A stretch of DNA of 64,000 nt, taken from Liolophura sinensis. Lineage: Eukaryota > Mollusca > Polyplacophora > Chitonida > Chitonidae. Each line of letters begins with the position of its first letter. Positions within the stretch are counted from its first letter, which is position 1. The translations under genes were made by a program, and so were the position numbers. Of the stretch, positions 1-64,000 are shown piece by piece. The notes under the pieces are model-generated. The model saw nothing but the letters and a program-made list of their open reading frames with translations, did no database searches and was not told the DNA's origin. The stretch is taken from contig NC_088296.1 of NCBI RefSeq assembly GCF_032854445.1, forward strand, positions 17,783,485 through 17,847,484, written 5' to 3'.

Positions 1-1850
1 ATTAAATCCTGTAGTTGACCCCCTTCCGGCATGAGAATCGGCTGAGAAATCTCTGGTACATATGGAAAATACGGGTCCTCTTCATCAGGACTGGGTAATG
101 CGGATCCAAATTCGGCGTACCGGTGACAGCGCCACAGTGTGTCAGGCACCTACATCTGCGTGGCTGGCTTGTATTCAATCTTGAAATTGAACTGTTGAAG
201 TATTGTCATCCAGCGTTCGTAGATGGCGCCGCGAGATTTTTTCTGAAACAGACGTTTCAAAGCCTGGTGATCACATTCTAGCACAAACTGGCGGCCTCGC
301 AAATATGAAGAGCAATCAGTAATTGATGTAACCATGCCGAGATGTTCAAGTTTCGTTGGTCCGTATGAGCGCTGCCATCCCGCCAAAGCCTTTGAGCCAA
401 ACCGTAGAACATGAAGTTTCGTTATCTGGATAGCGTTGATACAGCATGTATCCAATTCCACGACCTGAAGTATCCACAGTCAGAAAAAAAGGGTAAATCA
501 TATCTGAGAAACGCCAATGCGTCAGAACTCAAAAGAGCTTGTTTTAATACCGTAAACGCTTGTGAATATCCACGTGTTCACACAAAGGGCACATTCTTTT
601 TCAACAAATTATTCAACGGAAAGGCAGTAGCATCAAAGTTGGGTATAAACTTTCTGAACCAATTAAGCAGTCACATGGCTCTACGAGGCTCACGCACAGA
701 CGTAGGTTGCGGAAAGTCTTGCACTGCCTTTATTCTGTCAGGGGGAGGGCGAATACCATCAGCTGATATTCCATGTCACAGAAATATAGCAGAGGACTGA
801 GCAAAGGAACATTTTCTAGGTCCAAGCCTGAGGCCAGCGTTACGTAATCGACCAAAAACCCGGTTTAGGTCAGCAAGGTGGCCCTGAAATGTTTCTGACA
901 GAACCAACACATCGTCTATATAACACAAAACCGACTGAAATTTCAGGCCACGAAAGATCTTGTCATTGAGAAGCTGGAAGCTATTTGGTGACGTACGGAG
1001 GCCCATTGGAAGACGTGTGAACTTATAAATTCCAAAACATGTATTAAACGCAGTGTACTTGGACGATTCAGGACTAATTTTCATCTGGAAAAACCCAGAA
1101 CTTAGATCAATTGAACTGATAAAGTTTGGTGTTTTGGTGGACACGGTCTAATTTAATTCCTGTAAATCCGGTATAGCGTATCGAAAATCCAATGTTTGAC
1201 TGTTCAAGTAACGGAAATCACAACAAAAACGGTTCATGGATAAAGCGGCTTGCTTAGATCCAGGAATAAGACCTTGTTTATGATTTCGTTTAGTCGCAGG
1301 ACAATTGGGCTGGTGATAGGCAAGCCCTCAGTTTCGTTTACTGGAGCAATAACACCCTGTGCCAATAATTCATCCAACTAATGCCTCAACACTTCCCTTT
1401 TATCAGGTGACAACCGATATGGCCTTTGATATTTTGACTTGGCGTCAGGTTTTAAAACAATATTGTGTTCTACCACATGTGTTAATCCTAAACCGGGATT
1501 ATCACTGGTAACAAAAACATCCTTATTATCATACAATACTTTCTGAAGCTGCTTACGATTTTCATTTGACAAATTACAATTAGAAAAATCAAAATGTGAC
1601 AAAAATTCAGGAGGAAAAACACTGGTCTCCAGCTGCGTGTCAGAAACCGATACATTTGAAACATTATTCAACATCTCAGCCTTAGAGATATTGTTAACAA
1701 CATCAACATTTTGAACATTTGAAACATGAGAAAGGGCAACATCCTCCTGTGAAGTATACACGGATATCTGGTTTACAACATTAGACCCTCAAAACTACTT
1801 CGGAATTCATCTTCAAGTGAATTACTTATCATTCATTTAGCCATATTTAA
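1..1850 (-). pseudogene. Degenerate Ty3/gypsy LTR retrotransposon pol (RT and RNase H)
   Basis: Remnant of a Ty3/gypsy pol region read on the minus strand; an active copy would supply reverse transcriptase and RNase H. The segment before RT lies at 1761-1378 and ends in a typical YQRPYRLSP block, broken by an in-frame stop before LDELLAQGVI. The RT core is at 1144-776, with SSIDLSSGFFQMKI, LPMGLRTSPNSF and the catalytic box YIDD (family usually YVDD or YIDD). RNase H follows at about 520-150, with LTVDTSGRGIGY and then the CDHQALKRL and FKIEYKP blocks. Stops and frame changes separate the blocks, so it is not functional. No LTR was identified; the element probably continues past the left edge of the window. 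Confidence 0.88.
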
Positions 1851-1868
1851 AAGACTATAATGTCTGTA

Positions 1869-2134
1869 TTTTTTTTACTTATTTGATTGGTGTTTTACGC
1901 CGTACTCAAGAATATTTCACTTATACGACGGCGGTCAGCATTATGGTGGGTGGAAACCGGGCAGAGCCCGGGAGAAACCCACGACCATCCGCAGGTTGCT
2001 AACGGACCTTCCCACGTACGGCCGGAGAGGAAGCCAGCATGAGCTGGACTTGAAATCACAGCGACCGCATTGGTGAGAGACTCCTGGGCCATTAGGCTGC
2101 GCTAGCGCGATATCCAACTGAGCCACGGAGGTCC
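1869..2134 (-). mobile_element. tRNA-derived SINE, full-length copy with target-site duplication
   Basis: The tRNA-like head (gtggctcag A-box region, gttcaag B-box region) is at the right end and the AAAT-type tail at the left, so the element is on the minus strand. A near-perfect 14-bp target duplication (CTATAATGTSTGTA) flanks it at 1855-1868 and 2135-2148. Open frames here are SINE artefacts. Confidence 0.9.
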
Positions 2135-3454
2135 CTATAATGTGTGTAATTATGCCCGACTTCTTTACACAATACTGGGGCAGTAACTTCTTCAAACGTC
2201 TTTCAGCAGTTTATTTGATGCAAATAAACAATTTAGTAAACAATTTCAATTTATATTGAGAAATGGCTTGCAAGTTACGTGTGGTTGATCTCTGTTAATC
2301 GTATTCAAGTCTCAAAATAGGCTTATTACAAATCATATAAATACAAAGGGAAATCAAGCCACACAGCAGAATGTATGGCTAAGTGACAATAAAGGTAAAG
2401 ATGAAAATCCTGTCTATAGAGTGGATCAGGTATACTATAGTTGTTGCTGTGCCGCTTGAATGCCTATTCACCTGTAGCAGGTGTATATATAACATTTGCG
2501 AGATAAATTCAAGACCCTGCATGATGAATACAATAAGACAAGGCTTTTTCAATGTACTATGGCTCAAACATTATCGGTATATCATCTTGCATCTCTGGGC
2601 GTAATCCTTATATCTCGCGCCGTACACTATGCTTGCGTGTAATTATTACGCCCCGGGACGCTCTGCCTGGTCATAATTTGAATTGTCACCAGCCCAGGCC
2701 ATAACTCTTACGTGCCGGAGGTTGTAGCAAACTGTATGTCCGGGTTAACAAGACAAGCAGTGATCCAGTAACCGCAAAGTTCGTTTCATGAGATTTCCGC
2801 CTAGAAATCACACGGTGTTATAAATTACAGGGTGTTAAAGATGGAGGACGCCATGGACTCAGCGATTTATGCCAGCTTTGCCGTTTTCAAGCTTTACGTG
2901 TATGGCGAGGAGAAGTCGCAAAATTATGCAGCAGGCACCACCAGATAGAAAAAAATGTGCTCTTCAGCATAGTGTCATGTTTTTAAGTTTCCTTCTCCTT
3001 TAACGATTTTACCTCGGCCTACAAACTTACATCACATGAATCAACTGTTCTCTTGAAGAAAGGAATAATGTGTAAGCAAACACCGCTCTAACCCATTGGC
3101 CAAACTGGGCCAATCCGATCTTCAGTCTCTAACTAAGTAAGAGCCAATGTGGAGTGTTGGGCTTGAACATCTCACAAGACCGTTCTCTTCAATTAGGAGT
3201 CGCAACCCAGGACAAACAGGTAGACGTACTCCGCTATGGCCCCTCATACAAATATCGGAGATGTGAGTCCATTATATTTCACCGAGGCCACACGGCAGAG
3301 CTCTAGGTCACGACAAACTTGCCAAGAAAACCGAGCTCCTATTCTTTTCAGCTTGGAGACCCCAAGAGGGTAATGCCGCTTGAATTCGATGGGCAACTAT
3401 TGTAGCTATAGCCTTATCTCATTATGCTGGTCTCATGAAATAGATCCGACAGTT
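2135..3454. other. Gene-free interval
   Basis: No coding exon, RNA gene or clear repeat was recognised here. Short open frames at 2379-2604 overlap on opposite strands and show no domain or codon signal. Confidence 0.5.
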
Positions 3455-4830
3455 CTCAACTATATTTCCAATGTATTCTGTTTAGAACTAAACGTGATAT
3501 ATATAAATGATTTGAACCCGTTTGCTGAAGTAATTTTGTGGAAAACTGATTGTTTGGTGCAATGTGATATTCACATATAGGCCTAAAGTTAATGGCGAGC
3601 TGCGGAAACCATTTTTGAGATGTGACAGAGTATAAATGTGTACAAACATACTGATGGGTTTACCTCCCCTGCACAGATCACGTACTCTTCTCAGAGCTAA
3701 GTATTTTCTATTTCAATCTGCTCAGTTTAACCAAGTTGTGAAGCCAGGTGGGATTTGTGTCCACAGGAAAGTTCTGTAAGACGATTATATGTAGTTTGGA
3801 TGGGAACGATCACTCAGATTAAGGAGTTGTCTTTACTTGATCATATTACCGACTGTCAGAAACAGCTTAATTGGTCTGGTCATCCTCAAATCGACACAAC
3901 GTAAATATACGTGAAAAGCCTTGTCTTATTGTAAATGGGACGTTTCCATTTATAGACTTTAACATCAGCCATGTCAGTCTGAGTGTGTGTGAAACGCTGT
4001 CGATATTTGCGTATAAACGAAAACGACTGATTTTTATTCAGGTTCATACTGTTTGATTGTGTCGATCTTGTCACTATGTATACAGGGCAATAGTGTTATT
4101 AATGTGAGGTTCTGAAGCTTTGATCTTGAAAGGCATTATGCGGCTATGCTGAAAGTCGATTACTGGCGGTGACGTGCCGTTTATGGCACACAAACTCCGA
4201 ATATGTTGGCTGTATATATCGCTGTTTGTTTACTTACAACGTTCGCCTGTCTCGTCCAAATACAAAAACTGTGATAGTACAAAAAAATCCTGTTAAGGGT
4301 ATAAGCGTTCTCCTTATCCATGTACGTCAGTCCGTCTGTTATATGATATCCTATATCAGTTGCTCATAGGGGCCTCCGTGCCCGTGGGTATTAGCACAGA
4401 ACGGCGCAATGACCATAAACCTCCCGGCAATGCGATCGCTGAGAGTTCAAGTCCAGCTCATGCTGGCTGCCTCTCCGGCCGTATGTTTCCTCCCACCATA
4501 ATGCTGACCGCCGTCGTATAAGTTAAGTATTCATGAAACAGCAATCAGATAAGTAAATATTGTTAGCGGTAAATTGTTATGACCGTTGATCTGTGAGCCA
4601 TCCGATCAGTTGCAGTTAAACCCTACTCTGTAAATTACGGCCATTGCGAAGGCCAACATTTTTAAGATTATGTACACATTCTTGAGTTCGGTGTAAAACA
4701 CCAGTAAAATAAATAAACAAAATCTATTGCTCATAGCTTCAAAGCTAAGGAATGTGCGTGTATGTATATGGTGCTAAAGGTAAACAGAATCTTAAAGTTC
4801 TGTAAGGATTTGCACACATTATCGTCAGAC
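3455..4830 (+). repeat. Tandem segmental duplication, copy 1
   Basis: Non-coding segment matching 4905-5970 in the same orientation, diverged but alignable over most of its length. Shared landmarks are a TTACCTCCCCTG block (3661 and 5110), a TTTTCTATTT-AAATCTG block (3705 and 5152), a TTGGTCTGGTC block (3871 and 5322), a TGAAAGGCATTATG block (4128 and 5587), and CGCTGTTTGTTTACTT (4220 and 5698). The spacing is constant at about 1.45 kb. This copy alone carries the SINE at 4370-4726. Confidence 0.75.
4370..4726 (+). mobile_element. tRNA-derived SINE with 10-bp target-site duplication
   Basis: SINE head from 4370, with body and tail to 4726, flanked by perfect direct repeats TTGCTCATAG at 4360-4369 and 4727-4736. 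The 3' end motif occurs twice (about 4530-4558 and 4678-4718), so about 120 bp of extra sequence or a second 3' end lies within the element. Confidence 0.8.
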
Positions 4831-4831
4831 A

Positions 4832-4832
<1 letters not shown>

Positions 4833-4898
<66 letters not shown>
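4833..4898. repeat. (TA)n microsatellite
   Basis: About 33 consecutive TA dinucleotides. They generate spurious Tyr-Ile repeat frames on the minus strand. Confidence 0.97.
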
Positions 4899-4900
<2 letters not shown>

Positions 4901-4904
4901 TGCT

Positions 4905-5970
4905 GTCTCCGTAAGGCTTTTTATTGTACAATGTTTAGACGCAAATCTACATACAGACATTAATGACTTGAACCAAACTGTTCCATTAATTTTAGGGAAA
5001 CGGGTATGTTTGATAAAATGTGGCATTCGCATATAAATTTAAAAGGGAACTCTGCTAACCATTGTGGGGTGTCATAGAGTGTAAATGTGTAAAAGCATAT
5101 TGAGGGAGTTACCTCCCCTGGTCAGATGACGTGTTTTTCTCGGAACCAACTATTTTCTATTTAAATCTGCGCAGTTTTATCAAGGAGTGAAGCACGGTGG
5201 GAACTGTGTCGACGGGTAAGTCCTGTATGATGGGGTACGTCTATGTTTATGTCGGGATGTTTCTATCAGGTGACGGAGTTGTCCTTACTCGATCGTGTGA
5301 CCGACGCTCAGACAACATTTAGTTGGTCTGGTCGTCCTCCAAATGGACACCAAGTCGGCGCACAACTGTAGTGTGAGGGGGGGGGGGGGGGGTGTCTTTG
5401 CATAGGCTCTACTCACGGCCTGTGTGTGAACCTCTGACACTGTCTATAACAAGTGGGAATGTTTTCCTCTCAAGGAAAACGACTGAATTAATTGGGTTCA
5501 TGTACATACTGTCTAATTATGTCGACCTTCTCACCATATCCAGAACGATAGTAGGTTATTAATGTATTTTTCTGAAGCTTTGACCTTGAAAGGCATTATG
5601 TAGGGTTTTGCTAAAGGTCGTTTGTTGACGGTGGTGTGTTGTCTGGGGTTGGGCCAACATACATGTAAACAACCAGAACAACTCGCGTGTATGGATCGCT
5701 GTTTGTTTACTTGCAACGTTCGCCTCTCTGCTCCAGATATAAAAACTGTAATATTCAAAAGATTCTAGTTAGGATATACATGCTCTCATATTCCAAGCGA
5801 GGCAGAAACAAATACCATTTTTGAAATATTTGGTTTGACCCAGACTTGAGTTCGATCTCTGATCTCCCGACTTCGAGGTGGGCTCGAACATAAGGAGTGT
5901 ATTACACTGTACCGGTATAAGTAAAGCGAATCTTAAAATTATGTACTGAATTGCAGACAGGGTTTTCAGT
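4905..5970 (+). repeat. Tandem segmental duplication, copy 2
   Basis: Second copy of the 3455-4830 segment, without the SINE. The match runs through the end of copy 1: 4770-4820 aligns with 5920-5965 around a GAATCTTAAA block. It contains a run of about 18 G at 5378-5395. Confidence 0.75.
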
Positions 5971-6762
5971 GTTACAGAACTGAAAGGCTACATGCATTAT
6001 TAACTTCCCACTCAGCAAGCATTACCATCTCGCCCACTGATCACCGATAATGGGGGGTGTAACCTGACACAGCTGAGGCATTCAGGGCTGTCCTATACAT
6101 TAGCTCGGGCTGTGTCTATGGAGATATAACTGACGCTGACCTATTTCTACAGTCTACCGAGGGTTACATGTCTCAAAATCCAGGCCTTTTGGTTCACTTT
6201 AAACTGTCCCTGTCATAACACTGTATCTAATTGGACATGGACTTCACACTTCTCCGATGGAGCGAAGTCAGCATTTACGGTTTAAACATCTTATTTGGTC
6301 AGTGTTGATCGGAGGGTGTAGCAGCTCTGCTGTAGTCTGTACTTATGTGGTTCCTGACAACAGCATAATAAAACACTGGGAGCTAGAAGACTTTGACCTT
6401 GATTAACATCTGTTTTAATCAAAGTAAAAACTGTTAGTGTTACTCGTCACTATTAGTAATAGCTTGACCAGAACTTTGTCAAAAAAGTCTCTCGTGCGTA
6501 ATAAAAGATAGAATCGCTAAATTTCTAACTGGCCAGAATGGATTCCTTTTCGGGAGAACGATTTGCGCATACTCTCCTCGTACATGTATAGGTGCCGAAA
6601 TGCTTCTTAAATGAACAATGGAGAATAGCAATAACACGGAAAGAGATGGAGGCTGTGTGCTGTCTTGAACATTGATATTTTTGTAAGTAAGAACACCCTC
6701 ACATGTGCCAGTCTGAGCGATTTGCCGTTTTTTTTTTTAGGAAAAAAAAAACTGAGCGAATA
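5971..6762 (+). other. Upstream region and probable 5' UTR of the TRIM gene
   Basis: Non-coding sequence before the TRIM start codon. An in-frame upstream ATG at 6703 would add 20 residues coded through an oligo-T/oligo-A stretch. The T-run ending in AG at 6740 also looks like a 3' splice site of a 5' UTR intron. No TATA box or other promoter element could be assigned. Confidence 0.4.
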
Positions 6763-7422
6763 ATGGCCGCAAGCAAGCAGAGGCGAGTTGATGTTCTCAC
6801 ATGCTCTATATGTTTGGAAACATTCCGGAAACCAGTAGTGCTACCCTGTCAGCACAGTTTTTGTAAGGAATGCATTGGTTTGTACGCTGACAAGTTTAAA
6901 CCTGTACAGATAGATGAGACCTCCGGTAGCACGGACGTTCATCGGCCTATAGCATGCCCTGTGTGCCGGGCACCAACCAGTCTCGGGAGAGAAGGTGTGG
7001 CTGGACTGGCTCCTAACTTTCATCTGGCAGAAATTGTGGAGAGGTTCACGTCTGCTGTAAAAGTTGAGGATGACACCCCATATTGTTCTCTGTGTAAGGC
7101 GGATAATCACACCAAAGCTGTCAAGTTTTGTACCACCTGTGCTGTGTTCTACTGTCAGGAATGTCTTGCAAATTGCCATCCAATGAGGGGGGCTCTAAAA
7201 CGGCATCAACTGATTTCTTCCATGGAGTACCTCTCCCAGGAAACCTCACAGGGTCAAGTCAGCAGGGACCACCAATCAACTGGGCAGCCGTCATGTGCTA
7301 GACACGGTCAGCCATTCGTCTTGTACTGTGAACCCTGTGGGATGGTGATGTGTATGGGGTGTGTGGTTGAGCATCCAGGACACGCTATGCGGGATATACC
7401 ATCAGCAGCTGGGAATGTCAAG
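6763..7422 (+). CDS. TRIM exon 1: RING and both B-box zinc-binding domains
   Basis: 220 codons ending in phase 0 at a gtaagg donor. This exon carries the E2-binding RING finger and both B-boxes with all expected Cys and His ligands present, so zinc binding and ligase activity are plausible. Reading past the donor runs into a Lys-rich stretch and a stop at 7467, so the donor must be used for a full protein. Confidence 0.92.
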
Positions 7423-8269
7423 GTAAGGCGAAAAAAAAGTCGTATATCAGCCATCAATCAAAATTGATGTTCTAAGTCATTAATAGTAAGGTCAATTCCC
7501 AAAACAACGATTAACATGAACCAGGAAGAAACTAAGAAATTTTGTAAATTCGAAATTACTTTGGAGTTATGCAAAGAGAAGTAGTAAATACTTTTCAATG
7601 ATGTTGGAAAGACATAAGGAATGTTCTAGGCGAATAACTTAAATCACTGTCTAGATCGTGTACCATACTAGTAAGTCTATAATCAAAATAAATATGGCAT
7701 GATTTGAAACTATATATTGACCATAACTTTGTGATCAATAGTGAAGAACGGGGCTTAGTGTCCTGTATTGTAGTGAGTCATTTGAAAGGCGGATTTGTTA
7801 ATGTAACGTTTTTCCCATTACAGCTAGCTGTTTTGTGCAAGACTAGTGAACTGGAGAAAGTGCTACGAGAAACTAAAGAATCACTGCCAGGAGTTATGAG
7901 GCTGCAGAATAAGATACAGGTTGGTATTGTCCATGACACCTGTTCAGCCAGTGTTATACTACATACCCTGGTGGCTCATTTTGACTATGTAGAATATTGC
8001 TATCATTCACAAATCCAGGTAACATGCAGCTGTCAGTCAACTAGTCTTAATAAAGTTGTCTTCTGTCACATATTATATATGTAGATTACAATTAAAGAAT
8101 TACCCGACCAGTGACGACTTTTTATGAGAACTTAAACAGGGGAATGCACGGACTCTATCGCATCATTAATACGACTTTCTTCTCACTGACACACACGCGA
8201 TATGCCCACCCCAGACAACTCCATTTGATGTATCATCGCTGATCATACGCTGTCACAATAATATCTATG

Positions 8270-8322
<53 letters not shown>

Positions 8323-11300
8323 TGTATATATACGTACACCATTTGATCTGATGACGGGTATGAGCCAGGCCCAGGTACTGTCCGAAGCATCTAAGGCTTC
8401 ACCATCTCGTCCTGCTCAGGGCATCATTTGTGACGGCACGACTCTATTGGGGATTGAACCATGTATCTTTTGGTTTTGAGTGGACACTTACATGTACATC
8501 GCTGGACTAAAGGGAAATCACTTCCACCCCGGAGGTACATTGTAGACAGAGTTGTGTGGCGTTTATAGTTTACCATGTTACACATACATATATAACTTCT
8601 TAAACACACAATTCTAATGGTCTGGATATGGTAATAAAGGATTTTTATGTTTGGCAGAAAAACCAGGAACTTCACTTCCAGGAGGTAGAAAAGGCTTATT
8701 GTGCAGCCTTGGAATCTTTACAAGCCTGGAGACAGCAATCCATAGATGGCATAAAAACCCGATATTCACAGTGGTGTGTGGAGTGTAACGCCATACTTAA
8801 ACATTTCCAGCTACAGGCCCAGGAAATGGAGAGGATGGTACAAGCTTCAAAAGATTTCTTAGCGTCAGTGGACGTCGAGTTTTTACAAGTAAGTTAAACA
8901 TGCACAATCTCTAGCATTGGTTCAGCTGCCTTAACTTCAGATGTTACACATGACCCAGCCACCCTTAGAACCTGTGATAACGTGTTGCTGCCAGATTTAC
9001 TAAAGTTGTAGATCCTGAGTTCAACAGCTTTATTTTGCTTAGTGGTACCCTCCGGTCGCTGACCACTTTTCTACCCATAATAGAACCACTGTCCGATTAA
9101 AGCAAAAAAGTAGTAATATATAATGTCAAACTATATTGTATGCTGTTTTTCAAAAACAAGGTTTGTATGTAAACAGATCTTTGGGGAAAATTGCATTGTA
9201 TGAAACGTCTTGGAATTTATTAACCGAAATTTCGAGCTGATGTGGACTATGTAATAGTTCAGGGAATGGTCTAAATGTTTGTCGTCGTCATATCACTGAA
9301 AAATTGTTAAGTACGACGTTAAACCCCAATCATTCACTCACTGACTCCAAATGTTTGTGGTAAAAGCCAACTGTGACTGTGTACTTGGAGAGATAAGACA
9401 TTTCAATTATAACTATGTCCTTGTTACATGTTGATGTGCAAGTATAGCTACAGTATCTCAGTTTCGGTTATCATCTTTACATGATTTTATATGTGTGTTC
9501 AATTCTGTTTGTTGACAGGGTTCCACGAGCTTCACCAAGACGTATGTATAAATGTTTTATACCTATATAGGTTTGTTATACACGAGCACATGACTGCTGT
9601 CAGCAAATGTGCTTCTGTAACACTGTGTACCAGCACTGTAGTTGTCCAAAACATGACACAAGTGTAAAATATATCTAGTGTTCAAATTTACGCTTGTCCA
9701 GACATATCAGATCTCACCTACTAGGAATAGTACATGATGGCATTCTGATAACTGCGTGGTGCACAACATTACTACACGACTGTGTCTCTTTGTTTTCTCT
9801 CCTGTTCCCACAGAATTGGTGACCAGCTGAATGAGATAGGAGCAAATCTGGAGAGAGATGAGGTCAGCAAACAGAATCTTCAAGGTTTTGTACAACTTGA
9901 CCTTGTTTTGCCTAGACACGTGACGGTAAAAGAGACAGTGCAAGGAAGTCAGGACTTAGAAGCAGCAGTCGGTGGACAAATGTCACGCCCAAGTAGGTTT
10001 TTATATGTATTAAAGGTATAAAGCAGAGTGTGTCCAGATGACATAAACGACTGTAGGGTTTACATTAGTATGTGCACCGAAGACACAAACTAATCTGAGG
10101 TATGCAGTAGGGTGTGCCCAGATGACACAAACTACTGTGAGAGATAAAATGTGGTTGTGTAAAAAAAAAGAAATTACATTGCAGAGTTATATATGAGCAG
10201 CTGTTTAGTTGAAACATGACATATGGTAGTGTATCCCTCAATGTCCCTCGATGTTTACCGTAAGTGTACAAATCAGCAGGTGTAATGTTAAATCAGGACT
10301 GGTGTGTGTGTATTCTTTAGTGTCTGGGTGATATTTACTCCACGCACACAAATCGGCAGGAGTACTTTTAGAACAGGACACATAGTAGTGTACCCTTTGG
10401 TGTCTGTGTAATGTTTACCACATGTGTAGAAATCAACAAGTTCACTGCCAGAGCAGGCCAGATGGCAGTGTACCCGTCAGTACCTGGGTGATATATACAT
10501 CATGTGTACAAATTAGCAAGTGTAATGTAAGAACAGGACAGATGGCAGTGTACCCGTCAGTACCTGGGTGATATATACATCATGTGTACAAATTAGCAAG
10601 TGTAATGTTAGAACAGGACAGATGGCAGTGTACCCCTCAGTACCTGGGTGATATATACATCATGTGTACAAATTAGCAAGTGTAATGTTAGAACAGGACA
10701 GATGGCAGTGTACCCGTCAGTACCTGGGTGATATATACATCATGTGTACAAATTAGCAAGTGTAATGTTAGAACAGGACAGATGGCAGTGTACCCGTCAG
10801 TACCTGGGTGATATATACATCATGTGTACAAATTAGCAAGTGTAATGTTAGAACAGGACAGATGGCAGTGTACCCGTCAGTACCTGGGTGATATATACAT
10901 CATGTGTACAAATTAGCAAGTGTAACGTTAGAACAGGACAGATGGCAGTGTACCCCTCAGTACCTGGGTGATATATACATCATGTGTACAAATTAGCAAG
11001 TGTAATGTTAGAACAGGACAGATGGCAGTGTACCCGTCAGTACCTGGATGATATATACATCATGTGTACAAATTAGCAAGTGTAATGTTAGAACAGGATA
11101 GATGGCAGTGTACCCGTCAGTACCTGGATGATATATACATCATGTGTACAAATCAGCAAGTGTAATGTTAGAACAGGACAGATGGCAGTGTAAAACTCAG
11201 TACCTGGGTGATATATACATCATGTGTACAAATTAGCAAGTGTAATGTTAGAACAGGACAGATGGCAGTGTACCCCTCAGTGCCTGGGTGATATATACAT

Positions 11301-14300
11301 CATGTGTACAAATTAGCAAGTGTAATGTTAGAACAGAACAGATGGCAGTGTACCCGTCAGTGCCTGGATGATATATACATCATGTGTACAAATTAGCAAG
11401 TGTAATGTTAGAACAGGACAGATGGCAGTGTACCCGTCAGTACCTGGGTGATATATACATCATGTGTACAAATTAGCAAGTCTAATGTTAGAACAGGACA
11501 GATGGCAGTGTACCCCTTAGTGCCTGGGTGATATATACATCATGTGTACAAATTAGCAAGTGTAATGTTAGAATAGGACAGATGGCAGTGTACCCCTCAG
11601 TACCAGGGTGATATATACATCATGTGTACAAATGAGCAAGTGTAATGTTAGAACAGAACACATGGCACGGTACCTCTTAGTGTTTAGGTCATATATACAG
11701 CATGTGTACAAATTAGCAAGTGTAATGTTAGACCAGAACACATAGCACAATCCCCCTGAGTGTCTGAGTGATATTTACCTTATGATTGTGTACAAATCAG
11801 CAGGTGTTCTGTTAGGAAAGAAGAAGTAACATATTTTACCCCTGAGTGCCTGAGTGGTATTTACCTCATGATTGTGTACAAATCAGCAGGTGTACTGTTA
11901 GGACAGAACACCTAAGTGTCTGAGTGATATTTACCCCATGTGTACAAATCAGCAGGTGTTCTGTTAGGAAAGAAGAGATAACATATTGTACCCCTGAGTG
12001 CCTGAGTGGTATTTACCTCATGATTGTGTACAAATCAGCAGGTGTACTGTTAGGACAGAACACCTAAGTGTCTGAGTGATATTTACCCCATGTGTACAAA
12101 TCAGCAGGTGTACTGTTAGGGCAGAACAGATAACATAGTGTACCAATGAGTGTGTGAGTGATATTTACCCCGTGTGCACAAATCAACAGCTGTAGTCCAT
12201 TGTTAGGACAGAACAGATGACGTATTGTACCCCTAAGTGTCTGAGTGATATTTACCCCATGTGTACAAATCAGCAGGTGTTCTGTTAGGAAAGAAGAAGT
12301 AACATATTTTACCCCTGAGTGCCTGAGTGGTATTTACCTCATGATTGTGTACAAATCAGCAGGTGTACTGTTAGGACAGAACACCTAAGTGTCTGAGTGA
12401 TATTTACCCCATGTGTACAAATCAGCAGGTGTTCTGTTAGGAAAGAAGAGATAACATATTGTACCCCTGAGTGCCTGAGTGGTATTTACCTCATGATTGT
12501 GTACAAATCAGCAGGTGTACTGTTAGGACAGAACACCTAAGTGTCTGAGTGATATTTACCCCATGTGTACAAATCAGCAGGTGTACTGTTAGGGCAGAAC
12601 AGATAACATAGTGTACCAATGAGTGTCTGAGTGGTATTTCCCCCATGTGTACAAATCAGCAGGTGTACTGTTAGGGCAGAACAGATAACATAGTGTACCA
12701 ATGAGTGTGTGAGTGATATTTACCCCGTGTGCACAAATCAACAGCTGTAGTCCATTGTTAGGACAGAACAGATGACGTATTGTACCCCTAAGTGTCTGAG
12801 TGATATTTACCCCATGTGGACAAATCAGCAGGTGTACTGTTAAGACAGAACAGATAACATATTGTACCCCTGAGTGTCTGAGTGATATTTACCTCACGTG
12901 TACAAATCAGCAGGTGTACTGTTAGGAGAGAACAGATAACATATTGTACCCCCGAGTGTCTGAGTGATATTTACTTCACGTGTACAAATCAGCAGGTGTT
13001 CTGTTAGGACAGAATAGATAACATATTGTACCCCTGAGTGTCTGAATGATATTTACCTCATGTGTACAAATCAGCAGGTGTACTGTTAGAACAGAACATA
13101 TAACATATTGTACCAATGAGTGTCTGAGTGATATTTACCCCGTGTGCACAAATCAACAGCTGTAGTCCATTGTTAGGACAGAACAGATGACGTATTGTAA
13201 CAACGACAAATTAGCAGCTGTACTAGATTCAAATGTAGTCAAACACTTATACCAAAGGGGAAAAAACCACTCATACCTGTTTCATTATAAATTTTAAAGG
13301 GTGGAGATTCCATGTATGTATAGAGTAATAATTGTTTACCTACATGTATTTCCTCACTTGTTCTAAGTTTGTTTTTAATATTTAAACACATTAACTCTCT
13401 TTTAAAAAAATGTATTGAAGAAAACTGAATCCAATACTTCTTTACCCCTAATAATACTGATGGGTTGAATAATCTGTGGGGTATTATGGGAAAAAAAGTC
13501 ACTTGGTAAGTTATATGTCGCCAGTTACCTCCCTTAGTAGACAGACGCGCTTCGGTACTACGCCAAAGGACAACAGGCCTACACTACAGCTTTACAGTGA
13601 ATCGTGTGTTCAAATGTGCCATAAATGACAACTAAAACCAAGTTCCGAATAGAGGAAGGTATTGTTCTTGTTGTAGGTGATAAGTTGCAAACAAATCAGA
13701 GCGCTAAAGTCTGCATTTCAATCCAGTACTTAGCCGATGTCGTATCCGCCATTTAGTGATGGATCCAGTTCTTGTCGAAGCTCAACTTTTTTTAACTGGC
13801 TGAAAAGGACAGAGATCTGTGTATAAATTATATTCTTGTCAGAAATATATGTCATTTTATTCCCAGAGGTTGTGTGGAGAAAGTAAAACCACGGCATGTG
13901 TGCAGGTATTTACACCTCAGTCTTACAGTGTGTGTTTATGCTTTGCTGTTTATGCTGCTTTCTGTTGTGTTTTTGCAGAGCCGACGCTGAGATTCACAGA
14001 GACAGACGACAGTGAGCTGAGAATTGCTGAGAGCGGCTCTGTGATAGAGGGTGACTTCTTGGAGGGGGACTTGGGGAGAGCTGTGACAAACGGCCGTTAC
14101 CAGACGGGCAGGTACTACTGGGAGATAGAGATCACCTGTTCACGTGTATGTGGCTCTGGCTGTGATGTAGGAGTTACACAGGAGAGCTGTGGTGTGAGGG
14201 GGAGGACAGACCCTGGCCACAACAGCTGGTACATTGGGATGCTGTGCCGTGGTGATGAGGTCAGGTGTTATAGTCACCGTGGTGGTGAGATCAAACCTGG

Positions 14301-14550
14301 CTATCTACAGGGGAGACGTTACACACGACCTCTTCGCATGGGTCTGTACCTGGACTGTGATGACCAGTCCCTGACAGTCCTGGATTGTCACAACAACCAG
14401 GTAATAGGCACTGTCAGTGGTGTTGTCGTCACAGAGCCTCTCGTGCCATGGGTTGAGTTTTATGTCTGGTCTGGATCTATGTCTGCGTCTGGATCTGTGT
14501 CTGCTCGTCTGGTAACGGGTGACTGCAGCTCCGCATCAGGTTCGCAGTGA
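6763..14550 (+). CDS. TRIM-family E3 ubiquitin ligase (RING, two B-boxes, coiled coil, B30.2/SPRY), complete gene
   Basis: Predicted six-exon gene: 6763-7422, 7824-7919, 8658-8888, 9519-9541, 9814-9992 and 13979-14550. It totals 1761 nt, or 586 residues. All introns are GT-AG and the frame holds throughout. RING C3HC4 spans residues 14-68 (C14, C17, C29, H31, C34, C37, C65, C68). B-box 1 is at 108-148 and B-box 2 at 178-212 (C178, H181, C189, C192, C197, C200, H204, H207). The coiled-coil region is about 221-340, a linker follows, and PRY-SPRY is about 397-580. The family transfers ubiquitin to substrates bound by the SPRY domain, often in innate immunity; the target here is unknown. The start at 6763 is preferred over 6703 because its context (A at -3, G at +4) is good and the extension is low complexity. 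The donor of exon 2 (gttggt) is weak. The subfamily cannot be assigned by eye. Confidence 0.92.
7824..9992 (+). CDS. TRIM exons 2-5: coiled coil and linker
   Basis: Exon lengths are 96, 231, 23 and 179 nt. The 96- and 231-nt exons code for heptad-like, Gln/Glu/Lys-rich helices (residues 221-329) that would form the antiparallel TRIM dimer. The 23-nt micro-exon at 9519-9541 codes GSTSFTK plus part of a Thr; it is too short for ORF callers but is needed to keep frame into exon 5. Introns are 401, 738, 630 and 272 bp. An (AT)n microsatellite at 8268-8318 lies in the second intron. Confidence 0.87.
8268..8318. repeat. (TA)n microsatellite in TRIM intron 2
   Basis: Near-perfect TA run interrupted once (tacata). 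It produces a spurious Ile-Tyr frame. Confidence 0.95.
9281..9346 (+). mobile_element. 3' fragment of a second SINE-like family
   Basis: Contains CGTCATATCACTGAAAAATT, then GTACGACGTTAAACCC, and ends in CATTCACTCACTGAC. The same 3' end occurs at 41484-41555, and a CATTCACTCACT end closes the element at 40420-40712. It lies inside TRIM intron 3. Confidence 0.6.
10190..11745 (+). repeat. 80-bp minisatellite in the last TRIM intron
   Basis: About 16 head-to-tail copies of an exactly 80-bp unit, for example GATGGCAGTG at 10541, 10621, 10701, 10781 and onward, with a few substitutions each. More diverged units precede it from about 10190. There is no spacer between units and no protein-coding frame is maintained (80 is not a multiple of 3). 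Confidence 0.95.
11746..13230 (+). repeat. Diverged minisatellite with higher-order repeats, same intron
   Basis: Units of about 77-90 bp related to the 80-bp array (shared GTGTACAAATCAGCAGGTGT core) are organised into larger blocks. A block of about 470 bp starting near 11801 recurs at about 12274. A variant unit containing ACAGCTGTAGTCCATTGT recurs at 12186, 12741 and 13156. This shows unequal exchange of multi-unit blocks. Confidence 0.9.
13979..14550 (+). CDS. TRIM exon 6: PRY-SPRY (B30.2) substrate-recognition domain
   Basis: The last coding exon begins after a pyrimidine-rich acceptor at 13978 and ends at TGA 14548-14550. The PRY-like start is PTLRFTETDDSELRI. SPRY motifs are GRYYWEIEI, a DVGV strand, NSWYIG, MGLYLDCDD and a final FYVWSGS. 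This domain gives TRIM proteins their binding specificity. The tail is Ser-rich and ends GDCSSASGSQ. Confidence 0.92.
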
Positions 14551-16270
14551 CATGATAATAATTTCCTGACCCTCGGGTAATTATTTATTACATCTTTTAG
14601 ATCATATTATAATTTGTTGATATATACCTTAATTAGGATTTTTTTTTTAAACAAAAGCACCAATTTTCGTACTGATATTTTAGTTAATGTCAGCAGTGTG
14701 GCAAATTCAGTATGTATAGCTTCTTCTGCGAAGTGGTCAGTGATATGTCACAGCTTACAGCTTGGTGTAGTTGTACACATTCTGTCTGACTTGTCCAGAA
14801 CATCAGTGTCAGTTTTCTACCAGACAAAATGCATGTAGATTAAAACTGGGTAATTTTATTTTTAGTAATGGAAACTTGTAAACCAGAATTATCAGGAGTG
14901 TCACTGAGCAAAACAGGTTACAGTTTATACATGAGAATACATATAGTTAACATGGTACATGTAGTAATTGTTGTTGTGTAACTTTAATTCCTAAGAAAAA
15001 AAAGTAAATAAGAGAAATATCCCTTGCCCTTTTGGGTTAGACGAGAGCATTGATTTTCCTTAACAATTATGTAGTAAATCTTCAACCCCAAAAATATACG
15101 TACCCTAACTTTCGCGTTGTACCTTGCCATACCTCCACATGCAGCTTGTACTTATGTCTACAACATTCCTAGCTGCCATTTTCTTAGCTGTAGTGGCTGA
15201 AAGTAAAGAAATAGTATTTTCTTACCTTGGTAACCTCTAGAGAGGTGGGTAATACCAGTGGGGGGAAAGTTTTCCGTTCTATCCAAAAACAAATACATTT
15301 CTGATGTATTCTATTTAGACATGTAAGATGAAAAGTAGCATAGCAGAAATTTATAGTGTATGGACAACTTAATGCCTCTGCATCAGTTTAATCCAATCAG
15401 TTCAGAGGCAAATCTTGGATCCAATATCCTGTGTAACCTATAAACAGGACAAACTTTTTAAATTGTTTGTTAGTAATATCTTTATATGAATTTGGAACTA
15501 AAACCAAAATCTTACATGGCTAATGGCAAAAGTCAAATTTCAGGGCTAGTGGCCCACCTGGGTTGATACTCTACACCAAAGTGTCTGGGATAGGATGTTT
15601 TGTGGGGAACGGGGTTTAAATTTCTTTTGTGTCAAGACGAAAATCTGCAGAAATTAAAATTTACTTTTTGCATTTCCGCAAATGCAATACTTGTCGTCCT
15701 TAGATGCTAAAATTTTACCATTTCTCCCCATCAACGCAGAAGTTATGTAAGAATTGCTAAGCCTATCCCCGCTTGTACCTGTGGAAATGAATTAAAGATC
15801 TGATCAAATTTTTATTATTATTGTTGTACAGACAACACTTTTAATCAAATTTCATCACAGATAGGAAGCAGATCAACTTTCAGACCTATTTTGAAACACA
15901 GCATTAGCGTATTTAATGTTGTAAAGTCACTTCGCGCATAACAAAATTGCAATACATATTTGTGCATTGCCATACTAAGTGTCATACATGTATGTAGGTG
16001 TTTTAGAATATGTGATAAAAATAACTTCCTGCGTCTATCTATATACATCCTGGAACAGTTCTGGTTAATTAAGTGCCATCTTATACTCACCTGTGTAAAC
16101 GAAATTTGGAAATACATGCCTTATGAGTAGGAGGCGGAAATTTTAAACAGCAGGATGGGGGTGGGTAGTGGGCTAGACAGGTTTGGGGTTGTAATGGTAG
16201 CGGATAACTCATTGTTTTTTCTATGCTCGTTCACACTTCAGTTCGGAAAAAAATCTTGGACCCAATTGCC
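14551..16270. other. 3' flank of the TRIM gene, no further gene seen
   Basis: AT-rich sequence that should include the TRIM 3' UTR. ATTAAA at 15792-15797 is one possible poly(A) signal, but it is far downstream and unproven. Other short frames on either strand have no recognisable domain. Confidence 0.4.
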
Positions 16271-16279
16271 TGAATTGCG

Positions 16280-16530
16280 CATGTGTAACCAATAAGGTGT
16301 ACTGGAGGTATACTTGAGGTACATCTGAGATGTACCATTGAGGTGTAACATATCTGATGGTGTGCCTGAGGTATAGATGTACTTGAGGGTGTAAGCCTAC
16401 ATCTATGTGAGATGTATTGAAGGTGAATCTGAGGTACTGTGGCTGGTAAAAAGATGATGCTTGAGGTGTACCTGAGGTACAGGTGGAGGTATAGCTCAGG
16501 TATATGTTATTGACAAGGTGGATGTACCTA
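16280..16530. repeat. Degenerate short tandem repeat (GAGGTGTACCTGAGGTA type)
   Basis: Repeated GAGGTATAC, TGAGGTACATCT, TTGAGGTGTAAC and related words with irregular spacing of about 20-40 bp. The minus-strand frame here is a by-product. Confidence 0.65.
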
Positions 16531-16552
16531 ATTGTAACATTTAGCACACTGT

Positions 16553-16640
16553 TTTCATAATGCTGGTCGCCGTCACATAAGTCAAATATTCTTGACTACG
16601 GTGTAAAACACCAATCAGATAAATAAGTAAATAAATTGAA
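16553..16640 (+). mobile_element. SINE 3' fragment
   Basis: Only the last 85 bp of the major SINE are present: CATAATGCTGGTCGCCGTC, then GTGTAAAACACCAATCAGAT, then an AAAT-rich tail. Confidence 0.8.
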
Positions 16641-17199
16641 GGATTTTGTTCAGAAGATAGATTGTGTTTGGCTTAAATGTGCTTATTCCGGTGAACTGAG
16701 GTGTGTATACTTGATAGTTTTTCTTTTTTAAGTTTGATGTAAACAATTCTGTCCACATTTTTTCAATTTTTGATCAATTTTTGTTGTAGTTGTACTGAGC
16801 ACTAATTCTCTTTTATTGCATACGTGTATGAATAACTACATGAGCTGTCTCCTTATGTTTAATTAACTTCATTCAGATCTGTGGACCTACACGTGCTTAA
16901 GTTAAAGTAAATTGACATGTATGATATACACCCTGACATATCTGCTTGTAACACACTCACAGCCAGCTTGTAATGGCACGTATCACCATGTGTCCTCTAC
17001 AGAATTGGTAGATAGTTCCATTTTAAGTTAACCTCAAAGATCACCATTCGTCTCCAAGTTGATGTGCAGCTCATGTATCCAAGCGCTTAATATGTTGCCA
17101 TGTGTGACTTTGTCAGGGTGTTTTGTTTCAAAATCTCCATACATGTATGTTAAAACACACAACAATGTGTCCATCTAAAACCAGCTGGAAAATCATCTT

Positions 17200-17530
17200 T
17201 GATTTCTGAATTTCGCAAATGTGAAAGTCTGGCTTTGAGTAATTCTAGACCAGTGACGTCTAACAAATTGCAATTAACATCGCTGCATTTTTTTGCCTAA
17301 TTCTGCTGAAGCCATATTGTAAGAGGGTGTGTAAATTGCTGCTGTTTATGCATTTACATGAAGAGTTAGACTCAACCCCTGGCTGAGGTAAATTGGCAAG
17401 AGGCCGTATTTCGTCGGTTACGTGTGACCATTTGCCAAGTATCGTACTCTTGTCGCTGCTCGGGTTTATTCTCCATGCTGTGCGTCTTTAATTATATTGT
17501 ACCTGATTTACGTCGTCATCACTAGTACTG
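17200..17530 (+). repeat. Dispersed repeat R4, copy 1
   Basis: Shares GAGTAATTCTAGACCAGTGA, TTCTGCTGAAGCCATA, GGCCGTATTTCGTCGGTTAC and GTCGCTGCTCGGGTTTA with copies at 47745-48360 and 52410-52705, in the same orientation. It has a single GTCGCTGCT motif, the unit that is amplified in the 48-kb array. Confidence 0.7.
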
Positions 17531-17859
17531 TAACTATGACAACCAGTGGTTAAGATTATGAGGTCATCTAATAGCGCTTTGCGCTATTGCATCTGCTTGC
17601 TGTTATTTTGATGTCAGTTGTATTGTATTCATCTACATGCATGATATAGTGATATTTTACCACTTTCTGTCCTTTGTGTTCCAACTTCTAAGAATTGTGC
17701 TAAAAAAATGAACGATTGTGTATTATGTAATTCTCGTTTTAATGATTGAGTTAGTGTCAATGAAATGTAATAATACACACTTAAAATCATGAACCATGCG
17801 TAGTATTTGTTACACGAATTTTTGGACGTATATGGACTTCATATTCAACATATTTAAGT

Positions 17860-19060
17860 TGCCTGATGGGTATCTTATCAGTAGTGCCGGGTTTACTCTC
17901 AAATACCGAGTTCACACATTACCTGATCTGTGTCTTCTCAGGAGAGATGGCTTTCCCCTCTCTCTAATACCAGGTCCACACATTACCTGATGTGTAACTT
18001 CTCAGGAGAGCTGGTTTTCCTCTCTCTTTAATAACGGATCCACGCATTATACATGATGTGTTACTTCTCAGGAGAACAGGTTTTCCCCTTCTTTTTAATA
18101 CCGGGTCCACACATTTCCTGATGTGTAACTTCTCAGGAGAGCCCCTCTACTAATACCGAGTCGACGCATTATACATGATGTGTAATTTCTCAGGAAAGCT
18201 GGTTTCCTCTCTCTAATACCGGGTTGGCACATTATACATGATGTGTAACTTCTCAGGAGAGATGGTTTCCTCCCTCTAATACCGGGTCCACACATTGTGC
18301 ATGATGTGTAACTTCTCAGGAGAACAGGTTTTCCCCTTCTCTTTAATACCGGGTCCACACATTTCCTGATGTGTAACTTCTCAGGAGAGCCCCTCTACTA
18401 ATACCGAGTCGGCACATTATACATGATGTGTAATTTCTCAGGAAAGCTGGTTTCCTCTCTCTAATACCGGGTTGGCACATTATACATGATGTGTAACTTC
18501 TCAGGAGAGATGGTTTCCTCTCTCTAATACCGGGTTGGCACATTATACATGATGTGTAACTTCTCAGGAGAGATGGTTTCCTCTCTCTAATACCGGGTTG
18601 GCACATTATACATGATGTGTAACTTCTCAGGAGAGATGGTTTCCTCTCTCTAACACCGGGTCCACACATTTTGCATGATGTGTAACTTCTCAGGAGAGCT
18701 GGTTTTCCTCTCTCTTTAATAACGGATCTAGGCATTATACATGATGTGTAACTTCTCAGGAGAGCTGGTTTTCCTCTCTCTTTAATAACGGATCCACGCA
18801 TTATACATGATGTGTAACTTCTCAGGAGAACAGGTTTTCCCCTTCTCTTTAATACCGGGTCCACACATTTCCTGATGTGTAACTTCTCAGGAGAGCCCCT
18901 CTACTAATACCGAGTCCACACATTATACATGATGTGTAACTTCTCAGGAGAGCTGGTTTTTCTCTCTGCCTAAGAACGGCCCCACACATTACCTGATGTG
19001 TAACTTCTCAGGAGAACTGATTTTGCTTTCTCTCTAGTATAATACCGGGTCCCCACTGGT
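17860..19060. repeat. 61-66 bp minisatellite with higher-order structure
   Basis: About 18 units built around GATGTGTAACTTCTCAGGAG followed by a C/T-rich stretch and AATACCGGGTCCACACATT. Blocks of several units are repeated (18005-18130 resembles 18740-18870). In the centre the period is 63 bp, so a 21-residue peptide repeat stays open on the minus strand (173 codons at 18864-18343). This frame is explained by the period and is not called as a gene. Confidence 0.93.
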
Positions 19061-19439
19061 GTATCTTTCAACGTCTGCCAGGTTTCCTCTCTTGCTGACA
19101 CCTGATTTGCACCATACATGGTACATGTATCCGTCTTGTCTGCTGTGATGCCTTTCCTCTCTCCGTGACACCTGTTCCACATTCATGGCTACCTGATTTA
19201 TATTTCCTCAAGTGTGGACAGTTTCGTTTCTTTCTGATTCCGGGCCCATATGTTACATGAGTTGTAACTTCTCGGGCGTACTTTGTTTCTTCTCCGCCTA
19301 ATTCCTGGTCCTCCTATCTGTTGTCTTGTGTACACGTGGTTCAGATTTTAATTTAGTCTGTGAAAGAAGCCAGAGAGGAGACTCTGGGAAAAAGATGTAA
19401 ACTATCTCATATGGCTTGTTGGCTTCCACAACAAGCTCG

Positions 19440-19566
19440 TGCATATCGGATGCGGATCGTCGTGGGATTCTCTCGAGCCCTTCTCTCTTTCCTCCCACCA
19501 TAATGCTGGCCGCCGTCATATAAGTGAAACATTCTTGAGTGCGGTGTAAAACACCAACCAAACATA
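19440..19566 (+). mobile_element. SINE, 5'-truncated copy
   Basis: 3' half of the major SINE: CGGATCGTCGTGGGATTC, CCACCATAATGCTGGCCGCC and GTGTAAAACACCAACCAAA. The tRNA-like head is absent. Confidence 0.8.
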
Positions 19567-20470
19567 TATATTTAAAGAAGGCTCCTTATTAACTCTTCAG
19601 CTGTGAGTTTTGAAAAGCATCAAGGCTGAGCTTCAAACTTTGGTGAATGGCGGGATCCAACATTTTAACTCATGATTACCTTGTGGAGTCGTAACTGATA
19701 GACCCACAGTGCATGTACTGGCTCACTTCCTACCTGCTGGAAAGCGACGAGTTTAGTTTAGCCGCGTCTCGTGCCTTGTGAATGATGATGTGATTTATTG
19801 CTGGAGTGAAGTTGTGAAGTCACATGATGAACGCGAGATGTTGACGTTACAAAATTAGCAAAAAGAAAGTTCGATAAGTATTTATCTTACACATTTAGAA
19901 GCCATGCGTCAAGATATTAAGATTTAAAGCATGACAAATCAAATATATCGCGCCTGGCGGTGAATGTATGTATATAAAAACACATCAAATTACCGCGTAA
20001 AAATTCATGACATTCGGAGTTAAATCAATGGACGAAATGACGAGCAACTTTATGTTCTCCAGTCTTAAAACATACATTTGGCCGCCTGCTAACAATAGCT
20101 GAACAGTGCATTATCGCGTGCCGGCGGAGGTATATATTAAGGAAGTTGGAAGACGAAACACCTGTTTATAGAACGCATGTCATTTTTGTCACCTAACTTA
20201 CCAAAATACCATGATATACCATGATCAGATGTTTGACGAGAACACAGTCGCTTTCGATTTCAACAATAACATGTGCGGCATTCATCAATAAATGTATCTC
20301 ATACAAATTTTACACAGTTTCGTGATATGAACACAGCAGAAGTTTAATTTATGCTTAATTCAACTCACGCTGAAGGAGGAATCTGACGAGATTCGAGTCT
20401 GTGACACGAGGCCTATGTCGTCCGTGTTCAAAGCTAAACGTCCGATTTAGCTGCCAGTTGACTTACAAGA
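19567..20470. other. Gene-free interval
   Basis: No exon, RNA gene or repeat recognised on either strand. Confidence 0.45.
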
Positions 20471-20475
20471 CCATA

Positions 20476-20750
20476 TCAAGGAATAGACAGTAGCGTCCAG
20501 TTTAGACCTCACCAAAGATGGTTATATTGTTAGTAAAACAAATCAGATACCTTAATATCGAAAGTCTTTAATGTTGTCAATATGTGTTCAATGTGATGAC
20601 CATGTTCCGGACATTTTAACGTCTGAAACAACGTTCTGTCAGCAAGAGCGTCCCTTGGACTTAAGTAATCGGTAACCTTTTAGCTCCAAAATACGAATTT
20701 GTTTTAAGTTATCATTAGTAGGACAATGATGTGTACAGCATTTCATGTCC
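20476..20750 (+). repeat. Direct repeat pair, left copy
   Basis: Matches 21491-21690: TTTAGACCTCACCAAAGAT, GAAACAACGTTCTGTCAG, CTTAAGTAATCGG and TTATCATTAGTAGGACAAT appear in the same order. The left copy has about 70 bp extra between the first two blocks. Confidence 0.75.
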
Positions 20751-21490
20751 TTTATGGCTTCAAGACAGTCCTTGTCGTGTTGGGATGTCCATTTTGTTTT
20801 TCAGATTTGTCAACATCTTATGAGTAGCCCTATCCGCTGATCTTGGAATAATTCCATTCAATGTGAACGAAGAACAATCAAAACAGCTCCAGATCTGAGA
20901 CTTGTAACCTGCCTTTTCCATTCAGCACAACCTGCAGTGCTCTTGTCTAAAGCAAAGACTTTTTTGGATGCTGGCTTTTCTCTATTTTTTGTCGTGAGAA
21001 TCAAGAAAGCAGGCCAAAGATGCAACAGAGCTTCATTTACCTTTCTCTAAGCACTAAGTGAAGATTTAGGCTGAGAGTGAGGCACCTTTAGTTGTAGGTA
21101 CATCAGAAAAGGTAGAAGAATGAGAACTGGAAGACGACATCAGAAAACAAATACAAGAATTCATAGCGTCGTGTTTCTCACCCGCCACAGAGGATCAACT
21201 ACGGTGAACCCCCTTCTGCGAGTAACCAGCAGAAAGAGAAACAAGAACTCCACGCCATCCTCGAGAAGAGGGTTTTATCCCTTATACTCGGTCAGGCCAA
21301 ATCTAAACAATAAGAAATAACCTACTCGACAGACTGTACAGACTGTAAAGACTCTCGTCTGTAAAGATGTCGGGACCAAAGCGCAGTGTGGGGCGTTAGG
21401 GTCCCGTAGGGCCAACCAGCCATCAGCTCCCACGGAAGACCGCTTTCGCCGCCAATTGCCTGCAGTGATAATATTCACGACAAGAGCACA

Positions 21491-21690
21491 CCAAGAAATA
21501 GACGGCGGTGTCCAATTTAGACCTCACCAAAGATCGATATAATGTTAGTAAGACCTTTTAACGTCATATCTGAAACAACGTTTTGTCAGTAAGAGCGTCT
21601 CTTGGTCTTAAGTAATCGGCAAACTTTTAACTCTAACAAGCTGTTTTAAATTATCATTAGTAGGACAATAATTAAAACTGTGTACAGAAT
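21491..21690 (+). repeat. Direct repeat pair, right copy
   Basis: Second copy of 20476-20750, about 1 kb downstream. The intervening sequence has no pol-like coding blocks, so a retroelement LTR pair is possible but unsupported. Confidence 0.75.
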
Positions 21691-22985
21691 TGACGACAAA
21701 CGACGTCATATTGACATGGCCATTATGACGGAGATGACGCAGAAAGACGAAATCTGTTATGTCACACGGAATGAAGCTTGCCACCAAGCTTTCGTAAGAT
21801 TATAGAATATGGTGCAGAACAATCCTTTCTATGTTCACAAGGCTGTAGTCAGTCTACTTATCCCCATGTTTAAGAAATCTGGAAGCTGATATGGTTTTGG
21901 CACGAAAACATATAGCAGTCTGATCCAAACCTTACGGCAATGAGTAAACTGTTGGTCATCAAAAACAGGTTGATCGCCGTGAAAACCAGGTTAGAACAGA
22001 GATGGAGACGCTCTCAGCTAATCAAACCAGAAGTTGTTATCCATGCATTTGTAGTATGATTTACTGCCTTATAGTTACCAGCTTCAAAACGTCATTGAAA
22101 TATGTTAACGATTAGGTAAATACTAATGTGCCCGAGACTTCATTTTTGGCAAAAATCACTGCGGGCGAATATGCCCCATGGGTCACAAAGTAGCAATAAT
22201 AAATCTCATCAACTATCAGCATCGTGCAATAACCCACGATGTTCACACATAAAAATATTTGAGGAATGTGCAGGCTGGCGATTTTAACTATGAAGTTAAT
22301 GCCAAGGTTTGGAAGGTAACTTACCCTTGAAAAATTGGTACTACCTTTAATGAATTGATAAAGAGTGTATGTCGTTTGTAGAAGATACGTAAGTTGGAAA
22401 ATGTTACAAGTAACTGAATGTGATTGATTTAATATTGATACCAGGACCAACTGCTTGTTGAAGAAAGGGATACTATGTAATCAAACATCACAATACTTTA
22501 TTATCATTTGAAGGGTCCTTTTATGGCAGAAAATAAAAAAGGCAATTATATGGGCGAACAAAAGCAAATTAATCTAAGTCTAAATGTAAACTTAGACATG
22601 AAAAAGGTTTGAAAAGGAATATATCTTTTCTGGTGGACACGTTTGTCAGTGATTGATACTTCATATTTAACGACATTTCGTGATTAGCTCATAACACTGA
22701 GTACAAAATTATACTGACTGGTGGAAGACTGGAGGAAACTGAGAACCTGAGCACATAAAGCACTTAGATTGTTACAGATATTACATGATCACTTAAACAC
22801 AAATGACAATGTAACTTTATTTGTTTGTTACAATATTAATAAGCATTAAGACCATTGCCCAATTTTATGCTATGTACAATTTTTCTCCACATGTTAATAG
22901 CCTAGGTCAACCCCCAAAATGGAAAGTACATAAATCCGTTTGAGATCTATGTAGACATGAATGTAGAAAGTCTTTTATAAAGTCC
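21691..22985. other. Gene-free interval
   Basis: AT-rich sequence. The frame at 22112-22450 on the minus strand shows no domain. Nothing else was recognised. Confidence 0.45.
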
Positions 22986-22989
22986 TTAA

Positions 22990-25380
22990 TGAAGATACTG
23001 ATATATTTAGTAACAATATACTTAAAACTATGTCCACTGCGGCCAATAACTCTGCTCCAAAATCATCCGGAGTAGTTCATTCCAAGAAGCCGATACCGTG
23101 GAGGACGAATGAGTGTTCAGCAGCTATCAAAGAGCGCCTTTGCCGGAAGAACCGAGCACAACGTAATAGATTAATAGATGATATCATATTATACAAGAAA
23201 GCTAAAGCTATAGCACAGCGTAAAGTCAAGCGAACACAGAAGGAATACTGGCGGAAGTATTGTTCTAGTCTTAATGTCATGGCTACCATTAAATCTGTGT
23301 GGAATAAAGGTAATTCCATTAAAATTAAAACAACTAAAGGTAATATTTCCACAATTATATCTGATGGGGTAGAAAATGTGACCAGTGAGGACAAAGTTAA
23401 TATACTGGTTGATACGTTCTATTTTGTATTCTCTTCGGACAACTATAATCTAGATTTTGTCCCACATAAAAATGATCATGAAGACATGCACCCTTAGATA
23501 TAGCGTTTAATACCTTACTATTACTGACGACTTTAGCATTACAGGCCTGAATCAGTCTTTGTCTTTACCTGCGGATTCTTCCCTTGGGGAAGACGGCATT
23601 ATGTATTCAAAGATTACAAAGTTACCTGACCACTGTCTCAACACTTTACTTTTGTTGTATAATACTGTATGATCAAGCATGAAGTTAACGTCCACATGGA
23701 AGAGAGCCGTAGTCACTCCGGTCCCTAAACCTGGAAAAGATGATTCTCTCCCATCTTCACATCGGCCCATAGCTCTGACGTCATGCATCTGTAAAACTAT
23801 GGAAAGAATGATTAATTCCTGTCTAATATATTTCTTACCTAAAAATAATGTTCTGACCTCCGTACAGAGTGGATTCAGGTTTGACATGTGATAACACTCG
23901 AAACCGATATTCGTAATTGTTTTTCAGTTAAAGAGTATTTATTTGCTGGGGTACGGCCTGGAGGACGGGTGTGTTGATGAAACTGAAAATGTTAGGATGC
24001 ATCAAGGATTTTTATCTGATCGTTTAATTTAAGTTCGTGTTGGTCGGCATTTCTCTCATCTTCGTCCTGGAGAGAATCGGGTGCCACAGGGGAGTGTTTT
24101 GTCACCCGCTCTTTTTAATATAGCTGCTAATGATCTCCCGGAAGCTATACCTCCTAGCATTAAATGTTCATTGTTTGCTGATAATAAAGCTTTATGGATT
24201 CATTCTCGAAATATCAATGTTTGCAAAATATATATTCAGCAAGGAATAGATGCCATCATTGAATGAGGTGATAAATAGGTTCTTTCCGGTATCTTGGGGC
24301 AATACTCGATAAGCATTTAACTTGAAATACCAACATAGAACAAATAATTAATAAATCTCATCAAGTATTAAATATCATGAGAAGTGTATCTGGGAAATCC
24401 TGGAGGAGGGGGAGGGGAGCAGACAGATAATACATTCTTTTACTATATCGTTCCTTAATTCGTTCTCGACTTGAAAACTGCCGGGAAGCGCATGACTCTG
24501 CTTGTAAGACACTTAAGGGTGGGCTGGTTTCGATTCAGTGCGGTGCGGTGCGGATTTGTACCGGGTGTATACGATCGACGCCACTAAACGTCATGCGGGC
24601 TTTCTGTAAGGAGTGGCCCTTGTACATCCGTTAGATTCCCTCTCGTCCTTAGGTCGTTTGTTAATAAGTCTGCTGGTCTTCAATCTTCATGTTATGACTG
24701 TTCATATGATTTACAGGATTCTCATGCAGTGCCTTTCAGTTTAAGATCCAAACAAATTTCTTCTTTATTGCAGTGTAAGGATTTAAATCTTCAGTTATCT
24801 TTTGTACCTCACTTCCTCCTGTGGTAGATCAAGGATCAATTTTATTGTAATTGGTCAAAATATCTTCACGTGTTTACAGACGCTTCAAGATGCCCCGATA
24901 CCTGATTAGTGGATGCATCCTTCACCAAACCAGAGTTAAAGTATAATAAATCGTTTAGTTTATCTGATTTAATTTCAGTTTTTACAGCTGAACTGAGTGC
25001 CATTATATGTGCTTTAAATTTTCTGTTAGATTTAAAACCGGTCCGAGCTGTTATTTTTACAGATTCATTGTCTTCCATCACCAGTTGTACCAGGGAAACG
25101 TCATACAGTACAGTGCGAAATTTAGATGACTCACCTAAGAAGTATGTAAAAGGCGGTCAGGTGTAATTCTTAATGTAAACAATCCCTGTTTTAAAAAACT
25201 CTTTCTAACCAATGAGTCAGACAAGCGTTTCAGGGCATGAAAAGACTTCGTAAAAAATGTCAACTAAGTACATGAACAAGAGGATGGTTTCCAGCCTATA
25301 TCACGTGCTCTCCTCCATTTAGTAAAGGTAATGGCTGTGACGTTGTAGTTCAACGAGTGAATCTAAGCTGACACATCTAC
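22990..25380 (+). pseudogene. Dead non-LTR retrotransposon (LINE; RT plus RNase H)
   Basis: 5'-truncated LINE ORF2 remnant with several frameshifts and stops. A Lys/Arg-rich region before RT lies at 23030-23497. The RT fingers at 23679-23891 carry TWKRAVVTPVPKPGKDD and HRPIALTSCICK. The palm is at 24081-24266, with PQGSVLSPALFNI and LFADNKALW. The catalytic FADD of the family reads FADN here, so the second Asp is lost. An RNase H domain follows at 24868-25166 (FTDAS, FTAELSAI and FTDSLSS). The RNase H domain points to the I/Nimb/Ingi-like group of LINEs. The endonuclease is not seen. The element is inactive. Confidence 0.88.
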
Positions 25381-25520
25381 ACTCAAAAAATGAGTCTGTT
25401 AAATTTAACATGGAGTCTGATGTCTGAGTGATACTAGAATGTATTCTGTTTTTACATTCTGGCATCACTCAGATAGCAGACTTTCTGTTAACATTGACAG
25501 ATTAATGTTTAAGTCTATGT
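25378..25520. mobile_element. MITE-like element with terminal inverted repeats
   Basis: The left end CACTCAAAAAATGAGTCTGT, followed by TTAAATTTAACA, partly mirrors a right end TGTTAACATTGACAGATTAA. Same family as 47324-47541. It abuts the 3' end of the LINE remnant. Confidence 0.5.
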
Positions 25521-25678
25521 AGGGCTGGAAAAGTGAGCCCAGGGAAGCCGGGCATTTCATTTACTAAGCGTTAACACAGACACTGTAGAGGCACTGTCCG
25601 TTAATGTACCTGTTACTGCAATAACTCTGTATCATAAGTTAGTATACAGGCTATAAAACGCAAGTAGTCAGTTATAAT

Positions 25679-25920
25679 ATTTTATTTGTTTATTTGATTG
25701 GTGTTTTACGCCGTACTCTAGAACAATTCACTTATACGATGACGGACAGCATGATGGTGACTGGAAACGAGCAGAGCCAGAGGGAAATCCACGGACATCC
25801 GCAAGTTGTTGGTAGACCTTCTCACGTACGGCCGGCCGGAGAGGCCGCCATCATGAGCTGGATTTGAACTCATGGCGACCGCATTGGTGAGAGGCTTCTG
25901 GGTCATTGCGCCGCGCTCTC
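25679..25920 (-). mobile_element. SINE, head slightly truncated
   Basis: Major SINE family in minus orientation: TTGATTGGTGTTTTACGCC at the left, and a B-box region with GCGACCGCATTGGTGAGAGG near the right end. The terminal part of the tRNA-like head is missing. Confidence 0.85.
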
Positions 25921-26765
25921 TGTTGTGATAAGTAGAATGAAAACGTAAAAAATAACAGTCACTAACTTGAAACACGCGATGATATGATAAATAACGTAAG
26001 GCTTGGCATTGACATACAGCATATTTTCCACATTTTTGGTTAAACAGTAAGGAGATAGGTACTGGGGCTGTGGTAGATGCCGATTGAGCAAGGCGTGCTA
26101 AGGTGTGCTAAGATGTGCGCACTTTTAACAGCAACTGGGGATACCCGGGTTAAAAGGAAAGGAAAAGCATACCAGGATATGGGCTAATCCTACCTCAGCG
26201 GTATTATATACGCTTACTGTTAGCTGACGTCACATACATATTCTCGTCCATCGCTCCGTACTCTGTAGACAACTAGCTACTCTGTACTCATCTTCGCATC
26301 ATCGGTACACAATTTTTAAAACATCTGTATTTTAAAAAATGCAGTTTATCAGAAGATGTCAGGAATCAGTAACAATCATTCATCGCACAGAAAATGCTGT
26401 TCTTTCTCCACGTCAACGGTATAAAGACAAACCCGTCAAATGTTACGAGGGCAGCCCATGAATACAAATGTGCAGGGGGCTCTCGCAATATTGCATCAAT
26501 TTCTGTCTTTTTTCTGATATGATGTTATGATTCTTCTGGTTCTGATAAAGTGGGGGCTTATAAATTGAAAGACTCCGACTGCAGAAGACCAAGAAATAAA
26601 AATGCACAGTTGAAAAGAAGGAAAAAGAAAGAAATTAAAACGCACAGTTGAAAAGAAAAAAAAAACGCTATGTCCCATTTACGGCTCCGTATAGTTTTGC
26701 TCTGATTGTTCATTATACCGTGAAAACTGACAATGTATACAGCCCCTGGCTTAAACAGAGTGAGT
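25921..26765. other. Gene-free interval
   Basis: No exon recognised. The frame at 26496-26678 is low complexity. Confidence 0.45.
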
Positions 26766-26767
26766 TA

Positions 26768-26935
26768 AGTATTTACGCCTGGGGTTTTACGTGGTAAAGA
26801 ACAATTTTCATATGTCAACGAGGAGTCATTGTGTGTGTACATATACCGTGTCTTCTTGCTGTTGCCACTGAAGTATCATGCCGTAGACACCAGACATGAC
26901 ATATCACACTGACACAGTATACCGACTGACTGACT
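26768..26935. repeat. Dispersed repeat R3, copy 1
   Basis: Shares GGGGTTTTACGTGGTA, CATATACCGTGTCTTCTT and AAGTATCATGCCGTAGACAC with 53695-53885, where the equivalents are GGGGTTTAACGTGGTA, CATATACTGAGTCTTCTT and AAGCATCATGCCGAAGGCAC. Probably an interspersed element read in reverse. Confidence 0.7.
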
Positions 26936-27260
26936 GAGGTATAACCTTTTTAACACGTGACTGAGCTGTAACCTCTGTGACATCAATGGGGTTTAACCTT
27001 TATGACATGAATGAGGTTTAACCTTTATGGCACGAATGAGCTGTAACATTTTGCACATGACAGAGGTATAACCTTTATAACATGAACGGATTATAACCTT
27101 TGTGGCATGACAGAGGTATAACCTTTATGGCATAAATGGGGTATAACATTTATTACATGACAGAGGAATGACCTTTATGACACGAATGGGCGTATAATCT
27201 TCATGACTTGACGGAGGTGCAGTGTATAATCTCTATGAAATGAATGAGTTTTAAACTTTC
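26930..27260 (+). repeat. Degenerate tandem repeat of about 30 bp
   Basis: About 10 imperfect units of the form ATGACAGAGGTATAACCTTT with substitutions (GAATGAGG, GAACGGAT and similar). Confidence 0.85.
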
Positions 27261-28505
27261 AAACATAATAGGCGGCAAGCTTTACAACGAGAGATTCTAG
27301 GATTGCTCGCAATCAGATAAAGTCAGCTATATGTACAAATTTCTTCACCTCTTGTTAGGTGCTTCTTGAAATAAACGGCAGTAGAAGTTGCAAGAGCAAA
27401 CAACAGCGTCGTTGATGAAGGGCCTGACCGTTGCAGTTAGGCAGCGTTTTTTGACCCTCTGCTCCACAGACTTTGGATCACACAGCTTTGAGCAGGGAAC
27501 TGCGAACTTCTGGCCGTGTCACAATGCGTACACAACTGGGTAGGATACAGCAGTAGCGTGTCAGGGTGAGCTAGCAAGAAAACCGCCTCTGGACAGTTAT
27601 TGCCTTAACAAGAATATTGTGACTTTGCATTATTTTTGTTCACAAAAGTCAGACTTCTTACGAAAAAATCTGAATGAAAGACTGTTATAATTGAGGAGGT
27701 ACTTCTATGTTCGGTGCAGTTCCCTGAAGTCGGTGTAGTCAGCTAGATCAAATTCATACACCCATGCAGAACCGCTAAATTACGACGCTTGTGTGCACAA
27801 TCATCAACCTGAAAGAGCGCCAAACTAAACAATCGACCCCTTAAACAAGGAATTCATTGGCTGGGTATCAGGCATTTTTTGTATTTTCTCATTGTCACAT
27901 AGCTTAACACCGATAGTACGGGAGAGCGCCTAGGTTTTGTGACGTCACTCTACATAGCTCTAACTTGGCAAAATGGCGTCACCAGTACTGAGAGCCCAGG
28001 TACTGGGGATAGTTCGCTATTTACTGTGTTGATAAAAAGTGTAGATTTTTAAAATAAATATTTTTATAACATCTCTGGAATACTACTTTATTAAATAATT
28101 CAGTTTTAATGGCTGACTTTATCTTCACTTAAAAGTTAATTCACCTTGAATAATGAACTTTAAGTGGCTTGAAAGAAACAACATTGTTGTTTCATGTATC
28201 TGTGGTTATGTATCATTGCCAAAGTGTCCTGGTATATGGAGGACCCCTGGGTGACTGGAGTAAACCATACAACCCTCGCCATGCACGTGACAAACATCTT
28301 CAACCAAATCCCCTGCTGGCACAGCAATAGATAGATTCGAGAAAACAATGGAGCCATTCTATCCTATCAGAAATTTATATCTATCTTAGCCAGAACTTTT
28401 AAGATTCTTTTCATTTGTTTTATTTAACAAACATTTAGAAATGTACATGTAACAAATCCTGAATAAATATGTACCATAATTATTACAAAAAGATATGAAT
28501 ATCAA
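27261..28505. other. Gene-free interval
   Basis: No gene called. A minus-strand frame from 28357 ends at 28160 and has a plausible acceptor near 28319, with 51 codons to a stop in phase 0. It could be a final cytoplasmic exon of the upstream EGF receptor gene, but it has no recognisable motif. Confidence 0.3.
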
Positions 28506-28509
28506 GTAT

Positions 28510-29000
28510 GATGGTTGCAATATGTGATATTAATGCTATTCCTGACTGTACCGGTCATGAAATTAAGGCAAATGGTGGCAATGTGTGATATTAATGCTAT
28601 TCCTGACTGTACCGGTCATGAAATTAAGGCAAATGGTGGCAATGTGTGATATTAATGCTATTCCTGACTGTACCGGTCATGAAATTAAGGCAAATGGTGG
28701 CAATGTGTGATATTAATGCTATTCCTGACTGTACCGGTCATGAAATTAAGGCAAATGGTGGCAATGTGTGATATTAATGCTATTCCTGACTGTACCGGTC
28801 ATGAAATTAAGGCAAATGGTGGCAATATGTGATATTAATGCTATTCCTGACTGCACCTGTCATGAAATTAAAGCAAATGGTGGCAATGTGTGATATTAAT
28901 GCTATTCCTGACTGCACCTGTCATGAAATTAAAGCAAATGGTGGCAATGTGTGATATTAATGCTATTCCTGACTACACCTGTCATGAAATTAAAGCAAAT
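28510..29000 (+). repeat. 61-bp tandem array
   Basis: Eight copies of a 61-bp unit containing GATATTAATGCTATTCCTGA and GTCATGAAATTAA. Copies 1-5 (GTACCGGTC) and 6-8 (GCACCTGTC, ACACCTGTC) form two sequence classes. A partial repeat of the right flank (AAATCACGGAAGGATTTCAA) occurs at about 28997 and 29120. Confidence 0.95.
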
Positions 29001-29384
29001 CACGGAAGGATTTCAATAAGATTAAGTATTGCATTAAAACCAAGGCATGAAAATACAAAGCTTACGACGGCTGAGTAATTTGTTTTATTCCGGTAGATTT
29101 TACTATGTACATGTATGTGCAAATCACGGAAGGATTTCAAAGCGATTAAATATTCCAGTAAAACAAAGATATGGAAGTACAAACCCAACGTTGTGGGGGA
29201 GGTGGGGATAAGAGACGTAATTGTAGGTCTGCTAGGTCATTTCACGATCTTTCATCTTCCGTCTGCTTGGACACCTGAAGATGAAGTATAAAGTATTTAA
29301 TTTCTAGTTTCCTTAAAACTGTCACAACTACACACAGATGGAATTTGGCTTTCCCTACTTTTACATCTTATTGAATCTAGATTA

Positions 29385-29850
29385 CCATCACATTTGTCAT
29401 TTGAAGCAGTCATCATTTTTGTTTTTTTTTTCCATTCCACACATCAAATGACTCATTACACTTTGTCATCACTTTTGTCCTTGCCTAATTTTACATCACA
29501 TTTGTCATTTTACTCTGCCATCACTTTTGTCTTTTTCTAATTTAACATCACAATTGTCATCTTACTCTCTCATCACTTTTGTCTTCCTCCAAATCTCATG
29601 TGTCATTTTGCTCCGCCGTCACATATGTGTTTTGTGTGTTTTTGTTATCTAACATCAGATTTTCCAAACACTTCACTGACGTCACACGTGACATTTGTCC
29701 TTCAGTCCACTGACATTAACTTCATTGGGCTAATGTTATGTATGCTCCTTCATAGTCTCACATTACGTTTGTCGTTTTCTATTCCTCGATCATGTTTGTC
29801 CCTCATTTCATTGACGTCACATTTGCCCTGTCCTAACGCTTGCGTCTTAC
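29385..29850 (+). repeat. Degenerate T-rich tandem repeat
   Basis: Irregular repetition of words such as CATCACTTTTGTC and ACATCACATTTGTCATTT at about 55-65 bp spacing. An open frame at 29598-29969 lies across it and is not considered a gene. Confidence 0.7.
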
Positions 29851-29859
29851 ATTCGTCTT

Positions 29860-30300
29860 TAGTTCGTGGTAGTCGTGGTAGTCACGAATCAAGGTATCCT
29901 AGTGACAGTCACGGACAAGGGATTCCAGTGGTGACCTCAGGGTCAAGGGATTCAAGTGGTAGTCAGTGAATCCAGAGATTCCAGTGGTAATCAGGGAGTT
30001 GAGGGATGCCAGTGGTAGTCACGGAATCAACGGAGTCCAGTGGTAATCATGGGGTACAGGGATCCAATGGTAGTCACGAAGTCAAGGAATACCAGTGGTA
30101 ATCACGGAATCAAGGGAGTCCTGTGGTAATCACGAAGTCAAGGAATACCAGTGGTAGTCACGGAATCAAGGGAGTCCTGTAGTAATCACAGAGTCAAGGG
30201 ATTCCAACAGTAGTCACGGAATCAGATCATCAGATCACCAGTTCAGTGGAGTCAAAGTGTCAAGGGAGTCTTGGTCACATATTGGTTGGAGTCAAGAAGT
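29860..30300 (+). repeat. Degenerate tandem repeat of about 30 bp
   Basis: About 13 imperfect units of the type GGGATTCCAGTGGTAATCA and CGGAATCAAGG. Confidence 0.85.
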
Positions 30301-30508
30301 CAGTGTTACATCTCCGATTTCATTTCCTTCACGGAACGCGTAATATGCAAGGCTTTGACGCTTCATATTCATCAACAATGCAAACTGATCATCCACGAAT
30401 ATAGAAATATCTTAGAAAAAACAGTGCCCTAACAAGCATTCGAGGACCAGTGTTTTTTGAAAGGAGATGAGGTTTATTGCACAAGGGCCACATCAGTTGT
30501 ACTCTTAC

Positions 30509-30690
30509 CTCAGTGATTCGATAAAAAGGATTCATCCCTTGACGCAGTCTTCTGTACCAGCGGTGTCCCTTGACAGTGGCGATGACTGCATACAAAATCA
30601 CCGCGGCGCAAATTACCGCCATTACAATCACGCCAGTCAGAAGACCATTCGATGACCGTTGATTTTTAGAGTTAGTAGGTCTATCTACCG
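30509..30690 (-). CDS. Receptor exon 11: transmembrane helix and NPFY tail
   Basis: 182 nt, entering in phase 1 and leaving in phase 0 at a gtaaga donor. A polar linker (TVDRPTNSKNQRSSN) is followed by about 25 hydrophobic residues, a basic stop-transfer segment (KGHRWYRRLR), and MNPFYRITE. If the donor were not used, the frame would run into intron for 40 codons to a stop at 30389. A further exon below 30509 is therefore expected but was not identified. Confidence 0.8.
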
Positions 30691-33600
30691 CTACAACAAA
30701 GGATATACAGTTTGCAATTACATGTTTTAGGAAGCGCAGAAACACGAATGTTTTCCTAACACTGTAAAGCCAAATTGTTAAGTTCAAAGCAAACTTCCTT
30801 AATGATTACATTCAGATTATGTTTCTTTATTTATTTTTTATTTAATTGCTGTTTAAAACCATATGTAAGATCTAGTTTTGCGTATATGATAAAGGTCAGT
30901 CTAATGGGCGAGCAATGCCCTGGGTAAAAAGCATTGACCTTTGGCATTTGTTTGACCAAGGGTAGTATTTAACGAAGTAGTGATTGCCATTTCTTACAAA
31001 TATAATACATGTAAAGCTGGCACTCGTCACAGTCAACTGCAATGCTCTTCTCTGCTGTACGCGATCGCTGTCCTTCACCGTGTCTTATGTGTACATGCAT
31101 TTTTCACGTCGAGTGGCATGTTCTTCATACCTGTCCTTGTGAAGTCTACGTGTTGTCTGTCCAATATGTTTAATAAAATGCGTAAGTTAAGGCAAGGGGA
31201 GTTTCTATACTTGTGGTTGTTTAAATATACTGTGCTTATTAGAAATCACTTTTATTGCTGCGTTTTTTTTTACACTTATTTAACGAAATTTGACAGCTAC
31301 AAGAGGACAGGTCATGGTTGATTGCTGTATTTCAGTTAGAATTTACCATGCGCATTTGGAATTGCTATTTGTCTAATGTAGGCGGTAAACAGCTGGCGGT
31401 GATGTAGTAGTCGACGGTGCTTGCCTTTAAATGTCTGGGACGTGCTAGTTGGGGATTCACAGAGGGAGTGTATAGACTTCCAGCCTTCACTGTTTTGTTT
31501 ACACTTGCTCATTGCTTGCGCAGCCAAGGCCTCGTTGAACACCAACTGCATTGCAGGTATACGGTACGCATGTCGGTATATCGCACGGCTGAAAATTCAC
31601 AGGGTTTGTCAAAGGTCCACACCTATGTACACTGTAACCTACACCATGGGTGAAACGTCTTTCTCCGCCAGTTGTATACAAGTTTAGAATCGTCATACAA
31701 AGGTTGATACTTATATATGATATTACGTTGTTCTATCTTTTCGCCTTTCATCTCTGTGAAAACTAAGGAAAAAAAAAACCCATCTGACTCGTAAATCGAC
31801 ATCTTGGTTCCGAGTTAGGCCTACAGGCGATATCACGTTCGTTTTCCATTTCACCGGCCTCAAATATTTAACAGAACGTGATCATATCTTCGAGTAGTCA
31901 AACTTACTTTCTTGGCAGATGTCTCCTTTATATCCGGCAGCGCAGGCGCTTTCATCACACGTTCCGTTGATATGGTTACAAGAGAAAACGTTTTTACAGT
32001 GACATTCGTTCTTACATTTATCTCCGAAACGGCCGGTCGCACATTCTAAAACAAGACAATGATATACAAGTACGTGGAAAAATAATGTGCCATTTGTGCA
32101 AAAGAGAAAATTGACATCGTTCTCAACGAACCAGAGATTCGTCGTTCTCATCAAATCAGACATTCTTTGTTCTCACCAAAGTAGACATTCATTGTTCTCA
32201 GGAAATCAGACATTCTTTGTTCTCACCAAAGTAGACATTCATCGTTCTCATCAAACCAGACATTCATCACAAACAGTGACTTGAACATCATAATTATTAT
32301 ATAATTATGCAACATTTTAATGCTTGGATATTAGTTAGCACAATCTCTTTGTTATATTTGTTTTCTGGCTTCGCTCTGAGAAGATAAAATGAAACACAAA
32401 TGATGCCATAGCACCCAAATTCACGTGTGGTCACGTGCGCATGCGACTGTCTGTGTGTATGTTATCTGTTACTATAATTTTCTGACTAAGTATTCCTAAA
32501 TGGTCAAACCTTCTTGGCAGTTATCTCCCTTGTATCCAGCAGCGCACCCATATTCATCGCATGTTCCGTTGGCATGGTTACACGAGGTAGCGTTCTTACA
32601 GTGACAGAAGAACTGGCATTTTTCTCCAAACCGACCGGTTTCACATGCTAATGAAAAAAAAAGTGTACAAAAAATATAAACCTGGGAAAATTTTCCACAA
32701 TGTTCTAAAGAATCGTTTCCCGTGTGCGTCGTCAATATTACAAATTCAGTTTGTTGCAGCACTCTGATCATTGACTCATAGGCTATTTATCTACATACTC
32801 CTCACATCGCATGCGCCGTTCATTACGTTTGCTTTACATCACTGCCAAATTTTCAACAGAAATCCTGCACTACCTCTGAGTGACTGTGCTCATTTTGATG
32901 GGGCAGGAATTGATGTCAGAAAGCACAAAAACTCTCTTTCTCTCTCAACTCTTTCTTCTAATAATGCTTGATACACATGTACATTCTCTTTATCTAAATC
33001 TCACAAAGGTGCACACGGACACATTAAATAATTTTATTTTAGAGTGTTGATTAAATGTACACGTGCGGACATCAGTAATGATGTTCAAACAAGCCCATGT
33101 TTGTCGAGCAATCTCCTAAGTCCAAGCTTCTCTACTGGTCTTCATGGTGACAGTGATGTATAGTGAGCTCAGCGACACAGGTGGTAAAAGAAGTATGACT
33201 TCGCTTTTGCTTTGTCCCCAATATCTGTGTTCAAACGCTTCGATCTTCGAATTTTTGCAAAAGTTTTGGATATAGAGACTCATGACTCATAGTGTCACAT
33301 GAACAGGTGAGACAGATCTGTATCCATGTCAGCCTCCATTGAGTCTTGTCTGTCAGCAGAGAACACAGATCTCCATGGTGAGAACACAGCGAACGACAGA
33401 TCCAGAGTCTAGCCTCCTTATGCTACACATTTACAAGACTCCCACCGTCCCGGCCGCCAACCCAATGAATGAGAGCCCCAAGTGAGTCCGGCCTACACAT
33501 GGCACAACCCGGATAACCTGGCTTACAACTCATCGTATTACAGCCTTAAATGAGTTCGGCCCACACATGCGACAAGAATCTAGAAATCCCGGTTGACAAA

Positions 33601-36600
33601 CCAGTATGTGACAGCCTTAAATTAGTGTGACCTGCACATGCCACAAGAGAACCCTGACATCCCGGCTTACATCCCATTATGTCACAGTCCACGTCAAACG
33701 CGACTTACCTCTATCACAAGATGGCTGTTGCTATTCCGCTTCACACCTCAGTATATTACAGTCTACAACAAATTCGAGGTGTCCCTTGATGTCCGGCTTC
33801 ACGTCCAAGTGTGTCACAGTCTGCATCAAACATGACTTCCCTCTATCACAAGATGACCCTTGGTATCCCGTTTAACAGCCCAGTGTGTCACAGTCCACAT
33901 CAAATGTGACCTACCTCTGTCACAAGATGACCCTTGTTATCCCGCTTAACAGCCCAGTGTGTCACAGTCCACATCAAATGTGACCTACCTCTATCACAAG
34001 ATGACCCTTGGTATCCCGCTTAACAGGCCAGTGTGTCACAGTCCACATCAAATGTGACTTCCCTCTATCACAAGATGCCCCCTTGTATCTCGCCTAATAG
34101 CCCAGTGTGTCACTGTCCATATTAAATGTGACCTACCTCTATCATAAAATGACCCTTGGTATCTCGCTTAACAGCCCAGTGTGTCACTGTCCACATCAAA
34201 TGTGACTTACCTCTATCACAAGATGCCCCCTGGTATCTCGCCTAATAGCCCAGTGTGTCACTGTCCATATTAAATGTGACCTACCTCTATCATAAAATGA
34301 CCCGTGGTATCTCGCTTAACAGCCCAGTGTGTCACAGTCCACATCAAATGTAACTTACCTTGATCACAAGAGGACCGTTGGTATCCAGCTTAACAAACCA
34401 ATGTGTCACAGTCCATATCAGATGGGACTACCCTCTATCATAAAATGACCCTTGGTATCTTGCTTAACAGCCCAGTGTGTCACAGTCCACATCAAATGTG
34501 ACTTACCTCGATCACAAGATGACCCTTGGTACCCCGCTTCACAGACCAGTGTGTCACAGCCCACATCAAATGTGACTTACCTCGATCACAAGATGACCCT
34601 TGGTACCCCGCTTTACAGCCCAGTGTGTCACAGCCCACATCAAATGTGACTTACCTCTATCACAAGAACGCCCTTGATATCCCGGTTCACAGCCAAGTGT
34701 GTCACAGGTTCCGTCAACTTTGTTACAAGACTCCTGGTTCTTGCAGTGGCAAATTTTCTGGCAATTCACATGGTACCTTCCTGTATCGCATTCTGGAACA
34801 TTCAGGGCGAAGGAGTTTTCGTCTACACATAATAAAATTTACTTGATTTCCACATACTACAATCGTGTTTAAGTGAAAAAAAAAAGAACAAAGAGAAGAA
34901 AGTAAAAATGATATGATTTACCTATTTTATGGTCGTTCAGAACGGCCTTTTACGTAGTCTTTTGATGTCGGTCATAATTCATATTGCAATTCTGGAGAAC
35001 TGTTTTGTGTAAGTGCAGAGAGGCTGAAATTATTTAAAAGCATTTGGAGAATTGTTGTGTGTGAGTGGAGAGAAATAATATAACTTCTCAAGGATGAATA
35101 AGGGATAAAAGTGTTTTTTCTTCTCAACTTCCTGAGAAGGAGTGTTTTGTGTGTATTTGTGGCATTCGTTACATGGAATTGATTTTTTACAACAGAATGA
35201 AAATAAAGTCGGACGGCGATTCCGAGGGTCGGCTCTATACGCCGTGCAAATATCAATGATAACTGCTCTAAAAAGCAAAAATTAGAGACGAAAAAATACT
35301 GGATTTGAACCCGGGACTTCCAGGTAACGCATACTTTAGGTCCAATACTAAGACTTCTTCTCACAGCCGAGAGCGAAAGACAGAAAGAAAGCGCTGTTGC
35401 AAGTTTAACGCCCATCCCCACAATGAACTCCTGTAATTAGTTTGATGCAGTCTGGCACGAAGCTCCCGTGTTAAGTACATGAGAGACTGTCAAGCAGTTT
35501 GAAAACATTTGCTGCTAATTTCATGAAAAACTATACAACACAGGTGAAAACAATGAGCAATTGGAAATCAGTGGCCTTAAATGCAGCAGAATAATCGTTG
35601 ATTGTCAACGCCAATTTTTCAAGCTTTATGTACCTATGGTCAGAGTGAACAAGAATATAAATTTTTTTTAGGAAAATCAGTTCAATAGTTGTTGAGAAAA
35701 AAGGCTTTTAATTTCGCAATGGTCCTCAAACCACGCGGCCAATTTACAGAGGGCCGATCTACTAATTACCATATTTTTGTGAGACTTCGAGTTAAGAATA
35801 AACATACCGATCGAAGAAAGCTTATATGTGCAATATAATTAAGAATGTCACTTTCATTTCGGTCTGCGTCGAGTATTTTATTGAAACGATAAAAATCCCC
35901 AGACTGGTTAATTTTTGTCCATGTCTGTATTATGCCACAGTAAATAAACAGTAAGAATAAAAACAAGACAAATACCTTGCTGGCAGTTGTCTCCTGTGTA
36001 TCCTGCGTAACAACCACGCCCGCAATGCCCGGTGGTTCTGTTGCAATCTGAATGACTCGGATAACAGTGACATTTACCCTGGCATCCCTCTCCAAACTCA
36101 CCATAATAGCACTCTGCAAAAGAATAGATTGACTGAATCCCCTGTCGCCTGTACCTGACGAAGCTTCTGACGTCAGCTTGTAATGACTCGGTAGCGGACA
36201 AACTTTGTGAAGTCACCCCTACTGGTGCAAGCACCTAACAAACCTTCTGACATCACCTCGACCGGTGTCGGTATCAGACAAGCTTGGTGACGTCACCTGT
36301 GCTGATCCAGACACCTGGAAAACCAGCTGACCTCACACTTTCAGGTCCGGGTAGCACACAAACTTTTTAATGTCACCTCTCCTGGTGCAGGTACATAGCA
36401 AAGCCGCTGATGGCATCTCGTCCAACAACAGTCGCTGTACGCTTTAATTAAATTGCGCATGCGGAGCAAATATAAAATAAATGTATATACATAGGGCCTA
36501 TACTCTCAAGTCAGTAGAATAACCATCCTTCATTGACTGAATCATACATATACTGGCGCAAAACACTTTTCTGCTTTTAATGAACGTAAGTACATGTTGC

Positions 36601-39600
36601 AAATGTACTTACATTGTACAAAAATGTCGCTTTTGACTCTTTTGGTTCCGACAACTGTCGTCTATCTCCAGTAACTCACGGCAGACGGAGGCTGATCTGG
36701 CCACCAGGTGTCGCCTGTGTCAATAGCTTTGGGGAATCCCCGCCATTACAATGAGTCATATTAAATAAATAATAAAGGTTTAACTTGTTAAATTGTAAGT
36801 CAGTCTTTATTCTATAACGATTGCTCTTCTCAATTAGCCTATGCCATCGTCAGTTTGTCACCACAGACCCAGGAATAATACATGACTTTACGTCACTCTT
36901 TCATCGCGATCGTGATTTTATGGGAACAAGAACAACATCGACAGTTTACGACAATGCATATTTACTCTATATGAATGCATTTTATGTGATTAAAAGGATT
37001 TGCTAAATTATTTTATGTGGATGGTACACATAGGGATTTTAGACATCGAACATATATGTAAGCTGGACACACGTATATAGCTTAGCAGCAGACGTTTAAC
37101 AGATTGTGGGTCATTCAAGGGGAGTAACTCGTGTATTTAATTGCCGCAACAAACGGAAATATAAGCCTATTTTCTTTCAATTATGCCGAGCAGAATCCAA
37201 AATAATTATGCCTTTAGCCTTTGCATACTATTAGAGCAATGTCTAAACATTATGAAATGATCCGTCGATAATGATAATAATCAAGGAGATGCTAACTATG
37301 GACATTTTAAAACCATTGTTTCCTAAAATTTCTTAATTAATTAAATTTTAAAAAATCCAAACAGGATTCAATTTTTTGTCGACATGTCAGCAAGATACTC
37401 ACAGAAGTTATCTTCATCCTGGATATAATTCTGATAGGCTAATTTGCACCATCTTGCGTACATTTGTTAAAATACAAAAACCTGGAAAATCTAAGACACT
37501 CTCGGTTACCATGACAACTGTCAGTGTGAACAATGCGTGTTGGCTAGGTATGTTTTTGGGCGAGTTTTATGCAAATTAGGCTTGAGCTGCTTGTGATATG
37601 AAGTGAATATAATACCGCGGTTGAAGGAAATGGAGTACATGTGGAACACACCTTTGCTTGAGATAGTGCATCTATCTCATGTCAAGATGGTATTGTAAAA
37701 ACTTTGAATATTATCTACTTTTATAAAAACGTGGTACAGTTGTGATTGTGTGCGTGGGTTATTATCCGTTGTTCGCTGCGTACCACTTTGGCAGTTGTGT
37801 CCCTTGTACCCGGCCGCACAACCTTGGACATCGCAAGTTCCGTCAGATTTGTTACAGGAGGACTCGTTTTTGCAATGGCAGACAGAGTTGCAACTGAATC
37901 CAAAAGTACCTTCTGGGCATTCTGAGCAAAACAGAGAAAAAAACACATGAAAGAATTGCTTGGTATAACCCTGCATGAATCCTAGCTGTTCATTTCCCGT
38001 ATTTTTTTTCCTAAATGACGATGCCTAAGATTTATAACTTCGCCACAAGGCGACGAGATTTGAGAGCACTTTTGGGAAAAACTCATTTAACAAAATTTTG
38101 TTAACGACTCAATTAAGCCATTACAAAGGTGACCATGTAGGGCCATCTAACATCTCAACCGTGTTTATGCGAACAGTTACAATAAAAGCGTTACTGAGAT
38201 AGCTTTACACCTCGTCTTGCTTTGTGCCAAGATCTCATAAATCTCATTTTGGTGAACTCATAAACGGACCATCCAATGATTAAACGTGAAATATGATTGG
38301 CTATGTAGCGGATTTGACCCGTTGGATAGCATACAGCAATATCTCTCCGAGGTGACTGGAAATAGTTGGCTACCTAGTTAACAAGGTCACTATCTAACTC
38401 TAATTTTATTAACACAGTTGGGCTTTGAGAACTGTACTTTTGATATTTTTCTACCGATTGACGGCTTCGCTCACAAGGTTGTGAACATAATCGGTATAAG
38501 GACATTGTTTACCTCTTCGCAGCCTGAGCTGTGGTTTGGACACTTCAATTACCTGTATAACAGTCGGTTCCGTTGAATCCAGATCGACATCCATAGTAGC
38601 AATCTCCCGTTATTCCATCACAGTTGTGATTATGTGGTTGACAGTTACAAAGACGGTCACACTGGTCGCCAAACCAGAACACTCCACACCCTGGCAAATA
38701 GACATGATCAATATGGCACCTGCACGACACAGGCAGGATTTAAAATACTTCACACACAGGTACCACTACCAGTAATCGTATCTGGCGACAGGTAAACTTT
38801 GAAAATGTTCCATCGCTCTACAGACAATTTCCAAGATTACAGAGAGAATACTACAGGTGAACTATGATTACAGTATGGACATTGTCATTCGTCGTACATA
38901 CAGTTAAAATTAGAAAAAGTGAAATCAAGGGAGGTAATTCAGTACATCTGTATTTATCAAGCGTTTAAACGTTGCTGTAAGTCTTTAGGTGTTTTTTCAA
39001 ACAACGAAATAACGGATTTTTTTTCTCGACAACTCGGCTTTGTATATCCCAGAAATGCATAATTACCATGGTAAGATAAATATTCTAATGAAGTCATCAA
39101 CAATATTAATGACAGATCAGCACAGTGGTGTACACTTGGTGCGTCCTATAAATTGTGACTCTTGTGTGTTGACTTGACACAGAGTCCTATCTTCAGGTCG
39201 TTTATTACCTACTTATCATTAACAACAGCTCCCAGGGTATCTCGCAAACCATCATAAATTTGGTCTAGGTATTTTGTCGACCATGACTCGAGGTGTTTAG
39301 TGACTGTGGAAAATTTCTTATCAAGAGCTGACAGTTTCCAGGCTGTATAGTTAATTTTACCGAGAAGAAAAAGTTTAATAATAAAAAAGAATTTTCACGT
39401 CTGTCGACAGGTTAAATTCCTAGCTTTGTTTGCCGAGGCTTTCTTGAGAAATCCATCGCCCTACCGTTACAGACAATTTGACGGCAAGAGGAGATAACTG
39501 CAAGAGAATTATTAAACTTCACGACAAGGCACCTATCTGTTACCCGTGCGCATGGGCTATATTTCTTAACTTCCGGACAAACAAGTATTGTATTGAGCAA

Positions 39601-42600
39601 CGACAACAAAAACTCGCTGTATTAAGCATATTATGATCCATTTCTTTTGACAAGTCGCCTATATTCAGCTCTCTATATATCAGTCATTCTCACAACCAAA
39701 ATCGCCTTTAGTCAGTAAGACGTAGGAACGAAAGCTCCACCCATCAATATGTTGGAAGTCAATATTCTTGCAAAGAAAATGGAATAAGAGAACTTTTTCT
39801 AATGTATAATATAATTTATAATTCTTCCCAAGCCTTTTTAGGCACCAAGAAATCATTACTTCGGGTGACATCAAAACCAGTGGCATGCTGGATACTGGGC
39901 GGAGTAAATTTAAACCCTGTTTCTGACATTACCATATTTGCACGTTTGCACTTTTTGGTATAATATAACCATCATAAATGAGGTTTGTTTTGTCTCTTGT
40001 AGTATAGGATCCCACAGCAGTAGGGTTGCATGTCATGAAATTCTGTTACACAAAAAACAATGCAGTCTCTTTGCTGAGACAGTAGTGTAACTGTATTACT
40101 GCATGGAGTTTGTTCAAACTGCATGCTGATCTAGCTATTGCAAAACAAACTACTCCCCACGCCCATTCCCCAGCATTCCACCTGTCTTTGAATAATTATG
40201 ACGTCCCCCGGGGCAATGATTTCTTGATGTTGAGATCAGTCTCATGGAGTTTAGCAAGATGAAACAGAAAAAGGATTCTAACTGTATTTTACTTGCAATA
40301 ATATAGATGTACAATGCATCAATGTGTAGGGCTTGTGTTACGTGTGATTGATTAAATGAAATTTTCGTAGCAAGTATGACTGATGACAGCTGGATATAGG
40401 CAATAAGTGCTATAATCCGACCCCTATGGCCCAGTTGTTAGATCGTCCGCTTCACGGGTGAGATCCAGGGCCAATGCTGGGTTGTGTCACACCAAAGACT
40501 TTAAAGGAGTAAGTTATAACTTCCTCGCTTGGCGTTAAACATTAAAGGAAAGAACAACCACTGGTTGACCCGTATCAGCATAATGGTTCGGGTGGGGCGC
40601 CTTGCTTGCCTTTGGTAAGTCGTATTCAGTGAAACAGCACTAGATAAAAGAGCGGTGGGAATTCGTCTTGCAGCAAGGAGACATATTACATGCATTCACT
40701 CACTCTCTCGCTAAATAATGTACTACAATACACATTATTATACTTCCTGGAGTAATGTCCACACGGTTAAATGATGTTCCTGGAAACATGATATACAACC
40801 ACCACGCACTCAAGTAAGGCAGCGTCACGCTCACAAAAGCAATGCCGCTCCTTCATCAGGCAACCGCCATCGATGTTGTGATAACATTCAAAGAACACGT
40901 GCGTGTTTTCTGCTTGATTGCAACGTAAAAAACCGAACGATGGCTTGCTCAGCCATCGATATAGACATTTATAGATTTATAACACCAGTCTCACACATTT
41001 TATATCATATCTGATGTTGTATGACACAGTCAGTGCTGCCATGAACCGTGCGTGACACAATCACATACATTGAATTTAAAAAAAAATAGAGATCTACGCA
41101 TTCATTTACTCACTGTATATTTCCATTTCGCGAATAGCAAGGCTCGTTGTCTTGGGAACGCGTAGTTTAACGTATAGACCATTCAGGGGTTGAGTACAGT
41201 TGATGACGTATTCTGACTGGCCAATAGTTGTGTTATCCCTGTAGCACAGTTTGGAGTTAATGAAATCGCTGGTTTCACTGACGTAAATCTCAAACCCGGA
41301 TATGTTGTTCAGGTCTGTGGCTGCATAACAAAAATGTTAAAACGTGAGAGACACCAAACTGCACATATGTACATATCTCCGTCGTTTCTCCTACTCCCTC
41401 ATTAGGTCCAAGTTTATTATAATTTAGCTTAATCAACTTTTCCTAAAAGCTGCATATTACTATACCTACATTTGACAGTCTGTAGTCGTCATATGACTGA
41501 AGAATTGTTAGGTACGACGTTACGCCCAAAGCATTCATTCATGTTACCGTTTGTTTGATTGGTTTGCTTGTTGTTTCATTGATTTGCCTGTTTGGTCCGC
41601 TGACTAGGGTTTCAGGTAGGTTTCAACATTATTTCAGTCATATCACAACATGCTTGCGGCGAACACCATGCCAAAGTCACGACCGTGCCTTCCTGTAATA
41701 GGCCGGATTCAGTGTCGACATGTCGACACTGGTGGATCATGCAAAACTGTAAGTGAAAATATTTGTTTATTTCATTGTTATCTAACGCTATTCTTCCTAA
41801 AATTATCCGACAAGGGGGTGGAAACAATAAATGGCTGTGTGGATCTTTTTTTGCTTAACTTATATGAAAGCAAATTTTTTTTGTCACCCCAAATTTTATT
41901 TTTATGAAGTGTATTCATTTATCTATTTCTTTTTTGTTTCTGTTTCACGTTATCCGAAAATGATGCATATAATATTACAGGTAAATTATAATAAAACAGT
42001 TTATTCAATGTGATTAGGCAAAAAACAAATCTTTCGAAAAATTCAGTACGCCAAAAAATTAAGTTTTAATCAATTCTTACAATGTGAACTGTTTTATCAC
42101 CTGGTGGTCTTGGTGCGAAGTACATGTACATTGTTCGACATCGCTGTCAAGGAAACTGCTAAAGCAGTCTAACCCCTAAAGGTTCTTCACTGAAACCTAA
42201 AGTTTCACAGAGAACATATGACAGATCTTCATTTCCGAGAGTGCACCTGTCGCATGCAATTCTGCAACCACTGAACTCACCAATGCAGTCGCTGTGTGTT
42301 GAACTCCAGATCATGCTGGCTTCCTCTCCGGCCGTAAGTGGGAAGGTCTTCCAGCAACCTTCGGATGGTCGTGGGTTTCCCTCGGGCTATGCCCAGTTTT
42401 CTCCCATCATAATGCTGGCCGCCGTCGTATAAGTGAAATATTTTTTAGTGCGGCGTAAAACACCTATCAAGTAAATAAATAAATTGAACGCCACGTTCCT
42501 TGAAATCTTTTCGTCCCTACAATTTAAGCACGAACCATATATCATTAAAATTTAGTAAAAAAGAATGATATAAATTTCTGCAATGGCGCGCCGGGTCCAA

Positions 42601-45600
42601 GGTACTCTGATCGCTGTTGGAGACCTACGTGGCTTAGTGGAAGGTTTGACATCAACCTGCGGATGGTTCGGGGGTTCCCCGGGCGCCGCCCACATTCCTC
42701 CCACCGAAATGCTGGTTCCCATTGTTCAAGTAAAATACTGTACTCTTGGGTACAATGTAAAACACCAATGAAATGTATTAGCATATAGTAAAGGTTTACT
42801 ACGATACCAATGTGCAGGCAAATCGTCACGACAAAGGCGGAATTGCGTTGTGAGTTCAAGTCTGTCTCATGCTGACTCCTCCGGCCGTGGTTAAGAATGT
42901 TTTCCTGCCACCTGCGGATGGTTGTGGGATTCTACCAGGCTCTGCCCGGTTTCCTTTCAACCTGGCGCCGTCGTATAAGTGAAATATTCATATTACAGCG
43001 TTGGACATCAAATAAATAAATAAATAAATAAATAAACAATAGACTACACAGATTCGGCTCAAAGGTGGAAGAGATTCGCATTGAAGATCTGATGTACTGT
43101 ACCTCCGTTATATATCCTCATGGAATAGATAGTAGTACGAAAGTTCCACCTTTTGATCCACACTGTTAGATACGGGTTTGCTTCTTCCCGAGAACGAAAT
43201 ACCGTGGACAAGTTCCCGTCAAAAGCCATGGAGTCTATGTTGTCTATGTGAAATTCGCTGCTGGAATCCACATTCCATTGCAAAAAAGCAATGTTTTCTG
43301 TAGAACAAGAATAAAAAATGTCACATTTTAGTTAATAGTGAATAGTTAATGAGGGCTCGTGTTATTTTGTGCTACGAAATTTTATTCATTTTTGCTTTGC
43401 GTAAACCACCGACTTTGCAAGTTACTTACGATTGATTTCATTTATTTGATTGGTGTTTTACGCCGCACTAAAGAATATTTCACTTTTTCGACGGCGACCA
43501 GCATTATGGTGGGAGGAAACCGGGCAGTGCCAGGGGGAAACCCACGACCATCCACAGGTTGTTGCCAGACCTTCCCACTTACGGCCGGAGAGGAAGACAG
43601 CATGAGCTGGACTCCAACTCATTGCGACTGCATTGGTGAGAGACTGCATGTGTTCAATAGTTGCAGAATTGCATGCAACAGGTGCACTCTCGGAAATGAA
43701 GATCTGTCATATGTTCTCTGTGAAGCTTTAGGTTTCAGTGAAGAACCTTTAGGGCTACAATGCTCAAGCAGTTTCTTTGACAGCGATGTCGAACACTGTA
43801 CATGTACTTCGCACCAGGACCACCAGGTGATAAAACAGACGGTTTTCTGGGTCAGAATATAAGCTGTGTTTATTTATTGATTTATTTTCATTCTGTCAGA
43901 GAATTTACAACCATCCAACTACACCACGTTCACAGTTATTAATATTCGTGTCACCGTATAAGGTGCAATCTTAAATTGAAATGTCATAAATCCAACATTT
44001 TCTCAGTGGTGAAGGGGGTGGAGAAGCGTTTATACTGCCAAATTAACACTGGGTAAAGTCATTCAAATTTAACAATTTACAAAATGGTACTAAAATGTTG
44101 TAATCTAACTTTATCGTAACGCAGTTTAAACATATTTTGGTATATTTTGTTTCAAAACATTTGGAGATTCTGAACACGTATTTATAGCAAATGAGTTTAA
44201 TGACAGAGCTGTTTTAGCTCACACCTGACTTGAACGCATTTTTAATATTAATTTCGATAATTTAATATGGTGACAAACAACTCTTTTTAAGCAGTTTACG
44301 AACACGTTTCTCAATAGGAATTTCTTAGGTATCACGAAAAAATAAGTTGAACAGCGTTCATTTGTAAAGGTCGTACACATGGTTAACATGCACCAAAACA
44401 TGACTACATGATTCTTGTTTTCTTGATGGACGCGGCTGTTTGTAGAGTTGTATGTACATAGCTTTCAGCAATGCCTTTACATTAATACCTTCTCCCCAAC
44501 GGTGTGATTTCTTTTATAGGAAAGGCTAACACTATTTGTATAATCATCATCATCGCACTGTAAATATTTCTTTGGGGCGAAGAGCCTTAACGCCATAGAA
44601 GACACTAACGTTAAGTATATGGAAGATAGCAAACCGTTAAACTCAATGCACAGTGACAGTTTGACTTATTTTATTAGAATCTGTTCAATCTTGTAAAATA
44701 CATTGAAAGTTTCATTTTTCTAAGATGGCCTTTTCTAAGATGAAAACGTTCATAGAGTGTTAACTATGCTGTTGTTCTGTGCTACACCGAGGCGAAGGAG
44801 GCCTAGACCGGGCTATACGTCAAATATCGCCATAGTGGCATATCTGCCGCATTGGGTGTTTAGGAAGGAGGTTTTGCCGATCTGGGTGTATGAGACACCC
44901 AATAAGAGTTCTGGTCAGAGGGCAATTGACCGGACAGCAAAGAAAGTACTCTGAGGGATAATAAATATACAGCAGGCTTCGTGCAGTCTCTAGACGACAT
45001 AATTCCCGACATGTCCGATCACATCTTTGTCACGTAGGCCTACTCTCCAAAAAATAATGTGTTAAGATTCCTTGATCCCAGAATGTATTCTATTATTGCG
45101 CCAGAGTAGTCTGTTAAACATAGTATTGATTTTCTATTAATTCAACATGAAGACTGCTTTACACCGACATGATATTATGCTGAACATGACAAAGTCTATG
45201 GCAAACATAATGTAATAACATAAAGAGTGCATGCTCGCATCACCAAGACAACAGACCTTTCTGTCACAAGAAACAGATTGTTATATCGTGAGTTTATTTA
45301 TTTATTTATTTATTCATTTGATTGGTATTTTACGCCGTAATCAAGAAATATTTCACTAATACGAACGGCGGCCAGTGTTATGGAGGGTGGAAACCGGGCA
45401 CAGCCCGGGGGAAACCCTCTACCATCCGCAGGTTGCTGACAGAACTTACGGCCGGCCGGAGAGGAAGCCAGCATGAGGTGGACTTGAACTCACAGCGACC
45501 GCTGGGTCATTACGCTGTGCTAGCGCGCTAACCAACTCAGCCACGAAAGCCCCTATTTCTTGTGTATACAGTAAAATAGGTGTTGTCCCTTATTAAGAAG

Positions 45601-48600
45601 TACACGATTAGCATAGTTGTACTCTAGCTCTGAGATCGGGTGGCCATGTTCCCGGTTTAGCTTCTATACTAACAACCCGCTCTAAATCGTTACATTCGCT
45701 AACATGGAACTCGGTCCTCTCGCCTATGCTGTCCTCAAAGTCGCAACGTTGTGGTCCACAAAAAGAGGTGTCCCATGATCTTGAAGTAAACCATTATGCG
45801 GGTATAAATAAGGACCACAACATGGCAAATAACGCAAATCTACCCCCCTCGGACAGTATCAGAACTTCGCAAACTGCCCATTTTCGAATCACGTAACTCC
45901 GTTGTTATGGTGAAACTCGGGTGCACTTCCCAAATGTAAGATCATCTACTTTTTTCACAATAGTTGATTATAGCTCCTTTCTTTTTTGTTCATTATTAAC
46001 ACGTAAATTAAAGTTAAGACTTCCAAACAATTTGTCAATCTCCTTTTAGATCGGATATAGTTCATTGATTTCAACCAGATCTTTCCACTACAATATCTTT
46101 TTCCAGACAATGCCGAGTGCGGCCGACTCAAATTGAAAATGGCGGTTAGCGACGTTTACCTTGCTATAGATGCAACAGGTACATTTGTGTTAATTGTGAC
46201 GTTGTGGTCTCTATTATTTAGGAATAACAAGGCGTCATGAAGTAAGAACAGCAGAAGCATTACAGGAAACATGTTTCTGTATCGTACATCTTCGACATGT
46301 TGAGAACAGCACAAGCGAAAAAAACGTGAGAAAAAACAGATCTCAGATCTATGTTGTACTCACCCCTCTGACACGTGGGACCGCTCCACCCCGGCTGACA
46401 TCCCAGATCCCCACACCCCATCACATGCTCAGGCAGACAATTCTTCTCGGACGTGTTACAGCGGCAGGTTAGTTCACAGGGAGAGCGATGGGTGTTACAT
46501 TGACCTATAGAGACGGATTGGTTGACTGCTTGTTACAGTTACAGGTAAAGGATGTTGTTAATAACGCGATCAAAAATTACAGCTTAAGATGGCTCTTAAG
46601 AATATTTCACTCATAGTTGTACCCAAGGCAGCCACCAGCTTTTGGCTAGAAACTGACAAATCTTTTCACTGGTGACGAACATCTGTCCACCCGATGCCAT
46701 TGTGAGCTCTAGGTGTATGTCATATTATTTTGTGGAATCAAATGATCTCTAACTAACTTCCAAAAAAGTCATTTTACCGTATACATGTAGGGGTGGCCGA
46801 TAATTTATTTCTCTGATGTTATTTTCTACTTGATATTTTTATTTTCGTCTGTTTTTCTTTTACAAGGAAAAGAAACAACCGAAAATACATAGAGGCCTAC
46901 ATGCAGGATTGCGAGGTGGCTATCTGGTATAACCTTTGGTCTCATGTAGAATTTCCTTCAGCACTTTGGCAAACTAGAATTTAACATATTCAAATTTTAA
47001 TGTTTAATCATGAAAATAAGACAATATTTATATATTACCTATATGTGTTCACATCAGCAGCAGGGATACGATAAAAAAAGAAAACAAAGCAAAATTAAAT
47101 TGACCGGCCTCAGATATATTACATTTTTTTTATTACAAACTCCAGTCCAAAAAAAAATCCCTAATTCCACGACAAGAACGCTACAGTTCCTGTTCGACAG
47201 TATATTATATTCTGTGAATACACAACTGAAGTAGACTGTTGACATGGATGACGATTAAATGCATTGTTCAAACAATCTAGTATTTTTTTACAGAAATATT
47301 TTGCGATCAGTCTTGGTTACTGTACACTAAAAAAAAACTAATCTGTTAAAATTAACAGAAATTCTGTTATCTGAGTAATGCCACAATGTGTTCTGTTACT
47401 GCAGCAGATCAATCTGTTAAATATAACACACATATTCTATCAATTCAAAGTGACCATTCTGTTAGACTCACATGGCATTATGTTTAATTTGACAGAATAG
47501 CCTTTCTGTTTAATTTAACACATTCATTTTTTGCGTTTACATTCACAGCCAGTTATTGGGTTACACAGGCACGGTGTTCCAGACATTGCTTCATGACTGT
47601 CCAGCCAAAGTGCAGTAAAGGCACAAATAACAGTGAAATCTTTAGGCACATGATGGGAAGTTAATTTTGAAATGAGTGTACACAAGGCAATGGTAGTTCA
47701 ATTCCGCAAACCTATTGCAGATACGTGTATTTGAACAATATATTTTGGTAAAAACTATTTTATTTCTTTAAGCATCCTCTAAGTCTGGTTCCTTAGCATT
47801 GTTTTCATGTTACTGTACGTGAAATCCAACAAGAACACAGCATTTTGAGTAATTTTACACCAGTCACGTCTCGTAAATTGCAGGTAACTTCACTGAATTG
47901 TTTTTGTTTTTTCCATTAATTCTGCTTAAGCCAAAGGGCTATATGGGAGGCGCAATTTGCTACTATGTGGGGCAGAGGTGGTTAGCGTGTCATGCTGCAA
48001 TCACTCAGGGACCTCTCATCTATGCTGTCGCTATCAGCGTGTCCAGCTTATGTTGGCTTCCTCAGTATATCACAATGCCTGCCGGCAATCTGCAGATGAT
48101 CGTGGGATTCCACCGGGTTCTTCCCGGTTTCCTCCCACCATCATATTGCTGGCCGGTTTCGTATAGGTGAAGTATTCTTCAGTACGGTATAAAACGCCAA
48201 TCAATTAAATAAATACATTTGCCATTAATTAAGTATTTACGTAAACAGACAGAACAAACTCAAAGTAAATTAATAAGAGACCGTATTTCATCGGTTACGT
48301 GTGACTATTTGCCGGATATCACACAGTCGTCCCTGCTCTGGTTTTACTCTCTATGCTACACGTCTGTCACACTGTCGTCCCTGCTCTGGTTTTACTCTCT
48401 ATGCTGTACGCCTATCACACTGTGGTCGCTGCTCTGGTTTTACTCTCTAAACTCCACGTCTATCATATAGTCTTCGCTGCGGTGGTTTTACTCTCTATGC
48501 TGTACGTCTATGACAATGTCGTCACTGCTGTGGTTTTACTCTCTATGCTGCACGTCTGTCACACTGTCGTCGCTGCTGTGGTCTTACTCTCTATGTTGCA

Positions 48601-50260
48601 CGTCTGTCACACTGTCGTCGCTGCTCTGGTCTTACTCTCTATGCTGCACGTCTGTCACACAGTCGTCGGTGCTCTGGCTTTACTCTCTATGCTGTAAGTC
48701 TATCACACTGTCGTCGCTGTTCTGGCTTTACTCTCTATACTGTTCGTCTATCACACTGTCGTCGCTGCTGTAGTTTTACTCTCCATGCTGTACGTCTATC
48801 ACATTGTCGTCACTGCTGTGGTTTTACTCTCCATGCTGTACGTCTATCACACAGTCGTCGCTGCTGTGGTTTTACTCTCTCTGCTGTACGTCTATCACAC
48901 TGTCGTCGCTGCTGTGGTTTTGCTCTCTATGCTGCACGTCTATCACACTGTCTTCGCTGCTGTTGTGGTTTTACTCTCTATACTGTACGTCTATCACACT
49001 GTCTTCGCTGCTGTGGTTTTACTCTCTCTACTGTACGTCAATCACACTGTCAACGCTGCTGTGGTTTTACTCTCTCTGCTGTACATCTATAACACTGTCT
49101 TCGCTGCTGTGGTTTTACTCTCTGTGTTGTGCGTCCTAATGGCATTATTTTGTAAAGTATTTCTCAGTGGTAAAATTCAGCCAAATATTGCGTGTACATG
49201 TATTCATTGTAAAACGTACTTCAGATAACTCACCTACAAAATATCCGTTGTGCTGTTGTCTGTCTCTAATGTGAGGGGTTGGGGTGGGGGGTGGGGGGTG
49301 GGGGTGGGGGATCCCTGACTCAGTCGGTAAGGGCGCTAGCGCAGCGTAAAGACCCGGCAGCCTCTCACCAATGCGGTCGCTGTGAGTTTAAGTCCAGCTC
49401 ATGCTGGCTTCCTCTCCGGCCATAAGTGGGAAGGTCTGCCGGCAAACTGCGGATGGTCGTGGGTTTCCACCGGGGTGTGCCCGGTTTCCACCCACGATAA
49501 TTCTGGCCACCGTCGTATAAGTAAAATATTCTTGAGTACGGTGTAAAACACCAATCAAATAAATAAATAAATAAATAAATCTAATGTGAGGAGAATCCAC
49601 ATAAAAAAATCCTCTTCTTCAACTATAAACTTATCTGACTAGCGAGTCAACTGAGTTCAATAAGGCATTTCATAATACAAAAACGCTTCGTTAAGCAGAT
49701 CAGCTGGGTAAAGGAACACTAGGATGAGTTCCGTTCTACATTACGTGACCCAATTTAGCAAGTACAGTAGATTAAGGGAAAATTTGACACAGTCTGTTTA
49801 TTTTCTAGCATTTGTCAGTTACGCCACTTAAGGCACTGCCTGCTAATAGACATGTAGTCTGAGTCAGATGGCAAATATGGTTCGAAATATATTGTTTCTG
49901 AAGTGTTATCTAACTATCACCGCCAAGAGAGTGATGTTTTTGCCTGATGGATAGAGCATTCAGATCTGCTGATCTGTGCCATAGTTCCGTCAATTCTCCT
50001 TATCTCAAGATTAGTGGCTGTACATGCAGCTATGCTCATTACATCCATGTGCTTATTTGAACAGTTCCAAACAAAGCCCGACTATCTCTGTACTTGATCT
50101 GAGAATTATCCGTGACTTACGACAATACATTTTCAATTTGATGTCATGCCTAAAATCTCGACAGTCTTTTCGAAAGCTAAGAAAGTTACTTACCAGAAAT
50201 ATCCAATGGCATGATGAAGACGACAAAAATTGATATCAGCAGACATAATATTTTCTCCAT
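30509..50260 (-). CDS. EGF/fucolectin-domain type I membrane receptor (Draper/MEGF10-like), 3' end not found
   Basis: Eleven coding exons on the minus strand: 50260-50194, 46504-46364, 43297-43103, 41320-41114, 38690-38553, 37921-37784, 36113-35976, 34792-34655, 32647-32510, 32045-31908 and 30690-30509. Intron phases agree at every junction (phase 1 throughout), giving 540 codons. Order: signal peptide (1 to about 22), EGF-like 1 (23-69), fucolectin/FTP domain (70-203), EGF-like 2-7 (204-479), linker, transmembrane helix (about 495-519), and a basic cytoplasmic segment with NPFY at 533-536. The NPxY motif in a multi-EGF single-pass protein resembles CED-1/Draper/MEGF10 engulfment receptors, which recruit PTB adaptors. 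Ligand and role are inferred, not shown. The last exon ends at a good donor (gtaaga), so more tail is expected. A receptor tyrosine phosphatase with its catalytic domains outside the window is an alternative. Confidence 0.87.
31908..38690 (-). CDS. Receptor exons 5-10: six EGF-like domains on identical 138-nt exons
   Basis: Exons 38690-38553, 37921-37784, 36113-35976, 34792-34655, 32647-32510 and 32045-31908. Each is exactly 138 nt, phase 1 at both ends, and codes one 46-residue EGF-like domain with eight Cys. The common pattern is a C-HCKN or C-NC core, then a GTCD or GDC word, then GY/GF-x-G-x-x-C. NGT or NAT sequons in several domains suggest N-glycosylation. Domains 3, 5, 6 and 7 are the most alike; 2 and 4 are divergent. 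The symmetrical phase lets any one exon be skipped or duplicated without breaking the frame. Confidence 0.9.
32100..32275. repeat. Tandem repeat of about 28 bp in the intron after EGF 6
   Basis: Alternating units TTCTCACCAAAGTAGACATT and TTCTCATCAAATCAGACATT, about six copies. Confidence 0.85.
32771..33440. other. Intron interval with no feature
   Basis: Between EGF exons 34655 and 32647; no repeat or exon recognised. Confidence 0.45.
33440..34700 (-). repeat. 74-bp array derived from the EGF-5 exon/intron boundary
   Basis: About 14-16 tandem units of exactly 74 bp in the younger part (CAGTGTGTCAC at 33881, 33955, 34029, 34103, 34177, 34251 and so on). Each unit copies, in minus sense, the last part of the EGF-5 exon plus its 5' splice site and the start of the intron. 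Units close to the exon (34500-34655) are nearly identical to it, while those below 33700 are much diverged. Five copies keep a perfect gtaagt after the exon-like end (about 33704, 34205, 34353, 34501 and 34575), others read gtaggt, and at least two have lost the GT. Confidence 0.9.
34861..35975. other. Intron interval
   Basis: Intron between the EGF-4 and EGF-5 exons. A two-copy repeat of about 59 bp occurs at 34985-35085 (GGAGAACTGTTTTGTGT and GGAGAATTGTTGTGTGT). A tRNA B-box-like word (GGTTCAAATCC, minus strand) is at 35307-35317, without a convincing A box or cloverleaf. Confidence 0.4.
36140..36425. repeat. Degenerate tandem repeat of about 56 bp
   Basis: Four to five imperfect units with CTTGGTGACGTCACCT, TGGTGCAGGTAC and CAGACAAGCTT-like words, just upstream (minus sense) of the EGF-4 exon. 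Confidence 0.75.
36430..37780. other. Intron interval with no feature
   Basis: Intron between the EGF-3 and EGF-4 exons. No repeat or exon recognised; short plus-strand frames are not supported. Confidence 0.4.
38700..40415. other. Intron interval with no feature
   Basis: Part of the intron between the FTP domain and EGF 2. AT-rich, with no exon or repeat seen apart from the SINE-like element that follows. Confidence 0.4.
40420..40712 (+). mobile_element. Second tRNA-derived SINE family, near full length
   Basis: Starts CCCCTATGGCCCAGTTGTTA, with an A-box-like region and a B-box-like GTGAGATCCAGGG. It then has a unique body including CTTGGCGTTAAAC and CCACTGGTTGACCCGTATCA, and ends in CATTCACTCACTCTCTCG. 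Its 3' type matches fragments at 9281-9346 and 41484-41555. Confidence 0.65.
41114..43297 (-). CDS. Receptor exons 3-4: fucolectin / F5-8C-like (FTP) domain
   Basis: Exons 43297-43103 (195 nt) and 41320-41114 (207 nt) together code a galactose-binding-fold domain. It opens with ENIAFLQWNVDSS, then AFDGNLSTVF, a YLTVWIKR strand and MRIYNG. The second half has ISGFEIYVSETSDF, SKLCYRD, INCTQPLNGLYVKL and ends AIREMEIY. These match the strand order of fucolectin/tachylectin-4/pentraxin-1 domains. The fucose motif of F-type lectins (H-x24-R-x-D-x4-R/K) is not present, so sugar binding is doubtful. The first half exon lies inside an inverted repeat. Confidence 0.82.
41484..41555 (+). mobile_element. 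3' fragment of the second SINE family
   Basis: Contains CGTCATATGACTGAAGAATT and GTACGACGTTACGCCCAAAG, ending in CATTCATTCATG; compare 9281-9346. Confidence 0.6.
42085..42484. repeat. Inverted repeat, left arm (includes a SINE)
   Basis: Reverse complement of 43435-43835 at high identity over about 390 bp. It comprises a unique segment (42090-42265) and a headless SINE (42276-42484). The unique segment read on the minus strand resembles an exon but has a 1-nt length difference and in-frame stops relative to the right arm. Confidence 0.85.
42276..42484 (+). mobile_element. SINE within the left inverted-repeat arm
   Basis: Major SINE family lacking the tRNA-like 5' end; begins near ACTCACCAATGCAGTCGCTG and ends in AAATAAATAAATTG. 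Confidence 0.85.
42607..42780 (+). mobile_element. SINE, degenerate copy
   Basis: Recognisable by CATCAACCTGCGGATGGTTC, CCTCCCACCGAAATGCTGG and ATGTAAAACACCAATGAAAT. Confidence 0.75.
42820..43037 (+). mobile_element. SINE, degenerate copy ending in (AAAT)n
   Basis: Has GAGTTCAAGTCTGTCTCATG, CACCTGCGGATGGTTGTGGG, GCCGTCGTATAAGTGAAATA and a seven-unit AAAT tail. Third SINE in 750 bp, in intron 3 next to the FTP exon. Confidence 0.8.
43435..43650 (-). mobile_element. SINE within the right inverted-repeat arm
   Basis: Major SINE in minus orientation, missing the tRNA-like head at the same point as its partner at 42276-42484. This supports inverted duplication of a pre-existing SINE with its flank. 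Confidence 0.85.
43435..43835. repeat. Inverted repeat, right arm (SINE plus exon-like Cys-rich segment)
   Basis: The SINE on the minus strand (43435-43650) is followed by a plus-strand open segment with an acceptor-like ttgcag at 43663-43668 and a donor-like cag/gtgata near 43828. The open segment codes a Cys-rich peptide including CNRCTLGNEDLSYVLCEALG. The VLCEALGF part recalls the VVCRQLGF core of SRCR domains, but the match is short. The left arm is a broken copy. Confidence 0.8.
43840..45285. other. Intron interval
   Basis: Within receptor intron 2. A plus-strand frame at 44757-44954 (62 residues after an RRRRPRPGY start) is unrecognised and probably not a gene. A MITE-like fragment at about 45045-45150 has AATGTGTTAAGATTCC and AATGTATTCTATTATTG words related to 25378-25520. 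Confidence 0.4.
45290..45556 (-). mobile_element. SINE, near full length
   Basis: Left end is an AAAT-type tail followed by ATTTGATTGGTATTTTACGC. Right end carries the tRNA-like head ending at 45553 (GCTAACCAACTCAGCCACG in this orientation). Confidence 0.88.
45557..46360. other. Intron interval with no feature
   Basis: No exon or repeat recognised. Confidence 0.4.
46364..46504 (-). CDS. Receptor exon 2: EGF-like domain 1
   Basis: 141 nt, phase 1 to phase 1. It has eight Cys with a C-R-C core and ends GWSGPTCQR, a laminin/MEGF-type EGF pattern. It differs from the six later EGF exons in length (141 against 138 nt) and in the spacing between Cys 4 and 5, so it belongs to a separate lineage of modules. 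Confidence 0.85.
46505..47320. other. Intron interval with no feature
   Basis: AT-rich stretch of receptor intron 1; overlapping frames at 47010-47245 on both strands lack support. Confidence 0.4.
47324..47541. mobile_element. MITE-like non-autonomous DNA transposon
   Basis: About 218 bp with imperfect terminal inverted repeats of about 40 bp. The left end runs CACTAAAAAAAAACTAATCT then GTTAAAATTAACAGAA. The right end is the mirror of that: TTCTGTTTAATTTAACACAT then TCATTTTTTGCG. A possible TA-containing target is not certain. Related to 25378-25520. Confidence 0.65.
47745..48360 (+). repeat. Dispersed repeat R4, copy 2 (interrupted by a SINE)
   Basis: Matches 17200-17530 and 52410-52705. 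The repeat is split by the SINE at 47966-48213 and continues with GACCGTATTTCATCGGTTAC directly into the 48-bp array. Confidence 0.75.
47966..48213 (+). mobile_element. SINE inserted into repeat R4
   Basis: Degenerate head (GGTTAGCGTGTCATGCTGCA), body GATGATCGTGGGATTCCACC and 3' end GTATAAAACGCCAATCAATT. The R4 copies at 17.2 and 52.4 kb lack it. Confidence 0.85.
48300..49140 (+). repeat. 48-bp minisatellite (about 17 units)
   Basis: Exact 48-bp period (CTCTATGCTG at 48541, 48589 and 48637). The unit is GTCGTCGCTGCTGTGGTTTT, ACTCTCTATGCTGTACGTCT and ATCACACT in sequence. Because 48 is a multiple of three, two plus-strand frames stay open and encode 16-residue hydrophobic repeats that imitate membrane segments. 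The array starts inside dispersed repeat R4. Confidence 0.95.
49277..49310 (+). other. G-quadruplex-forming motif
   Basis: Six G-runs of four to six, each separated by one or two T, on the plus strand. In the receptor gene, transcribed from the minus strand, this is the non-template strand's complement, so the pre-mRNA would be C-rich here. Confidence 0.8.
49277..49579 (+). mobile_element. SINE with expanded 5' G-tract and target-site duplication
   Basis: Flanked by a 12-bp perfect duplication TCTAATGTGAGG at 49265-49276 and 49580-49591. The G-rich tract 49277-49310 lies inside the element, before the tRNA-like head. The body and (AAAT)n tail are complete. Confidence 0.88.
49592..50190. other. 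Intron 1 of the receptor gene, no feature
   Basis: No repeat or exon recognised between the SINE and the signal-peptide exon. Confidence 0.4.
50194..50260 (-). CDS. Receptor exon 1: start codon and signal peptide
   Basis: ATG at 50260-50258, followed by 22 codons (MEK, then Leu/Ile/Val/Phe-rich) and a phase-1 gtaagt donor. A hydrophobic core after a Lys is typical of a secretory signal. The exon is too short for most ORF callers but joins in frame to the EGF exon at 46504. The promoter should lie just above 50260; no core element was recognised. Confidence 0.82.
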
Positions 50261-50850
50261 TTTTTGTTAACACTGTTATGGGACGGTATAGTCGATGTTC
50301 TAGGATTTGTTGACTGTGCAAAATGCTGTAGTTTGTGCATATTTTTTATCTAAAGTCGGGAATATCCGCTTTGAAGAAAGGGGTACATAACAGGATGTGT
50401 GTTAACCTTGTGCAATAGACATGCAACACATCAATATCTTTATAGCACAAACCGTAACGGCTAACTAACAGGATATCCGTATCCTTGATTCATATACCCT
50501 GTAGATCGTGTTTTTTTCAATTCGTGAGCAGCTACTTAGATATGTGCATCGTCGAGTCGCGCTTTCTTAGTTTTTTTAATTATTTAATGTTTTGAAGACA
50601 ACGGTACAATCATACGTCAGGTTATACATATCAGTACGACAGTGAAACAAAATCAGTGATAACATTGTCTTCAGTGAGTCCTCCAGTTTCATTTTTTGGC
50701 TAAAAATCCTACAGGTGTTTTACAATCACTGTCTTCTGAGGTTTCCATTAAGGTATGGAACAGACCATATATATTTACGAGTATATTGTCATTTCATAAA
50801 CTGACAGCCAAAAGAAACTTTACAAAGAGTTCAAATCAATTTACTTTGCC
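50261..50850 (-). promoter_or_regulatory. Upstream region of the receptor gene
   Basis: Presumed 5' UTR and promoter of the minus-strand receptor. No TATA or initiator element can be assigned by eye. Confidence 0.3.
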
Positions 50851-50851
50851 A

Positions 50852-50962
50852 AAGCGGTTTCCGGTTTCTCCCACCACAATGATAGCCGCCGTCGTATACG
50901 TGAAATATTCTTGAGTACGGTGTACCAATCAATTCTTGAAAACACCAATCAATCAAAAAATA
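50852..50962 (+). mobile_element. SINE 3' fragment with internal duplication of its end
   Basis: CCCACCACAATGATAGCCGC, then TTCTTGAGTACGGTGTACCA; the AACACCAATCAAT end then occurs again at 50940-50955. Confidence 0.8.
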
Positions 50963-51517
50963 AAATCTTCTATGTCATTTTTAATGCATGGGGTAATTTC
51001 TCTTCCTGTCACATCTATAAGTGTTTTGTTTGAAACAAGTTTTCGTTTTCCCAAGCCATGCGGATCTGACGCCGGGCTGCCGTGAGTGTCATTAAACACT
51101 GCAGGTAGTTTTGACATCAGCAACGGGTTAGTCCTAACTAAGCCATACAACCAAATCTCTCAGCACAAATCTTCAGCCACATGTTCTTCCTATAGAAACC
51201 CAATTTGCGACATCATGTAGCCTTAGGTTCGTGGTGCACGGAAGACGGACACTGCGTTTCGCCCTCACAGTTCATTGGTACAAATGCTCTGCGTGTATAT
51301 GAACTCGAATTACCCAGCAAGCTCTGTTATTTCTGTATCTGTACCCATATCTCACGTGTGTTATTTATCTCATTTGTTACTTCTAAATCATAATTCTTAC
51401 TCTCAAGTAAATACATTCTTTAATGTATACGAATCACCAAAGCATATAATGTTTAAAAAAAAAACACATAAACATAATGTGCATATATAAATAGATAATA
51501 CATGATGTCAATTGTAC
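50963..51517. other. Gene-free interval
   Basis: Opposite-strand short frames (50953-51150 and 51205-51490) lack domain signals. Confidence 0.4.
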
Positions 51518-51777
51518 TGTCTGTGGCTCAGTTAGTTAGCGCGTTAGTGCAGCGTAATGACCCAGGAGCCTCTCTCCGATGCGCTCGCTGTGAGTTCAAG
51601 TCCAGCTCATGCTGGCTTCCTCTCCGGCCGTACGTGGGAAGGTCTGCCAGCAGCCTGCGGGTGGTCATGGGTTTTCCCCGGGCTCGTCAAGGTTTTCTCC
51701 CACCATAATGCTGGCCGCCGTCGTATAAGTGAAATATTCGTGAGTGCGGCGTAAAACACCAATCAAATAAATAAATC
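51518..51777 (+). mobile_element. SINE, full-length
   Basis: One of the best preserved copies: head TGTGGCTCAGTTAGTTAGCG (A box), GTTCAAGTCC (B box), body to AAAACACCAATCAAATAAAT. Open frames at 51502-51754 are within the SINE. Confidence 0.93.
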
Positions 51778-52405
51778 AATGTAAACTCAGAAATTAATTA
51801 TCAATGTAAAATGTATGAATTAAAGTGCTGATCTTACTCCACGTGATATCCGCATGGGAAGACACCCATAAACCAGCATTCCAACACTAACCCTGATCAA
51901 CGCTGATGAGATGAAGAGCCTTGATCATAGCGGGAATGTCTTGTCATTACCTGCACTAGGATGCCCATTTAGACGTTTTGTATAAAATGCAGGGGAATGT
52001 GACTGGCACATATTTCGAGCTTTTGCCTCAGTCAGGTTCCAAACAGGTGGTGTAAGAAATCAGCCCTAAACTTACAGCGCTTTTGGTGTTTGTCTGTTGT
52101 TTATTTGCACGATTTTCATTTCTGTGTAAAAGCTCAATTCCACGATAGCTTTGCCATTTTTAAGAACGGACAAAGTATAATGTCTTTAGGAACCACACAC
52201 TTTACACACTACACATTCTCATTATATGGCAAGTATGGTTAACTAAGTCCTCGAGGCTCATGTGTTTAATTTTTGTTAGACAGAAGCTGAGGCCAGCGAC
52301 CCGGATTTACGATTGCACAACTAGTTTACACGTACACCTATTGCAGAGTGCGCTGATTTAGCATGCCATCTCAGCTATATAAATATATATGTAAAGATTC
52401 TACTT
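51778..52405. other. Gene-free interval
   Basis: Nothing recognised. Confidence 0.45.
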
Positions 52406-52409
52406 GTGG

Positions 52410-52705
52410 ACAAAAGCATCCCCGAGCCCAGTCCCTTTGCATTGTTTTAATGTTATTGTATGTTAAATGTAATGACAACACAGTGTTTAGAGTAATTCTA
52501 GACCAATGACTTCTGATAAACTACTATTAATATCAGCGCATTTTTAAAACCTAAATCTGCTTAAGCCATGGTGCTACTATTTATAGGATATAGCATTTTT
52601 AGGAACAGTTAAAATAAAAATACAACTCAGGTAAATTGACGAGCGTCGCTGCTCTGGTTTAACCTCGATCCTTTAATTATATTCTGACCATACTGGTTAA
52701 TACCT
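52410..52705 (+). repeat. Dispersed repeat R4, copy 3
   Basis: GAGTAATTCTAGACCAATGA, AATCTGCTTAAGCCATGG, GCGTCGCTGCTCTGGTTTAA and CTTTAATTATATT match copy 1 closely. A single GTCGCTGCT motif is present, with no array. Confidence 0.7.
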
Positions 52706-52907
52706 GAGCATCCTGCCCCCTATCCCCCCACTGTCTCCTATCTTTCTGCACTCACCGACCCACCTCACATCCACTCGCGATCTTGACAACATTTATTAAA
52801 TTAGGTCACGCGGAATTTCATGACGACGTCCCTTTATGAATGAACGTTCTCGAGTTGTCAGTGGCATTTGTGTTGACATTTACTTCACCAGTTTACACTA
52901 GATACGA

Positions 52908-53152
52908 GGGGCCATCCGTGGTCGAGGGAGTTAGCACGCCAGCACGGCACAATAACCCAGGTACCTCTCACCAATGCGGTCGCTGTGAGTTCAAGTCTAG
53001 CTCATGCTGGCTTCTTCCCCGGCCGTAAATGGGAAGGTCTTGCAGGAGCCTCCGAATAGTCGTGTGTTTCCCCCAGGGCCCACCATAATGCTAGCCGCTG
53101 TTGTATGAGTGCAATATTTTTGAATACGACGTAAAACACCAATCAAATAAAT
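52908..53152 (+). mobile_element. SINE, near full length
   Basis: Head CCATCCGTGGTCGAGGGAGT and on to AAAACACCAATCAAATAAAT; a short deletion in the middle removes the CGGGCTCTGCCCGG block. Confidence 0.88.
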
Positions 53153-53159
53153 ACATATG

Positions 53160-53690
53160 TGAAAAAATGAAGCACTATAGCATAAAGAATAAACAGAGGA
53201 CAGGGACGAGAGTATCAGTTGGTAAAAAGCCACAAATAACGGGTGAAATCAAATAAATAGGTAAATAAAATACACCAGGTACGTGTAGCAATAACTCTCA
53301 AGATGTACAGTTGTGTTTTGTGTTAATATTTACCATATTGCCATAAAATGTTTCATTTTTCTGCTCTTTTATGCACATGCTATTGAACGCGGGGTAAACG
53401 GAGATGTTAGTACTTTCTCACTGGAACAGCATGTGTCCGACACCCAAAGAGATGCCCAACCAGTCACACTACATTATCATAATACCGGGTCGAGCCAACA
53501 TGGCATGTAAAACTATGATTGTCGGGAACAATTAAGAATGTACATTGTGTGAGCTCACAATGTTACCCTTGAAGTCCAATTAGATTTTAGTAGGCGTTAC
53601 TGGCTTTACTGAGTAAATACGTTTGCCCACCATTCTGAGGAGGTGTTTGAAAAACGCCGAATGTGAAGCTGATGTATGTATGTATGTGTG
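53160..53690. other. Gene-free interval
   Basis: Nothing recognised. Confidence 0.45.
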
Positions 53691-53694
53691 TATG

Positions 53695-53885
53695 TATGTA
53701 TGCTTGGGGTTTAACGTGGTACTTAACAATTTTTCAGTCATGTGTGTGCATATACTGAGTCTTCTTTTGACATCACGAGCGCATGCCGTCAAAGTGCTTC
53801 CACCACTAAAGCATCATGCCGAAGGCACCAGACACGACAAACCATCCAGTCTCATTATACTGACAGCTGGCCAACCAGTCATGTT
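53695..53885. repeat. Dispersed repeat R3, copy 2
   Basis: Begins after a (TATG)n run at 53672-53702. Matches 26768-26935 through GGGGTTTAACGTGGTA and AAGCATCATGCCGAAGGCAC. Confidence 0.7.
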
Positions 53886-55194
53886 TCCTTGCCCTAACCT
53901 ATTAAGTTAAGTTTTCTCATTGTGGACATCATTTTTTATTATTGTCCTTGCAAGCATTTTAGTACAAATTGTATTTTGCCATTTATTTAATAAAATAAAC
54001 ATTTTTGCAGTCATAAGTGAAAGGGATATTTTCACAGTTTAATATATTTATAAATTTCATTTGGTAACACGTTAATAGATGATTATGACGTACTCTGTGT
54101 ATGCATACATTGTGTTGGCAAATGTGAATACACCGTGACTGTGAGCAGTAATTTCACAAACGCTGCCCCTGCAATTCTCCAACTTTAGCCACCCACTCAC
54201 CCAACCCAGAGATATTAACATGACGTTATTTGAAAAGCACAAATGGTTAACAGGAATAAGAGAATACCAAAAGAAAAGTAGTAGTGTCCTTTTGTGGCTG
54301 GCACATGGATTTGGCATTTGCAATTTTTGAAAGTCTGAGTTCATATGTAGTGCCCAGATTAATATACTTAATATTCCCAATATATTTTAAAATTCTTTTT
54401 CTTAACCTTTTATTTTTGTAGTTTTAACAAAACAAGTCCTGCCTGTTTTACCTGACCACTAATTATCCCCCCCCCCCCCCTCTCCTTCCTTCCACTTACC
54501 TCTCCCCCACCTCCACTCAGAGGGATGTGGGGGCAGCTTTGATTTGCTTTAAAACTGGACCTGATACATTTCACACTTTGCCTCCAGGCCAACAGAATGT
54601 GTTTTGTATCTTGAATTCTTTAGGCTTAGCTTTAATGCATTCTACATAGGTGGGGTGGGGTGGGGGGGTTGGGGGGTAGCAAAAATTCCCCCCCCCCTTC
54701 TATGTCTAACTATGTCTAAACCCCTTAACATAACTGTCCAAAAAAAGGATTTTCATTCCATAGGGATATTAACAAGTGAATATAACATTACTCTAACAGT
54801 TTGCAGCACCACATAGTTTATCAAGAAATACGAAATTCTACAGCATTTATGTACAAGTCTAAATCCTAACACATGACATTGTATATTGGAATCCTGATCT
54901 GGTTGCATACATATCAGAGCATATATAATATGAACTAGAATTATGTTCAGTTTTACCCCTTTTATGGAGTTTCCACATCCGGTTTTGATGCTTTGGCTTT
55001 AGTATAGATATGTTTTAGGATGAAAGCAGTTGAGGCTTCCATACTTAGTTGTAACGTTTACATTTCCAGTGGTTAATTCTTGAAAAAAAGTCACCTAATG
55101 AAAACATAAACAAATTATCAATTTACTGTTTATCATAAATGTTGACAAATTTAATTTGTATATTTATGTATGTATGTAGACAACAAGCCCACAT
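53886..55194. other. Gene-free interval with homopolymer tracts
   Basis: C-run near 54466-54482. G-rich stretch at 54650-54678 (GGGGTGGGGTGGGGGGGTTG) that could form a G-quadruplex, followed at once by a C-run at 54688. No gene seen. Confidence 0.5.
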
Positions 55195-55206
55195 ACATGG
55201 ATTTAT

Positions 55207-55448
55207 GTTTTTGTTTAATTAATTGTTGTTTTATTGTATATTCAAGAATATTTCAGATGTACAACGGGGCTAGTCTTATGGTGAGAGAAAACAGAACGCA
55301 ACACACAATGATCCGCAGGCTGCTTGCAGATCTTTCTACTAATGCCTGGGAAAGAAGGCAGCAAAAGTTGGGCTTGAGCTTGCAGCAACTGCATGGGTGA
55401 CAGGCTCCTGAGGCATTGCGCCGTACTGGCACATTAACCACGTGGCAC
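55207..55448 (-). mobile_element. SINE, old diverged copy with target-site duplication
   Basis: Body is recognisable (ATTCAAGAATATTTCAGATG, ATGATCCGCAGGCTGCTTGC) and the head lies at the right. The flanks ACATGGATTTAT (55195-55206) and ACGTGGATTTAT (55449-55460) are the target duplication. Confidence 0.8.
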
Positions 55449-55796
55449 ACGTGGATTTATAATGTTTGGTTAAGATCTAAACAGTCAAATAAATGAACAA
55501 ACAAACAAATAAATAAACTAAATCATGCATTTTCAATTACTGGTGAAATTCTGTCAAATTCTGTGAAAGTCTGTGAGAGATTGTAATATAGAGTGTGGAG
55601 AAAACCCAACTAGAGATGTCCTTATGCTGTACGTGTACTTGACCCACTAGTTCTTCAGTGAGACGTTCTGCGATTTAAGGAACCGCGTACAGTTCACACC
55701 AGAACAGTCAAGACCATTTCCGCCGGATTCACAACTGCCCCTGAGACAAAAAAAGCCTTTTCTGACCATTCCTGCTGACACTTCAACCATAAATAC

Positions 55797-55870
55797 TTCA
55801 TTATGGAGAGAGGAAACCGGAAAGAGCCCGGGGAAACACACGACCATCCGAAGGTTGCTGCCAGAATGCA
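55797..55870 (-). mobile_element. SINE internal fragment
   Basis: Only the CATTATGGAGAGAGGAAACC to CGACCATCCGAAGGTTGCTG part remains. Confidence 0.7.
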
Positions 55871-57782
55871 AAGCTACAGTGTGGCATACTGGGATAGGGG
55901 GACGGGCCTGCATTAAAGATGTTCCCAGTGATGTCCATTTTATTTACTGGTACTTTTTTGTGGTGATAGTCATTTGATAGATGGCCCTTTTTGATATATG
56001 CGTAGCACTGTGTCGCACAAATTCAGTTTGCTACCCCTTTTTAATCTTAGTTTTCTTAACTTAATTTTAATCGGTTTGGCATCACCCGTATTCATCTATA
56101 GTTTGACCAAATGGGTTTTACCGGGCTTCCAATCGGGAGCCTCAGTACCTTCTCTAAGGTGCACAGGTTTATCTATAGTATTAACAACTGTCAAGACCAC
56201 TTTCTCTGGGTTAACAACTGATCTTGATATTTCGTTATAATCCCATTTATTTCACCTGACAACCTGCTCAAAGTGGTTATTGATCGTGCCATCTTAGAAT
56301 CCTGGTCACGGCACCAGTGTAATGGCTGAAGGATTTCACCAAGTGGGTTACACGCGGATTCGAACTCGGGTCTCACCGACCGAATTTCAGCGTTCCACCA
56401 ACGTGACTTGTGATTTACGAATATCCAAGGTACTTTTCACCAACACGACGGTGCCAATATTATCCTTTGATGAAACTCGGGAGATTTACCAGTTTAAACA
56501 GGATCAACTCGTGTTACACATCACACTCTGTTAACCTATACCAGTTGAACAATTTGTTATACTTTTCTGGTTCAAACCCGGCCTTTGTCGGAGATTTTTT
56601 AACACCCTCACTCTCACCGCTTGTGATGACAATAAGGAGCTGACGACACTTGCGTGGCATAATCTAACGTTCGAATTGCCTCTGGTAAAGGTTATCAAAG
56701 ATTTTTCAAATGTCATTGGTCGTTAACAGGCACTCTCTCGTTTCTTCCAGAACGCCTATTTTTTATCTCTTCAATATTTATGAACTTATTATTTTATTTA
56801 AATCTTGTTTAAGGCAATAATCAAGAAGTATTCACTTTCATGGAGGAGAGGAATACGGGGTGGCAATGTAAACCCAAGAACTTTGGAAAAATACTCATAA
56901 ACTTTCCTAGACTTTTTAATACAGAAGTGTGTTCCATACTTGTGGAAGACAAGTTGTATTCAACAAACGGCCAGACAGGAGTTATCGAGGCATATTGCCG
57001 TTAGACCACGGCGCGCTTCGCCCAAACCATGTTAAAATCATCATGTAAAGTAGACGCCTGTCTACAACAACACGTATAGAACATTTTGACCAAAAAAGTT
57101 ACAGGAGTACATCGCATGGTGTTTGTTTTTCAAAAAGGAACAACCCTGACAAGGGTTTAATGGCATGAAAAAAAAAAATACATAAGATCACAATAATCAG
57201 GTGCAATGCTTTTGAAAAATTGATTAGCATGTTTCTACATTCTTGTCGTCAGAATTTATTCTGTATGTAGTTGGGTTTTGGTAAAAAGAATGTATTAAAT
57301 TTAAAAAAAAAATCAAAACAGCATCGCTTCCGAGCGTTTACCTATGACAAGTATAGTTACGTTTCAAAGGCTTAAGATTAGTGAAGCGCAAGAAAAGACC
57401 TGCAAATGCTCTCTTTAGTAAATTTAACATCAAATCCTGATAGCACTTTTCCGGCAATTATACATGATAGGCATCCATCACGTGATTTTAATGTTAGCCG
57501 GTTCATTAAACATTAAGGTGTTCATTCTTTAGCTTTTAAACGTTTGGATAATGCAACACATTACCTCGATACGACAGTTCCTTGTGAATGATCAAGATAT
57601 TGTTAAAAATAATCAACGAAAAAATCTTGCCACTATGAGATAAATTCGTTTTAAAAACCCACCGCTGTCTTAAGAGATCTTTGCAAATTGTGTACCAAAA
57701 AAAATCGGCTTAGTGTGCAACAGCGTTAATTAAGATTTTCTGATCTAACAGCTTTAGGATATTCTGAGCTTTTTTTTTTTTT
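55871..57782. other. Gene-free interval
   Basis: No exon. A tRNA-like B-box word (GAGTTCGAATCCG, minus strand) at 56344-56356 lacks a matching A box and cloverleaf. A badly eroded SINE-like stretch may occur at 56790-57015. Confidence 0.4.
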
Positions 57783-57843
57783 CTTTGTTGTATAAGTGAA
57801 ATATTCTTGAGTACGGCGTAAAACACCAATCAAATAAATCAAT
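57783..57843 (+). mobile_element. SINE 3' fragment
   Basis: Very well conserved last 60 bp (TATAAGTGAAATATTCTTGA, then GTAAAACACCAATCAAATAA) preceded by a T-run. Confidence 0.85.
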
Positions 57844-58160
57844 TTTTTTTCTCCTCATGGACGTATTAATAATGATCCGACCGATGTCATATAAGCATTA
57901 GAAGTGTGCTGTCTATTACGTCTTCAAACAGACCGCATATAGGATAATTTGCCCACTGAATATAAATTAAAATGAATGACTAGGCTACATGCACAGTAAC
58001 TCGTAAGGCATGCCAACCCCAGTTCTATGAACACCAAAGAATGGAGGTAAGGATGCTAAGTAATATTTTACAATGGTTCTCCTAATTTGTGAGTTATTTA
58101 AGTTAATTAATGACTTGATGGAGTTTTAACTTGTATCCATTCTAGAATGCAATGTACTTA

Positions 58161-58299
58161 TCTTATTTATTTGATTGGTGTTTTACGCTGTACTCAAGAA
58201 TATTTCATTTATACGACGGCAGCCAACATTATGGAGGGAAGAAACCGAGGAAAGCTCGGGGGAAACCCACGACCATGCGCAGGTTGCTGTTCGGAGAGA
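58161..58299 (-). mobile_element. 5'-truncated SINE with 16-bp target-site duplication
   Basis: Flanking repeats GAATGYAATGTACTTA at 58145-58160 and 58300-58315 bracket a 139-bp SINE 3' half. The truncation point is therefore an original insertion feature and not later decay. Confidence 0.87.
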
Positions 58300-58359
58300 G
58301 AATGTAATGTACTTACACTGTACTGTACTGCTCATTAGTCTTCACTCGCTCACTCTCAC

Positions 58360-58480
58360 ACTCCATCCCTTCTTCCCTCCCTCCCTCCCTCCCTTCTTCA
58401 TTTATTCACTTACTCACTCATTCGTTCACTCACTCACTCACTCACTCACTCACTCACTCACTCACTCACTCATTCACCTA
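58360..58480 (+). repeat. (TCCC)n and (TCAC)n microsatellite
   Basis: CCTCCCTCCCTCCC followed by about 15 units of ACTC/TCAC. Confidence 0.95.
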
Positions 58481-58559
58481 CATAGTCAATTTTCAATCTG
58501 ACTTATATACCCACTTACTCATTCACTCACACACTTGCCAATTAATCAGTCTTTCAATC

Positions 58560-59458
58560 AGTAAGCCAGTCAGTCAGTGGTCAAATTGAATCAAACGATT
58601 AAACGAATATACATGCGCTCAGTCATTCATCCAGTCAGCTAGTCAGCAAATCAGCCAGTCAGTCCGCAAGTCAAACAGTCAGAGTGTCCGTAAGTCAACC
58701 GATGAGTCAACAAGTTAACCAGTCTACCAGTCAGTAAATCAACCGATTGATAAATCAGGCGTACAGTCTGTGATGCAATCAGCCAGTCAGTCAGTCTGCC
58801 TGTCGAAGAATCCACCGATCGATGAGTCAAGCGTTCAGTCTGTCAGGCAGGCAGCCAGTCAGTCAGTCAGTCAGTCTGCCTGTCAGTGAGTCCACCGATC
58901 GATGAGTCAAGCGTTCAGTCTGTCAGGCAGGCAGCCAGTCAGTCAGTCAGTCTGCCTGTCAGTGAGTCCACCGATCGATGAGTCAAGCGTTCAGTTTGTC
59001 AGGCAGGCAGCCAGACAGTCAGTCAGTCAGTCTGCCTGTCAGTGAGTCCACCGATCGATGAGTCAAGCGTTCAGTCGGTCAGGCAGGCAGCCAGTCAGTC
59101 TGCCAGTCCGTGAGTCCACCGTTCGATGAGTCAAGCGTTCAGTCAGTCAGGCAGGCAGCCAGTCAGTCAGTCAGTCAGTCAGTCTGCCAGTCCGTGAATC
59201 CACCGTTCGATGAGACAAGCGTTCAGTCTGTCAGGCAGGCAGTCAGTCAGTCAGTCACTCTGTCAGTCTGCCAGTCCGTGAATCCACCGATCGGTCAGTC
59301 AGCGTTCAGGCTGTCAGGCAGGCAGTTAGTCAGCCAGTCTGCCTGTCAGTGAGTCCGCCGATCGATGAGTCAAGCGTTAATTCTGTCAGGCAGGCAGCCA
59401 GTCAGTCAGTCTGCCTGTCAGTGAATCCACCGATCAATCAGTCAAGCGTTCAGCCTGT

Positions 59459-59489
<31 letters not shown>

Positions 59490-60110
59490 CCAGTCAGTCA
59501 GTCAGTCAGTCAGTCAGTCAGTCAATCCGTGAATCCACCGTTCGATGAGTCAAGCGTTCAGTCGGTCAGGCAGGCACCAGTCAGCCAGTCAGTCAGTCAG
59601 TCTACCATTCCGTGAATCCACCGTTCGATGAGTCAAGCGTTCAGTTTGTCAGGCAGGCACCAGTCAGTCAGTCAGTCAGTCTACCATTCCGTGAATCCAC
59701 CGTTCGATTAGTCCAGCGTTCAGTCAGTCAGTCAGTCAGTCTGCCTGTCAGTGAGTCCACCATTTGATGAGTAAATCGTTCAGTCTGTCAGGCAGACAGC
59801 CAGTCAATCTGTCTGCCTGTCAGTGAGTCCACCGTTCGATGAGTCAGTCAGTCAGTCAGTCTGCCTGTCAGTGAATCCACCGATCGATGAGTCAAGCGTT
59901 CAGTCTGTCAGGCAGGCAGCCAGTCAGTCAGTCTGCCTGTCAGTGAGTCCACCGATCGATGAGTCAAGCGTCCAGTCTGTCAGGCAGGCAGCCAGTCAGT
60001 CAGTCAGTCAGTCTGCCTGTCAGTGAGTCCACCGTTCGATGAGTCACCGGAATCAGTCAGTCAATATGTCAGCCTGTCACTCAGCAAGCGTATCAGTGAG
60101 TCGATCAGTC
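58560..60110 (+). repeat. CAGT-based satellite with longer repeat units
   Basis: About 1.5 kb. Units of about 75-90 bp combine a fixed part (GAGTCCACCGATCGATGAGT, then CAAGCGTTCAGTCTGTCAGG and CAGGCAG) with a variable number of CAGT tetranucleotides. About 15 units are present. Plus-strand frames rich in Ser, Val and Gln arise from this and are not genes. Confidence 0.95.
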
Positions 60111-60560
60111 AGTGCAGGTCACTGAACTACACGTTTTTATCTAAGATACAATTGATGAGCTGCCATCGTACACGATTTGGATACTGATTGATTTCTTTCG
60201 GGGGGCACCCGTGGCTCAGTTGGTTAGCGCTCTAGCACAGCGTAATGACCCAGGAGTCTCTCACCAACGCGATCGCTGTGTGTTCAAGTCCAGCTCATGC
60301 TGGCTTCCTCTCCGACCGTAAGTGGGAAGGTTTTTCAGTAACCTGCGGATGGTCGTGAGTTTCCCCTGGGCTTTGCCCGGTTTCCTCCCAGCATAATGCT
60401 GGCCGTCGTCGTATAAGTGAAATATTCTTGATTACGGCGTAAAACACCAATCAAATAAATAAATAAATAAATATTTATTTCGCCTATATACTCGACCAGT
60501 TGTTTTAAGGATCCACCCTTAATTTGTGCCATTAAGGCCATTGTTCAACAAACTGGATGA
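60111..60560 (+). repeat. Satellite flank duplicate A (contains SINE)
   Basis: The sequences 60111-60199 and 60474-60560 together match 61006-61165 (a GCACTGACTTGCACATTTTT-like start, then CCACCCTT and CAACAAA words). They are interrupted only by the SINE. Confidence 0.75.
60200..60473 (+). mobile_element. SINE, full-length, inserted into a duplicated flank
   Basis: Intact head CCCGTGGCTCAGTTGGTTAG, B box GTTCAAGTCC and (AAAT)4 tail. The flanks ATTTCTTTCG and ATTTATTTCG look like a one-mismatch target duplication. The paralogous flank at about 61075-61095 lacks the element. Confidence 0.92.
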
Positions 60561-60634
60561 TTTGTTTACTTGATTGGCAATACTATCATAGAGGGGTGCA
60601 GTGTGCTTGGCGACATTGTGCTATCAGTGGTCTG

Positions 60635-61005
60635 TGGAGCAATCCAGTCAGTTCGTCAGCCATCCAGTCAAGCAGGCCGTCAAACAATCACCCAGTAAAT
60701 CATTCAACCAGTCAACCAGTCAGTTATTTAGTCAGCTAGTCAATCTATAAGCCATTCAGTCGGTGAGTGAGTGAGTGAGTGAGTGAGTGAGTGAGTCAGT
60801 CAGTCAGTCATTTATTAGAGTCATTCTAACGATCAGCCAGGCAGTCAGTCAGTCACTGAGTCAGTCTGTCAACCAGTTAGACAGATTGTCAGTCAGCTCG
60901 TCGGTCATTCAGCTAAACAGTCAACCAGTCAGTTAGTCAGCCAGTCAGTCCGTGAGTCCATCAATTGACCACTCATGAATTCAATCTGTCTGTCAGTTAG
61001 TCAAT
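60635..61005 (+). repeat. Second CAGT-based satellite block
   Basis: More degenerate CAGT/AGTC repeats including a (GAGT)n run at 60760-60796. It belongs to the second copy of the satellite-plus-flank duplication. Confidence 0.85.
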
Positions 61006-61165
61006 CAATAGAGCACTGACTTGCACATTTTTATCAATGACAATTTACCAACTATCATGGTATACGACCTGTGTATTGATTTAATTATATCGGCTATATA
61101 ATCATTCAGTTCTTTTAATGACCCACCCTTCATTTTTATTGGTATTCCTCAACAAATTGTGTAAG
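61006..61165 (+). repeat. Satellite flank duplicate B (no SINE)
   Basis: Pre-insertion counterpart of 60111-60560; shares the TATAT-CGGCTATATA context at the insertion point. Confidence 0.75.
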
Positions 61166-61940
61166 GCGCTCATGTGTTTTTTTTTATGTTTTCGGTAATA
61201 AAGTCCTGAATGTGTATAGTTTTCTTCAGAACGTATAGATTCCCTGTCACTGTCCAAAGGGCCTTGGGGACAAGTCACAAAAACTGACCGCCATCGCAGA
61301 AGAAATATTCTTGAGTATGACACTAAGCAGCACCCCTGCTAAATGTTCCCCAAAATAATTAGATGCATCCATGTGACGCGCGTAAACTTTGTCTGAATCG
61401 TGTACGCCCGCTACCCCTTTGGTGATCAGGAACGATTCCTCTTAGATAGCGTACATACCTTATTTCACAGCGACAATCACAAATGTGGTATTTGTTAATA
61501 ATAACTCTCACTTTCTTTACGCAGAAACAACGGCGATTGGTTAAATTGCCGGAAGGAAACCAAGGAAACCGCATCGCTTTGGCAGATAACCGTCGTTTTA
61601 GTCTCACCCGCCTTAGATAAAGTAGTTCACAACACGTTCTACTCTGGCCCAATTATTGTCATGGATACGTTGTACATATATGTCGGTGTTATCGGTAGGA
61701 AACCAGTGGTACCGGAGAGAGTTTTCATCGGTTTGATTGAAACTCTTTTTATTTTTGTAGGTATTTAACGCACGTGGAACAGAGAAACAGGTGGTCGTGT
61801 CTTTTATGTATAACAGTGGGTCTTTTTCGAACCAACAAACCTAAGCATTTGAAGATAAATCATATGAAGAAGCATTAACTCGTGGACGCTGGGAGGAAAA
61901 TGGACAACGACTGTTAGTTTGAATGCTCAGTAGTCAATGT
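61166..61940. other. Downstream flank of the Cys-rich gene
   Basis: No firm gene. Plus-strand 61522-61617 has an acceptor-like ttctttacgcag and 31 open codons rich in Arg ending at TAA; the minus strand is also open. Neither is supported enough to call. Confidence 0.35.
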
Positions 61941-61944
61941 CATG

Positions 61945-61950
61945 TTTATT
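61945..61950 (-). terminator. Poly(A) signal AATAAA of the Cys-rich gene
   Basis: Minus-strand AATAAA about 70 nt past the stop codon at 62017, a normal distance for a short 3' UTR. Confidence 0.6.
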
Positions 61951-62016
61951 ACAGGACAGATATACCTACGAACGTCTCTTAGCGTCCAGTCGGAGGTTTG
62001 AACGATTGCGGTCATA

Positions 62017-63886
62017 TCAGTGGCTGTGGCGCCTCTGATGTCTGTTACGTCTGCGACCTCCGCGACGTTTGTAGCCACGGTGACGTTTGTAACCACGGTG
62101 ACGTTTGTAACCACGGTGACGTCGACCACGGCCCCATTTACGTGGAAAGCGACGGACGCACTTGGCAAAGCAGTTACAGTACCGTCTGAAAATAGAAAAG
62201 AATAAGGATGTATTGTTAAGTATTCTTGTCTGAATTACTGCAGTTAAAAAGGCCTCTATGCCGCATACCCTTAGAATAAAATCAGTCACTGCTAAGTTAA
62301 CATGGCTGACTGTCGTTTTATTGCCACCAATATGTATTTTTTGGCTAAACGAATCTACCATCTGAGCGCAAGCGCCTACAGTAGCTGGTATTGAATGTCT
62401 GTCGGTCACATCTTTGTCACACCATGTGATCTTCAAAAGGTAAAATGACCGAAGACGACGTTTGCCGTAAACTCCAAACTACTGTTGAAATGCGAGCGAT
62501 TTATGTCAGACATACAAAAAATGTCTAAGGGATTCTGTCAATGTGGTGAGGATCAGTGCTATTGTTCTCAACATTGAGAGCCTACATCCGCTGAAAATGT
62601 CTCTGAGACTACTCACTTGCAGACTTTGAAGAAGCCACAGTGGTAGTGAGCACACGGATCTTCACAGGGCTGAGACAACGCGCTGTTGGGACAACCTGGA
62701 AAATGGTATTGAACACACACTGTAAATATGTGAGTTTATGCATACTGAGAGAAGCTTCTGGGCACATTTCTATAGCCCTGTCACAAGGCCGAGCTTCGAC
62801 TGTTTTGCTCTTTAAAAGAATGTAGAAGACATTTAACTAGAACGATTACTAAATTGGATGCCACGACTCACTGCATATCGCTTCTATATTTCGGTTTTAT
62901 TAAATCCGTTGCTTCTCCACAATGGGGCATTCGCCTATTACATAATAGTATTAAAAAAAGAATTACGGGCTGCAGGAAAAGATTTTGAAAAAATGAATAC
63001 TATTCCATGTTGTTAATACATCACAACGTTTATTAATGGATAACAACTTTTGATTTATTTTTACCGACCTTTTGGTGTACATTCTTTATTAAGCATGTTA
63101 GAATGTGTATCGGAACATCGGTAAAAATAGATCAGAAGTTGCTATCCATAAGTCAGCTTCTTTATGCCTCTTCAAGAGCTGTTAATATATGTAGTTTTTA
63201 AGGCACTGACCTGGTAATGATTTTGTCTACAGTATTTCTGAAAGGAGTCGCCAAGGTAACAACATTCAACCAAACGCTATCGGTAATATTTGTAAAACAG
63301 TCTCGTTTCAGAGATAACTTTTAAACGACAGCTATCAGTAACAATTGTAAAACGGTCAAGTCCGGCCTAGAGCTATCAGTGGTACATCCATTCTTTCTTT
63401 AATTGGCAGTATCATACTACAGATGGGCTTAATTCGTAAGCTTAATATCAGTGGCCATATTAGTGACAGTATATACGTACATTTTCCGTCAATACAAGTG
63501 CATCCCCTCTCACACGTGACCCGCTGTGAAGAAGCAGACAAACATAGCCCCATAAATACTTCATAAAAGTCAATAGAAAGATACGTTCCAAATAAAATCA
63601 ATGTTGTGATATTATTTACCTTAGGGTCATAATCAGCATCGTCGTTAGTTTTGTTACTATTGTTGTTTTTATCAGAGTTATTATATTGTTATGACCTCAT
63701 ACCAAAGCTATGGACGACGTATCTGTAACGCAAGACAGTATATCTGGGAACAAGGAAGACCCCAGAGCTGGGTCATTTTTCTCACCTCACATTTCGGGTC
63801 TTTGCAACGGCACGTTGGGCAGCCATTTTTGTCGATGACATAGCCAGTTTTACACGGCTGGCACTCACATTTTGGACATACAGGGC
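62017..63886 (-). CDS. Secreted Cys-rich protein with antistasin-like module and basic HRGYKR tail (5' part outside window)
   Basis: Four in-frame exons on the minus strand: 63886-63786 (101 nt), 63523-63481 (43 nt), 62695-62617 (79 nt) and 62185-62017 (169 nt, with stop). Phases match at each junction (0, 1, 2). Exon 1 codes CPKCECQPCKTGYVIDKNGC followed by PTCRCKDPKCE, an antistasin-type pattern (serine protease inhibitor family of leech and other invertebrates). The next exons give RVTCERGCTCIDGK and a Cys-dense CCPNSALSQPCEDPC module. The last exon begins RYCNCFAKCVRRFPRKWG and continues with three HRGYKR repeats and an Arg/His-rich end. Protease inhibition is possible from the module; the basic tail suggests binding to heparin, acidic polymers or surfaces. 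The first exon enters in phase 1, so upstream exons (signal peptide) are expected beyond the window. Confidence 0.8.
62055..62120 (-). repeat. 18-bp in-frame coding repeat (HRGYKR)
   Basis: Three copies of an 18-bp unit (CGTCACCGTGGTTACAAA on the minus strand), differing by one synonymous change. They encode the tandem Arg/His/Tyr/Lys hexapeptide. Confidence 0.9.
62186..62616. other. Intron of the Cys-rich gene
   Basis: GT-AG intron of 431 bp. The minus-strand frame extends into it from the last exon (to 62436), but the acceptor at 62186 and the phase match favour splicing. Confidence 0.55.
62696..63480. other. Intron of the Cys-rich gene
   Basis: 785-bp intron, AT-rich. The pair AATGGATAACAACTTTTGAT (63035) and AGAAGTTGCTATCCATAAGT (63133) forms part of an imperfect palindrome of about 90-120 bp, and two similar words around ACGGTC and TATCAGT lie at 63280-63380. 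No exon seen. Confidence 0.45.
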
Positions 63887-64000
63887 CTGGCAATGTGTAC
63901 AACAATGAGAGCGTGTTTACTTTCCCGGGACCATGGCATGAAGGTCATCGACAGTTTATAAACTAAGGCAAAATAGCGCTGGATGGCAAATTTGTGTCCA
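63887..64000. other. Right edge of the window
   Basis: Intron sequence upstream of the antistasin-like exon; nothing recognised. Confidence 0.4.

Follow-up and report, generated by a model that had tools for sequence, protein, structure and literature searches.

The window (the whole 64,000-nt stretch of Liolophura sinensis contig NC_088296.1 that was analysed) carries a 74-bp minisatellite that repeats the end of an EGF exon together with its splice donor. It is likely a "mirage"-type minisatellite lying within an intron, passive and exchanged among paralogues by conversion, with no function needed to account for it. The tandem array lies on the minus strand at 33783-34707 and has 12.5 copies including the exon's own, with 86% matches and 0% indels. 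About a dozen copies of the boundary-spanning piece sit in the intron 3' of the EGF exon ending at 34655 (Table 1). Each unit consists of 52 bp of exon end, followed by the donor within the first 22 bp of intron, so the minisatellite is built and placed as the initial annotation had described it.

Table 1 Host gene features and array units in the window.
Feature	Positions	Strand	Remarks
Exon A	34655..34792	-	EGF domain, 138 nt, phase 1 to phase 1, end ...CDR/G
Donor GT, expected to be the productive one	34653..34654	-	GAG/GTAAGT, last exon base 34655
Exon B	32510..32647	-	next EGF exon, phase 1
Exon C	31909..32046	-	EGF
ORF with putative transmembrane exon	30389..30805	-	hydrophobic stretch GVIVMAVICAAVILYAVIA; presumably part of the gene
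Unit 0	34633..34706	-	real exon end 34706-34655 plus first 22 intron bases 34654-34633
Units 1-11	33819..34632	-	eleven exact 74-bp periods; donor-position GT in 8/11
Unit 12, cut short (33818 to ~33760), then older units in decay	33453..33818	-	tail end ~33453; spacing shifted; one GTAAGT remaining, at 33708

The domain of the host gene could be named only weakly. Pfam gave Stabilin EGF at E 2.3e-4, which does not reach the cut-off, and the best PDB match was an EGF-like-domain protein (E 9.7e-12), followed by the angiopoietin-1 receptor. Aligned exon A starts from five loci point to the CAG at 34794-34793 as the acceptor of exon A. A TAG upstream, at 34824-34823, is an alternative acceptor that likewise keeps the frame. 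Exon B begins at 32647, where the acceptor had been annotated, and continues the reading frame in phase.

The array is not a chance likeness. In the rest of the window, outside 33300-34800, no 74-mer on either strand matched the exon unit at >50% of positions without gaps. A 30-bp donor core (≤3 mismatches) had at least 39 matches in the 609-Mb genome, the 39 counted all lying in one or other of six homologous arrays, with the real exon ends among them, and the same pattern read backwards as a control gave none in the genome. Minisatellites made up ~19% of 180 kb sampled on the same contig. None of the 60 arrays in these 18 sampled 10-kb stretches had a strong donor (shuffle mean 0.24). Among 56 arrays from the window and five paralogue stretches, a donor was present in three by a strict pattern and in six by a relaxed one, all from the 74-bp family. 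With arrays this common on the contig, it is no surprise that, as a rare by-product, one should come to lie across the edge of an exon.

Copies next to the exon had been described as nearly identical to it, with progressive decay farther away, and this was not what we found. Identity to the exon unit in 74-bp steps 1-12 was 0.88, 0.86, 0.77, 0.78, 0.80, 0.82, 0.80, 0.80, 0.86, 0.86, 0.82 and 0.59, without a trend over distance (Spearman rho 0.05, p 0.88 for units 1-11; -0.20, p 0.54 for units 1-12). For the 22-bp intron part alone, rho was -0.42 (p 0.20) and -0.55 (p 0.06), respectively. In the nearest unit, the stretch derived from the exon was only 83% identical to it, while units 1 and 2 shared 96% identity. 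Decay was confined to the far end, from unit 12 onward. The stretch homologous to this decayed tail in one paralogue, L012, contains 12 copies of a 73-bp unit.

The array follows the same exon in six paralogues, the window gene and L009-L013, with 2 to 12 near-full units per locus. A related seventh gene, L037 (91-93% identical to L009), has neither exon A nor the array in the 8 kb covered. Array-free homologues, the sister exons A', occur in L009, L011, L013 (two) and L037. From 65 unit hits we dropped 20 with >8 gaps, leaving 45, of which six were exon ends (unit 0) and 39 array units; the share of the window in the latter was units 1-11 and one tail unit. In a unit tree, 36 of the 39 formed a single group, separate from that of the exon ends of the six loci (node support 0.78; overall support weak), and WIN_1142, L010_570 and L013_273 fell among the exon ends. 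Where the six exon ends read GAA or GAG, 34/39 array units had a stop codon (32 TAA, 2 TAG). The six arrays thus look like one old family. Unit anatomy upholds the boundary origin proposed in the initial annotation; a separate origin of every array in the exon beside it is not favoured, because the array units group together across loci.

The likeness of arrays between the two old gene clades was unexpected. In three cross-clade pairs, only 25/53, 29/55 and 30/53 fourfold sites were identical (47-57%), and introns were essentially unalignable between the clades. Mean identity of array units over eight cross-clade locus pairs was nevertheless 0.776-0.874, i.e., a divergence of 0.13-0.22 vs 0.43-0.53 at the fourfold sites of the three pairs. 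Within clades, array divergence was about that of the introns. As array units are far more alike across these old clades than fourfold sites or introns, we infer that arrays were exchanged, probably by ectopic conversion between paralogues; the low cross-clade divergence could also reflect selection. Exon A was 0.78-0.82 identical across clades inside the unit vs 0.68-0.73 outside. The case for an exon end travelling with the array is weak, since the array-free exon B was equally alike across clades (0.78-0.80).

Downstream of the true donor, the window has five GTAAGT (34580, 34506, 34358, 34210 and 33708) and four GTAGGT (34284, 34136, 33988 and 33914), in agreement with the at least five perfect copies, and others of the second form, that had been annotated. 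The reading frame had been expected to survive the addition of three units. It does not, as a stop at +86 nt lies ahead of every downstream donor from the second on in 5/5 intact genes. The first extension, of 74 nt, is open in 5/5 intact genes, and in the window it shifts the frame of exon B, with loss of the EGF cysteines. Among the donors with zero to three units added in the window, the first alone joins exon B in frame and free of stops. No downstream donor therefore gives an in-frame product, the nearest shifting the frame and the rest lying past the stop. On account of its broken exons, L010 was omitted from the exon count and from the 5/5 frame result; a small indel displaces its offsets as well.

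The donors of the array were not specially conserved. GT was present in 32/39 near-full units over the six loci, about the expectation from mean column conservation, and the T at donor position +2 ranked 63rd of 74 columns, among the less conserved. Hence nothing here shows selection for decoys. In L009, six downstream donors were predicted to match U1 better than the true donor, and a GT donor with predicted U1 pairing at least equal to that of the true donor was found in 8/8 near-full array units of L009 and in 5/12 of the window. Recursive splicing was rejected by eye, as CTTGTGATAGAG or a variant of it precedes each GT and there is no pyrimidine tract of the kind that, followed by AG, is expected right before the GT of ratchet sites.

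Our preferred reading starts with the duplication, legible in the units, of a 74-bp segment taking in the donor of an EGF exon and the 3' end of that exon, in a chiton EGF-receptor-like gene family. The segment would then have expanded, probably by unequal exchange. Ectopic gene conversion is the probable route by which the array would have passed among the paralogues, which share a chromosome, and it may have taken the exon end and donor along. The extra donors would be passive passengers. The first donor would have to serve functional mRNA, because no other donor is compatible with the protein, and use of a later one would be expected to give frameshifted or prematurely stopped mRNA, a target of nonsense-mediated decay. 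Passivity is not guaranteed, given the six L009 donors predicted to outpair the true donor with U1.

These unproductive outcomes could themselves be put to use, if the donor ladder diverted a fraction of pre-mRNA, set by array length, to frameshifted or stopped isoforms and so tuned receptor output. The consistent frameshift or stop in all five intact genes, the predicted U1 pairing in L009 and the window, and the persistence of the array in both clades while other intron sequence became essentially unalignable are in line with this, and SRSF1 and hnRNP A1 are reported to shift the choice among competing donors (PMC5585400). We regard such regulation as unlikely, since the donor columns lack special conservation, the broken gene L010 retains its array (mean unit likeness 0.838 vs 0.847 in the window) and the close paralogue L037 has none. 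We hold it to be quite unlikely that selection maintains the array as a dosage device, whose unproductive donors would titrate functional against decay-bound mRNA.

Selection on the array DNA or RNA for a role outside splicing (enhancer, RNA structure, U1 docking) would explain the low cross-clade divergence relative to fourfold sites. The RNA of the L009 array folded better than shuffles (z -2.49; 0/20 as good), and a six-pair stem around each donor was complete in 31/45 units. The window array, however, folded no better than shuffles (z -0.31), seven two-unit stretches gave z from +0.89 to -1.83, and the stem showed no sign of compensatory change (pairing 0.94 vs 0.937 with columns shuffled). 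RNA structure was thus rejected as the main cause, and with array divergence close to intron divergence within clades, a role of this kind appears distinctly improbable. Distal donors adding coding units to the protein can be given very little credence: the open first extension would allow it, but that extension breaks the frame of exon B and every further one contains the stop, so that in-frame isoforms are refuted by the sequence and could be rescued only by a second event that restores the frame. An assembly artefact is just as hard to believe. Tandem repeats are prone to collapse and expansion, and several copies of the mitochondrial genome sit on the mitochondrial contig in this assembly; against this, neighbouring units 1-11 differ by 4-23%, the array (~0.9 kb) does not reach the length of the HiFi reads (mean 8,347 bp, PMC11068029), and it is seen at six loci.

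The initial annotation knew of no described system of this kind, yet going by their published accounts the amphioxus mirages and the multiple-donor minisatellite of human 6-16/IFI6 are of the same kind, and the chiton array adds a new case to it. Like the human 6-16 minisatellite, the chiton array offers a row of donors, but its 74-bp unit contrasts with a short human unit of 12 bp, and every extra chiton donor breaks the frame, whereas the extra human donors lead to different protein isoforms. The human gene (IFI6/G1P3) was reported to have multiple donors provided by its minisatellite (Turri, Cuin and Porter 1995, cited in PMC4526556), and its downstream repeat donors are described as used in mRNA (PMC4526556), which speaks against a passive reading. 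Amphioxus mirages (globin, Adh3, troponin C, PGBD5) are described as minisatellite-like tandem duplications that straddle the boundary of exon and intron, at either the 5' or the 3' edge of the exon, and in which many units carry AG/GT signals; they are reported not to disturb splicing, with an RT-PCR check in globins, a precedent for a passive array (PMC3087553, PMC3902484). The chiton unit likewise spans the boundary and carries splice signals; it differs in its mollusc host, in its eleven full units plus tail, and in forming one array family in six paralogues, apparently exchanged between clades.

Internal tandem repeats at exon-intron boundaries are also reported from human segmental-duplication genes, where they can alter splicing (PMC2812944). 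As in the chiton, they lie within a duplicated gene family (in humans a recently duplicated one); there transcripts support new introns, whereas in the chiton the intron predates the array. Tandem duplication of AGGT segments has been proposed as a route to intron gain (Rogers model, cited in PMC3087553; potato RdRp case, PMC4974935), and the tandem chiton copies bring AG/GT signals in the same way. Such gain was rejected here: the array-free A' exons have their donor at the same position as exon A, so there is no new intron in the chiton gene. The mollusc sources considered, on an intronic 27-bp abalone minisatellite and on conotoxin introns, describe nothing across an exon edge.

With this array, minisatellites that span an exon boundary, known from lancelets and human, are seen in a mollusc as well. 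Its paralogues, with 2 to 12 near-full units, form a natural series for spliceosome choice among near-identical donors, which includes L009, where donors further down appear superior to the genuine one, and its close array-free relative L037. If the array were a dosage device, its setting would be changed by gain or loss of units or by copying between paralogues, and selection would have preserved its likeness in five or more intact receptor genes as other intron sequence diverged beyond alignment. If conversion is the right cause, the array would also be a means by which copies of splice donors pass from gene to gene.

The tandem repeat that the initial annotation placed at the end of an EGF exon (exon A) is real: on the minus strand of the window, this exon is followed by an array of period 74. 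Each unit is composed of 52 bp from the exon end and 22 bp from the intron start, and no unit-like sequence was found elsewhere in the 64-kb window. In the 609-Mb genome (609,464,459 bases, 632 contigs searched), a donor-core pattern gave at least 39 matches, the 39 listed all within six arrays on one contig, and the reversed pattern, used as control, gave none. Downstream of the true donor, five GTAAGT and four GTAGGT were left, in agreement with the at least five perfect gtaagt and further gtaggt first noticed. The supposed progressive decay away from the exon was not recovered: in the unit closest to exon A, the exon-derived bases were only 83% identical to the exon, and identity to the exon unit showed no trend with distance across units 1-11. 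A possible six-pair stem (TGTGAT / GTCACA), with the donor in its loop, lies at window positions 34645-34664 and in the same columns of each unit, being complete in 31/45 units.

Features of the array, its tail derivative and other elements (L012, a paralogue stretch)
Feature	Stretch	Position	Strand	Remarks
Exon A 3' end	window	34655	minus	EGF exon, boundary GAG/GTAAGT
Units 1-11	window	34632 to 33819	minus	eleven periods without indel
Truncated unit 12 and decayed tail	window	to about 33453	minus	same ancestry as array
73-bp derivative of decayed tail	L012	4682-5556		twelve copies
Dispersed element copies	window	43446-43616, 49391-49558, 1883-2050, 60287-60454, 51599-51766, others		tblastn
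ORFs resembling broken LINE-type reverse transcriptase	window	22967-24266	plus	by eye

The array followed the same exon in five more stretches of the same contig (L009, L010, L011, L012 and L013). Near-full units numbered 12 in the window (units 1-11 and one tail unit), 8 each in L009 and L010, 6 in L011, 3 in L012 and 2 in L013. The L010 gene was broken by stops and frameshifts. Both exon A and the array were absent from the 8 kb examined of L037, a related gene stretch 91-93% like L009. Sister exons (A'), homologous at their 3' ends, were present in L009, L011, L013 (two) and L037, none of them with an array. Among the EGF exons of the window, L009, L011, L012 and L013, 5 of 36 adjoined a tandem array, all five being exon A. 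Tandem Repeats Finder detected the 73-bp tail derivative in L012 alone among the five paralogue stretches. Another boundary duplication of this gene family (137 bp x 2, L010 8575-8847) spans the end of a putative transmembrane exon and its donor CAG/GTAAGA, in the broken gene.

A tree was built from the 39 array units together with the six exon ends. In it, 36 of the units clustered across loci and were separated from the exon ends with support 0.78; the other three were placed among the exon ends. One codon in the frame derived from the exon was a stop in 34 of the 39 units (32 TAA, 2 TAG), and GAA or GAG in all six exon ends. Together, the tree and the shared stop point to one old array family, rather than to repeated growth from each exon.

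The genes formed two clades, window/L012 and L009/L011/L013/L010. Fourfold sites were identical at 25/53, 29/55 and 30/53 positions in three cross-clade pairs. In four cross-clade blastn comparisons, alignments were obtained for EGF exons, for the region of the putative transmembrane segment, and for the array together with exon A; in the last of these, the window gene matched L009 at 80% over 822 bp. One 86-bp intron piece aligned L012 with L009, at non-matching positions. Mean unit identity was 0.776-0.874 in the eight cross-clade locus pairs. Within clades, array divergence was about that of introns. Descent from a common ancestor at a neutral rate does not fit the array. Exchange of arrays between paralogues by ectopic conversion fits these results best. 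The alternative is that selection on the array caused the low cross-clade divergence, for which RNA structure offers little help: the folding z was -2.49 in L009 (based on 20 shuffles) and -0.31 in the window, and the donor-flanking stem had no signal of compensatory change in 45 units. With respect to conversion, the exon end may have travelled along with the array. Across clades, exon A was 0.68-0.73 identical in its first 90 nt, outside the unit, and 0.78-0.82 in its last part, inside the unit; this contrast is weak evidence, because exon B, the next EGF exon, reaches 0.78-0.80 without an array.

Extending exon A by the first 74 nt keeps an open frame but puts exon B out of frame. Each donor after that of the first extension is preceded by a stop at +86 nt, in the same place in 5/5 intact genes, and thus the proposed addition of three units cannot restore the frame. 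The isoform reading does not stand. Judged by the reading frame, the first donor alone can give the receptor; it is presumably the only one used, with products from other donors likely decaying. The GT was intact at the donor position in 32/39 near-full array units. Mean consensus match was 0.90 for exon-derived columns, 0.86 for the donor 9-mer and 0.945 for the remaining intron columns, and the +2 T ranked 63rd of 74 columns in conservation. Donor retention is at the level expected from drift, and donor constraint is lacking. Array units with a GT donor pairing U1 at least as well as the true donor were 5/12 in the window and 8/8 in L009, six of these better. By this predicted pairing, the cell would face a real choice among donors.

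The product of the window gene has several EGF domains and a probable transmembrane segment. For a dispersed element whose frame is conserved (LIGVLRRTQEYFTYTTAASIMVGGNRA...), tblastn gave 20 pieces in the window. Minisatellites are abundant on contig C2: tandem arrays of period 20 or more covered about 19% of 180 kb (18 stretches of 10 kb, L019-L036), the share in single stretches ranging from 0 to 70%. On contig C99 (L014-L018), cox1 occurs seven times at intervals of about 15.5 kb, and an eighth copy lies on C632. C99 holds multiple copies of the mitochondrial genome and is probably an assembly concatemer. The mitochondrial genes of this genome are in the ancestral molluscan order. An assembly of 609,495,693 bp and 632 scaffolds is described for Liolophura japonica (PMC11068029), now named L. 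sinensis (PMC12441733).

Among the matches listed, no mollusc or chiton case of a boundary-spanning array was found in the open-access literature, and the available parts of two mollusc papers describe no repeat spanning an exon edge. A human minisatellite with multiple splice donors, in 6-16/IFI6, was reportedly described by Turri et al. in 1995. Downstream repeat units of this gene are used in transcripts, the multiple donors coming from a minisatellite (PMC4526556). The name "mirages" was given to tandem repeats that span exon-intron boundaries in amphioxus; these are reported as leaving splicing undisturbed (PMC3087553, PMC3902484). Boundary repeats are known also from human duplicated genes (PMC2812944). 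The chiton array is of the same known kind as the mirages and 6-16/IFI6, which precede it, contrary to the first impression that no such system had been described. It is unusual among them in the likely exchange between paralogues, and it provides a good natural setting in which to test how donors are chosen.
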